A stretch of 64,000 nt of DNA from Dysidea avara (Eukaryota; Porifera; Demospongiae; Dictyoceratida; Dysideidae), in NCBI RefSeq assembly GCF_963678975.1, contig NC_089280.1, positions 18,202,780 to 18,266,779 on the forward strand. The letters run 5' to 3'. Made by a program: the position numbers and the translations under genes. This document shows, piece by piece, positions 1 to 64,000 of the stretch. Each line of letters opens with the position of its first letter. Position 1 is the first letter of the stretch. Below the pieces are notes generated by a model, which worked only from the letters and a program-made list of their open reading frames with translations, made no database searches and was not told where the DNA came from.

Positions 1-1280
1 TCCAATGCCATGAAGTCATATGCTAAAGCAATGCAAAGTCTTGCTACTGCTAAACAAACATTTAAGTATATTAATGTAGTCCTTGAGAAAAGGTAAAATT
101 TAGCTATCAACTTTGTGGCTCTCCTTTGAATATCTTTCACAGATATTTCTCATTTGACGAGGATTAGAAGCCTATTAGCCTATAGAATTGGTCTTACAAA
201 TGTAGTATGAAGTGATCGTATTGCTGCTGGATCTATACCATCTTCAATATAATAAAATTATGAGGGATGTAGTATTGCAATGCACTGTCTAGAAACATAA
301 TAAACTGTTATGAGGTGTTGTTGATATCCAATTGTTGACAGGACATAGAATAGTGTGGTTATCAATGTTACAGCTCGACACTCCAAACTTTGCAAGTAGC
401 ACATTTTTCACTTGATTCAAGAAAGCAATTGGAGTTGTCTACATAAATATAATTTGATAATCATGTATCCTCATCTGTAAGCACCTTCAAAAATACTGCA
501 GCCATCTGTAGAAAGCATTAGTGCAAAACTTAACAAGTTATATTGTGTGGTGAAAAGTAATGATCATTATCATAGCTAGCTACATTGTTGAATGTACAAA
601 ATGTTGTTGTCTGGTGTCCATAATCACTTGCATGCAAAGGTTTTGCACATAAAATGCTCATACAACATTACTTTGCTATTATACTGTCTTCTAAACCTTT
701 TATTTATCTGCATTAATAATTATTCACAATGTTGCTTGAAGATATTAATTTACTGGGGTAAGCCCCACCATATGAGAATAGCTGTGATGGACTCAAATTT
801 ATGTTGCTTGCTTGCATATATGAAGCAATTAAAATGTAGTCCAAACGATGCCACCATTACGTCACTTAAGTCCTGACCAAGCAATTCATTCACTATAGAG
901 CATCACTATTCATTTCAAATACTCTGGTCCTGGTCTGTCAAATATTTATTTATATACGCTTAAGGATACAATCTATTTACAACCTATAATAGCTAACCAT
1001 GAAGTACTACATGTTTCACTACATATACACTTTGTTCTGGCCTGCCATTCATTATAGATAACTGGTATACGTGTAACATTTGTATGGCTGTATATGGAGT
1101 GATGGTGCTGATATATTATGTTCATGGTTAACTATGTTAGCTATTATATATAAATTATTAAATATGTTTTAATTGCCAGACTGTTTGATTACTTCAATAC
1201 CATTTAACACTCATTGCAACTGGTTAATTCATGACTAATTATCCATGCAATTGCAAGCAAGCACGAAATTTAAAACCAAG
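1..1280. other. Gene-free A+T-rich stretch
   Basis: No convincing coding region, RNA gene or transposon end was seen on either strand. Open frames are short and of low complexity. The stretch may be the flank of the decayed fibrinogen-domain gene that follows. Confidence 0.5.
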
Positions 1281-1287
1281 CTAAGGT

Positions 1288-2112
1288 TTGTCCATTACAA
1301 TGCCTTCACCTAATATATTTCCTTTTATTGACACCGGCACTGGTTGCTGTGTTGGGCTGCATGACACAGTATGTATACCGTGTTGCTTGATTACAGAGTT
1401 TCACTTGACATTATATATACTCCTTATACAAGACTTGACCTTCAATAGGTATTCACACATGATACATTGTTAACATAATTATAATGTGTTGGATGTATTT
1501 CAATCAATTTTGGTGGGAGTATAGGGGTTGCAGTACAAGGATACTGTGACACTCTAACTGATGATGGAGGATGGCTGGTCATTCAGAGGAGACAAGATGG
1601 ATCTGAAGATTTCAATCGATTTTGGTGGGAGTATGAGAGGGGATTTGGCAACTTGGCTGGTGAATTTTGGTATGGTTTGCATGCCATCCATTGTCTTACC
1701 AATCAAGGACAATGGGAGATACGTATTGACTACAAGTTTACTAAATGCATCAAATGGTTACCTATCATACAGTAACTTTAGAGTAGGACCTGTCGCTGAA
1801 CAGTATCCATTAACTATATCAGGATTTGAAGGATATACAGTTGATCCATTCTTTTTAAACACTTTCCATTTCCGTGATTCAATAAATGGAATGGCATTCA
1901 CAACCACCAGGGATAGGGACAATGATAAGTGGTTTACCAATTGTGCAGCTGATGGTTGGGAAGGTAAAGCTGGTGGATGGTGGTACAGACAATGCTCTAC
2001 CATCCCACTCAACCAAAAGTATGACAGCAATTCTACAATATTCCTTAACAACCACTGGTATAATCTACCATTTGTAGAAATCAAGATCAGACCAAGGAAT
2101 TGTAATATTTAA
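1288..2112 (+). pseudogene. Decayed fibrinogen-related domain (FReD) gene
   Basis: The body, about 1531-2112, encodes most of a fibrinogen C-terminal globular domain of the ficolin/tachylectin kind, a secreted sugar- or acetyl-group-binding fold. The first half reads GYCDTLTDDGGWLVIQRR, then FNRFWWEYERGFGNLAGEFW. The second half reads YSNFRVGPVAEQYPLTISGF, the calcium-site run TTRDRDNDKW, and a C-terminal WYNLPFVEIKIRP, ending at a stop at 2110-2112. The two halves lie in different frames. One extra A in the run near 1740-1745 (tttactaaatgc) is enough to explain the shift, because removing it gives a reading like the intact sister gene at 60682. No signal peptide or start exon is joined to it. 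A weak relic around 1290-1335 (PSPNIFPFIDT, compare PSPGIYTIRDP in the sister gene) suggests the 5' part was once continuous and has decayed. Host gene fragment; an assembly error could account for the single shift but not for the lost 5' end. Confidence 0.8.
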
Positions 2113-2661
2113 CTTTAACAGTAATAATGCTTGTATTTTGTCCGATCAACTTGTAGTTTTCATATAGTGTTGTAAATCACATTATCCGTAGATGTGTTTC
2201 ATAACTTACTATTATGTACTGATTATTATAGCAAGTCACAAAATATTGTAATAATCAAATGGTTCTGATAAGTTATATTGATGCATAAAAACACGCACTA
2301 AAAACTTATTCTTTTCCCCATTAGACACTGCTGCAAATTTATGCAAGGATGTGTTATTACTAATTTTAATTGTCATATATGTAGCAGTTACATCAGTCAA
2401 TACAACAACAAAATATGTATGTAGTGACCACTCAGATGCACAGTACGCTACTCACTGACTACCCATAATTGCACTGCACAAAATGAGGTCGTTTGTCAAG
2501 AAATTGAATGTTCTAGATGTTCCATATCCATCCCTCACCAATGCTACTTACTGGCCATGGTTTGGGAGACTTGGAATAATCTACCAAGAGAGCTAGTGCT
2601 CTGCTTGTCATTGGCACTCTGCCATCTCTAACTGGAATGTGAAGTTTATTTTAAATACATG
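2113..2661. other. Intergenic, no gene seen
   Basis: This stretch lies between the FReD relic and the left LTR of the Gypsy element. No coding or structural feature was recognised. Confidence 0.5.
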
Positions 2662-2823
2662 TGTAAAGCCTATCCCAGTTGTACACATAGTTGAGCAGAC
2701 TAACATTAAAAATTACACTGAGCATTCTACATAAAATTACAGCTGTTTTTATAGCACTACATTATGTCATTGTTTATTGTTTAATTAGTATGCAGTCTGG
2801 TAAGTTCTAGAACATTCTTCTCA
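2662..2823 (-). repeat. LTR of the Gypsy element (3' LTR by element sense)
   Basis: This 162-bp terminal repeat matches 8257-8415 almost throughout. It begins TGTAAAGCC and ends TTCTCA on the plus strand, and is preceded by the target duplication CATG. Confidence 0.9.
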
Positions 2824-5800
2824 TCTTCCTCCCCTTTTTCTGACAGTTCTTCATTTTCTCGGTTTAATTTTACTATGTCCTAGCCACACTTGATCAGTTG
2901 GAATACTTTCTTTACATCTGGAAACCTTCTGTAGGGAGACACATCTTGCTTCACTGCCTGGTTCAGTCACTGGTTTAACTTTGACAGTGGTATTAGTAAC
3001 TTCATACAATTGATATGGTCCATGGTAAGTATAGATGTCAGTGTGCGGTTGAAACGTTTGATTAAGCCATCACACTGTGGGTGTCTTGGGGTGGTGGGGA
3101 GCTGTTTGATTCCCAGAATAAAAGCTGTATCTTGCAAAATATCTGCAAGGAATTCTGGAGCACGATCATGAATCAAAGAAGTAGGCACACCATGTCTGTA
3201 GATTAAATCTGCTAAGTATTTAGCAACATGCAGTTGCTGCAGTCCGGTCTGCCACTGCATATAACTCTGGCCATTTTGTTAAATAGTCTTGAAAGACTAA
3301 AGCATAGCGATTCTTATCAAAACTCTCATCCATTTCTTTAAAGTCCATGCCAACAATGGCAAAAGGTTCACCAACTGGGATGCTATGTAACGTAGGGTAC
3401 TGTCTTCTCTCTTGTCCTTGCACTGTTGCACAGGTGAGACATGACTCACACTTCTTAAAAACTGAAGAACTCATACCAGGCCAATAAAAACACAATTTCA
3501 ATTTCTGTAGGGTCTTCTTTACTGAAAAGTATCCAGCAAACAACTCATCATGGTGTTCTGCTACTACTTGATCTCTGGAACTACAAGACATCTTCGCCCT
3601 GGCACATCACTGCTTTCATAATACAGCACATCATCTAAAACAAAGTACCCTTTCTTTGCTACACTTAAAATTCTTTCTGGTCTTCTGGTAACTTCTTTTT
3701 TTCTAAATAATCAATGATACCAATTATCACCTGATCTTTTGACTGCTGGTCACGAATTTGCTGAATTAACTGCTCTTCAGGACTAAATGAAACTATCAGT
3801 ACTCTACCATCAAGTGACTCTTGATTCAGCATGGGTGCTCATGAAAGTGCATCGGCAGCCTCATTTAACTTCCCTGGCTTATGTTCAAGCATGAGGTCTG
3901 GTAGAAACTGAGCAATTTTCAGGTACCATCTCAACAATAATCCCTTTGATTGACCTTCCATAAAAGACAAATAATCAGATACAAGGGCTTGGTGGTCTGT
4001 ATAAACTGTTGTCTTATGTCCAAGCAAATATACTTCAAAGTGATTCAAAGCAAACACAATTGCTGCCATCTCTAACTTTGTAGGAGTATATTTTCTCTCA
4101 GTGTCATTGGTAACCCTACTAGCAAAAGCTACTGGATGTCGCTCATTGTCATCACCAACTTGTTCTAATACAGCTCCAAAGTCATTCTCGCAAACATCAA
4201 CCCATAGAAAAACTCCTTGTCAAGATCTGGTCATATTAGAACTGGTGCAGATACCAGTACTTGCTTTATAGTCTGGAAGGCTTCCTCACACTGCTCATTC
4301 CATTCAAACGGTACAGGTTGACCAGATTGTTTGTCTGTCTTTGTTAAAGCTGTTAAAGGCTTACTGATCAGTCCCATGTTTCTGACATGCCTCCGGTAGA
4401 AATTGGCTAACCCTAGAAATTATTTGACTTCCTTCATTGTGAATGGTCTAGAAAAATGTTTGATGGCATCAATATTCTTCTCTGTAGGACATACTTCTTT
4501 TGATGACAATACAAAGCCTAGGTACTCAACCTTGTGCTCAGCAATAGCACACTTTGAGGGCTTTACTCTGAATCCTGCTTGCTGAAGCCTCTGCAATACT
4601 TTCTTCAAATGAGTGATGTGTTCAGAAAAGGTTTTAGAAGCAATGAGAATATCGTCTAAATAAATGAATACAAAATCCCACCCAGCAAATAGTTTATCCA
4701 TTAATCTTTGAAACGTTGCTGGTGCGTTTGTAAGGCCAAATGGCATTCTACAGTATTGAAACAAGCCACGATGACAAATGAATGCTGTCTTTGCCTTAGA
4801 CTTATCTTCTCCATTTTGACCTGATGGTACCCACGCATCAGATCAAGGGTTGAAAAATACTTTGCCTTCTGGTTCCCAATAGCATCTATCAGCTCATCCA
4901 CTCGAGGTAATGGATAGTGATCTGGAACTGTATCCTTATTGATACTTCGATAGTCAACACAATGTCGAGGAGTGCCATCCTTCTTTTTAACTAGTACTAT
5001 TGGTGAAGCATAGAACTATTTGCCGGTTCTACACAATTGATTTGCAACAATTTATCTAGCTCCTCCTCTAGTTACTTTCTCAAGGCATATGGTAATCTTC
5101 TTGGAGCTTCTCTTACAGGATTTGCGCCTGCAGTGTCTATTGAATGTTCTACTACATCAGTTTCTCCTAACTCTTCATCACACAAAGCAAAAACTTGCTC
5201 ATGCTGAAATAAACTGTCCAGTAACTGCCTTCGTTCAGTATCAGAACATTGATCATTGATCTTGAATTCTTTCTTCAATTAATTCAATCAATCACTAACT
5301 TGACACATTCTAACTGACTGCTCTTCGATACTTTTGGGTGATTCTTCCCATAGGCTGTTCCACAATGGATCACCGTGTTCTACTAGACTAGCCTCTTCTA
5401 ACTGTCCAATGACTGTTCCTTTCTTGAACACTTGTGGTTGTGTTCCCCAATTAATCAAAGTAATTCTGCACAGAGTTTGACTTCCACAAATTCCATCAGC
5501 AAAATCACATTGTGCCTCACTCATAATATTTTCATCTGGAACAATAATCTGTAGACTATTGGGATTCAAGCTAGTGCTGTAATGCACTACATCAGCAATG
5601 GGTTTATATGTAGATTTCACAGTAAGTCGTGATTGTGCTGGCACAAGTTCAGTACACTGTAGCGTCATTTGTACACAGACGATCTTGTACACTGAAGTTA
5701 ACAGCCACTTGTTTCTGTGATTGGCCTACCACATCAATCCACACAGTGTGTCCAAGCATTAATTGCACAGTATGTTTCAAAACCATTGGAAGAACTATTG

Positions 5801-8256
5801 TAGGTCTGCTTGACTGCTGTGTTGTAGTTACTAAGTCTTGCAATGTTGAAGAAGCTGCTGGTTCAGCTAATGACTCTGTTGTGTCACCTGTGAATGGTAA
5901 AGGTAAGGATGGTAATTCTGATAATGAAATAGGTAAGCTGACTGACTCTTGACTAACGATTCACTTGTAGGTACTTCAGACAACTTTTGTGATTCCAGTA
6001 AATTTCCTGCCTGACTTAACTGCTGTTACAGTAGCAAACTTTCTGTAACCACCTCAATTCAATTAGAATGAATTATTCTAAAATCAAAGCCAACAAGGGC
6101 ATTTGTACCCATAATCATTCCACAGTTCCAAACTTCTCCTTGCCAAATATGCTTGGAAGAGTCCATCACATAGCAGGGAATTTGTAAGCTTAACCCAGTG
6201 ATTTCAATGACAACATGTAACTTTACCAAAGCCTTGGCACCAAGTGGGGAACCCTCTGCTCCATTGAGCTGAGTATCAAGGGATAAATGTTGGGCCAAAC
6301 AGAGACACTCCAATTTTGTTTTTCTTTGGTGTAGGGAAGCAATTGTTTTCTGACAATACATACTTGTGAGCCTGAATCAATAAATGCTCTTGTTGGAATG
6401 CCTCCAACTAATACATCAACCTTGTAAACTGAACCAACCACATTAGTATTACAGCATGTAGATGATTTACTTACAGATAACATACGTATCCATACCTCTG
6501 ATACTGACAGGCTTTCACTGTTTTCATCAACTGGTTGATTTACAAGCTGGTTAAATATTTGCTCTCTGTCAGTTGACTGGTCACATGATTATTGACTGCT
6601 CTGCTGTTTAATATCAACTGACTCATCGTGTAACTGTTTACTGCTATGCTGTTTACTATCAGCTGACTGACCTTCTGTTACAAGTTTCACTACATGAAAT
6701 GACCTTGCAAGATGACCCTTTTTGCCACACTTAAAACACTTAACTGTTGACATACTGGTACTGGCAGACTCTTGGCGGGACTGTGGGTAATTTGTTTTTC
6801 CATCATACCTGTAACTAGACCCCTTAAACTTGCTTTGAAACTCTCTCCCTTCTGAACCTTTGTAATTAAATCTTCTCTCTCTCTCTTTAACTGTTTCTTC
6901 AGCCTTCAACAACTTTTGAAACAATTCTTGCAAGGAACCTTCACTCATCTGGCCAACTTCTTTTTGTAGTTTAACAGGAGCCTTGTTCCACAATATGGAC
7001 TCCAAATTGGCATCAGATAACTTTTGAGGTGCCATCCTGTGATAGCCTCTCATCGATTCTAAAAGTCCTTGTACTGAGCCAAACTTGTCATAATACTCAT
7101 GACAGCATTGATAGGCAGTTCTTGGGTCCATGTACACTCCATATTGACCTCTAAAGACCTCAACTATCCTCTGCCGTGATGCTTTGTCTTCTGTTGTAAC
7201 AGTTCTTTGCCAGGTAACCTTTGCAGAATTAGACAAAAACCATGAGAACCAATGAGTTCTGTCATCATCTGTCCACATGCAGTCAGTTGTGGCTTGCATG
7301 AAGTCAACTAGCCAGACTTCAAAATTATTTTCACTACTCTTTCCAGAGAATTTATCAACTCGTTTCTGTAATTCTCTAAAACCTGGGGGACATTTGAAAG
7401 TAGGCACATTACCATCATTTTCACTACTATCACTATTATAGTCTTCTGAAGGAACAAACTGCTGCTGTACTGGCTGCTGCTGTGCTGGCTGGTCAGAAGG
7501 CAGTGGCTGTTCAGCTTGCTGTGACTTTCCTCCCTTCTTCCCATCTGGCTTCTCCTGTAAATTCAATTTTTGTTCCTCGAACAACTGGAGTATCCTGTCT
7601 CTGTCTGTTTTTGCTTCCAGTAGTTCTCTCTGTAAATGATCCACCAGGCGTTCTCTCTGTAAATGATCCACCAGGCGTTCTTTCTCTTGTAGTAACAGTT
7701 CACTAGTATGTAGTCGCTCTTCCAGAACAAGTGTTTTCGACTCTAACTCATACAATTTCTTTGTTACAGAACCTTGACTACAACAAATTGAACATACTGC
7801 CCATAGAGCATTACATTGTGACCGACATAGAAGAGTATATAGTTCTTCTGAAGGCTTATCAGGTTCTCTCATACATGACAGATGTTCCCAAAGCCCACAC
7901 AACTCACACTATAGAGCTTGGTCTACGTTCTTAACATTATTCCTACAACTAGCACAGGGAGCTTGGGCCATGACTAAAAAGTCTAAAGTTATGACACTAA
8001 CTAGCTTCTACCTGTACAACAAATCCTATCATTGGCTATGATGACACACACTCTAAACTAGTCTTAGGAAACTAAACCACTGTAAACTACTCTTACACTG
8101 AAGTGTTCCAATCTTCTTGAAGAGACTTGACAAGTTTCTAGTTCACCTTCTTCCTTCAGTATACTCTGGAATTTCTAGCTCACCTTCTTCCTTCAGTATA
8201 CTCAGGCTCTTCTGGCTCAGTGAATGTCTCAGTGTCTTGGTAGGACCTCCGAAAGT

Positions 8257-8415
8257 TGTAAAGCCTGTCCCAGTTGTACACAGTTGTTGAGCAGACTAAC
8301 TTCTTTCACACTGAGCGTTCTACATAAAATTACAGCTGTTTTTATAGCACTACATTATGTCATTGTTTATTGTTAATTAGTATGCAGTCTGGTAAGTTCT
8401 AGAACATTCTTCTCA
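8257..8415 (-). repeat. LTR of the Gypsy element (5' LTR by element sense)
   Basis: This 159-bp terminal repeat is paired with 2662-2823 and followed by CATG at 8416-8419. Differences between the two LTRs cluster in about 15 bases; the remaining 140 or so are nearly identical. Confidence 0.9.
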
Positions 8416-8482
8416 CATGCCATTAGTTAATAAGTTTCAATGAAATTTAGGTGATAAGAATTTCATACGTATAAGCACAATA

Positions 8483-8504
8483 TATATATATATATATATA
8501 TATC
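8483..8504. repeat. (TA)n microsatellite
   Basis: A pure run of about eleven TA units beside the left end of a dispersed DNA-transposon copy. Confidence 0.95.
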
Positions 8505-9048
8505 ATACAGTACTGTAGTACTGTATAGTAGGGACATCAAAGGTGTGGGGGTGATCTGTGATATAGTCTAATATAACCCAAAAACCTGCTGCAATTTTTC
8601 CTCACAACGACATGACAGTATTGGTTGGGTTAAACCAAGCCCAAAAGTGTCTTCAAATCAACCCAAAACGTTTCCGTCAAGTTGCTACAGAATTTTTAAA
8701 AAAATTTATTCAACGGAATTTTCTACTGCCTGCCTGCCTGACGCCTTCAGTAAAGCTAGTAGTGGAAAACTGGCTACAGCTACAGCCCTGATTCTTTCAC
8801 AGAAACGTTTCTAGTTCGCTTAAGAAAAAAACCTTTGGTATATTGATAAATATACAATGCTTGTGCTACTGTTTTACCTTTTATCCTTCTCCATGGCCAT
8901 CAGTCAAGGTTCTACTGCTGAGTGTTAATAGACTACAGTACGGCTTCCATCTACCAGTGTGTATTGCATCAAACTATTCGAATACACGTGGTCGCCGGTT
9001 GCACCAAAAACACACGCGTACGTGACTCGCTGTTGATATCGATCAGAG

Positions 9049-9214
9049 AGAGCTTTGATTTGATTTTGATTTGATTTATATATTTAACCTCCAAGCAATT
9101 GGCTACAGCTGTTCTTCCTTGCCCGGAGGGACACATTACAATACATAGATAATACACACAAAACTAAACAAAGCAAGGTATAACTGATACAAAGACAACC
9201 AAGGTAAACAACTT

Positions 9215-9289
<75 letters not shown>

Positions 9290-10010
9290 CATGCATATAG
9301 TTACAATCATATTAATGTTATCAAAGGAGTGAGTCACAGTGCCGCTTAAAGACATCCACATACTCATAAAATGGAGAATTAACACAGTCAGTTACAGATG
9401 ATGGTAATGCATTCCACCATTGAATGGTTTTATAATGAAAAAAATGTTGAGTAAAGCATAAGCGGAGCATAGGTATGTTTGCAAAATATACTGGTGTCCT
9501 TGTACTATAAGAAGTAGTTCCAGCGAAAACAATTGGTGGTTCAAGTGGAATACATTTAACTTGGTGGTACTGGTGGTACAGTGATTTAAACTGAATAAAA
9601 TAAGGCAGTGGCAACCATTGCAATCTATGATAAAATTCAGACACATGATCATATTTCCTTAGGTCATAACACAACCTTACTGCACAGTTCTGCATCCTCT
9701 GAAGTCTTTGCAGTAGAGTGCTTCCCAGTGATGGTCCCCAAACTGTTACACAGTAAGACATGTACAAACGAGACAATACCAGGGATTCCAATAACATCTT
9801 CATCAAACTATTGTCAATAACATGTCAGTGAGACCTAAGCAAACATAGATAGTATGACATTTTAAGGCACACATTAGCAACGTGATGGGTCCAAGACATA
9901 GTAGAGTCAAAAATAAGTCCTAAATACTTCTGTTTCTCAGTAACTTGTAGAACAATACCACCAAAAGATATATAGGAGGATGTGTAAACTTTGTGGAACG
10001 ATTGGAGGCT
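9049..10010 (-). mobile_element. 5'-truncated LINE (non-LTR retrotransposon) fragment
   Basis: The minus strand encodes the C-terminal part of a LINE reverse transcriptase. From about 10000 to 9850 it reads KYLGLIFDSTMSWTHHV, and from 9806 to 9321 it continues with a connection region containing YCVTVWGPSLGSTLLQRLQR, LQWLPLPYFIQFKSLY and a closing FKRHCDSLL. These are typical of CR1/L2/Jockey-like elements: the hallmark 'LxxLQKxQNxAxR' helix followed by 'LxWLPLxxR'. A stop near 9825 separates the two parts, so the copy is dead. Its 3' end is marked by an (AAATC)n-like tail, seen on the plus strand as repeated TTTGATT at about 9050-9077. The (CA)n tract at 9222-9284 interrupts the 3' untranslated part. 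The rest of the polymerase and the endonuclease are missing. Confidence 0.8.
9222..9284. repeat. (CA)n microsatellite
   Basis: An uninterrupted run of about 31 CA units. Confidence 0.95.
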
Positions 10011-10290
10011 TTAAACCACATAATGGAAAGTTAATTTTTTACTCTGTAAAATCCACTGCTGTATTAATGAGAGTTGAGAGCACATAGTATTTTGTACAGC
10101 AGCTGAGCAACTCACGGCGAACTATATAACAATGTGTAAGTCAATAATAAAATTAATGTAGTTGTTTAGTAACAATGTTAAACCGAGTCGGGTCATCCAG
10201 GTCCTGCTTACAGATTATTCGGGTCTGACCCCACGTGCTAAATTAAATGTGGACGTGTTACTACACGTCATAACGTAGCTCTGTTTCTTT

Positions 10291-10510
10291 TGTGAGCCAC
10301 GCCCACTGACGTAAATTGCTGTCTGTAGACATATGATAGCCACGCCCATTCATCAGTGTGTAGGTATGCACGAATCCACGCCCACTCACGTAAATTACTG
10401 TCTGTAGACACATGGTAGCCACGCCCATTCATCAGTCCGTAGGTATGCACGAATCCACGTCCATTATTGTCTGCAGGTTTATGTAGAGCCACGCCCACTG
10501 ATCAGTTGTT
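10291..10510. repeat. 79-bp tandem repeat with GCCACGCCCA core
   Basis: The core CCACGCCCA followed by ACGTAAATTRCTGTCTGTAG recurs at 10297, 10376 and, shortened, 10455, giving a 79-bp period and about 2.5 units. A second internal GCCACGCCCATTCATCAGT sits between the main cores. Similar GTGGGYGTGGCT cores occur singly at 14168, 14220 and near 54820. An open frame of 76 codons crosses the array on the minus strand, but its repeated peptide follows from the DNA repeat and is not taken as a gene. Confidence 0.85.
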
Positions 10511-10634
10511 ATTGTATGAGTCATAATCTAGTATAATAGTGCTGTGAGTCACTCTTTTAAAATATTGTGACTGGTTTTGTGAAAAGCAGGCTATTTAGTA
10601 GTCATGAGCTTGCAAAAAAGTTCACAAACACTGG

Positions 10635-10933
10635 CAAGTATAAGAAACAATTAGGAATTTTAAATTAGAGTAGGGACAGTGTATGGTGCTGCAATAAAAA
10701 GTACTGAAACAAGCTGGATTGTAGTACGTAATGTCCAAATACTGCAAAACAATAAGAAGTGAATATCCCTACTGTGTATTGAGCGTAGCACAGTAGGGAT
10801 ATTCACTTCTTATTGCTTTACAGTATTTGGACATTACATACTACTCCAATCCAGCTTGTTTCAGTACTTTTTATTGCAGCACTATATACTGTCCCTACTC
10901 TAATTTAAAATTCCTAATTTTTTCTTATACTTG
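10635..10933. repeat. Foldback (long inverted repeat), family 1 copy A
   Basis: Two arms of about 135-140 bp (10635-10772 and 10795-10933) are near-perfect inverted repeats around a short centre, so the single strand can form one long hairpin. Both arms contain AGTAGGGAC near the outside and GATATTCACTTCTTATTG near the centre. It is the right end of the composite copy at 8505-10933. Confidence 0.9.
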
Positions 10934-12650
10934 TATATATATACATAGCTATTATACATTTGCAGATGTAATTGAGGAAAATAAGTCTTATATGCACACT
11001 TCTCCAATTAATGTAATCAGTGATTTACTAAACTACTTTACTGGCACTATCCTTCAGTACTACAAGGTTTACATCAGGAGGTAACACTTGTTTACCAAGC
11101 CACTGTTCAGCCTTCATAATAACCAACTCTAACTCTTCCATCATTGAAGGATATTTCTTCTTCAGGAACTCAATTACAACCAGTGTGGTCCAGATGTTGG
11201 CTACTGTAGTGACATCACAGGAAACTGGACAACATTTCTTTAATTCATCTACTGACTTGGACATAGCACCAGCTAACTGATCATTCAGTACCCATGAACC
11301 ATTGGCCTGTTGTAAGCCAACAATGAAACTGGAGCCTGACTGCGTTGGAGGGACCACTGCTGGTGCCAATGGCTTAGCTGAAGGTGGAACGCCTCTACTT
11401 GACTGAGAAATATTTGAGCGCTGACGTGATGGTGGTGATGAAGTACCACCACAGCAAGCTGATGTTTGATTGGTAAGTGGAGCGGCTGACAGTGTAATGC
11501 TTCTGTTGCTCAGTGTAATGCTTCTGTTGCTTAACTCCTGTACACTTATTGTTTGTTGTTGTTCTTGTACTTGCAAATTCATTGCTTGCAACATCATAAT
11601 GGGTTGGTATGCATCAGCTATTAATTCATAAGCCTGCATGCTTCCTGATACTGGTTTGTTCTGGGCCTCGTCTACAGCAACATATGCAGTATGCCTGGAC
11701 ACCACACTTGCATCACAGCTCAATGCTATGATCTCCTGTTTATGTTTATTCTCATATGGCTCCCCATCATCCTGCCACTCCTGGATCATCCTCTTTGCTG
11801 CTAGCTGGTGAATTACTGCTACATCTTTTTCTGCTTGTCCTGCTGGTAGTTCAAATGGAATGTCAAATTTAAACTCCTTCCCAACAATGTCACCAGTCAG
11901 AGTAGCTTTGCATTTCACTTTGTCTTCTGTTTGATCAGATTTCTTCATCAGAAGACCATAAATGACAGTCTTGTCACCATTGTAGATACTGGGAATCTTA
12001 TCTGGTACCACCTTCACCTCATAGTTACTGGGAAGATGAAATGTGACAGTGACATTATTAGCTGATGGTTGTAGAGCCTTCTTGAGACTGCGAATTACAT
12101 GTGAACAACAAAACGATATGAAAAGACAAAATATTTACTGTACAGAGCATTTAGTTAAAATGTAAGAATTATTGCTGCTACATATTAAGCATTATATAAA
12201 TATTTGTAGTGTTTAGATACAATAAATAGTTTATAGGCTTACAGTTGTACTTCCTGCTACATTATTTTATACAATAATATTTGGTATGCAGGTGCTTGTA
12301 ATGAAGTATTAATAGTGAAGTAAACATGGCAAAGTTAGCTTGCATATGACTTTTCTGCATAAGCTGAACTGTAATTTTGCATATCTTAGAAATGGCCGGT
12401 ATGATTAGGGTTTAAAGCCAAAGAAACATCTACTGTAGAAGTGGTGCCTTTCGTGAGCTAGTTACGTATGCTACTAAGTGCATGAAATATCATGGTTTTG
12501 TGGTCCAATGGCTACAACCATGTATACTAGTATGTAGATTGGATTGTTATGTTTCATGTAGGGCTCAAACAAATAGTCAATTTTGGTATTCATATTTCAG
12601 AAATTATAATCAAGGAATTGCAATTGAGAATTCATATTCTTAAAAAAGCA

Positions 12651-13095
12651 TAGGGTTCCACTGATATAGAAAATACCTACCAATCCGATATCTAGCAGTA
12701 AATTTTTACTGATACAGATACTGATACCAATTGCTACATAAATTAGTTACCTATAGCTGTGTGTGACTGCTCTGTTAGAATATTTTTATTGTGCAGTGAC
12801 TGTTCTATTAGAGTATTTTGATCTTTTTCATACAAACATAGTAAGTAGCAGTTGCTTGATGTTTAGCAATGTAATTCCTACATCTTTTATGCTAGAATAA
12901 TGCTCAACACTATTTCCAGCCTGTTATACCCACATTTTGCTAGGATAGCATTTAAGATGATAGTTATAATGATGACGATTGGCACGAGTGGCTATTAATC
13001 AGTATCGGAATACCTAAATAATCGATACCAATCGATACCAAAATGCCCAATATGGGCTCTGATTCGATACCGATCCGACTATCAGTGGAACCCTA
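12651..13095. mobile_element. MITE with GGGTTCCACTGATA ends and TA target site
   Basis: Terminal inverted repeats GGGTTCCACTGATA (12653-12666) and TATCAGTGGAACCC (13080-13093) are flanked by TA on both sides, the signature of Tc1/mariner-type insertion. About 440 bp with no coding capacity. It contains repeated CGATACCRAT internal motifs and lies in the intron between the last two VWA5A-like exons. Confidence 0.75.
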
Positions 13096-14427
13096 ATAAA
13101 AACTTGAGCAATGACTGCAAAACTTCTAACACAACCCATCCTTGAAAGGCTGCATCTTTTATACAGGTAATTCAGACAATATAGTAACTTACCTTTGATT
13201 GCATTCGTTCATTGTCAGCAATAAATTCAGCTGATCCATTTCCAGCACGAGCAATTCCTCTCACTAGAGCAGTTGATGCTCCTGATCCAATACCAAATGT
13301 GAAGCACCTAAGAGTTACACACAAACACATTAGTACCTCAGTGTATATGATAAATCTCTAGTAGAAATAATCTGTATACCAAAATATCCCATGTTTTAGC
13401 ATTAATATGCCAAGAAAGCAATTCTGGATTGATTGGGAAACTTAGAAGATTGTCATAAAGATGTCACTTTATTGTCTGAAAAATCAGTTATATACTGTAT
13501 ATCACTTTTGTTAAAATTGTACATTGATTTGTTAGAACACTACTTAGGTGGATGCCATGACACTTGGCTGGTATCTGTGTGACCTGCATGCAAATCAAGT
13601 CACACTCTTGGATTCTTTCAGTCTTTCTAGTTTTTTTTGTCCTACTTTTATAAAACCGCTGAAACAATTAAATTCTGCTGCCTCTAAAGGCTAATTTGGT
13701 GCTCTTGGTAAAAGTCAGAATAAACTAAACATGAGTGACAAGTACATAGAGGATATAACAAGTCAAAGATGATCCTTGTTTATCTGTATCCTCGTTTATC
13801 CAAAATTGGAAATGACTGTTCTATTAGAGTATTTTGAGTAAAAGTGTATGTTCTATTAGAGTATTTCAAAAGAGCTCTGTATATAAATGGATGGGCTTCA
13901 GTTATCCGAACAATTCACTTAACTGAACACTTTTAGTATTGCCTGAGAACAAAGGGGTTCGGATAACTGTACTTAAATGGTACCAAGCTTAAGGTCTTCA
14001 ACCATCTATAAAATAGCATAGATACTTGCATACCTTGTAGGAGGAAAGCTTTGGTATGCGAAAGTTTCACGGTAGAGGGGAAGCAAACTTATTCATGGTC
14101 AAACTTTTGAAGTGGATGAAAGTATGGCGGTGCCCACTTAGAGTTGTAACACACCTTACTAAAATGGGTGTGGCTCCACGTATAACTAGCTACAGACAGT
14201 GATGCACAATCCCAATAAGTGGGTGTGGCTCACAAAGAAGCTTAGGTTGCTGCAGGACTTTCCACATATTTACTTATTTCACATGTCAACCAATCCGGAC
14301 AGATATGCATTACAGCTAGCAGCAGCAAAATCTGTGAAAGTTTTGCTCATCGAAACTTCCCTTATATGGTATGTGCAATAATACTATATATACACTAGTG
14401 CAATAAAAAATATTAATTTAAAAATTA

Positions 14428-15342
14428 AGTAGGGTTCCAGTAATAAAGTGTTGAAACGAGATACAATGGTAGCAATGAACCTACTTGGCATTGTAGCAAT
14501 GTGGGACAACCCCTAAGTTGGCATGTTTCACCATCTTTTCAGGGTATTTCTCATTGCTACAATGGATTTGCCTCATACCTAAAATCATCTCTTGTTTCAC
14601 TACTTCTATCACTTGAGCCCTACTTCATTTTTAAATCAATAATTTTTTATTATACTAGTTTATTGACTTTTTTGTTAGAGTATAGGTATATGCATGTATG
14701 GCTGTGACTGCTGTATTATGAGTATCTCAATCTCACTACTCAGCTACACAGTAGATTAAGCTGGGGGCATAGACAATACCTTGTTTTCTACAGACCTAGG
14801 TCATTGAGAGGCGTGGCCTCAGCACTGATTATATTAGAGGTGTGGTGGTGTATTTTGATCATTTAAGGGGGTATGGCCCATTGCAATCGTTTATAAGCCC
14901 AGTTTATACCTGCTACCTGATACTACCAGGGATGCTACAGCCTGTTAAGCACCTCAAACAGGTTCACGGCATCTAAATACTCTCCCAAAGTGTTGATACA
15001 GAAAATTAATGCTTTGGTATGGTTTCCTGGCATAAAGAAGACAACCATTTAATTGAAAATAAAAAGAATGGCGAAGTGCAGAAGGCAGACATTCGTCAGA
15101 ACACATCCTACCCATGAGTTTGTTGTTGTGATGTAAAATGGTGGGCGTGTGCTGTTTCATTTGGCCTACAGCCTTGTAACTGTGGTAAGTCAGACAGGCA
15201 GGCACACCAAAACCCTTTTTAATGCTGTATTTGATGTTGAATGGAGTAAGACTATTCTGTAAAGGTGATTTTCATAATGTGATATTTCTAGATACTTTTC
15301 AGACATGGCATTTTTAGTGGTGTCCATCGGGGGAACCCTACT
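14428..15342. mobile_element. Possible DNA transposon with AGTAGGGTTCC ends
   Basis: AGTAGGGTTCC at 14428-14438 is matched by its inverse GGAACCCTACT at 15332-15342. The interval, about 915 bp, carries internal inverted segments (CATTGTAGCAATG and related) but no transposase. Eleven-base ends without a clear target duplication make this a tentative call. Confidence 0.4.
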
Positions 15343-16960
15343 AAACAGTGCTACTGTACTGTATGTTATGTCTTGTGCAGCTCTGACTGCTGGATTAATG
15401 GCAGCTTCCTGATTGAATTAGTGTTGACTTAGTGCTAAAATTAACTCACTGGTAGGCTTTCTGACAGATGCTAACAGCTATGCAGGACAAGCCTGAGCAG
15501 CTATGGAGATAATTCATTGATATACGAATGGATTACCATGTGCAGTCAGAGGAGGTTGGCAGCAATTAAGCGTCTTTAAAAAAATAATTACACAATTCGA
15601 TATTCTGGAATGAAATAAAATGTGTGGAATATGTAACAAAGTGTGGGATCATTGTTTTGTTTACGAGAATTTACATACCCAGTCAGTGCTAGAAGATATG
15701 TGTCAAATTGAGTGATATAATTTTCACCTCAAAATCTAGGGTCTTATAAACTACATTATCTTAATGCTTATAAGAAGCACAACCCATATATCGAACAACC
15801 CCCTGTCACTCCCACCATTTGTAGATTTTGTATTGTGACTTTTGAGGCTCACATGAAATTTCACACCAAAATATGCAATTAAGGTGATATTTTAAAGTAG
15901 TGCTAAAGTGCTGCCGACCTCCTCTGATGTACAGTGTTGCATTTGTCAGTATGTTAATAGACATGAAATAATTCTGAAATTGATGATATTAATCAAGATT
16001 ATTTATCATTGAAGTGTATGCCTAACTTCAGGAAACACTTGCAGCACGCTTACCATGACACTGTTGAAGGCCAAGCGTTCTCTTCTGTACGTGCGTGTAG
16101 CCTCTATTCTGATGTCCCTCTCTTTGCTGGCTTCCATGGCCAGTTGTTGCCTTGTATGGATGCGCAAAGTTTCTAGTCTGACCTCCTACTGCTGATCCTA
16201 AACCGAAAATGAGCACACCTAGCTCTGTCTCTTCCTTTCCTCAACCTCTCTTCCCTTTGTTCAAATGTTTCAGACAGGTGTTGAGCTATTTCTATTGTCA
16301 TCTTCTGTGTAGCTGACTCTCTCATTGACTCCTCATGTCTTCACCCATCTGTTGTGCACTTGAAAGGCATGCCTATCATATTTGTTTACAGCTGTAACAC
16401 TGAAGCATACCAGCCAGCCAGGAACAATGTTGGTTGCTAAAAAAGCCGGCAGCACCTAAAGGGCCACCTGTTATTGATTCCTCAACTCATGAAACACACT
16501 AAGGGCTTGCGGAACCACAATAGTGCAGAACACAATAATTATGTGCGGGTGCTGACAACTAGGAAGCACTGTGTACCAATTATGTTACGTAGCTGGCAAA
16601 GCTGTTGCCCATACATGCAGCCACACCATACTTACAATCTATGTGGGGCTTGCCCCAACTATCTTTATCTGTATACACTAGCACTGATATCTGATGGCTG
16701 AATTCGGCAAGCATGTGTCACACGTGACAAAAAAATCATTTACTTATCTAATAGATTTAGATACCTACTCCAAAACTGCAAAACATTTTGGAGACGGAGG
16801 CCCTTAAAAATGGTAATAGGGAGTTAGTAATAATGAAGTGGTGGGAGGATGGTGAGAATAAATTTAGTGTGGGGCGAGTAATAGAATTATGAAATGAAGA
16901 GTCACAGGAATCTATTGGAATTTAAATACCTCATTAATGACTTAACTTCAAAACATACTA

Positions 16961-17702
16961 CAATGGCAGATCCAGGATGGGGTATTTGGGGCAAATCCCA
17001 TCCCATCCCTCCCTCTGTGGAAGAGCCATACTTCTTTTGATAGAAATACTATATCCCTTGTGTCTCCAACCAAAATCTCATGAAAAAATAGCATATTACC
17101 ACTATTTATTGCAAACTCATCTGAAACCAAAGTTAAACAACTCGAGGGGTAGGTAACGAGCCAAAATCATCCACGAAATTTCAAGATTTGAAATATGGGT
17201 GCCCATATTTCATCTTTCAAAGAACATTTCAATTCATATTTCTCCGTAAAATTCAAATTAAAGATTCGTAAAATTCAGTAAGTTAAATTTACAAAAATCC
17301 ATAAATTCCTGTTAAATCTGCTCGATTGTCAACTTTCATCTTTCAAATGTACAAAATTTTAGGCAATATTTTATCTTTCAGAAATAATTTCAGAGGTGAC
17401 CTACGAAATTTCAGGTCGTTACCTACCCCTCGAAACAACTGTTACCAGCACCTTCGTGCATACTAAGTGCCTCTAAAAATTATTATCGTGTTGCTAGTGT
17501 TTATGACTTTCATAGCCTTTTAACCAGCTTTTAAGACTTCACAACCATCTGCAAAGGCCATAATGATAAAAATCAACTTACTAAGAAATGATTATTGCTG
17601 CTTAAAAAATACAGCAATTAACAAGAGAATCTGCTCTCCCCAACCACCTACAACTTAGCCTGTTTGTGCCCCTCCCCTTGCCAGCTCCTGGATCCGCCCC
17701 TG
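16961..17702. mobile_element. CAGGGGCGGATCC-family MITE, interrupted
   Basis: The left end CAATGGCAGATCCAGGATGG and the right end TCCTGGATCCGCCCCTG are inverted repeats of the same family as 49152-49505. The flanks carry TACTA on both sides, with one extra T on the right, suggesting a 5-bp target duplication. A 292-bp element (17142-17433) is inserted inside it. Confidence 0.65.
17142..17433. mobile_element. MITE with TCGAGGGGTAGGTAACGA ends, nested
   Basis: The 18-bp terminal inverted repeats are exact, and AACAAC duplicates flank both sides (17136-17141 and 17434-17439). Its interior holds ATATGGGTGCCCATATTTCA-type palindromic sequence and scattered AAATTTCA/TGAAATTT runs. No coding capacity. 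It is inserted in the CAGGGGCGGATCC-family element at 16961-17702. Confidence 0.85.
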
Positions 17703-19902
17703 TTACTACGCATGGCATAATCTAAGTACAGAGTGCACAAATACTATATACATTAAACAATAACTCTGCTACGGGCTCTGTGACAAATCTCCATGCATGA
17801 TTTACAATACCATCAAAATCTATTACAAAAGTCTTCTTGCATTCATACATGTGACCGAATTTTGGAAAATCGTCGATATACGCACAATAGTACTTTTGTA
17901 ATAAAACGCATTTAAAAACTATGGGTAAAAAAACGCAAGCTCCAGAAAAAAATTATGCAAGTTTTTATTACCTCACTGGTGGGTGAATTAAGCCTCCAAT
18001 GGATAAATCCTGGGCATCATCGTGTTTGCCTGTTCATAGGGAGTACAAAAATCTTTGTTTCATCTCCATACACGAAAGGATTTCAAAGTTACAGACGTTT
18101 GTTTACGTTGCGGTGACAAAAGAATTTACCAATGATCGTTTTTCAGTGAATTTGCCTTCCTTCTCCAACACAGAAATATGCCTGGGGCAAAACTTATACC
18201 TTGGTGGATGCACAAATTCATGGCGAACACAATGAGCAAAGATTCAATTCCATATGCCATTGTATCAGTAAGTTATGATAGTTTATGTAAGCGCCTGTAG
18301 ATTATTTTCTTGATAGCTTCTGTACATATCAATTTATTTGCTCGTCCGGATGTCTAGTGCTGTATTTCCAACGCTATGAAGCTGAAACTTAGCTAGTCCA
18401 TTCTTCTGTCCCTGTAGAAAACAAAGAACAAATAAAATGCATTTTGAAAATTGTGCGGATATCGGCGGTTTTCTAAAATTAGGTCACATATGTTGTTTAG
18501 TCATACTCTATAGAACCAGTTGATGCATACGTGTCACTAAAATCTTCCATAGTGCAAAGAGGTGAATGGCATGCTCTCTAGCACATATTGATGCAAAGAC
18601 ATGCACACATACAGTATATGTAACTGTACTGTACATTCACACAACATACCCACCTTGTACTGTGAGAGTTCTTCCTCACTTCACTGATCACACTACCAGG
18701 GTTGCTAACAGAACCATCTGTCAAAATGAACACTTGTCGAGGTAGACCAGAAGACTGCGTGGGTTGTTTGAATATAAACTTCAATGGTTCAAGAAGTTCT
18801 GTACCACCAAAATCAGCTCTCATTGTCTTTGCAAACTCACTGGCTTTCTCCATTGTCTCTTGATTGTAAGGCATGCTGGATGGAAAGAAGGCTTCATATC
18901 TAGAACCAAAGCTGATGATGTTGAAGTAGCAACCTTCTGGAATACTTTTCAGAAATAACACTGTCCAGTGTTTCTGCTGCACTCACAATGTAAGAGCCAT
19001 CCATGCTACCACTACGATCCACTACAAAGATAAACTCACAGGCTGCTTCAACACTTGAAAACGTTGGAAAAAAGTTCAGTATCACTGCATAGCTCTGCAT
19101 TTCTCTCATATTGCTCCCCTCTATCGGTGCTTCTACAATGGCCATTGGCATATGAGGATCTTTGTATCCAATTAATACTGTGACATCTCCTCTTATTGGA
19201 CCTTCATCTGCAATACAAACATTCATACTATCTGCAACGTGCTCTGTCTTTAGCTGATGAGTTGGTGAAGACACTTCTGCAACTCTACTAGCTCCTTCTA
19301 CTGTCATCTTAAACTGGAATACTCCAGCAACAGATGCTTGCTTTACACTTGGGTTTTGTGTAGTAGCTAGTGGATCAGTTGATCCTTGTGGAGTGTAACG
19401 TGGCTTTAACACTGATGGTAAAGTGAACCTTACACGACCATCTGCTTCAATTGGTAGTTCTCCAACCATTCTGATGTTTATCTCTGCCTTACTTCCTGAT
19501 GGAAGATTACCAAGACTTAAGCTAAAAATATCTCCGGATTTCTCCTCCGCGTACGCAGCAGACAGTCCACTGGTGATGGCATCATCGTACATGTCCCTGG
19601 CTTTCTCTTTCTCGTGTATCGTGGCCTTGATTTTTCTCCCATCAATAGTAGCTTCTAATCTGACCACTGCGAACGATTCCTCGAGGGGAAATCGGAACGT
19701 CACTTCCAAAGGATTGCTAGTGTCATTCGAGTAACTTAGAGTTGACGAGAGTCCAAACAGATAACCCTTCACGTTCACGTGCACCGAAACATCCTTGAGT
19801 GGCAGAACTGTCTTGTCGGAAGAGACCAATCCCACAACTCCTGTCATTATCAATTCGAGATCTACCGGTATTGCCGGATATGGGTTCAGTGTAAAAGGTG
19901 GG

Positions 19903-19975
19903 TAGTCTCGTGCCCATCCGGGCTCGCGCTAATGCGCAAACACGCATCAGCGCGAGCCCGGATGGGCACGAGACT
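19903..19975. repeat. 73-bp perfect hairpin insertion with 11-bp direct repeats
   Basis: Arms 19904-19930 and 19949-19975 are exact 27-base inverted repeats (AGTCTCGTGCCCATCCGGGC and onward) around an 18-base loop that itself can partly pair. The direct repeat TAAAAGGTGGG stands on both sides (19892-19902 and 19975-19985). It lies about 60 bp upstream of the VWA5A-like start codon, in what should be its promoter or leader, and is far more G+C-rich than its surroundings. Confidence 0.9.
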
Positions 19976-19996
19976 AAAAGGTGGGGTCTATTCTAC

Positions 19997-20824
19997 CATA
20001 GATAATAGAGTAAAGGGATAGGAAACGCAATAACGTGACGTCACAAAATACGTACATTTCTATTGGAATTCCGTGTAGTACGTCACGAACATACTCGTTA
20101 CGCTTGCTGCGCTTGTATCAAAGAGAAACAAATTGTTGTAATGACAGAATTTTGTATCCAACAACTGTGAAACTTCGCTACAGTGAACTCAAGTAAGTAA
20201 TCGAGGGAAATAGGATGGTACCGACCCTCAAGGAAGTTATACGCAAAATTAAAGGAGATTGAAAGTGAAAAAAACGGCCCAAAAATTACTTTAAACCACT
20301 TTACTTTCTTCGTAAATATATTCTATCCTTTTAACTGTGATAAACCTATTCCTTACCATTTAACAGAGGGAACCAGAGGAAATATCGGAGCAAAACAGGA
20401 ACTGTTGCTTGAAGAAACGACTAAGTATCTTCCATTTTTAACCAAAAGTTTTAACCACCTTGCAGTACAACGCAACGCTAAAAGACTGTGTTGGTGACAC
20501 GCCTAGCTTACCACAAGATTCGAAAGTGGAACCGGCTATAAAAGAAGCGGTATGGACGAGGCATGTAGGTACGATGAGCGAAAGTGTGACAGCGTGTAAC
20601 AATCACGGTTAATGCGATACGCTTTGTTACAAAATCTACGGTCTGAATTCTCTTGCCAAAATCTCTCACATAGGCCTAAATACTTACTGTAGTCTGTTGG
20701 ATTACTATTTACGCTACTTAGAACACTAATTCTCACAAAACTGTCTTGTCCTTTCAAGTCACGCGTAACGGAAATCAAACCGGAAATCGCTTGCGTTTCC
20801 TATCCCTTTACTCTATTATCTATG
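19997..20824. mobile_element. 828-bp MITE with perfect 34-bp TIRs
   Basis: The terminal inverted repeats begin CATAGATAATAGAGTAAAGG and are exact for 34 bases. ATTCTAC is duplicated on both sides (19990-19996 and 20825-20831). The 7-8-bp duplication suggests a hAT-like or related transposase acting in trans. No transposase is encoded; an 80-codon open frame on the minus strand (20536-20778) has no recognisable motif. It lies just upstream of the VWA5A-like gene. Confidence 0.9.
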
Positions 20825-22914
20825 ATTCTACGGAATGGAACGGAATGATGGACTAAACCACGGAACGGAACGCTTTCTCCAATTGAAACTTGCAACTTAC
20901 CATTGCTGAAACTGCCCTTACAAGTTATTAGTGGCACCAAGAGTTCACAATATAGTCATGAACACTTGGTGGCACCTCCAGTGGGTGATTAAACATAAAA
21001 TAAAAAGAATTAAAGGATCGATTGTGGGTTCTTATTAGTTGTCATTAGTAACGAAGTATTAATTGTGGGATGAGCTGTATCAGCACCAGTAATGTTCATC
21101 CATGGTCCATCTATGGATATATCATGAAGGGCACTTTATGTGAGCTGTTTTGCTTATTTTGACTTTAGAAAACAGTCTGGGACAGCTTTTCAAGTCATAA
21201 GTCAGTGTACAAATAAAGCAAGCAGGTAGACACTGGTAAACAGGAAAGAGCCAGCTGAATTAAAACTTGAAGAATTTTGTGCAGTGTGTGAGGAGCAAAT
21301 ATTTTAGCAGACTGCAAGGAGGCTATATTCTGCAAACATCACTGAAGTGTATGCATCGAGTTATTAACAGCCGGTGCAGTGGACTAATGCTGTATTTAAT
21401 AGTGAGCTAATTTTTTCTGTTGCACAAATTCAAGGATGTGTCTGACTGCTAACCGGCCTTGAATCAGGCTAAATGCCAAAACTCCAAGATCAACCAAATA
21501 TCGATTATAAGCCTTCTGTGCATGTAAAACCATACCCATACCCACCAGGCAAACGTGATTTGGAACAAGATATGTGTGTAATTTCAATGTATCTAGTCAG
21601 ACCTGAAATGGAACACTCACATTAATGACATATCACCTAAGAATCCTAGGATTTCTTAACTGTAACATTTCACATGCTTCACTTCAAACAAAACAGGTTA
21701 AATTTGTTCGTCTATTTTCAAGTGATTCCCAGTCCAGCTGGTCCATGAAATTACAGTGGGATCACATGTTTGTTATAGTGCGAGCTGCTCTGTGTTGGAT
21801 CTACTCTAGAGTTGAGATTTCAAGGTAGACTGCCAATGTACTGACACTGTTGTAGCATATTTAAGTGGAGGACAAATGAATACAGTAATGCTAGATTATT
21901 TATGTATACAAATTTTTCATAATGAAATTGATATCCCATTTTGATTTGTACCTCCACTTTGCAACATATTCAAGAACAAGAAGTTATCACCCTTTTAATC
22001 TCCAACCACTGTCATTACTTAACCAAGATCTCACCAGTCTTTGTTTTTTCCATCTACAATTTTGCTTTGGAACAATAATTATCTAAAGGCTCTAATTCAT
22101 ATTAAGTATTATCTGTAGTTCACCTTATTGTAGTTGTACTAATTTTATTGATTTGTCTGTATGTTTTCTTCATTTTCCTTTGAAGTTGTACGGTATAGGT
22201 AGCTAAACGAAGATAAATTTTCTCTCCCATCTTATTCTAGGATTTCTATTGACTAAGAAAAATTTAATTATTTGTATACAGGCTCAAAATTGAGAAAATA
22301 TAAAGAAAGTGAATTAATATTGTACAGTCAGTTTGCTTTTGGACATAATTAATGTCTCCAACCACAACAAAAATTCGATGAATCCATGCATCTCTTTTTA
22401 GCTACTAAATGTTTCAATTAGCATTTAAATATTACAAGATACACAATGTGACAATTAAGGTGCCAATGATGAACACAAGATCAACAGAATGCAACAAGGT
22501 ACCAATATCAAAATGATCAAGTGCCAAAACAATTGCAGTAAATATGAAGACCAATTTAGCAGTGAGTGCATGCATGCTACCCTGCAATAATTTGGTTATG
22601 TACTTTAAACCCACCATATTTGATTTCACATGTGATTTCACTATAAAGAGCTTTTATTTTTTATCATTACAAGTTTAAGGAAAATAATCTTAGGATTGAT
22701 TATGAATCATAGAAAGGGAACAAGAGGGAGGTTGCCTACACATTACTAATAAACATTTAATCACCACTTCAATCTATAATAGCTACACATGAATACTGAA
22801 TTAGGGATTAAATGTTCACTAGTATATCATCTGCAGGTGTCTGAACACACACCTCAGCTATCAATTACTGGCTTAAAAGTGAATTATGCTGTTATGTTCA
22901 GCCCATTACACATC

Positions 22915-23155
22915 GCCACAAATGAAAAGCAGTAGGAGAAGCACCTCTGCAATCAATCCAATCACCATGAAAATACGGATGATTCACGTATCCCAATTGT
23001 CAAATTCTTAGTGACTGGAAAGTGAAGTGGCTACTACTCATCACTTTCATCTATTTTTAGCATGTTACACAGTGTTACAAACAAAGAACAGTATTAGAAG
23101 CACCTCTGCAATCAGTTTAGTCACCACATAAAATACGGATGATTCCTGTTTACAA
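22915..23155. repeat. Two diverged copies of an 80-bp segment
   Basis: AGAAGCACCTCTGCAATCA, then a run ending AAAATACGGATGATTC, occurs at about 22937-22990 and 23097-23150. The copies differ at several sites and are 160 bp apart. Confidence 0.8.
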
Positions 23156-23769
23156 ATGTAGGGAAGCTATGCATTGCGCTACTGTGAATTGACACTTTCA
23201 TTGGGGCTGTGTCAGCAAAAAGAAATGGGAAAACAAAGGTAAGTCCATGATGTGTGCATTGTACGTACTGTGGTATGCCAAAAGCATGTCTCAGGACAAA
23301 GTGCTGAACATAGAAAAGTGAAGAAATCAAGCCTGTAATCTTACTTGCCTGAAGGCATTAAGTAGTTAGTCCCAAAAAAATTCTTAAAATTTTGTAACAA
23401 TCTATTGGAAGCATTTAGGGTCCTATATTGGAAGGACTTTTGAACTTGGTTATACCTAACCAATACCTAACAAATACTGCCAAGGTGCCTGGATGGTATT
23501 GTGAAGCTGATTTTTGGGTGATGTTTTTTTTGATCAGAAAAAACCAAATCGCCTATTATATACAGTACTACTGTACTGTATGATTTAAATTCTGTGATAG
23601 TTTAAGTTAACTATGTCTGTTTGAAAACATCACAGTAGTAACTTTTTAGCATTAAAGCTGATCATTAGATATCTTCATAGCAAAGCACTTTTTGGTTGCT
23701 TTTATATTGAAAGTATGTGTATAATGAATAATTAGATAGCTATATGTGTTCAAGTGTCACTACAATATA

Positions 23770-24060
23770 GCAGTAAAGTACTTTTAGTTTTAGTTTTAAA
23801 CAAGCGACAAGTTTTAGGTGGTAAGTACTTTTAGTTTTAGTTATAGTTAATTGTATTCGTGGTAAGTACTTTTAGTTTAATTTCAGTTAGCTATTTATAA
23901 ACATTAAGTAACATTAATTTTTTAGTTTTAGTATAAATTTCAGTGTAAAAATTGAGGCACTTTTAGTTTTAGTTTTAGTCTTTTGAAAAATTATAAAAAC
24001 TTCAGTTTTATAGTTTTAGTCAGATAACTAAAAGTAAAAGTCAGTTTTAGTTTTATTTAC
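23770..24060. repeat. Degenerate TTTTAGTTTTAGT-rich tract
   Basis: Irregular repeats of TTTTAGTTTTAG, often preceded by GTAAGTACTTTTAG, run for about 290 bp with inverted versions (ACTAAAAGTAAAAG) at the end. Origin unknown. Confidence 0.8.
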
Positions 24061-24224
24061 TATCAGTGTTAGAGCTACGTTACACTCCACATGCAAGTAG
24101 CTATTAAATGACTGAAATGAATGCTTAAAATTTAAAATGGAGGTCTCATCCAAGCATCATGTTTGTACTTAAAAGCAAAAAAATCCTACATTATCTTCTA
24201 GAATTACCAAAAACATAAAGGGTG

Positions 24225-27200
24225 AACAGAATGTCAACTCCTTCCCAACAATGTTACCATGCAGTCAGAGTAGCTCTGATTTCTCTACCAGAAGACCATA
24301 AATGACAGTCTTGTCCCCATTGTAGATACTGGGAATCTTATCTGGTATGACCTTCACCTCATAGTTACTGGGAAGATCAAATATTATAATGTGACAGTGA
24401 CATTATTAGCTGCATGATAGTTGTAGAACCTTCTTAAGACTGCGAATAACCTTACATGAACAACAAAATATTTATGTTGAGGTATATAAATATTTCCAGC
24501 TATAAATTGAATTACCAGTATATATTTCTTATTGCTAAATGATAGTTTGTGTTAGATACATATTAAGGTCAATTTATCTTTGTTCACTGTCAACAATAAA
24601 TTCAGCTAATCCATTCCTAGCACGAGCAATTCTTCTCACTAGAACAGTTTATGCTCCTCTGCTTCCCAAAATGTGAGGCAACAGTACAAAGTTACACACC
24701 AGTATATGTTAGTAATTCCATTCAATGTCATGCAGCTATTAATTCATTAATTGTTGCAATTATTAGTTAGTTTGGGGCTTTTCACCCCCTGGGCAAACCA
24801 GCCGAACTGACTGCCCGGTATCCAATCTTAAATCAAGAAACCGTACAGTAAATCCTATTATGGTTACCTTTAGGGTATAATTTTGTGGTTTTTGAGCAGA
24901 AAAACAAGTCACTTTATACACAAATGACACATGATTTATAGGGATGATCAATTAGACAGGTGATCTGATTACATTTTGAGTTGTAAACACACAGGTAATA
25001 ATATTAAAGCACTAAAAATTATGTAGGCATTCTTGATACAAAATACATCTTGCTTTAACACTTTGATAACAACAAAAAGTACACTTGATATGTATTTACA
25101 TATCTACATTATACACACCAATCAACCACATTGTGTTTTGACAGTGTAATGCATGAAAGTTATGTGTGATGTGTTACCCTTATACTTGTTGTCACAATGA
25201 ACCAAGGTGAGTAAGGTGGCTCACATTTTCATTAGCACTATAGTTGAGATTATCATACACCCACTTTTAGCTTCAAGGGCAGTTTAATTTATCTGTTTGT
25301 AATTTCTCAAAAGTATTTAAAAATTCTATCATAGCAGTGCACGTGCACTAGGTTTTTCAGGGTTACATTTCTTTCACTGCATTGACTAAATTTTCCATTA
25401 GACTTTTCAGTGTTAGTCCTATCTACGCAATAGTTGAGTGTGTGAATTATATATATATCCATGCAATTAGCCCACTCACATAATAAAATTAATATCTAAA
25501 TCAAATCAGTTGAAATTATGATATTTATCATGTTGATATTATATTGAAAATCTAACACAAAATGCAACTAACAGTTATAATTTCACGCTCAGTTTTGTAT
25601 GCATTTACAATGTCTGGTCTAAAAATATTCTTCTCAAATAAAAAAATTTGAACTTTAATGCTCTACATCATTTTCACCAGTAAAGTTTCTTCTCATAATA
25701 ATACATCATTCATACATAGTATTTTATATGAATGTTCTATTAGAGTATATTCGACACCTTCATTAGAGTATCTCGATCTATGATAAAAATTAGCTCTTCA
25801 ATCTGGCTCATGTCCCTTTTGTAGATGCTGGGAAATGAATGTAAGTTTTCTGCCAGTTACTAAAAGTTTTTGTGCTGTACTGCATGCTGTTACTCAGTCA
25901 GCATTTTTGTGCAGTCATCACCTGCCAAACTAAAAGGTTCCTGGTGCAAACATAAAGATTTAAATTTCAAGTGAGGTTTCCTGATCAAACCCTTGAAAAC
26001 CTTCTCTATATGTCCCAGCAAGAGTTCAATGGTATCAGTTATGAAACAACTTTTTAAGCACATGCTTTCATTGACTGCAAAAGCTGACTGTTCTATTAGA
26101 GTATATCAGTCTTGTTAGTTGAAAGTGGCCAGCCATTCTTGACTGGTCAAGTAGGTATTTAGTCAAATAGACAGTAAATTTTTGATAGCTGACTATTATA
26201 AACAGTAAATTTCTATCCTTTCAGTCACCTCTGTAGACTTTACTATGTGCATTCAGGTTAATGTATCTACTAAGTATATAGTATCTAAGTATAGTATCCC
26301 TTGCAGCAGTTCATGAAGCTACAACTAACACATGAAAAGCAAAATAATATGAAACCACAGATCACATGACTGAGCTATAATAACACTATGAACTATGAAC
26401 GCAACAGATTCAACCATATATGGGTATAGGATTCTACATACCAATAATAAATATGCACATGTGCTTATGTGTCAATTACTACTGTCACAATTATACTATA
26501 TTGATACACGTCAGACAGTCACAATGGATACCTTGTGAATTCTTCCTCACTTCACTGTGACACTATACCAACGCTAAAGCCATCTGTCACAGTGTCATAA
26601 TGGACTGTTGTTGAAGACTGTGTGGGTTGTTTAAATATAAAGTTCAGCGGTTCAAGTAGCTCTATCTATTTCATTGCAAATGGTTAGTGGCCTTCTCCAT
26701 TGTCTCCTGATTACAAGGCATAACTGGATGGAAAGGACTCTGAAGCTTCATATCTAGAACTGAAAGTTATTGAAGTGCTGCATGAAATTCTACATCATGA
26801 TCAGTTGCAGCAAGTAAGAGCCAAAAACTGTCACTATGTAAAGATAAACATGCATGCTGTATCTAGCTATACTTGAAGAAGTTCAGCATTGCTCTTTGTC
26901 TCTCTTGTCTTAGTCTCCTCTAACTATTGGTGCTTCTACAATGGCCATCAGCTCAATAGGATATTTGAATCCAATATTGTACCATCTCTTATCGTACCCT
27001 CCTTTCCAAACAATCATCTGCAATTGCAACGTGTTCAGCTCATGAGTTGGTGAAGACACTTGTGTCACTGGGTAAACTGTAGAAAGACTATTCATGCGGT
27101 CAGATGGATGCATGGAATTTGTGTAGCTGCTAGTGGATCCTTGCATGCATGGCTTAATTAAACACTGATGGTAATGAGAACTTCACATGACCATCTGCTT
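24225..27200 (-). pseudogene. Decayed tandem copy of the VWA5A-like gene
   Basis: Pieces in the same order and orientation as the copy at 11028-19847: 27200-26860 matches 19440-19040 (VIT and pre-vWA region), 26790-26520 matches 18960-18650 (vWA), 24690-24577 matches the second exon, and 24455-24225 matches the start of the last exon. All pieces carry many substitutions and indels, and no long frame remains. The N-terminal half of VIT and the whole C-terminal tail are gone. The gap corresponding to the large intron is only about 1.8 kb. It keeps an intact splice acceptor, TGTAAG|GTTATTCGCAG, where the other copy has lost it. An old tandem duplicate. Confidence 0.85.
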
Positions 27201-27488
27201 TGTTTTGCTAGAATTTGCATAGCTATGCGGTAAGACATCAACTGATTTCACTTTTTAAGGACTCTGCCCAGCCTGCACGAGTTACTTTGCGGTGGTTACT
27301 CCAGGTACTTGTGATCATGCCCAACTCCTGCAAATCCATTCGTTGTTTTCACCGTGTTTATCAATTTTAAAATTTCAGTAGTCTAGACCTAGCTATAGCT
27401 ACGTACATGCAGTACAGCCATGCTACATTCACTGTATATGCCTCTGGCACACATTTTGATATAAATTGAAAGTGTGAATTAATATGCA

Positions 27489-30400
27489 TCAAGTGTTCTT
27501 TCTACCAAACCACTGTGACCAGCCTTTGTGCGCTGGCTCGTGCATGATTTCCGTCAGTTTATGATCCAGTTCTTGTACCTGGCACTGGGACTCTACCAGT
27601 TGTAGTTTAGTACTAGCTAATTCTAGTTCTGTCTCGCGTAGTTTGCTCTCCGCTTTTTTACAACGTTCTTCAGAGTCGTCTTCGATTGCTTCTTCACCGT
27701 CTGCTTGAGTTGCCTTCCGTAGCTTATTCTGAAGAGTAAAATGTTAGTACACATGCGGGCCATACACACAGCTACCTTGACTGCTTGTAATTCCCTTTTC
27801 AAATCTTCCTGTTGGACGCGATAGTTGTCATCAAGACGTTGGATCGTCTAAGTTAATGAAATAAGCAGCATGTTTTGATTAATTGTCTCTTTACCAGTTT
27901 ATATTCTGTAACGGCGGTGGCGTGTTGCTGTCGCTCTTCCATTATTTGCATCATGGCTTTCTGGTACATTTCCTTCGCCTGCGCAGAACAAACATATCGA
28001 TAAAATAAAGTTTTTAAAAAGTGTGCACAAAAAGGTATATAAGACGAAAAAAAAATCGGCTTGTCAGAAGTGGGATTCGAACCCACGCCCACATACGTGG
28101 ACCAGAATACTCGCCTACGCAAGTAAGGTTTAACCTTGAGTCTGGCGCCTTAGACCACTCGGCCATCCTGACACACCATGATAGGTGAGTGATTTTAGCA
28201 GCTTATATTCACAACATAGATTTAAAAAAACTTGACCTGTTGTAATTCTTCTCGGATTTCACTTATGAGTATGTTAGCAGCTTCTTTGCCTGTTTTATGT
28301 GATCTTCCTTCCTTACTAAGTGTGTCAATTCTTTCTTCTAGCTGTATAAAAGAAGTAAACAACATTTTCTAAAAAGCAGAACATTAATAACAACTACTTT
28401 ATCCATCTCTGTTCTTAGTGTGATCTTGCTCAAAACTAACTCCTGAGCCAAGGTATCATTCTCGTGCTCCAGCCTAATAATGTTGCCTTGAAGTTGTTTA
28501 TTCTCTCTCTACAGAAGAATTAAGACACAAAGTACATAAGTAGGTCTTTGGTAAGTGATCTGTAAAAGTGGACAACAGCACATACCTCAAGTCTTTTGAT
28601 GGGATCCTCTTCTTGAGCCAAACTGTCACGGTGGATTTGATATTCCTTATCATATTTCTTCAGTTTTCTCTCTGTTACCTATAAACAAAATGGTCATTGT
28701 ACTGTAGAAGACACACTACACTTGCCTTTATTGAATTAATTGTGTGGAATAAGTGTCTGCAGTCTTCATCACCACTAAACTTCTTGGGTAAGTGGACTCT
28801 GAAAAACTTGAGAATGCCTTCGAAGTCAAGTGCAAGTAAGTCTTTCCGAGATATCTGTGAGATGTGAGATGTGATAGTTTAGGTGTGGAAACATAGCCTA
28901 GCACAGATATACCTTAAGAAGTGCTAGTGCAGTTTGAAAGACGGTCCGCAAGCCCTGCGTATACAAATGATCATACATATGTACTATAAGCAAATACAAA
29001 TGAACACACACACACACACACGCATGCACGCACACACACACACTCCTGCTTGTCTGAAGACCCATCATCTTCTGCCCCAACCCTCCATGGAAGGTACACA
29101 CTCAGGGGACGCTGACTATCTTATTTTACAAACTATTGAAATTTAGTACAGGTGAGAGGAGCTTAAGGAGTCATAGACAATTGCAGGGACCTGAGTCAGA
29201 GACTTAGTCCGCCTCATGCAAAGCATGGTGTATGCATAATGTGAAGCCGTCTTGTTGGCTTTCAAGGCCAATGCAAGGGAGTCCCCTGACCCTGCCTGGT
29301 CTCCATGACATGACAGACCACACATACACACTAAACTACACTACACACAAACACACACACCTCGCACAAATACAGATCCAATATATGGAAGACCACAGGC
29401 AGTGGAAACTTGGCAGTGTAGAGTGTAAGGAACCACTGTGATGCAAACATGTGGCCCTCAACCTTCTCATTCACCAAATGAGCATGTAAATCTGGCATAG
29501 TATCCTACAAGAAAGTTCAACACCAAATACATACTAGATATGTACTACATACAGCAGTAACTTTGTACAAATGTACTGTTTTATCACAAATTCAGCCTCA
29601 CCTAAAACCATAAATTCACAAATGCACACTATTCTGCCCCCGAACACTTTAGCATGTGAGTGTTAATTTTTTTACACTGATGGAGGGATTTTTCTCACCT
29701 CTATCAGCTTGTCCAGCTGGAACAGCATGCAGTGTAGCAGCTCAAAGCCCGGCTTGAACATGTCTCGGTGGCCATAGTTAAACATGATCTTCACCAGTAC
29801 ACTGAATGCTTGTTCCTCTGGCATTTTCTGTATGAGAAACACACATACAACACTAAATTACAAGATAAAAATACTCAGCTACAGTCATACTGTGTATTAA
29901 TTATCACAGAGCTGCTAACAACATAATACTACATCCCAAATGCAGAGGAGCACCCTGCCTTACAGAAAAACCCAATGTAATCAATGTAGTTGAACAAACT
30001 TTTATTCAGTAACATAAACAGTTAAATAAACTTTTTATTCAGTTAAATAAATATTAACCTGAAGTTCACTTTGTACAGCAGATCATTGATTTACTAACTT
30101 TTGTACTTAGGTTCACTGATACAGTGTTACTCACTTCTAATAACAGAACAGCTGCGATGAACGATAGTCCCTGACAGTATCCTATCTCTCCATCATACAC
30201 GGAATATGCCTTGCTGATCTTGTACAATGCTTCTTTACCATCGGCATCCTTGAAGTAATCATGCGCTACGTAAGTCCTCTTGATGTCCCAGTTGATGATG
30301 TCTTCTGTTGGTGAGCTCTAAACATGGTCGTAAATCTCCGTGTTAGAAACCGTATGAAATACCTACACACTACTGGTATACATACACACAACCCGAAGGC

Positions 30401-33400
30401 CTGCATTTAAGCAGATGTCACTACTAGCATTTAATAAAAAATCTCTTCACATCAAATTCAAAAGACAATCACAATACGGTACACACTCAATAGTGTTTTC
30501 TATTAAAACAAAAAAAAAACAAAAAAAAACAAACAATGTGACTGTGTGATACTTTACTACATTAGTTTTTACTAAATATCCTACAATCTAGCACACAATA
30601 TCAAAAGTGTCAAGACAGTATCAGTGCTATGTACATGATGGCTTACTTTAGTGATCAGTAGTCGATAAGCATCTTGTAGTTGAGGATCAAATGTGGTACC
30701 AGCTAACATCTGCCATACTTGTCCCCTCAGAGCATTAGGGATGCCCTACAAGTGTGAATATACCACATATATATACACCAGGAGCCCAAGACGTTTACAG
30801 GATCCTGGTCTTACATACTGATATGTACATATACACTAAAAAAAGTTTCAAAGTTGTGTGTAACAAGACATTCCAGCTCAGAAAACATGGGGAAGCCCCT
30901 CAGTATTTAAAAATATCATGGAGAAAATTCACATGGAGAATAAATCCACAGAAGAACAGCTGAACATTTGCTTTCCCAGTTATTACCCTGGTCCCCATTA
31001 ATACAAATGGCAGACTGTTAAGTGAGGAAGTGAGTCAATTTTTTTGCTCAAAGAAAGAGCAACAGCAACTGCATGCAACCAGTCATTAAACTGGGACCTT
31101 GTGATCATTAGGCCAATGATCCATACACTTGACTGCACACATGCATGCATGTACACAGTCTAAACATATAACACATACACATATGTACACATACAGACTG
31201 TACATACGGGGACCTGTACACATATGTACACAGACACACACATACACATATGGCATGTATGGACACATGCACAGACACACACATACATATACAGACACGC
31301 ATGTACACACACTACACACACACACACAAACATGCACTACACTACACACACAGTTTTTCACCTGTCGACACAGTTTGATCAACTGTTTAGGACGAGACTT
31401 GTCCCTACCATCCCACCTCTCCAACAGTGACCCCCACTCCACCATCACATCATCCCTGAAGGCACTGTTGTCCACCTCTCCCCATCCTGATGCCATCACC
31501 TCATCCTCCTCATCCTCCACTGTAGGTAAGATTGTGACAAGTTGGAGAAGCTGATCAACAATCAAGGGAAATTTTGGAATAGTCAATATCAAAGATATGC
31601 AACTTGATTTGTGAAAGGGGCCAACTACTTTTCCAACTTTGATGATAAACAAAAATTGGCGAAAGCTATATATTTGAATTTGGCACAAGTGAGTTATAAC
31701 AAAGAAAAGTTCAGGGTTCTAGAACAAACCAAAACGAATTTTGATCTGAGCTCATAATAATGAACTCTTGTCAAAATGATACACAAATTGGACAAGAAAA
31801 TTTAAACAAATCTGCCAATTTTGCCTAACTATTCTCCCATCAAACTTTTTCCTCATACAGATACAAATACACAGATAGCTCTCACATGCTACAGAGTTAT
31901 CACTCTCCACATCACCAGCTGTTCCATCCTTCGCTTTAGCCATCAATGGGTGTTTCTTCTGCTCAACCTCTTGGTGGGTGGGGCTGGTGGGCATGTCCAG
32001 TGATACGTGTCGATTGACTTTAGGTGATGATGAAGGACTTGAGGATCCCTCCCTTTTTACAGCCGTGCTCACCAGAGCCTTTACAGTGTAGAGAATGTTC
32101 TTGGGCGTACTTTCAAAAGACTAAATAGGCAAACAAGTGTAATATGTGTACAAAATTACAGTACATACATGTATGCAACACACACATGTAGACATACATA
32201 CATATACATTATCATACCTTTTGCAGTGTCAGCAGGAAAGTTTCAGTGGAAGGCTTCCTTCGTGTCAATGACACTTGGACCCAGGCTAGTAGGTCACTTT
32301 TCAACACACGAACTTTAACCTCTCTGAAAGATTAAGCATTCAAATAAGCAGCTACACCGTAAGAGAATTGAGCATTCTACATATGTGTACTACTCAAATA
32401 CTAAAACTTCCAAGTACAAGGAATATAGTATGGGGCACAAAAAACTTTTTATAACTGTTCATAAATGCTTCTCCAAGCGTGTATCGCGAACTGATGCAAA
32501 TGGTAACCTGCATGTGAACCAGTGAATAAGCTAAGATATATAAAGCTGTTTGCAGGTCAAGTGTTTCTTATTATTCACAAAGCCAAGACTTATGGGTTAT
32601 ATTAATGCACGTGAACTGTATATGCAGAGTTGTCATGAAGTGAGGCACATCTTCATGAAGACTTGTGTATGACCAGGCAGAGAATATAGTAAGGCCATAG
32701 CAGGTCTCTGTTAAACAAGATTCATTGTGATACTCATCACAGAGTGAGGTACTTCTTCATGAAGTAAAACACACCCTGATGCACATACTATGTCTTAAGA
32801 CGACTTAAAGGTGGGCACACGCTTGTTCTGCTGGTGAACAGTTCATGAATTCACAAGCTGTTCATGATCAGTGAGCCTTCATGAACATTCATGGAAAGAT
32901 TAAAAACGTCGCAAAGTTTTTTTTGTGCACTCTAGTGTATATGTGTACCTTTGCTTTGTGAACGGGTTACTTATACTATGCAAACATATATCAGTGACTA
33001 CAAGGTTGCATCACTCACCTAACAAATCTCACAGGCTCAGCCACAGACTGTAGAACAACATCAGCAGCCACTGTCAGACTTAACCGAGAAGCTGCAAATA
33101 CATACATGCACAAATGATAGTTCACAAAAGCAAACACAAGTTTTTGGGCTTTACATAGGGCTTTACATAGGCAACTGCCTGCATGTGATACTCATACACA
33201 TGTAAATAAGATCATGTTGTATTTACAAGGGATGTGCACACATAGGTATGTACCGAGTCTACGGATATGGTAAGTAATATTTTGGCTAATAGGTGAAGCA
33301 GCAATGAAAGTTCTTTTCCAATAGAACAAATTGTGATTAATTCACCAATGGCTCAGGACATGCATGCTATTTGGAATTACATGAGGAGGATGAAGTGAAA

Positions 33401-36400
33401 TGATGATATAAAACAGAGCCTTCCGAAATACAATTCAAGACACCGCACAATTATAGCCCACATGCTTATCACATGTGCACACCTTTAGGCGTCTCCTCAT
33501 TAAGTATCACGGAGAATGGTAGGGAAGGATTCCATATTCCACTAATTATGACTGACTTGTCTGCCCCTAATGTCATCTTCATCTGTAACAACAAATATAA
33601 TGGTGATATGAATTGTGTGCATGTTCAATACAGTTATGTACGTACATACAGCCTGAATGCATATACACATACCATGTCCAACAAGTTCATTTCAGAGTGT
33701 TTAACATTCTTTCCAGGTGAGAGCAAAAGCCCTGAACATCTACACACACAAAGTGAAAAAGTACGTATGTACGTATATAACTATAGCAAAAAAAAAACAT
33801 GCAAATGTAGTGTAAAAACTTCTCCAGGATATTTACGTATGTATATAAATACATAAAACAAACCACACAAAAAATACAATACAACTATGTAGCTATGTAA
33901 TAGCATACACGCATGCACTGCATTACTCTGTATAATTTTAATTGCTACAATTAATACTCAGATATGTTAACTGGAATTGTTCCACAGGTTCAACTAGGAG
34001 TCGGACTTTTGGACCAAAAAATATAAGCCCCAATAATGAGGTTTAAATACTGAGTACTGAGGTCTTATTAATGAGGTCATGAAGTACACTTTAGTTACTT
34101 ATGTTTGAGACCTACTTGACATAATCACTGCATAATAGAGGTGGTCTTGAGGTCATGAAGTACACTTTAGCTATGCTTGGGACCTACTTGACATGGTCAC
34201 CATAATGAAGCTACTTCAATTAGCAAGTAAGCCTTCACTAAAGGCACTTATTTCAGTACTGGTTAATGCCACATACCTCTCCACCAGTAGTGGCCGTTCA
34301 GTGTTGGGCTGTGCCAGAGCAATGATAACCTTCTTGAATGTGTTTTGTCTCAGCTTGAAGCAGTCCTTGTCCATACTAACTGGACTGAAGTTCCCCTTAC
34401 CATCGTCCTCCAAAATGTCCAAGGTGACATCAAACTCCTGTAGCAACTGACCACCATCTTCAGTTGGTGACATCACAGTCTGTGGAAATATTGAAAAAAT
34501 CTTTAATCAAGTTGTGGAGTGGCATAAATCAGCTATCAATTTTAAAATGTCAGACAAATTTACTGCATTTTGAACAGGACATACAAAAATATCCCTCCAT
34601 CTTTCAATAAGGGCCACCAACTTCTGAAGTTTAATTCTAAGACAATGAGTTGCGGAAATAAGCCATACCTAGATATGCAAAGTTCTGTGTTGATAATAAA
34701 AAGCACAGTGAAAAGAATACATTCTGGAAGCTACAAGAAAAACTTTTGCAATTTGTTCCTGTACCCAGCTGAAAACTACTGTCGTTCTTATACAGACTGA
34801 CATTGAAGAGTGGCCTAGTTTATGTCTGCACACAATCAATTCTTAGTAGCCTTTATACAGTCACATTGGGTGGATGCTACAAGACATTCTACAGTATAAT
34901 AACCTTAAAGTAAAAAGTCCCTAAAGTTACTTCAAGAATTATATGGTGAACAGAACAGATTGAATTGTGATATGTACTGTATGTACAAACATAAGTACGC
35001 TTATACAATCCTGTATGTATGCATACGCATACACAGTGTGATTTTAAGTGAGTTAGTGACCACCCACTCAGACCTTCGTGCTTTTAAAAACCTTGGCTTT
35101 GCATCGGGTTTTTACAATCACGAAGATCCTTGTGGTTGGTCTAACTACAACTTACGTAGATATAGTCTGTATAAGTGCATTCACTAACCTAGACACAGGT
35201 GTGACAAATAGGACAATAATCGTTTACTATCTCATCTGTAACTTTAGGTAAACATTCATTGAAAAGAGTTTGTAAACACTATCTATACCCATGCACTACC
35301 CTAGCCTACACATCACGAGTACAGTGTGTAGCTATTATACATTTGAACACTAAACACAGAAACCTAAAGTCCACCATTCTACACAAATGTAAATAACATA
35401 CCCTCTTCCTCTTGAAAGCACTTCCAACAGCATTGAAAACTCTGGCACACTGCAGTAAAAGAAATAAATAGAATTACAGACTGAAACACTTACAAGCCAA
35501 GCATTACAACATACAAATGTCTTTCAGTACAGTTTTAACAGTTCTTGATGGTTACTGATTGCTGTTAATGTGCCACACAGACCTGTAAAATTATCTGTGG
35601 ATGACAGTGGCACTAATGTAGAATTCCAACTGCTCAGCTGGTTCTATATACACAGTGGCACCCTTGCAAAGGGCATGTCCATAAGAAGACACAAAAATGG
35701 AAGCTCAAACTACGTAGTGCAACCAAGAATGCAAATACGTAAGGTTCCAGTATGTACACGCTACACTGTAGCTTTCTTGTAAGTCTCTATAGCACTCATA
35801 AGAATGAATCTTAATGCATTTTACATACCACAAAAAGGCAGCCAATATCAGTTATCACAAGATCCTTTATAAGACAAAACAGATGGACCACGATTCCTCA
35901 CTGTTTTGCATTGGATGCTACTCAAGTTTTAAAAATTACAGACAAACTTATACAACTCTCTCTGTACACTACGCCTTTGTGGGACATCAATAATAATAAT
36001 CAGGGACACTTTAACCTTGGAAACTGATTACAATGTAACTCAATGAATCTAAATACCTACATTGCACCTTAATATGGCCAGCAAGCTAGCTGGATTATCA
36101 AGGTGTCCTGATTTTCCAGGTGAGTTAACGCTGTAAGTAAGGGTTTTGTGAGACCTGACCATGGCTAAGTGTCTGGATTATCCAGGTGTTCTCATTTTGA
36201 GTGTCCACATTAACAGGCAAATTTGATTCAATCATTGTTAGGGAATATTATGAACTCTTGTACAACTTCTACAGTTACAAGTATAACAATTTATTGTACA
36301 GTATTGTACAACACATACACAACAGGATCCTAATATTGACACCAACTTGTAGCTGAGTTTGCAAACTGATTAGGAGCCTCCTCCACACACACAATTTCAT

Positions 36401-37479
36401 GGACTCAGCTGTACTATATATTATTAGTTAGCCAAATTTGTAAACTAATGTAGTTGGGTGCATATGAAATTCAAAGCTGAAAATTGTATGTATATGTATA
36501 TTACAGTGATACCATCACCAACAACTTAAAATACACCTCATTAAATCTTTAATCACAGTTCTACATTTAAATTACCCACCTCTTGAGCATTCTCACATTG
36601 GAACACATGACAGTGAAATATGCCACTTGTCTTGTGCCTCACGTTGAAGGCAAAACAGTCAAGCATGTCAGGCGATGCTCCTCGGACACAGAACAAGATA
36701 GTTTTTACTGGAAATGTAGCCAGCGGTTGGTCTGTTTCAGGGTCTTTAAGAGCCACTTTTCCTGTACTCATTGTTGGCACTAACAAGTTAACAGGAATTG
36801 CTTGAGCTGCATCACTGTGCTTCTTAAGTATTCCAATTTTTCTGTTAGCTTCTACTTCACTGATAGGAGCATTGACAGTGGTAGAACCCAGATAGATTAC
36901 ACCCCTATAAACATAAGCTGGTTCATAAGTTTGTTCCTGGTCCAGTGAACTAGTCGAAGGTATTCTCAGAGGAGAAACAGTATGCTTTTTAGAAGGTTCA
37001 GTTTTTTCTTCCTGTTTAGTATTCTCAGCACTGTTAACACTTTGCTCCACAGCTGGGGCTTCTTTAGCACCTTTCTCATCATTTTCAATTTTTTCTGGTG
37101 TTTCAGTGTTCTGGTTGACGACAGGGATGTCAGGGCTGCTTGGCGTTGCCTCTCGGCTTTTCTTTTCGCTACTAGATGACACAGAAGATGTCTCTGCATT
37201 CACTAACTCTTTAGAGCCAGCATTCTCTCCAGGCAGGTAAGCCAAGAGTGGGTTATCATTTGGTTTATTAGATGATGAAGATTCACTGGAAGAAGACTCA
37301 TCACTACTGTCGGAGCTGTCATCTTTTACGCCATATACCAGTTGATAAGGGTCACCTTGTAATGGGGTGTGTTCTTTATCATGTTTAATATCATCAGGAG
37401 TCAAGGCTGGGTTCTGTACTACAAGTGTTCCATCATCCTGATGCCCTCCAGTGCCCCCCAGCTCCCCTGTATCTGCCAT
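27489..37479 (-). CDS. RABGAP1: RABGAP1-type Rab GTPase-activating protein (PTB + TBC)
   Basis: Twenty-one exons join without a break: 37479-36580, 35449-35402, 34479-34277, 33739-33673, 33582-33483, 33091-33019, 32323-32218, 32120-31886, 31519-31362, 30745-30647, 30317-30135, 29827-29699, 29504-29361, 28954-28913, 28854-28726, 28678-28586, 28508-28398, 28341-28237, 27978-27895, 27847-27776, 27728-27489. They sum to 3321 bases, 1106 residues, close to human RABGAP1 (1069). In order: an acidic, Ser-rich N-terminus, a PTB domain (YLGSTTVNAPISEVEANRKI ... ILFCVRGASPDMLDCFAF), the kinesin-like/DUF3694 region (LLLSPGKNVKHSEMNLLDM ... AEPVRFVREVKVRVL), a Ser/Pro linker, the TBC domain with both catalytic fingers (IxxDxxR as INWDIKRTY, YxQ as GYCQG), and a C-terminal coiled coil. 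The family makes Rab GTPases hydrolyse GTP on endosomal and Golgi membranes and at mitosis. One intron uses a GC-AG pair (AAAG|GCAAGT after 28726). A tRNA gene lies in the intron after 28237. RABGAP1L is the alternative name; the sponge gene may be co-orthologous to both. Confidence 0.93.
28062..28172 (-). tRNA. tRNA-Leu (anticodon CAA) with an intron
   Basis: The minus strand begins GTCAGGATGGCCGAGTGGTC (acceptor stem and D arm with A box) and ends with GGTTCGAATCC (B box), the pairing TTCTGAC and discriminator A. The anticodon loop reads ACTCAAG, giving CAA, followed by an intron of about 20 bases (GTTAAACCTTACTTGCGTAG or nearby) and a long variable arm as in all leucine tRNAs. The layout is that of eukaryotic tRNA-Leu-CAA genes, which usually carry such an intron. 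It sits inside an intron of the RABGAP1 gene on the same strand. A short run of T on the minus strand beyond the 3' end is consistent with polymerase III termination. Confidence 0.95.
28998..29046. repeat. CA-rich microsatellite in a RABGAP1 intron
   Basis: Interrupted (CA)n with GCATGCACG in the middle, in the intron between exons 13 and 14. Confidence 0.9.
31129..31355. repeat. CA-rich low-complexity tract in a RABGAP1 intron
   Basis: ACACA-rich sequence with scattered ATG and CAT triplets fills most of the intron downstream of exon 9. It produces overlapping open frames on both strands that are not genes. Confidence 0.85.
34060..34210. repeat. Tandem duplication of about 80 bp in a RABGAP1 intron
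   Basis: GAGGTCATGAAGTACACTTTAG is followed by GACCTACTTGACAT in both units, at about 34072 and 34151. The copies differ by a few bases and a small indel. It lies just downstream of exon 3. Confidence 0.85.
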
Positions 37480-37778
37480 GTTTTGTTCTAACAAGTACAA
37501 AACCACACATTACTCCCTGCACACACAGCGTGCATACACCAGTTCATTGTACGTATGCATTTATCTGTATGGACCACTTTCAATACATGTAGTATTAAAA
37601 CGCCAGCTTTTGCCAATTCATGGCTTTACACGTGACTTTGAAATATAATGATAAAACACCTCAGCTTACCTAGTCTTACGGTTGTTCTATAATTCTTCTA
37701 CAAGTAAAATTGTACTCCCATGAGCTTACATCAACACTACACATTTTAATTTTGTTTCATAGTGCGCTTTAGTTGGAA
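37480..37778. promoter_or_regulatory. Presumed bidirectional promoter (RABGAP1 / DAD1-like)
   Basis: Only 299 bp separate two divergent start codons. No TATA box is obvious. A CACGTGA E-box-like site lies at about 37629-37635. The region must contain the promoters and leaders of both the RABGAP1 gene (minus) and the DAD1-like/PPIL1 unit (plus), so shared control is likely; this is inferred from spacing alone. Confidence 0.55.
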
Positions 37779-38003
37779 ATGAGTGAAGCGCACAGTGCGG
37801 ATCACGATAAACAGGTTTTGGCACAGACGAAGAAACATTTTGTACAAGAAATTGCAGAAGAAATTGAAGATATTTCTGCGAAACTCGCCACGGTCAATCA
37901 AAACTTGGGAGAAGTTTTGTCAGGCAATTCGGAGTTTAGTAGTTTTGCAGCTCACTGGTCGGAATACGCACAGAAATTTTCATCCACGCACACAGAACAG
38001 TAA
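37779..38003 (+). CDS. Small DASH/Dam1-complex DAD1-like protein
   Basis: A single uninterrupted frame of 74 codons from ATG at 37779; a TTG two codons earlier is not needed. The protein is acidic and helical: after a short N-terminus comes HFVQEIAEEIEDISAKLATV, then NQNLGEVL, EFSSF and HWSEYAQKF. The pattern helix-NxxL/xSLE-EFxSxxxxW matches the conserved core of fungal Dad1 (length about 94), a subunit of the DASH/Dam1 ring that couples kinetochores to microtubules. The match rests on a short, partly coiled-coil segment, so another small helical protein is possible. Its stop is 15 bp before the PPIL1 start on the same strand, and no splice site lies between, so both are probably on one mRNA. 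Its start faces RABGAP1 299 bp away. No membrane segment or signal peptide. Confidence 0.6.
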   Translation: MSEAHSADHDKQVLAQTKKHFVQEIAEEIEDISAKLATVNQNLGEVLSGNSEFSSFAAHWSEYAQKFSSTHTEQ

Positions 38004-38018
38004 CACAGCCCAGTTAAC

Positions 38019-41000
38019 ATGGCAGAGCAACCAAAGGAGGTTGTACTAGAAACCACAATGGTAAGCACTACAGGATTGTTGTGTGCATAGTAGTACTAGT
38101 GTGGTGTTTATCTCTGTGTGGTGTCATAGATTAGACTTCGTTACTCTGTGTGTAGTGCATGTGTGTGTCCTTCCCTGCAGGTGGGTATGTGTGAGGGGGG
38201 CACGACACATACACAAAGGCATTAGAGATAGCAGTTACACGATTTCAATTTCAAAACATTATTTCTCAATGATTTCTAAATAGAATTCTTATTGGCGCTA
38301 TCTTTCAGTGTACTTTCTTGTACAATTAAGTTTAAAAGTAGATGTTGTGATGTAGCTAAAACTGCTAGACCAAGTCCATCAAAGCATTTGTTTCTCAGTT
38401 AGTGTATGCAGCTAGTAGCTTGCAAGTGAGATTAGAGAGCTTGCATTCCGCCAATAATGCTTAACAACTGTTGCTAGTCAGCCATACTTAGGAGCAAGTT
38501 TCAATGGGACGAACGCTGTTGGTTTGTCACCGTGAGCTGCCAACAATGTGTATCACTGTCAGATGCTAGGATAAGGTTGGAAACAAATATTGAAAACTAG
38601 GTTTAATACAGACAAGTGCATTATTAATTTTCGATAGATTAGTCACAAATTTTAATGCTTTTATAAGCTTTTGACCACGGTTATCCTAGTTTATACAAGT
38701 GACTAACCTAGAGAACATGTTCCGTTGTGCGCTTAACCATTGAGAATGACTGCAGCCTTCATCCTCTACCCTGACTCAAGCATGGCTGGCTAGCAACAAT
38801 TGTTAAGCATTTCGAGACGCGCGTTTCGTATGCAACCTCTCTACCGTAAGCGTATTAAATTTTGTGGGTGGTTTGCCAAAAAGACAGGTTTGCAAGTGTA
38901 TTAAATTTCATGGGTATAATTTTTCGTGGTTTAATCTCGATGAGCCAGTTTACTTTCTCGAGGAGCTGCGGGGAGCAAAATTCGTGCTTTAAGGTTGTGT
39001 TTAAGGTTTTACAGCTTAACAACAGCTTTGGCTACTCCATTTAAGCTGGCGTAATTATCTGGGACTAAGCAAACCATTTTGTGGGGTTGACTCACCACAA
39101 AAGAAAATCTTGCCTGCTGAAATCAGAGGAAACGAGTCTTACATACTTGAACAAGGCCATCAGTATCTATTCACGTGGTGAATAGGACAATAGGTGCACG
39201 TGTCGTCGTCAGGTCGTACGTAGTGAATTACAATACAATGTGCGTTAATAGTGTGGAAAGTGTATTGGATAATAGTCTAGGTCTGCTCTAGCTGAGACAT
39301 GAGTTTCTAAATGGATTGATTTTCGTGGATCAGTTTATGTGGATTAATTTTCGTGGATCAGCTGCAAACCACAAAATCCGCAAAATTTAACACCACGAAA
39401 ATTTCTACGCTTATGGTATTAATGAGTAATCAGCATTAATATCCCACTGCAAGCCCTTTGTGATCTCTTAACAACAAAATCTTTTAACACCTTTTCTACC
39501 CTCCAAGATTAATTGTATCTAACCTTTCTCAATTGTAGGACAGACGCATGAGTTTTGATTTCTACTTTACACTAGATTTCTAACAGTTTAACCCTACGTA
39601 GCTCTAAACAAACAATCTGAGAAAGAAAACAACTCTCCCTCTTGTAGTCCCATACTGTAGTTGATTTGTGGGGATAACGAATGATTTTAATATGGGAAGT
39701 GTGCTTGGTTTTTTTCCTTGGCTTTGGTTTGTTTACTACTGGACACTGTTTGTAATGACTTTAATTTGCCTACTAATGCAGTACTGATAAGCTTCGCATT
39801 AGCCAGTCATGTGATTCCTGACTCAACATGTTTTGACTCTGTTCTTCAAACTCACTAAATTTGAAATGGATAAGTGAATTGGTGTGTTATCTCCTTCTCC
39901 TGAGCTGAGTAGCCATACCAAGATTCATGGAACTTCTATATGCTTTTTGAGATTTCTTCCATGTTAACACCATACAGCCAAGGCTTTCTCCTAGTCATCC
40001 GGTGTTTTGTGTCTTTGCATTCTGATTGTAATTGCCACAAAACTTACAAATGGTGAAGCCTGTGCAAGAGACCTAAAACTCCACTGACCTTGGAGAAGAT
40101 ACTGCTGTTCATACTTCTCACAGCACTGGAAACCCAGTAACCAGGGTAAAAATTTCTTACTGTCATTTAAAGTGTTATGACATGTGTAAGCAGTGAGCAT
40201 GCATCTGTATTTTAGTTCTGTATACAACTGCACATGTATTGGTTTGTCACAAAATTGTCGGCTATGTTAAAAGAGGGATGAAGAATGACCCACTTTCCCA
40301 AAAGAAAAAAGCAACATACCAGACCTCTTCATCTTGCTTCAAAATCTCCAAATTTTTAATCTGTATAGTAGTTATTGATGGATTTCATTTAGTCAAGGTA
40401 CGTAAATGCACTTCATCTGATATGTATTCAACCAAATCTGTTAAAGGCTTGTTTATCATTCTTCTCATAATTCTTAAAATTAATTTCTTAAACCATGTTC
40501 AGTTCCTCAGGTGACGCTCTTCAACCAAATGTTCCAAGTGGTAGTGCTATTGATGGTTTAAGCAACCTTGTTTTAGGCTGTACTGCAGGATGAACCACAT
40601 CCTGAATGTAAAGTTATAGAACTTGATTTGTATTCTGTTGATACCTGCATTGCTGTTACATAGTTCCTGAGAGTCCCCATCTAACTACATCAATGCCTCT
40701 TTTCTTTAGCTCATCATATATATACTGCCACTGTTTCATGACAGATTCTACATTAAATTTGTTACTGTATATGCCAGTGCAAGCAAGGCAAAAAAACAGT
40801 GTATTCTATTGCATACTTTGCAAAACCAGCACTTAAAAGTACTAGTTGCTAGTTTACTAGCACTTTAAAAGTACTTTAAAAGTAGCCTCTTCCATTATAG
40901 CAAATAATGTTGCAATGAATGTATCAGAAATTGGTACTCCTTGCTGCAGCGGGCAATCAATCTTTTTGGGTCAGAATCTAACTTGTTATTAAAGTCTGAG

Positions 41001-44000
41001 GTTGTATTCTTAAAAGGTACTGCATTCAGCAGCTATATTTCTTTGGACAGTATGTAAACAGGGGATGGCTCTAGACCCATATAAAAATTGTATACCCCTG
41101 TAGATACATATGTAAGTAGTGACATTGCAAACTTAAGCAAAGCATTATGCTGTGATAGCATTTCTACAGTGTTTTCAGCATTGGCAATCAATCACCTAAA
41201 ACATGTTTTGTTTGTCACTGATAGCTAGCTATATACAGCTGATATATAATGATATTATCTTTATTTGATCAAGTTGACTTAATAATGATAATCACTTCCT
41301 TGTTGAGTGATACTGATCAGTAGAATCAAGAGTTAATAATAACTTTTGGTTGGGACATTGGGGTTAGTGGATGGAGCCAGATATACTGGGATACCACGGT
41401 ATTATCACCAAATCACTTCAAAGGTATTCATTTTCAAACATACTGGTAGTATTGGCATGAATTCCATTTGGTGTATTACTAGTTGTTCATTGCTATGATG
41501 GCCTCAGCAACATTGCTACTAGATACCAGAAGCTATGCAGCTTTAAACACACAGTCAATATTGAATGCACTGGTCAACACCAACAGGGAATTGCCTGTTA
41601 GTTAGACTTTGTAGCCTGGATGAAACGTCATGATGCTGAATCCTGATGGTATAATTGTAAAGTGATGTGTTGGTTTTATATTTTAAGACCTCTTGAAAAC
41701 ATTTGTCAATTTTGTTCACGTTTTCATCCCACCTCTTACAACATTTGTCCACATGCCGTGTGTGAGTTGACAATAACACCTGATCTTTTTTCAAAACAAA
41801 CAATATTTTTTTCCCATATACGTAGTTTACAGGTAATGTATGTCAAAGTGAGTGTTTTCTTTCATTTGTCCATATTATATTGTCTTTGCCACTGAGCAAC
41901 TTGTTGGCATATTTATTTTAGCTCCATCATGTACATGTATCTGGGCATCTACATAACCATAGCATCTAGTTTTTTAGCTTTTACAGAAGATTTACTGTTG
42001 CTGTGAAGTTTCTTTGATCTAATGGACTGTTGTCTTGCTTGGATACACTAATAAAATGAGTTATCACCTTGTGATGACCTGGTAAGAATTTAAACTGGCT
42101 ACTTGTACCAAAGCTTTGCTGAGCATGACTGCTGGTTTGTAATGCACTGTTTTCAATTTTGTTGTCACTATGTCATTGGTTTCAGCAATTACCTACTTCT
42201 AAGGTGTCATAAATATAAGTATCCGTCACACACTGTGGCAACATATCATACAGTATGATAGTAATGTATAGTAGGGACCACAAAGTTGTGGCCGTCGCCC
42301 ATTAAAAAACATCACCCAAAAACCAGCCTCACTTTTCCCAGACAACGATGAGGCAGTATTGGTTAGGTAAAACTAAGCCCAAACAAGCCTTCAGATTGAT
42401 CATGACCCAAAATGCTTTCAACAAGTTGCTACGGAATTTAAAAAAAGTATTTAACAGAATTTTCTAGTGACTGACTGACTGACTGCCTTCAGAAAAGCGT
42501 AACTCAATAATGGCTAAGGCTACGGGCTTGATTTTTTCACCGTTCAACGTCGCTTCAGCCGGACACGTGCCTTTTGGTATACCGCAGTACATACAATGCA
42601 TTCTTCACAGACTTACCAGTGTCCTCCTTTGTGTCCCATTCATCTTTGCTGACAGCAAAAAGTGTCGATTTGCTGGTAGCACGTGATGGCTTCCCTTCAT
42701 AATGGAAATCGTCTGTATTTTCATAGTGGCTACTTTGATTGCAGAGGTGCTTTTCGAACAGTTCTTGGTGCGTACTGCTATGTAACAGGTTGAACATAGC
42801 TGACAACGAAACGTAATGGATACTTCACTTTTCAGAGGATGATTGATATAGCTGGGTCGCGCAACACCATTTCTTTCTTTTGACGCAGTATGCATGGGTT
42901 CACCAGTCACAATAATTATTATTTGCAAAAAAAAGTTCAGAAACAAGTATAGGAATTTTCAACTAGAGTAGGGACCGTAGTACATCAATAAAAGTACTGA
43001 AACAAGCTGGAGTAGTGCATGCTAAAACAATTAAGAAATGTTATATCCCTACTGTGTTCAAGATACCATAAGGGAAATGCACAGTAGGAATATAACACTT
43101 CTTATTGTTTTACTGTGATTTAATATCGTGCACTATTCAATGCTTTTTATTGATGTGCTATGGTCCCTACTCTAGTAGAATGTGTGTGTGTGTGTGCGTG
43201 CGTGCGTGCGTGTGTGTTTGTCTTTAATAATTCACTGTGACCTGCTTTTTCAGAGGCATGTATATACGTGAAGGGGACTCTTCACCTGACATCTTCAACA
43301 CCACAATCATTTGTCTCATCCTCCATGCTATAAATTTATAAGCCACCAAGAGTTCACAGTGTATAATGTGGTGGATAGTAGTTCCATTAGGACCAACTTC
43401 TCTACCATATTGAACTTTGGTGCTATATGTGCTTGCACATTACTATGTACAGGTTCAGTGGTAACTACTACGTATCAGTCATATCAGTGTAGAAATGTAG
43501 AATCTACCTAGAGAATTTTGGTGTGAATTGACTAAAAATGTTGGTGCTTATGTTTAGCAACAAATCACTTGCAATATTAATCCAATCAAAATCTAGATTA
43601 TAAGTATCACGCTAAAGTTTTTGAATTCAATATTATTTTAACTTTGTTTCAGTTGAATTGTGATGGCGAACCTCTCAAGCCTTGTTGGGTTGATTTTGAC
43701 AGGTTGGCAGCTCCTCGGGAAGTTGATATGACCTTCATATCATCTGAATCTTGTTGATATCAAATACCTTGTGTGATTTTCAAGGTGACTTCTGATTTCT
43801 CATGTGATCTCTGACAAGATTTCTTGATGTGTGTTTGCATATGTGCACAGTATGCATGCATGTGGTGTTGAGGTCTTCTGGAATCGTACACACATGTAAG
43901 CAAAACAAGCAAGCAAAGCCTCCGGCATACAGCTATTGCCATCCAGCAAACCAGCACTGGGATGCCTGTGCACCACTCAGTCACTTGAGTCTTGTGCTCC

Positions 44001-45675
44001 TGCTGTACTTGTCCAGGTCTTGTAGATAGAGGTTGTGGAACCTGAAGTATGTGTTTGTGTATGTGTGCATGCATATATAATTTGTGTGTGTGTGTGGTAT
44101 GTGTAGTGCATGTGTTGCGTCTAGATGTAATTTTGTTTCTTTTTGCAGGGAAATATAACGTTAGAACTCTATTGGAACCATGCACCAAAAACATGTACTA
44201 ATTTTGCTGTCCTAGTGAGTTAACAGGACAGTTACATAGTGTACTTATTTAATGTAATACTTTATTAGGCATCTCAGGGTTACTATAATAATTGCAAATT
44301 CCATCGAATCATAAAGGTGTGTTACCACTGTTACCATGCTAGTTGCTAGGTGAACTTTATTAGGATTTCATGATACAAACTGGAGACCCTACCGGAACAG
44401 GATTTGGTGGTACCTCAATATACAACAAGTAAGTGATAATATTATTTATGTAGTTACTATTACTATGTGGGCTATTTCAGTGGATTATTTGAAGATGAGG
44501 TTCATCCTAATTTGAAGCACACAGGAGCTGGTGTCCTAGCAATGGCCAATAGGTAATATTTCGTATTTCTAAATTTGTTTCTAGTCACTGGAATGATTTT
44601 ATAGTGGGCCAAACACAAATGGCAGCCAATTCTACATCACGCTAGCACCCACACCTTGGCTGGATGGTAAGTAAAGTTTCATATTAAGGCATTAAGGTGT
44701 TGTGTGGTCAACGAAACCTGCGTACAAGATTTTAATATTGTCAAAGTCTATATGTAGGTAAATGTACAAAGTTGAATCAATATAATTGTGTTATAAAAAG
44801 TCTCCTAAGGAGGACAATTGTTACTGACTGTCCCCCTATTGATATTGCCTTGAAGATAAATGTATTAACGCTTTAAAACAATTTTAATTCTTTGGCTATA
44901 TCATCTTCGGCTTTGCTTCGTAACATTCTACCCATGTAAGATAAATGTACAGCCATATCTCAGAGCAGTCAGTAATAAACAATATCTTTTTAAACTCAGT
45001 GTCAATGTGTATGCCTATTCTGACTGCATGCATTCAGAAATCTGTTAATGAACTAAGGATTTACCTGTGACCTTTGAGTTAATGCCAAGGTACTAGTTTG
45101 ACTGGTACAGTAAGCTATTGCTTGTTGACTGTATGTACACTGTCAAAAAACTACGTAGTATATAGATGAATTGGTCCGTGCGTGATTGTTAAAGTTACTA
45201 GTAACAGTGATCATGACACAGTATGTTGTATGCTGTGCAGCTGGTGAAGTGATGAATAAGTACTCTAATAGAATATACGCTTACTTGAAAATACTCTAAT
45301 TGAACAGTCATTGATAAATGAGCCATTTAGTTGAGGGTCTATTGTGTGGATCATTCATGCATCCCCTAGAAACTAAAATTTTTTATGTTTTCCGTGTACT
45401 CAAAATTTTTGTCTCTTGTTCGCTATTTCCTTATTTACATTGCATACTGTTCATAATGCTCTGTTGATTCTTTCATTTAATTATTTCACTATAGATAGTC
45501 ATTCCATATTTGGCAGAGTGTCTGGTGGAATCGACACAGTTAGACGGATTGGACTAGTGTCAACTACTGGAGATGAAAAGTAACAAAATGCTATATAAAG
45601 TGGCTCTTGTGTTATTGCTATCATTGTAGGCCAACTAGTGATGTTGTGATTATGAGGGCATATGCAACTCCATGA
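38019..45675 (+). CDS. PPIL1: Peptidyl-prolyl isomerase-like 1 (spliceosomal cyclophilin)
   Basis: Eight exons: 38019-38060, 44149-44214, 44269-44316, 44364-44428, 44481-44552, 44605-44666, 45495-45579, 45630-45675; 486 bases, 161 residues, all phases joining (human PPIL1 has 166). The whole chain is one cyclophilin domain: LELYWNHAPKTCTNFAVL, FHRIIKDFMIQTGDPTGTG with the catalytic Arg and the Phe-Met-x-Gln pocket, LAMANSGPNTNGSQFYITLA, and PWLDDSHSIFGRV. The short N-terminus MAEQPKEVVLETTM resembles PPIL1 rather than secreted or mitochondrial cyclophilins. PPIL1 binds SKIP/SNW1 in activated spliceosomes and isomerises proline bonds. The first intron is 6.1 kb and full of transposons; the others, apart from one of 0.8 kb, are 47-54 bases. 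The start codon lies 15 bp after the DAD1-like stop, so translation may need reinitiation, leaky scanning or a separate promoter. Confidence 0.95.
38456..38811. mobile_element. MITE with AATGCTTAACAAYTGTTGCT ends
   Basis: The left end AATGCTTAACAACTGTTGCT and onward is an inverted match, with about four mismatches over 35 bases, to the right end ending TGTTAAGCATT. About 355 bp; no coding capacity; no clear target duplication. Confidence 0.75.
38842..39418. mobile_element. MITE with TACCGTAAGCGTA ends
   Basis: TACCGTAAGCGTA at the left is matched by TACGCTTATGGTA at the right with one mismatch, with TA at both boundaries, as for Tc1/mariner-type insertions. Inside, ATTAAATTTTGTGGGTGG-like and CCACGAAAATTT-like segments are inverted relative to each other. 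No coding capacity. Confidence 0.75.
42245..43175. mobile_element. AGTAGGGAC-ended DNA element, copy B
   Basis: Ends AGTAGGGACCA (42270) and TGGTCCCTACT (to 43171) are exact inverted repeats. The first 350 bp match copy A at 8505-8870, and the last 260 bp form a foldback like 10635-10933. The middle (about 42610-42910) is unique here and has two overlapping minus-strand open frames (42555-42806 and 42605-42946) with no recognised domain; they may be captured host sequence or remains of a transposase gene. Confidence 0.7.
42944..43175. repeat. Foldback, family 1 copy B
   Basis: Inverted arms around a short centre with the same landmarks as copy A: AGTAGGGACC outside, TATCCCTACTGTG and ATAACACTTCTTATTG near the centre. 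Confidence 0.85.
43179..43217. repeat. (TG)n/(TGCG)n microsatellite
   Basis: TGTGTGTG followed by GCGTGCGTGCGTG and more TG, directly after the right end of the copy-B element. Confidence 0.9.
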
Positions 45676-48600
45676 CATCACATGTACTTTTAGTATACAT
45701 GATCACACACCAGTCAAACACTTCTGCCAAATTTTGTTGATTAAATTTGTGAATTGTACTTAATGTACGTACATGAATGTAAGCTCCAACTGTGGTTACA
45801 TGTTCAAAGTCAGTTTGAGAAATCTGAAGGTGTCATATACATGTATTATCAACTCTGTTGCAGTGCCAGATTAAGGTCATTCCCTCAAAGAGTTTAACAT
45901 GTAGCTATCTACGAGAAGCAGTGTGCATGTTGAAGTATAGCACTAGAATCATTGCAAGAAAATGTAAGGTGCTTTTAAAAGCCATGCTGTACCCCTGTAC
46001 CATGCCTTCTGTACAAATATCTTAATAGATCAGTCATTGCAAAAAAATGTAATGGATACTGATCAACAGTTACCACTTTTCTCCCATACTATAATAATTG
46101 TTGCAACACCCCTAACAGCCACACACACACACCCCTCCCTTTGTGAATCCTAGATCCACCTGTGATGGTGGAATCAGTATGATTTAGCCTTCCTTCACAA
46201 ATACTCTAATAGAACAGTGCTAAGAAATAAAAGTGCAAATTTAAGAAATGCATTTTTATCATTATCTATGTAGCTCTTTTACAAGTCGGTGCCTTAGGTC
46301 CACTTTTATTCGTTAATGACTTACCTTCAAAAGTTTTACCGGTGGTTTGTTTTGCACTCTAATAATGCTGTGTACCATTAAGTTGATGTTGCTACTGAGA
46401 TCAGTTGAAGCTGATATAGAGTCAGTGGACCTGAGTGATCAGGATGAATAGCAAGTCTTCAGTGATGTAATTTAGAGTTTCAAATCATTTGATCCTTCAT
46501 TCTGATGGATGATATTCCTTTAATATGGAACAAAATGGACAGTCTGTTAAAGCCACTAATCCAGGTACCGTTTGGTATGACCTCATACAGTGGACTATGA
46601 TTTTGCAGGTGTATATTATAGTTGAGCAGCAATTTCAGAAAGTACATACTTGCTTTACACACGAAGCATAAGAATGCAGAGAAGCACAAAACCTAGTGTT
46701 ACTAGTAGCGTAGATGAGATACCTGTTAGCAAGATGTGCAAAACTGTATACAATTTGGTACTTAAAGTTTTATAGGAGCATACATGTGCTAACTGTGATC
46801 TGCATCATTTTCTCAATGTCATATATACCTGTTTGTATCTCACAGATTTAATTAAAAGATGGCTAAGAATAGAGTATAAATGCTTAGTAACTACAAATCA
46901 CATTGTAGCTAGCTACAATGAGTCTTCACATAGCAAAGTAAAAACATACAAAACTGCTGAAAACACTCAGATCCAACCTAACCATGTAGATCTACATGTA
47001 CACTAGATGGAAAGGACTACTTGCCCTGTTATTACTTAACACTCAGATGGTTGTGAACAATTAATTGGACAGGCATAACTCTCCATCAAATTATCGAGTC
47101 CCAGTACTCCTGATGGGCGGTTCTAGGATTTCTCAATGGGGGTGCTAGGCTATGGGCATCTACAATGGGGGGTAAAGGTGGCAACTGGTTGATACAACTA
47201 ATAGTGCAATGTGCAGAGCATGAGGAGCATGTTTTTCTAGGGTATCTGGGGCATGCCTTTACAGGAAAGGTTTGCAAATCTTGGTGGGATCAAATTTGGC
47301 AATAATATTAACTGAACCTAGTAAGCATTGTAACCTTTAGAATAAGTGAAATCATTTTTCTACCGGTGGTAACTAACTTTCATATAAAGGACACTGCATA
47401 AATGCTACAATATGTGGTTTGAGTTCAAAGTTGAATCTAGGGGTTGGTTTTTGTTCTTTGTAGTTTAATGATGAATGTTCTATTAGAGTAGTTGACTGGT
47501 CTATTAAAGTATTCAAAGTTTAGCAGCTTTTTAAGCAGTTTACCCCTTTGATCTGCTCTTGTGGATTCTTAGAAGAGATTAGCTCTACTCACTCTTTCCA
47601 TGTTTTCATTGCCCCATGTATGTTTTGAAAGCAACTGCACCTGTACTGTAGCTTCTACTATCTTCTAGCTAGCACACGGTAAAGTTTTGGAGGGGGGGGG
47701 GGGTGCTTCAGCCTCCCCCCCTCCCCCCATGCACCCCTTTCCCCTAAATCCACCCTTGCCTGAAAATATTACCTTCTAGCTGATTGCTGTTGTCAAATTA
47801 GCACCTACGTAGTACATTAATATAAGCACTTAAAACTGAGCTTAAAACCATAATAGGGTAGATGAAAAAAAGCTAAGAGTCTCTCCAAGCTTGTTTGGTT
47901 TCCATTCCACATAATTATACAATTCATGATCATCAGAATTAGACGTAAAGTTAAATTATGAATACAGCTTAAACTGGAACATAAAATTTATTGCCCTACA
48001 TATCACATGTCATACTGCATGTCTATCTCCCAAAGTCAAAGTGGATTTGACGCACATAGCTGGAACCATTGCATCAATATCATTCCAAGAAGTAAACTAT
48101 ATCTAGGGACCAGTCTATTTTGCTTTTTTTTCTACCTATTTTTCTTTCCAGCAATTCTTTTATTTTTCACCTATTATGCTCCATATTTTGCTCAAGAATT
48201 ATAAATTTTGCTCAGCACTGATCTTTGTTAATTGAATATTTACAAGTGCAAAGCTACAGTTTCGCCTTAAAGTGACTGTTCTATTAGAGTATCTCGATCA
48301 AAAATTACTTCTAACATGTAAAGCAAGAAGCCAGCTAATATTGCTTAACATGTGTGACTGTTTTATTAGGGTACCTCGATTGTCACTTGTTGTTCCTGTA
48401 ACAATTAGCTATGCATTGTCGATATTTTAGCGTGTCTGACTGTTCTATTAGAGTATCTCGATCTTTTGTGCAGTTTTTATGTCCACTTCACAAAAATTGC
48501 ACCTATTATGCCAGCATTTTGCTCATTGCTTTTACCCAACCATTATGCCAAAATTTTTGCTGGCGAAATCGACGGGTCCCTAACTATATCAGCCCACTTA

Positions 48601-49140
48601 GTCTTTTTTGATGAGGATAACAGTGACCACTTTCTTAACAGATGCAATGCTAATGGTATTGCAAACCACATAAATAATAGACATTAATTTTAGTTCCAAT
48701 GAAAACAGTAGGTTTCAATAAGATACTTACTTTCTAAACGATATCTATGGCTTCAAGGTAGGCTAGAGTGTAACCAAAGAGGATAGTGTGCATGGCTGCC
48801 TGTGGAGGAGGTAATGTTACAGGATTCAGTCTGTCTTACTTCCACACACTATATATAGGGACCCCAGCTTTACTTGATTATCCAGTATAGAGTTGCTAAT
48901 GTTGGTCACAGGCATCATGTGACCAAAACCCCAGACATCAGAATGAGACAAGCAAGGTGTTTCTAAGAAAACAGCATGGGGATTCTGAACATGTGGTGAT
49001 ACTTGTAAAGAATTCAACAGTATAAGGTATAGAATGTCCCAGTGAGAGGATTGGGGAGGTTAGATTGAAGGGGATGTTTATAAATTCATTGGTAAGGCCT
49101 TGCATGGTGCTCATTCTATTATACACATATACATGGTTGT
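45676..49140. other. Intergenic, repeats and relics only
   Basis: No host gene was recognised. The stretch contains a small LINE reverse-transcriptase relic (about 46280-46350), remnants of GGATTTAGGGG/CCTAAATCCACCC-ended elements (46150, 47110-47170, 47680-47760), a poly-G run at 47692, and several copies of the CTATTAGAGTA motif (46199, 47472, 48274, 48355, 48436). Confidence 0.6.
46270..46350 (+). mobile_element. LINE reverse-transcriptase relic
   Basis: One frame reads ALGPLLFVNDLPSKV, which is the conserved 'GSxLGPLLFxxYINDLP' block of LINE reverse transcriptases with residues missing. The frame ends soon after and flanking sequence is too decayed to extend it. Confidence 0.6.
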
Positions 49141-49151
49141 CTTGTAAGCAG

Positions 49152-49505
49152 CAGGGGCGGATCCAGAGTTTCGAAAGAGGGGGGGCACTTTTCTGAAATA
49201 CAGTTGAAGACCAAAAAAAACTTGCTGAAAACCAGTTGAAGACCAAAAAAAAAAAAAAAAAAAAAAAGGTCACAACAATAATAGCTAGTTATCCTTACCA
49301 ACTATATCACATCTGTTATGTAAAATAAAATCCTATTTATAGCTTCATAGGTAAGCTACACTGCCTCATGAACATTGTGACTGCTTTATTAGAGTAATTG
49401 ACTGCTCTATTAGAGTATCTCGATCTTGTATGCAATTTCTTGAAGGGGGGGGGGGGGGGGGGGGGGGGCATTTGCCCCAAATGCCCCATCCTGGATCCGC
49501 CACTG
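49152..49505. mobile_element. CAGGGGCGGATCC-family MITE, nested
   Basis: Ends CAGGGGCGGATCCAG and CTGGATCCGCCACTG are inverted repeats with one mismatch in 15 bases. The target duplication AGCAG is at 49147-49151 and 49506-49510. It contains poly-A and poly-G runs and two copies of AGTTGAAGACCAAAAAAAA. Other family members are at 16961-17702 and from 54597. Confidence 0.9.
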
Positions 49506-49995
49506 AGCAGTGTTGGGCAAGCTACTTTTTAAAAGTAACTAGTTACATATTACATATTACTTGCAACTGAACTATTTAGTTACAGTTACATATTACTCAT
49601 AAAATAGAGTAACTATAATAATATTACATATTATATTACTTTGTGTCCACAGCCTTAAGCTGTCACGTGTGAAACTCAGTACCACCTTATCACGTGACAT
49701 AATTTCGTTGTTGGGCAATGTGCAAATCTTGGTTATAAGTAAGAAGCTGGTGAATAAGCTTCATTCAGTAGGCTCCAATACTTCGTTGTGGCTAGGCATT
49801 ACTCAGTGGATTACTAACGAGATTAGTAACTTCGTTACTTGTAGTAATAATATTACGTAGTATTAGACTCGTTACAGTAACTATATTACTTAGGTAACGC
49901 GTTACATTTGTAAGTAAAGTAACTTGAGTTATATTACCTGTATTTCGTTATATTACTTAGATACCACAAAAGTAATAATATTACGTAACGCGTTA

Positions 49996-50314
49996 TGCAC
50001 CTATCAATGTATTGCCCCACTACCCCCCCTCGGGCATATATGGGGCTATAGTGGGGATTTGACACAGCCGAATGTCAAATTAATGCCCCATAGTAGGGCA
50101 AACCTATCGTGTCAAATCCCCACCGTTGGCCCCAGTTGCAACGCGGGATTTACTCGGGATTTGACATAGCGAAGGAAGTTACAAAAAAAAAAAATTTTGG
50201 TTCTTACTGAACGATCATCAAATGCCCCATAGTGGGGCAGCAGTTTCGTGTCAATTCCCCCTGTAAGGCCCCACTTACGCCCGAGGGGGGGGGGGCAATA
50301 CATTGATAGGTGCA
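49996..50314. mobile_element. PIF/Harbinger-like MITE with TTA target site, nested
   Basis: The ends start TGCACCTATCAATGTATTGC and are inverted repeats of about 40 bases. TTA is duplicated on both sides (49993-49995 and 50315-50317), typical of PIF/Harbinger elements. Inside, GGGGATTTGACAC / GTGTCAAATCCCC segments recur in both orientations. No coding capacity. Confidence 0.85.
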
Positions 50315-50685
50315 TTACTCCCAACACTGCTTGTAAGATACTTTGGTAACAACCTCCACTAATCAATTACCCAACTATGAAACTTCCATGCATCTATAAA
50401 GTTCAACTGTGGCACATAGTACCAATTTCCTCAGTAGTAGGTCACAAGATGTAAATACTCACTACATTTATATAATATACTTACTGACACAATATCTCTT
50501 TTCGGGGGCTAAAAGGGGAGCTAGTTGTGGCCAAAAGACTGACTGACTTTTGGCTAATTGTAAAGTGGCTAGTTCACTAAAATACCAACTAAATAGTATG
50601 AAGTTACATATATGTATGTGCACATCTTAAACCTCTTTTACGGCATATCTTGAGCTAGTCACACGTAACCAGATCACTTTTATGT

Positions 50686-50723
50686 TTTGTGTGGGGGGTG
50701 GGTGCCCACCCACACACAAAAAG
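50686..50723. repeat. Short GC-rich palindrome
   Basis: TTTTGTGTGGGGGGTGGGTG and CACCCACACACAAAA meet around GGGTGCCC, forming a strong hairpin. Possibly a relic of a transposon end. Confidence 0.75.
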
Positions 50724-50949
50724 TAGTGGTCTGGCAACTGGGGTTTACCCAGACCCATTAATTGGTAGACAGCTGAGCGCTATTGGTATGGCAGATACAA
50801 ATTACAGTATGTATTGCTGATAATGTCATTTGTTGTACTTACTGTCCCAGTCCAACTTCAGATAGCGTCACTGTTCTATTAGTACCACCTACTATACCTT
50901 GCATCCAGAGTCTGAGGCACAAGATATTCCCACTAAGGATACTTGAAAA

Positions 50950-51470
50950 TTTCAGGTAACGGTACCCTTGGTGTTAAAACCTTGAGCCATCTACAACACC
51001 TACAATATTGGGCTGGTTTAGCTGATGATGTACAACAATGCTGTTAACAATGCAATGCATGTCAAGTGTCAAAGTTACCATCTGTTAACTCAGGCACCAC
51101 TTCAAAAGAACCAACGGTCATACACTCTAGGAACTTTGAAAGCTGTCCTTATCTCAAGTGCTGCAAGTCCTTGGCATCCAGAAGTCTAGAACCATGGCCT
51201 ACTATCCCCCAAGGAGATGGAATGATTGACCTCTTTTTCCATTCTATATTGCAAATAGTCAGGTGTTGTGTGGACCAAGAAGATAACTGGGAGTGTTACT
51301 TGCCATTGGTATTACCTATATGCATATAGACCAACACAACACTCTTCAACAGGAGTATCTCATTTCAACTAATGTTTGGATGGTAGCCACAATGTTCACC
51401 ATTTAAACCACCAACTGCCTTTGATCCAAACACTAACACTGCAGAGCTACAGGCTAAGTTAGCACAGTTT
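50950..51470 (+). mobile_element. Degraded LTR-retrotransposon integrase relic
   Basis: Short stretches in plus-strand frames resemble the zinc-binding head (YWAGLADDVQQ, then CNACQVSKLPS) and the end of the core (AYRPTQHSSTGVS) of a Ty3/Gypsy-type integrase. It is an old, heavily broken fossil with no visible LTRs and is clearly older than the element at 2662-8415. Confidence 0.7.
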
Positions 51471-51650
51471 ATTTAGCTCATAAAAATTAGGCCTCTGCTG
51501 CACGTAACCAAAAGTTTCACTATGATTAACATAGAGATCCAGTTTGGCTGTCAAGTGGTCTATAAATGGGAAGGAAAGTGAACTATTGTGGAAGTTAAGA
51601 CTCCTGAAAATTACAAATGGGACAAACACTAAGGTGGTATCAACACCAAA

Positions 51651-51734
51651 GTATATCACAGACTGATATGAAGTATATCACAGACTGATATGAAGTATAT
51701 CACAGACTGATATGAAGTATATCACAGACTGATA
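51651..51734. repeat. 22-bp tandem repeat, nearly four units
   Basis: GTATATCACAGACTGATATG plus AA is repeated almost perfectly four times, the last unit truncated. Near-identity points to recent expansion. Confidence 0.95.
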
Positions 51735-52164
51735 TATAACACATTACCAACACATGGACAACCTTCAGCCTTAGTTACCAAACTTGGGACAAGCTTTTTA
51801 GAAGGGGGTAGTGAACTATTATATTTATGCATCTATTTATCTGCACCCACAAGATGTATTTATAATGAATGCAAGTGTGTCTGTAATTGACTCTGATTAT
51901 TTCCTTAAATGTGTGACAAATTTATTATTCTATTACAGGTGGCTGCAGCAGCTATACTTCCTGATCATTACTGACTAGATTGTCTACATAGTTGTTAATG
52001 CACATATATGGTCTTGCAGCCACATAAATTGCCCATTGATTTGTTTTCAAGGAAGATTCTGTGAAATCATAACTATAAATACAGAAATCATAACTATGAA
52101 TATAGAAATCAACAGTAATGTGGTCATTAATAAGAAGAAGGAATTTAATCAGTTGTAGCTGAAA

Positions 52165-52864
52165 ATGGCTGACAAGAAAACAAGTAAGTCTTTGGAGTTA
52201 TAATAATAGATAACTGTACTATGTGTAGCAATAAGTTATATTGTTTGCCTCTATATAGTTAGCACTCCCAAATCCCTGGTAGGACCATGGTACAATGAAC
52301 TGGGTTCTGTGATGGAGATTCGTGATAGCACTGAGGAGGGTGTGTTAGTAGGTAGATTCAACTCAACTGTGGGAAATGCTGAGGGTTGGTATGAATTAAG
52401 AGGTAAGCTGCATACTGAATTTGTGTTGTGTTTATCATAAAATTGTGGTAATTAATAATAACAGATACGGTTACTTGTTTGCAGCTATATAGTTCACATA
52501 ACATGTGTATAGTGTTTCAATTTTGGGACCATATCTGTCACTCTTGTATATAGGCACATATGACAAAGATGGTTCAGAGAGTTTTGGAACTATAGGTTGG
52601 GCTGTTACATTTAACAATTCGGAACAAGGCGACTCCTGTTCTACTTGCACTTGGTCTGGACTGAGGAAACTGCAACTTGATGGCAATCCAGTCATAATTA
52701 CTACATGGCTGTTAACCAGGCAGAAGAAGGAGGATACAAAGATCTGGGAATCTACCCATGTCAACAAAGATTACTTTTATAGGACACTGCCTAAAGATGA
52801 AAAGATACAGGCAGCACCAACTGCCCAGAATTCCAAGGAACCTGCTAGTACAAAATCAGATTAA
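52165..52864 (+). CDS. Avidin/streptavidin-family biotin-binding protein
   Basis: Three exons (52165-52183, 52259-52402, 52554-52864) join in frame to 157 residues. The avidin beta-barrel spans residues 13-130 and follows bacterial streptavidin closely: GPWYNELGS (GTWYNQLGS in streptavidin), VGNAEGWYELRGTYD, IGWAVTFNN, TWSG, TTWLLT, IWESTHVNKDYF. Mapping streptavidin's biotin contacts gives N19, S23, S42, V44, G45, N46, S84, W88, W106, L108, W119 and D127 kept (for N23, S27, S45, V47, G48, N49, S88, W92, W108, L110, W120, D128); F40 replaces Y43, F74 replaces W79 and C86 replaces T90. W119 is the residue that reaches into the neighbouring subunit, so a dimer or tetramer is plausible. Unlike most avidins it has no signal peptide (MADKKTISTPKSLVG), so it is probably cytosolic, and it has a polar C-terminal tail. 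Function inferred: tight binding of biotin, for defence or storage. The introns show it is a eukaryotic gene and not a contaminant. Confidence 0.93.
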
Positions 52865-53175
52865 AGTTTGAGCCTTGCTTTGAAGAATTTAACCCGCAAA
52901 TATTTTTACATTGTATATTCATAGTTTGTATAGTCATAACAGTTGACAAGAATTTGTAAACCTTGAACTGCTGAATTTTGTACATATAAATTTGTCTCTG
53001 TTTAATTTAAATGTTAATCTGTTAACAACTAATGCACAGGAAATGCATTTCTATGACAAATTTTTCCTGATTTACGGTAGCTTTAAAACCATAGAGAAAT
53101 AGAGTCAAAATAGGTCTAGTACATACAAGTGGCTTGGTTCTAATGGGCAGTATATGATGTTTGCATCACATGACG

Positions 53176-53230
53176 TATGTATAGTGTTTCAATTAGACAA
53201 AAGTCTGTCAAACGTTTATAGGCACATCTG
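53176..53230 (+). pseudogene. Relic duplicate of the avidin gene's intron 2 / exon 3 junction
   Basis: GTATAGTGTTTCAATT ... TATAGGCACATCTGA resembles 52507-52563, GTATAGTGTTTCAATT ... TATAGGCACATATGA, which is the end of intron 2 and start of exon 3. Similarity stops after a few exon bases, so only a scrap of a second copy remains. Confidence 0.6.
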
Positions 53231-53300
53231 ATTGGCGATACTGCATCACATGAGTTGACATGACATCTGTGATACATGTGATGCAGTATCGCCAATCAGA
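53227..53300. repeat. Perfect hairpin with 26-bp arms
   Basis: TCTGATTGGCGATACTGCATCACATG at the left is exactly inverted at 53275-53300, with a 22-base spacer. It begins inside the avidin relic. Confidence 0.95.
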
Positions 53301-54038
53301 TTCCATGCAGTCTGTCATCTTTTATAGTAGGTAGTAGCGCTACCATAAATAAATTTAACGGGTAGTATATGTTATCTCTATGCCGCAGAGGAATCCTTGG
53401 GAAAAACATGGGTCTGCTTTTATACCCATTACACTTTGGCATAATTGTCAACAAATCATCCTATGCATTGTTTTATACCAATATGCTACAGCCCCTTTGA
53501 AAGTTATAGTGAGTATTATATAAAGGGCTGTTGCATAATGTGACTGCACCAAAGTTAGCAAGTCACATAAAAATTGAACAAAATTATGCATGGGCTATTC
53601 ATATTGCTCTTCCTGTAAGGTATGTGTAGGAGATGATTGTTATTTAATGGAGCAATCATTTCCTACACATCATGTACAACAGAAGAATGCTGTGTAGCTA
53701 GTAGCAAGAGTTCATAATATAAAAACGGAACTCTTGCTAGTAGTTATGCACTCAAGTGTAAAGTGTTACACTCGATTGTATAAGTGTTACACTCAATTGT
53801 ACTATGTTACCATACAATTACACCTTGTTTTGTCTACCTATATTATGCCAGCACAAATCAATTGTCTAGGCTGTTTCTTTATGTTTGAAAAGAGCACAAG
53901 TGTTGAAGGCCTGCAGGACTACAGTCAGCCTGGTTAAACTGATATAGCTACTGGTTAAAATCATATATGTAACATAATATCATGGTGCAATTAATTTTTA
54001 TCCTCCATAAAGGATGTTTACCTCAATGCCTCAATGTA

Positions 54039-54233
54039 TTAAAGGGACAATGCGCTGTTTACATGCTGTATTACGTTTTGATGTATGAAAGCCACTCAAC
54101 GCTTGTCCAAGACCAGCTCATTGCATTGTGTATCTTGTCAAGTTCATGTCGCAGGTGGTAAAGTACAAGCATCATATGATTTTGTTGGGCCCCAAAATAG
54201 TCAGATGTTGTAAACAGCACATTGTCCCTTTAA
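54039..54233. mobile_element. 195-bp MITE at a TTAA site
   Basis: TTAAAGGGACAATGCGCTGT at the left and its inverse ACAGCACATTGTCCCTTTAA at the right, with one mismatch and extending to about 25 bases. If TTAA is the duplicated target, the element is piggyBac-like. No coding capacity. Confidence 0.75.
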
Positions 54234-54596
54234 ACTAATTTGTAAATACAGTGACTAGTGTCTTCTTTCTTTGTGCCGTTGAATATTTCAGTGCCCACAT
54301 ATTTATGTATGGTGAGGTAAATTATCATTACGAGGATGAAAGCTAGCTGTTTAAAATTGATCAAGAATTAAGGCTCTTGGAAAGATGAAATCAAGTGATC
54401 AAGGCATTATTTTGGCGATCAAACTTTTTGATCCCGGTCGCGAGGCGGTATGGAAATGACTGCCCCTTGCTAAGCCCAAACAAGCACCCTGATGACTCAC
54501 TGACCCGGATTAATTAAAGCCGAGGCGTGCGATAAGAGCTCTAGTCTACAGTGAGTGAGACTACGTTTTGAGCGTTCGATTCGTGTTGAGTAAACA

Positions 54597-54735
54597 GGGG
54601 CGGATCCAGACTTTTAAAAAGGGGGGTTCCACTTTGGAATTGCAACTTCAGCTAGTCGTAGGTTGATCAAAAAAAAAAAGGTCTTCACCTACTGACAATA
54701 GCTACCCCTCACCATAGATACCCTCAGTTTCGTGT
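54597..54735. mobile_element. Truncated CAGGGGCGGATCC-family element
   Basis: Left end CAGGGGCGGATCCAGAC, then a GGGGGG run, poly-A and AGGTCTTCACCTACTGACAA resembling the interior of 49152-49505. No right end was found nearby. Confidence 0.6.
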
Positions 54736-55013
54736 TACATACTGCACTTGCTAATAAAAAAAAAAAATGAATGGGCGGGGCGTGACTGAGCGTATGTTTG
54801 TAACGCGATAAGTGGGCGTGGCGAAAGAGCCACGAAATAGCGCTTATAAGTTTCCACGGCGTCAAACGAACAATTTCGTTTATCACGTGATCCAATCCGG
54901 GTCGGACCCGGAGAAAATGTGACCCGGTTTCAACGCTGGTAGGGACCATATAGCACATTGATAAAAAGTCAGACACCTCAACTCTCACGCGACACACGCA
55001 TCAGATTGTTGTC

Positions 55014-55083
55014 TCACGCATGCTCGCACGCATGCTCGCACGCATGCTCGCACGCATGCTCGCACGCATGCTCGCACGCATGG
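55014..55083. repeat. 12-bp tandem repeat CGCATGCTCGCA
   Basis: About 5.5 exact units of CGCATGCTCGCA. Each unit contains the palindrome GCATGC. Perfect identity suggests recent expansion. Confidence 0.95.
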
Positions 55084-55189
55084 TTTTCCATCTCACCGGC
55101 GCATTGCAATTCTTGAAAAATTAAGCTCTTATGTACTGAAGTTAATTTCACTTCACTTCAAACCTCTCACACAACAGTGCTAAGTATAT

Positions 55190-55427
55190 GTTAAAGCATA
55201 GCCGCGAGTGCTGTATGAAAAAAGTACGAGGCGCGCGGCCGAGATGCTAATAAAGCACTCGGCTTCGCCTGAGCCTCAGGCGAAGCCGAGTGCTTTATTA
55301 GCATCTCGGAGGCGCGCCTCGTACTTTTTTTTTTTTTTGCCTCAGGCGAAGCCGAGTGCTTTATTAGCATCTCGGCCGCGCGCCTCGTACTTTTTTTCAT
55401 ATAGCACGAGCAAGGCTATGCTTTAAA
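55190..55427. repeat. Foldback element, family 2 (GTGCTTTATTAGC arms)
   Basis: Outer ends TTAAAGCATAGCC (left) and GGCTATGCTTTAA (right) are inverted. The arms, rich in CGAGATGCTAATAAAGCAC and GGCTTCGCCTGAG, form a near-perfect hairpin with its axis near 55281. The right arm's inner part (from GCCTCAGG to the poly-T) is present twice in tandem. It is G+C-rich compared with the flanks. Confidence 0.9.
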
Positions 55428-55773
55428 TGATTTATGGAACTTTCTAGTCGTGTAGCTTCACCATACACTAGGACTCGTAACTAACAATCGTTTCACGAAT
55501 TATTAGCAGCCTGAACGCACACAAACTAGTTTAACAAAGTAACTCACGCGTATTTCACCATAGTTTGGCATAGTAGACGTTCATAGCGTCTTTTGGCAGG
55601 TTTTGCTCGCAAGTCACAATCGATTCTATTGTGAGTCACATGGTGAAGTATTTCCGTGATATCTCCAGGACTTGTCCATTTACATTAACAAACGTAACAG
55701 CAACGTTACCTTCTCCCACCCATCATCGAAGCATTTAGGTATGTCTATAAAAGCAATCGAATGGTGCAGCTCG

Positions 55774-56677
55774 TTTTTTTTTTTTTTTTTGTTTGTATAA
55801 TACAGTTACAATACAAATTACTCTACAACTAAACTACAAACACAATTAATTACAACAGGGGCTTGGGGAAAGGAGAATCAGAGTCCTCACACTGCAAAGC
55901 CCAGTACCGTAAAATCATACGGGCATTGTTCGTCCATAAAGAAACTGAAAGTTGTTGTAACAAATGTTTACGAGCCTGTTTGGTTGATGCACCACTTCTG
56001 GCTGTGGTGCGTTCAGCGATGGTACGAAGGGTCTGAAGCACAAATGGTGACCAAAAACCAAAAGTTTCTACAACAAGTGGGACAAAGTCACACCCTGCCT
56101 CCTCTACAGCATCTTGATGTCTCTGGTCCTTGGCTAACTCACCTGCTGCAGCAGCTACCCCAGCACAAAAAGAAGAAAAAGAAATGTGAGAAGGCTGGGT
56201 AGTGCTACGAACAGACACATCAAAATAAGCTGGACGACCATGCTGAAAGTCAGGGTGGTACACATCACCTGGGCGAGAATTATCTTCATAAGAAACACGT
56301 TGTTCCTTCAAAACTCCTGAGTGACTCTGGGACAAAGCATGACATACAATGTCAACTAGAGCATCATGGCGACAAATTCTCATAGGACCATGAGAACATT
56401 CTAGAAGATGGTCACCAAATTGGTCAATGGAAGTAAGACACACACATAATGGGGAAAGTGGAAATAGAGGGATTCCGAGCCACAAACGAAGGCCAACAAC
56501 AAACAACTCAGGACCAGGAATAGCCAGAGCAAGGGAGACTTGAGGAATAGCTTTGAGCCATCCACTACTAGTACCAGATGAGTGAGAGAGAGCAGTAAGT
56601 CGAGCACGGTTTCGGATGTTGAAAGAAGCAAATAGTTGGTCATACTGATACTCGTATTGGCTGGGGTGATTGATCAC
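55774..56677 (-). mobile_element. LINE 3' end with a restriction-like endonuclease domain
   Basis: An open minus-strand frame of 275 codons (56677-55850) ends 60 bp before a poly-A tract (poly-T at 55774-55791 on the plus strand). It contains a zinc-binding block with C-x-C and GDHLLECSHG-(x)n-RHD, then RPGDVYHPDFQHGRPAYFDV, whose spaced D...D residues fit a PD-(D/E)XK nuclease. Next comes a helical stretch with GELAKDQRHQDAVEEAGCDF and FVPLVVETFGFWSP. This arrangement is familiar from the C-terminus of site-specific or RLE-type non-LTR elements (R2/NeSL/HERO group) and from related free-standing ORFs in invertebrates. No reverse transcriptase was found upstream, so it is either 5'-truncated or a domesticated fragment. 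The frame is intact for 275 codons, which suggests a recent copy. Confidence 0.6.
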
Positions 56678-56689
56678 TCAGCGCGGCGA

Positions 56690-56900
56690 GGCTATCAGCC
56701 TTCACCGGCTTGGGTGATTAGTCGTACTGGCGCGAGCCCCATAGGCTATTAGCCTACACTAAGGCACGTGGGCAACTGTGCTTTATTGCCCACAAAGAGT
56801 GCTTTATTGCACCGTAAAGAGTGCTTTATTGAACGAATAAAGCACTCTTTGCGGTGCAATAGAGCACTCTTTGTGGTCGATGAAGCAGTTGGTCGGCTGA
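56690..56900. repeat. Second foldback with repeated AGAGTGCTTTATTG
   Basis: AAAGAGTGCTTTATTG occurs at about 56797 and 56817, and its inverse CAATAAAGCACTCTTT-like sequence follows at 56830-56870 around the centre TTGAACGAATAA. The GTGCTTTATT word is shared with 55190-55427, so the two may be related. Confidence 0.8.
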
Positions 56901-57117
56901 GAGTGTACTTTATGAAATTTAAAGTACACTTTTTCCTTTGATCTCGCCCACGCAAAGTTCTATAATAGCTAAAAATGGAGAGGTATAGCCGGCTGAAAAT
57001 AGCCAAAGGAAGTAGCGAAATTTGCGATTTTTTACAGGATTTTTCTACTAAGACAAGATCTCACTCATTTTAACCTCAGGTCTCACTCCAAGTGCACTTT
57101 CTAGGTTGAGGTCTCTG

Positions 57118-57350
57118 AAAAAGCACTGAAACAAGTTGGAGTAGTCCATGATATTAAATCACCGTAAAACAATAAGAAGTGTTAGCTATATCCCTATACT
57201 GTGCATTTCTGTTATGGTATCTTGAACACAGTAGGGATATAACACTTCTTATTATTTTACGGTGATTTAACATCATGGACTACTCCAACTTGTTTCAGTA
57301 CTTTTTATCGATGTGCTACTTTAGTTGAAAATTCCAAATTTTTTCATGTA
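57118..57350. repeat. Foldback, family 1 copy C
   Basis: Arms of about 105 bp: ACTGAAACAAGTTGGAGTAG at the left is inverted at the right as CTACTCCAACTTGTTTCAGT. The centre carries TAGGGATATAACACTTCTTAT, as in copy B. The left outer end is truncated. Confidence 0.9.
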
Positions 57351-58500
57351 CTTGTATTAACTTATTGAGACAGTGGATATAGGAAGATTGTTCAAGAGAC
57401 TGGAATGGAAGTTGATGCCTTGTGCCAAATGTTTGAACAAGGTGTTTAAATTTATTGATAGTAGATGTTGGAAGATTACTCACAAGAGAGGCTCATATGG
57501 AAGCCGTCACCAGAGTGTAGAGATAACAAGTACTGCCCATTAAATTCATTCATGACTGAATACGTAGCACTACTATCTACTACAAAAGATGACAGACTGG
57601 GTAACATGATGGTTGCAGTCATTGTACAGGATGTAGGAAGTTTGCTCAAGAGATTGGTATGGAAATCACCAACACTGGCACCAAGTCGGTGGCAAGTATT
57701 TAAACCTGGTGGTTATAATTGTATGATATCATATAGTACAGGACACTTTAATTTATTGAGATATTGATTGCTCAAGAGATTGGTATGTAGGTTGCCAGCA
57801 CTTATACTGTATGGGATAAGATGAATTATCTTGTAGTTCATTCTGGTTGTCTCCATGTAGGTAGCCATGCAAGCTAGGAATGTTAACAATTGACATTTAT
57901 GTATATTACACATTTCAAATTATGGTTTGAAAAGATATTATATAGGTTTGGCTGCATCTATGGAATCAGTGTTGTGCTGACGTGTTTCACAGAAATTAAG
58001 TACATAGCTACTTGTGAAATTTTGCATTTAGGAGTTGTGGTGAGCTGACACATGTTCCAGAAATTAAGTATTTTTTTGCATAAGTGTACTATAACAGTGC
58101 ATGTAATGGGTTGTGGTGCCCCATCACTTGCAAAGACTGAAATATGCACAGAAATCCTCTAGTTAGGTACTTATGGGGGATGGCCATGGAATACATACAT
58201 TATGTCTGGCATGTATATCAGCACATGCATTAGTAAGAGATAGATGAATGCTACAGTACATCAATATCATAATATACATTGCATAGCAGCTAGTACGCAC
58301 AGCTCTGATGTGCTTCTAATTGTCAACTTGTGAAGCTATACCATCAGACAAATATAAGTTGTGCTAATTGTCAGATTCTTTGTGTTGTTAACTACAAGGA
58401 CTTCGTCTACTGTTTATAAATAGATAGTGTTGACAACACACCAGTTTGAGCGTGTTTCTCAATACTAGTGGTGTGTGGTCCTGTGTGGATCATAGTACAG
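57351..58500. other. Intergenic, weak repeats
   Basis: GTAGGAAGTTTGCTCAAGAGATTGGTATGGAA-like sequence is repeated three to four times at 57380-57790 with variation. No gene recognised. Confidence 0.5.
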
Positions 58501-58502
58501 AG

Positions 58503-59520
58503 ATGAGTGAAATGGCTTACTCTACCAATCAAGAAACAGATGATCAAGGCTCTGATCTTCCAGGATATGTCCCCTACCTGTCCTTGGTGTTCAGGCTGGT
58601 TGCCGCTACAATGGTCAACTTGCTCCAGGCTGGCTGGGTCATCTTCACTATCAAAACTACCAGAAGCTTACACAAGGCTCATAATATATTTCTAACTAAC
58701 CTACTGATTGCTGGGACGATATTTACACTATCAGACACCTTGATCACTAGCACAATGATGATTAGTTACCAGTTAGGAGTGGAGTCTCCAATCAGTTGCT
58801 ATCCATTGAAGCTTCGTATAATGTAAATATTGTACCATTTGTGATGATAGCAGCTGACAAGGTGATAGTGGTAACTTCTCCTTTCAAGCACAAGAAAATG
58901 ATGACACTTCGTGTTATAACATCATTGCTATGTGGGTGTTAGCTGTCATACCTACTGCTTTCAGTGTTCTGTTAGATGTAAATGGTATCACTGACATCCC
59001 AAAAAATGGAACTTGTTTGTTTAGTGGAAGTGGCTTCATTGGACTTATCTTTGTTATCATATTACCAGCTTTTGTGACATCAATCCTTACAACTGCCCTC
59101 AATGTTTACTTAGCTGTGAAAGCTTATCAGGTTCAAAAACAAATTGAGAAGGAGATGAGGCTAGCAGGACACAACAGCCAGTCTGGAAATCTTAAGGCCT
59201 TAAAGAAGAAGCACGAACAACATCATATGGAACAGGAAGTCCATCATCATGTTACTTGTGGTCACCTCTGGCAATGGCCTGTTCCTGATACCATTGAAGT
59301 TTTTTCACCAGCACTCAGGTTTATCAAGACCTTGTGGACTATGTCATTATTCCTAACACTGAATTTGTGCTGCAGTTCTTTTATGTTCTTGTGAATGGGT
59401 TGTTCTTCAAAAAGATCCGTGAACCAATGACAAAGCACTTCAGAAGGTTTTTGACGATTAACAAAAAGTCAATTCAATTACCCCACAACCGTGAAGGAAT
59501 GCATGAATGTAACTTTATGT
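58503..59520 (+). pseudogene. Broken class A (rhodopsin-like) GPCR
   Basis: Frames together cover a seven-helix receptor. First frame from ATG 58503: helix 1 (PYLSLVFRLVAATMVNLL), intracellular loop TRSLHKAHN, helix 2 (IFLTNLLIAGTIFTLSDT). Second frame from about 58825: helix 3 end with ADKVIVVTSPFKHKKMMT in place of the usual DRY motif. Third frame from 58930: helix 4 (MWVLAVIPTAFSVLL), an outer loop with Cys, helix 5 (FIGLIFVIILPAFVTSILTT) and a long charged third loop with many His. Last frame from about 59336: helix 7 (EFVLQFFYVLVNGLFF) and the tail KKIREPMTKHFRRF. At least three frame changes separate these parts, at about 58815, 58915 and 59330. No intron signals explain them all. The ligand is unknown. 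Probably a dead copy of a lineage-specific receptor family. Confidence 0.75.
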
Positions 59521-59662
59521 AGTCTATTAACATTACATTAGGTATATACATACTGTACTAAACTTATAACCATATTAAGTGACTTACTTATTTAGCATAT
59601 AGTGTTAAGATCACTATAATGTCACTATCAAGATGCTAAAGTTTCTGTAGCAACACCTACCA

Positions 59663-59909
59663 CATATGTGACTGGATTTGCGAAAAGGGGTCTTCCACGC
59701 ACATCCAATTCTATGAACTTGGAAGACCATAACTTTGTGTTCAAGTAACATATAAGCCTGAAGTTTTCTCCATCCATTACGCTTTGCTGGTACCCAGTAC
59801 TGACCAAAGTTCAAGGCATTAGCTTTTTCCAATCTGAAGTTACAGATTGTCAAAGTTGGTAAATTGGATGTGTGTGGAGGACCCCTTTTCGCAAATCCGG
59901 TTACATATA
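59663..59909. mobile_element. MITE with long TIRs (GGATTTGCGAAAAGGGGTC)
   Basis: About 48-bp terminal inverted repeats containing GGATTTGCGAAAAGGGGTC and GGACCCCTTTTCGCAAATCC, with four to six mismatches in total. A 247-bp element. An open frame of 105 codons on the minus strand spans it but is symmetrical repeat sequence, not a gene. Confidence 0.85.
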
Positions 59910-60109
59910 TACAATACTGAAAACACCACACACAACAGTAATTTCATCTTGCTGACTTCAGTTTATTATTATTATTAGCACTTTACAGTGGCCAGCACTG
60001 AAGGTCTGACAGCAACATGTGTGCAGCCTTAGGATTACCTAACCTAATTACAAGGACTTTGACTTCAATGGCTTATAGCTAATAAGATGCAACAGAAAAG
60101 GGGCCAAGT

Positions 60110-60190
60110 AAGGAAAAAAATCCCTCCAACCCCAGGATTCGAACTGCAGGTCACCCAATGTCTACTCGGAGCCAGAAACCAGTGTAACAG
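60110..60190 (-). other. Possible tRNA-derived SINE or tRNA relic
   Basis: The minus strand contains GCAGTTCGAATCCTGGGG, a good polymerase III B box, preceded by GGTTTCTGGCTCCGAGTAG, a weak A box. No cloverleaf can be drawn with confidence. Confidence 0.35.
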
Positions 60191-60681
60191 AAAAATCTTT
60201 ATATTATCTTGTGATTTGTATAACATACATACATAATAGCACTTCACATACATTACTCTGTGAATGCTATCCCACTAGGGACCTGTGAGAAGGCTTAAAG
60301 CCTGTGAATACAGGGAGTCAGAAACATGTAACTAAAACGTGAAGAATGCAGTAGTGACTTGATCCCCAGCAACATGCAGTCTAGGCATGTGCCAAAGGAG
60401 CCACAACAGCTGGGTTATATACCTTATGTGTAAATTCTAGCAATCGTGAGAATACTTTCACATAATAAACAAGCCATACACTAGTTTGATGGGCTCCAGA
60501 GTTTTGTACATTACCTAATATAGAATAGCAATGCTGTACATAAAACAGACGTGATTAGATGTAAGTACTATACACAACATCTCAAAACAGCCATATTAGG
60601 AAGTACAAGACCACTATAAAGTTGTGTGTTTACTGATCATTTCAGCCAATCTTTTAGTAGCAGTAAAGTTGATAGTTGACA

Positions 60682-61440
60682 ATGATTGTTGTTACAATTG
60701 TTATAACAGTACTAGTTCTAGTTAGTGCTACAACAGTTGATGGATCTGTGATAGATAACTGTTGTAGTGTTACAGCTAAAGGTAACTACTTTGCTACAAA
60801 GAGACCATCTCCAGGAATATATACCATCAGGGATCCCTGCTCAACAACCACATCAGGACATACAACACAAGGATATTGTGACACACTAACTGATGGTGGA
60901 GGATGGATGGTAATCCAGAGGAGAATACAAGGTGTTAATGAAGACTTCAATAGATTCTGGTGGGAATATGAACTAGGATTTGGTAATCTCCAAACTGAAT
61001 TTTGGTGCGGACTGCACTCCCTACACTGCTTAACCAGTAAAAGACAATGGGAACTATGGATAGACCTCACATTTGCCAATGGAACTGACACTTATCTCCA
61101 CTATAATCACTTCAGTGTAGGATCACCAAATACAAGCTATACACTAAGTATATCAGGATTTACTGGGATTACTCCATGGGATCCATTTACTAAATATTCC
61201 TTAAGTGGACAACAATTCACCACTCGCGATAGAGACAATGACAAATAGAGTGGAAATTGTGCAGTTAATGGACATGGTCCTAATGGTACAGGTGGATGGT
61301 GGCATACTCATTGCAATTGGATCAACCTGAGCTTCAACTACAAACATAGTGGATCACAGGGGTTTACTTACCTAGACTACAAATGGCATGATCCATCATT
61401 CATAGAAATGGAAATACGCAAAATGGGATGTACTGCCTAG
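60682..61440 (+). pseudogene. Secreted fibrinogen-domain (FReD) protein gene with one internal stop
   Basis: A single-exon frame of 252 codons from ATG 60682 to TAG 61438-61440. It starts with a signal peptide (MIVVTIVITVLVLVSATTVDG), then CCSVTAKGNYF and a full fibrinogen C-terminal domain: GYCDTLTDGGGWMVIQRR, FNRFWWEYELGFGNLQTEFW, HYNHFSVGSPN, YTLSISGF, calcium-site FTTRDRDNDK, GGWWHTHCNW and C-terminal FIEMEIRKMGC. The codon at 61246-61248 is TAG where the family has Trp (NDKW; compare TGG in the copy at 1531-2112), so translation should stop at residue 188 and lose the binding pocket. Everything else is intact, so this is a very young pseudogene, a null allele, or a base error. In sponges and other invertebrates such secreted FReDs act as lectins in recognition and immunity. 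A start at TTG 60676 is not needed. Confidence 0.85.
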
Positions 61441-61629
61441 TAACTCTTACTCAGTATTACTGTTGTGTTGTAGAAACTTTGTTAGTAGCTGCATCCTTTA
61501 GATGGTATGTATGCATGCTTTTTTGTATACACATTTAGCAGCAGCAATTGTGCACATGGCGATTACGGTACAGTGGTATAATGTTTTTATATCAATGTCA
61601 ACTACAGGAAAACTAACTTGACTGTGTAT

Positions 61630-61760
61630 TTACCTACCAATGGCATGTTCCATTATTCATAGAAATGAAAATTCACAAAGTGGGATGCACTGCCTAGTGA
61701 CCCTCTCTCAGTATATTACTGCTGCATTATAAAGAATTTGTTGGTAGTTGCATCTTTTGC
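61630..61760 (+). pseudogene. Tandem duplicate of the FReD gene's 3' end
   Basis: ATGGCATGTTCCATTATTCA through GCACTGCCTAGTGACC and onward matches 61382-61500, including the last 18 or so codons, the TAG stop and 60 bp of 3' flank. It shows about 80 percent identity by eye and no upstream exon. Confidence 0.9.
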
Positions 61761-64000
61761 ATCACACGTGGATAATGTTTTCTATCTTTTATGTTAACTC
61801 AAATGTAAATGATTGAATTGAAAACAAGACATTAAAGAGTGTCAATTCTTTTGTGGCTGTAGCTTGGTCTTTCTAGCATAATCATGTAAGACACTAAATA
61901 TGTTACAGTTTCTATCATGCATTTCTAAACCACAATATGTGCTTATCACATAATTTACTGGTTAATAGCCACATTGTCATCTTGAATTATTTCCTAAGAG
62001 CCGCCCTTGGACAAGAGCTGTGGCTTTCATCTAGCTTCTTCACATCATAGCTATATACTTTTCCCTGCAGCAAATTACAGTAGCCAAAGCTATTAATATG
62101 TAAACACAGTATCCGAAATGAGAAGTTCTGTTTCTGGAATCCTTTGCACCCTCCCGAATTGATATTTATATTGTCAGTTTCAATGTGTTGGGAAAGTCAT
62201 CATGTATGTGACAATTGACTGATCTTTCTTCTTTCAAAATTGCAGGGTAGATATTAAAATGAAGTAGTGGTCCATGTGCTAAATAGTAGTGACCAAGAGA
62301 ATTGATTGTTAGCTCTCTAACCCCTACTTTAACTTGTAGTAATACCACAGTAGGATTTTTCACACATATAGACACAGTTGTGGTATATACTCATGTCTCT
62401 TGATTCACTACTCTTTGGTGCATTTATCCCAACTTCACTTTTAAATTATTAATATTAGATATACTCACATTGTGAAACAAGGGTGTAGCCCTCAGGATGA
62501 GAAATCAAATGGCAGCTAAGAAATGGATATCAATGATGTTAATGCCAATCACTTTTAATCATCACACTCTTTCATCATTATAAATGATTGGCATTAACAT
62601 TATTGCCTAATACCTTTGATTTGAAAAGATTTTCACCCTGGCTTTTCTGGGGTACCCTTTTTCACATTTGGTATAAATATCACTTCTCTTCAAGGGGCTT
62701 GTTTTTACCTGTCTTGGTTTCCATTCTAGCAGAGTGGTGGTGAAAAGAACACTTTGTTATTGTTTTTAAATTTTTGTGATTTTCTTAATAAATGTTCTAT
62801 TAGAGTGATCGCTCTATTATGGCATCTTGTACACACATTCTCACACATGTTTGACTTTTGCAGTATAACCCCATATAGTGATCCACACCAAGTTTAGTGG
62901 TTTGTTCTACAGGTATAGCAAGCAATCGATATTTTTTATGAACTTTGATTGCAGTACTAAATGATAATGTACTTCATAATGTTTATATACTTGTGCTAGT
63001 TAATTCTGCAGGTCACGACTACATAGGTAGACCACTTTTTTGTCATGTCACTTACTGCTCAGAAATAGGGCCTGGGTTGGGTTGTATAGGCCACTCATCT
63101 TCACGGTGAGAACACTGATCTATTATATAGTGCTGTGAAACAAGCAGTGAGTTAACTATCCTTCTTTTGTTGTTGCAGATGGTAGCTAGCTATGCAATGA
63201 AAAACTAGTAATTATTGACATGCTAGCCCCTTGTTAACATGGTGCAAAAATCCCTTCAGAAATTTGAGTGATCGTTGGCAAAGACGAGCAGGAAATCACA
63301 CCCATGTTGGTTACAGATGTGAAGAATGAGTGGCCTATGCCTCTAACCAGTTGAGGCTTGTAACCAGTCATGCTGGCTTAAACACTTTTTTTGAAGTACA
63401 CCCCTAATTGATAGATGCCACGTCCGAGTCAGTTTGAACCATACAATACTATCATATTGTAGACACCAGAGAACAAGAAAGGAATGTAACATATATTAAA
63501 ATCTTGAGGTAAGTTGGGTCCCTAAAGGTCCTTGTCTATATATGGCTGCAAAACTACTTAAATGCCTGGGTATTTTTTTGACAAAAGAGTTCTTAGCATA
63601 CTATTAGGCCAACAGCCAACAGATGTTATCTGTAGAATACCTAATATGTACATTTTAGTAATCATGAATATACTGAGAACATGCTAAACTAGCCACACAC
63701 TAGTCTAATGGGCTCCACTGTTGATGGGTGATTACTCTAGTTTGCCTTATATGGAAACTGTTGACAGCATTACAACGTATGGAGGTAAATACAAACATTT
63801 TCTCTGTGTAACATTACTAGATGGAGCCAGTACACTGCTGTTCTTTGTGGCAGCTAGTGTTGTCCTGAAAAAAAGCATGGTATATCACAAAGCATCATGC
63901 CTATGAATACACACATGAGTCTCATGCAGTTTCACACTGACACAACTAATCTCACACACAAGCCAGAATAGTAAACTCTCACAGCCATCTTCCAACTTTT
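61761..64000. other. Intergenic, no gene recognised
   Basis: The stretch includes an inverted pair AATGTTAATGCCAATCA-like at 62530-62605, a CTATTAGAGT motif pair near 62785-62815, and a segment at 63635-63720 similar to 60420-60500 (ACACTAGTYTRATGGGCTCCA). A 61-codon frame at 63721 begins just after this shared segment and has one hydrophobic helix, but no family is recognised. Confidence 0.5.
62526..62605. repeat. Imperfect hairpin
   Basis: ATGTTAATGCCAATCA and TGATTGGCATTAACAT are exact inverted repeats about 45 bases apart. Confidence 0.85.

Follow-up and report, generated by a model that had tools for sequence, protein, structure and literature searches.

We report here an avidin-family gene in the genome of the sponge Dysidea avara, located within a 64,000-nucleotide stretch (the window; C9:18202780-18266779) of a chromosome-scale assembly comprising 550,814,596 bases in 108 contigs. 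The gene contains three exons and encodes a protein with a conserved biotin site and no hydrophobic leader, and its comparison with paralogues in the same genome gives dN/dS ratios below 1. Judged from its sequence and by analogy with mushroom tamavidins, we consider it moderately probable that the product, one of a small multigene family, works in the cytosol as a leaderless avidin with an antinutritional role in defence.

Passages of a 2021 paper on bacterial avidins (PMC8033661) describe known eukaryotic avidins as secreted, name birds, reptiles, amphibians, fish, sea urchin, lancelet, and fungi as avidin hosts, leave many eukaryotic avidins uncovered, and raise plasmid-borne transfer. A 2026 paper covering 130 fish avidins states in part that the biological significance of avidins is poorly characterised (PMC13425791). 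None of the open-licence PMC papers listed has a sponge avidin as its title subject. Sponge and coral avidins are already in databases, and the bacterial transfer raised in an earlier note on this DNA is unproven; a leaderless multigene family in an animal is moderately surprising. Such a constrained family, with biotin perhaps obtained from symbionts, provides a test case for the role of intracellular avidins, whether defence or vitamin storage.

Gene structure, family membership, and biotin site

The gene is encoded on the plus strand by exons at 52165-52183, 52259-52402, and 52554-52864, and the product is 157 amino acids long. A 5′ leader (52113..52164, +) adjoins the start codon, contains an in-frame TAG (52156-52158, +) at −9 from the ATG, and aligns with the paralogue at C9:15.176 Mb in a blastn block spanning 52113-52208. 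Exon 1 (+), which the C9 paralogue shares, codes for MADKKT plus 1 nt and is followed by intron 1 (52184..52258, +; 75 bp, phase 1). Exon 2 (+) supplies the first barrel strands, including GPWYNELGS and VGNAE, and intron 2 (52403..52553, +; 151 bp, phase 1) interrupts the frame at LRG|TYD, a place common to the C9 paralogue. Exon 3 (+) encodes the remaining barrel (TWSG, TTWLL, and WESTHVNKD), the C-terminal tail, and a TAA stop. The earlier note's three-exon model is borne out, with the ATG at 52165, the stop ending at 52864, and GT..AG borders at both introns. The gene is real and chromosomal, and not a contaminant, since the same genome holds an intact paralogue, further copies, and one broken copy, with dN/dS values of 0.24-0.45.

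Of nine neighbouring ORFs in the window, four have family matches that pass the cut-off (two to fibrinogen C and one each to VIT and PTB), which in our judgement suits an animal genome. The fibrinogen C-terminal domain stretches (PF00147) lie near either end of the window at 1558-2109 (+) and 60676-61245 (+), the VIT-domain ORF at 18903-19928 (−), and the PTB/PID-domain ORF at 36556-37509 (−). Retroelement-like ORFs with gag- and pol-like stretches, recognised by eye, occupy 3223-7908 (−).

Avidin (PF01382) was the sole family returned by hmmscan, scoring 83.9 bits where the curated cut-off is 24 (E 1.4e-23), with protein residues 13-129 matching profile positions 2-115 of 116. Among the best 60 of 162 PDB matches, tamavidin 2 is the top natural one (E 3.6e-20), followed by streptavidin C1 (E 7.7e-19) and streptavidin 1stp (E 8.3e-18); two double-length "streptavidin" chains, with two matched stretches each, outscore tamavidin 2. 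Judged by these profile and PDB matches, membership of the avidin family, as first claimed from the sequence, is secure and far beyond chance.

Alignment to streptavidin shows 13 of 17 biotin-site positions kept (N23, L25, S27, S45, V47, N49, A50, S88, W92, W108, L110, W120, and D128) and four changed (Y43F, W79F, A86S, and T90C). This count uses 17 of 18 aligned positions; position 132, which we take to make no biotin contact, was dropped. The contact positions and the wild-type V47 and N49 are those generally given for streptavidin, because the aligned streptavidin row (P0091) is an engineered variant. The earlier estimate of 12 of 15 contacts kept was about right, and the three exchanges that it named, Y43F, W79F, and T90C, are all correct by this alignment. 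Both aligned paralogues, on C9 and C8, retain Tyr43; at positions 49, 79, and 90 they carry Asp, Tyr, and Cys, respectively, so that VGNAE is replaced by VGDAK.

Residue frequencies were counted in 207 relatives (212 minus P0007, P0117, P0120, P0001, and P0002), a set that included the engineered P0091 and fragments from the D. avara genome itself. In the 198 of these read by motif, position 79 is occupied by Trp 109 times, by Tyr or Phe 88 times, and by Arg once, and position 90 is Cys in 34; W79F and T90C are thus common variants. None of the remaining 13 rows in the biotin-site alignment has Y43F, and among the three aligned paralogues it occurs in the window copy only. All three exchanges are expected to affect biotin affinity, and Y43F removes one hydrogen bond to the ureido oxygen of biotin. 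With this bond lost, and Y43F unique to it among the aligned paralogues, the window copy may bind biotin more weakly. The suggestion that extra cysteines form disulphides is a weak one, since cysteines other than Cys90 vary between the aligned paralogues and the protein is probably cytosolic.

Leader and paralogous copies

The leader of the window protein, MADKKTISTPKSLVGP, is hydrophilic, with a maximum 10-residue hydropathy of 0.36 versus 3.12 and 3.47 in the secretory-looking relatives P0013 (octocoral) and P0169. No signal peptide is recognisable by hydropathy, and the in-frame TAG at −9 closes the frame upstream. The earlier note had reported a missing signal peptide and suggested an intracellular role; the former holds on both counts, and the latter is supported and probable. 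The C9 paralogue likewise begins MADKKT and has an in-frame stop at −9, TAA where the window gene has TAG. Blastn (E 0.01) of the 4 kb above the window ATG against approximately 3 kb above the paralogue ATG found nothing before 52113, and a conserved upstream leader exon was rejected because the similarity starts there. A short similarity near 52000-52030 was seen by eye, and a longer shared 5′ region of the two genes is possible. Leaders of 6-11 residues occur in 4 of 17 relatives measured (fungal P0042 and P0048, P0144, and archaeal P0180).

Searches of the D. avara genome produced 8 matches from 8 candidates with a profile and 10 from 14 with a protein, and the genome contains five exon-3 copies. 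The intact C9 paralogue (C9:15176248-15176950, minus strand) consists of three exons separated by introns of 100 and 138 bp, and its splice phases match those of the window gene. A broken copy (L012 and L049; C9:17.814-17.823 Mb, minus strand) lies about 0.43 Mb from the window gene; it shares 81-83% identity with the window protein over exon 3, contains a stop codon, and has a disrupted exon 2. A gag-like sequence, seen by eye, directly follows this exon-2 remnant, ~7.7 kb before exon 3. The C8 group (1795-1803 kb) contains a single exon 2 and two copies of exon 3. One exon 3 (L011; C8:1802756-1803058, minus strand) has an intact frame, and tblastn recognised no exon 2 for it in the 1800-1809 kb above. 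Another C8 copy (L010; C8:1799.70-1799.92 kb, minus strand) shows by eye an exon-1-like stretch that lacks an ATG, and an in-frame hydrophobic stretch beginning at an ATG, MINPYILILCCFIAVATA, stands ahead of its exon 2. This stretch is possibly a signal peptide born from the intron end, or merely a pyrimidine-rich intron end; if the copy has gained a signal peptide, a cytosolic location may not hold for every family member. Elsewhere in the nuclear genome, 21 of 27 candidates match mitochondrial cox1, on C8 and other chromosomes; in the longest copy (C8:25954946-25956247), TGA reads as Trp and one TAG is present.

The NG86 dN/dS ratio is 0.384 (154 codons; 0.443 by YN00) between the window gene and the C9 paralogue, 0.414 (145 codons; 0.446 by YN00) between the window gene and the C8 copy, and 0.235 (144 codons) between the C9 and C8 copies.

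Relatives and phylogeny

A single-protein search returned six proteins from 22 candidates, one of them the window's own. Searching with a nine-row alignment passed 216 proteins, and the named relatives among the 120 listed are the octocorals Dendronephthya and Paramuricea, fungi, Streptomyces, other actinobacteria, and synthetic constructs. An alignment of window-type sequences passed 509 proteins, of which 120 were listed. We inspected 24 window-type ORFs from other records (P0002, P0123-P0143, P0153, and P0205), which sit on other contigs of up to 4.77 Mb. Homology begins before TYD, at the intron 2 border, in 23 of them, while P0143 gave no score, and the exon-2 part was seen in none of the 24. 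We guess that these contigs belong to other sponges; P0123, and likewise P0115, may come from D. avara itself or from a species very close to it. A sponge avidin is already publicly annotated as "Streptavidin-V2" of Geodia barretti (P0172). In seven relatives (P0151, P0155, P0167, P0170, P0172, P0090, and P0146), the leader is 36-54 residues long and includes 5-8 basic (Lys/Arg) and 1-4 acidic (Asp/Glu) residues; an RxLSST-like stretch occurs in the leaders of P0151 and P0155. By eye and residue counts, such long-leader avidins, including that of G. barretti, are possibly mitochondrial.

A scan of 84,980 prokaryotic species genomes with two patterns yielded eight avidin loci from 37 stretches, in Flavivirga, a Nitrospirota MAG, Actinokineospora, Amycolatopsis, an Alteromonadaceae MAG, Actinosynnema, an actinobacterial MAG, and a cyanobacterial MAG fragment. 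In one scan of viral contigs, 10 stretches fit the pattern and none encoded an avidin relative, so viral relatives were rejected as candidates. P0180 is an avidin of the ammonia-oxidising archaeon Nitrosopumilus ureiphilus, and is leaderless; in tree 3 it clusters with P0165 and P0177 (100/99), and P0202 is a further relative of note beside them. The one literature match listed for avidins in archaea and Nitrosopumilus concerned biotin synthesis.

Three trees were computed, in which no root was inferred and row groups are our own labels, guesses except for named rows. Tree 1 (121 rows, made up of five typed rows and 116 of the 122 proteins returned) puts its three window-type rows in a set of 75 (SH-aLRT 95) that also includes octocoral rows and many without organism names; the window-type branch measures 1.73. 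In tree 2 (78 rows, six from the prokaryote scan), the three window-type rows are placed weakly (65/22) on a branch of 1.58, the window rows and 33 animal-like rows already form a clade (87/86), and AU tests rejected none of four alternatives; neither of these two trees gave the window-type rows a stable position. Tree 3 has 92 rows (87 hand-chosen from 212 returned proteins, three window-type rows, Flavivirga, and Nitrospirota) and gains eight fragments of the window type plus six further rows. Here, a window-type clade (99/93) is nested in a larger one of 17 rows (99/97) that contains no named bacterium; the rows of the larger clade outside the window type (P0147, P0151, P0155, P0169, P0179, and P0189) all lack an organism name. 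Another clade (100/95) holds 23 octocoral- and Geodia-type rows, a third (100/91) holds 19 rows without organism names, and all 59 rows with an animal-like label lie to the same side of a low-support branch (52/73).

Trees constrained to join the window type with the 19 rows of the third clade or with the octocoral/Geodia set gave p-AU values of 0.483 and 0.505, respectively. Joining it with 11 bacteria-type rows, two of them named bacteria, gave a p-AU of 0.275 at a cost of 8.6 log units, and with 12 actinobacterial/fungal-type rows 0.389 at 5.3 log units. The free tree 3 does not nest the window gene among bacteria, and the AU test does not reject the constrained trees that do. The phylogeny proposed in the earlier note as a check supplied a supported clade free of named bacteria, with several deeper placements statistically acceptable. 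As part of our preferred explanation as a whole, which we regard as moderately probable, the window gene would represent one deep branch of animal-like avidins. If the relatives without names are animals, this branch is one undescribed in the titles and abstracts among the literature matches listed.

Proposed role, alternatives, and comparison with known avidins

If expressed, as we infer, the protein would adopt the avidin beta-barrel fold, probably as an oligomer, and the barrel would hold biotin tightly. It would stay inside sponge cells and act once tissue is eaten, damaged, or invaded, withdrawing free biotin from the predator or microbe, as proposed for cytoplasmic mushroom tamavidins. 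This scheme would suit a sessile, soft-bodied animal that is exposed to grazing and whose avidin lacks a leader. One paper describes in part the tamavidins as cytoplasmic and reports that tamavidin 1 made in A. gossypii reduced nematode numbers to <4% of control, that the producing E. coli and A. gossypii were unharmed, and that the authors ascribed the toxicity to biotin sequestration (PMC6238071). In Hydractinia, a passage names an avidin-like gene as a marker of epithelial cells in a venom-gene-expressing cluster (PMC11876637). Zebrafish avidin knock-outs count against defence, as development and Streptococcus agalactiae resistance were, in the portion of the study cited, unchanged (PMC13425791).

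The protein might instead be an intracellular biotin store or buffer, with the host obtaining biotin from symbionts or food and holding it in a cytosolic avidin or, in relatives, perhaps a mitochondrial one; we consider this distinctly less probable than defence. The leaderless start of the window gene agrees with storage, and presequence-like leaders would bring relatives to mitochondria, the organelle in which most biotin carboxylases reside. Typical avidin-biotin binding is nearly irreversible, which suits storage poorly unless affinity is lowered, and Y43F could ease release. Part of a study of the Xestospongia muta holobiont reports microbial biotin-synthesis transcripts and a sponge holocarboxylase synthetase (PMC4412061), as storage would have it. 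A broader proposal, which we rate as speculative and improbable, is that intracellular avidins belong to the normal biotin economy of sponges and their kin, a cytosolic family and kin with mitochondrial presequences metering biotin near carboxylases with affinity tuned by Y43F, W79F/Y, and T90C. It is very improbable that the window locus is decaying into a pseudogene, with function kept by the paralogue at C9:15.18 Mb. In favour of decay, its end branch is long (0.25-0.30 versus 0.0015-0.065 for the C9 paralogue), Y43F is present, and a closely related copy ~0.43 Mb along the chromosome has already broken down; however, the frame and splice sites are intact, every site tryptophan except W79 is kept, dN/dS to the paralogue is below 1, and the C8 copy has equally long end branches (0.31-0.43).

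As to origin, the earlier note raised acquisition of the gene from bacteria, with introns gained afterwards, and cited Asp128 and the VGNAE loop. We rejected both as bacterial marks, and the argument from them fails: in 201 relatives of the set described above, read by a second motif, position 128 is Asp in 190, and VGNAE is absent from the two paralogues. Leaderless bacterial avidins do exist (the Flavivirga, Nitrospirota, and Alteromonadaceae loci, with start codons picked by eye), and the AU tests on trees 2 and 3 do not reject a bacterial placement. Against a recent transfer, which is unlikely, stand the diverged paralogues, the tree 3 clade, and the ORFs of this type on many other contigs whose homology starts at that same border (23/24 inspected); given these ORFs, any transfer was probably old. 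An ancient bacterial source is possible, the constraint with bacteria-type rows being the one at p-AU 0.275.

Returning to the preferred reading of a cytosolic defensive avidin, the window protein can be set beside several known avidins. Chicken avidin and zebavidin belong to the same family, are secreted, and probably have an intron near the leader/barrel border. Vertebrate avidin genes have four exons, according to passages of two papers (PMC3811995 and PMC1082904). The second intron probably lies elsewhere in vertebrates, because exon 2 of zebrafish avidin is given in the published portion as 211 bp versus 144 bp in the window gene, and an intron shared with them was rejected on these sizes. 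Relatives such as P0004 run through the intron 2 place, although their records could be transcripts. Streptavidin and the Streptomyces avidins are secreted and share site residues, Asp128, and the VGNAE loop with the window protein; the 15 named Streptomyces rows among the matches listed are 33-42% identical to it and fall in a different clade.

Octocoral avidins (Dendronephthya P0003, P0005, and P0012 and Paramuricea P0013) share 41-46% identity with the window protein. P0003, P0005, and P0013 have Tyr/Cys at 79/90, and P0013, less clearly P0003 and P0012, has a secretory-looking leader, unlike the window protein. The G. barretti avidin is likewise from a sponge; it falls in the octocoral-avidin clade (100/95), outside the window clade, and differs in its W79, T90, and presequence-like leader. 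Tamavidins 1 and 2 of Pleurotus cornucopiae are fungal and lie apart from the window type in tree 2, as other fungal avidins do in tree 3, and tamavidin 2 retains W79 and T90 where the window protein has F79 and C90. They belong to the same family as the window protein, and their cytoplasmic location and the biotin starvation of predators proposed for them would match the role suggested for it; tamavidin 2 is its best natural match among the best 60 of 162 in the PDB.
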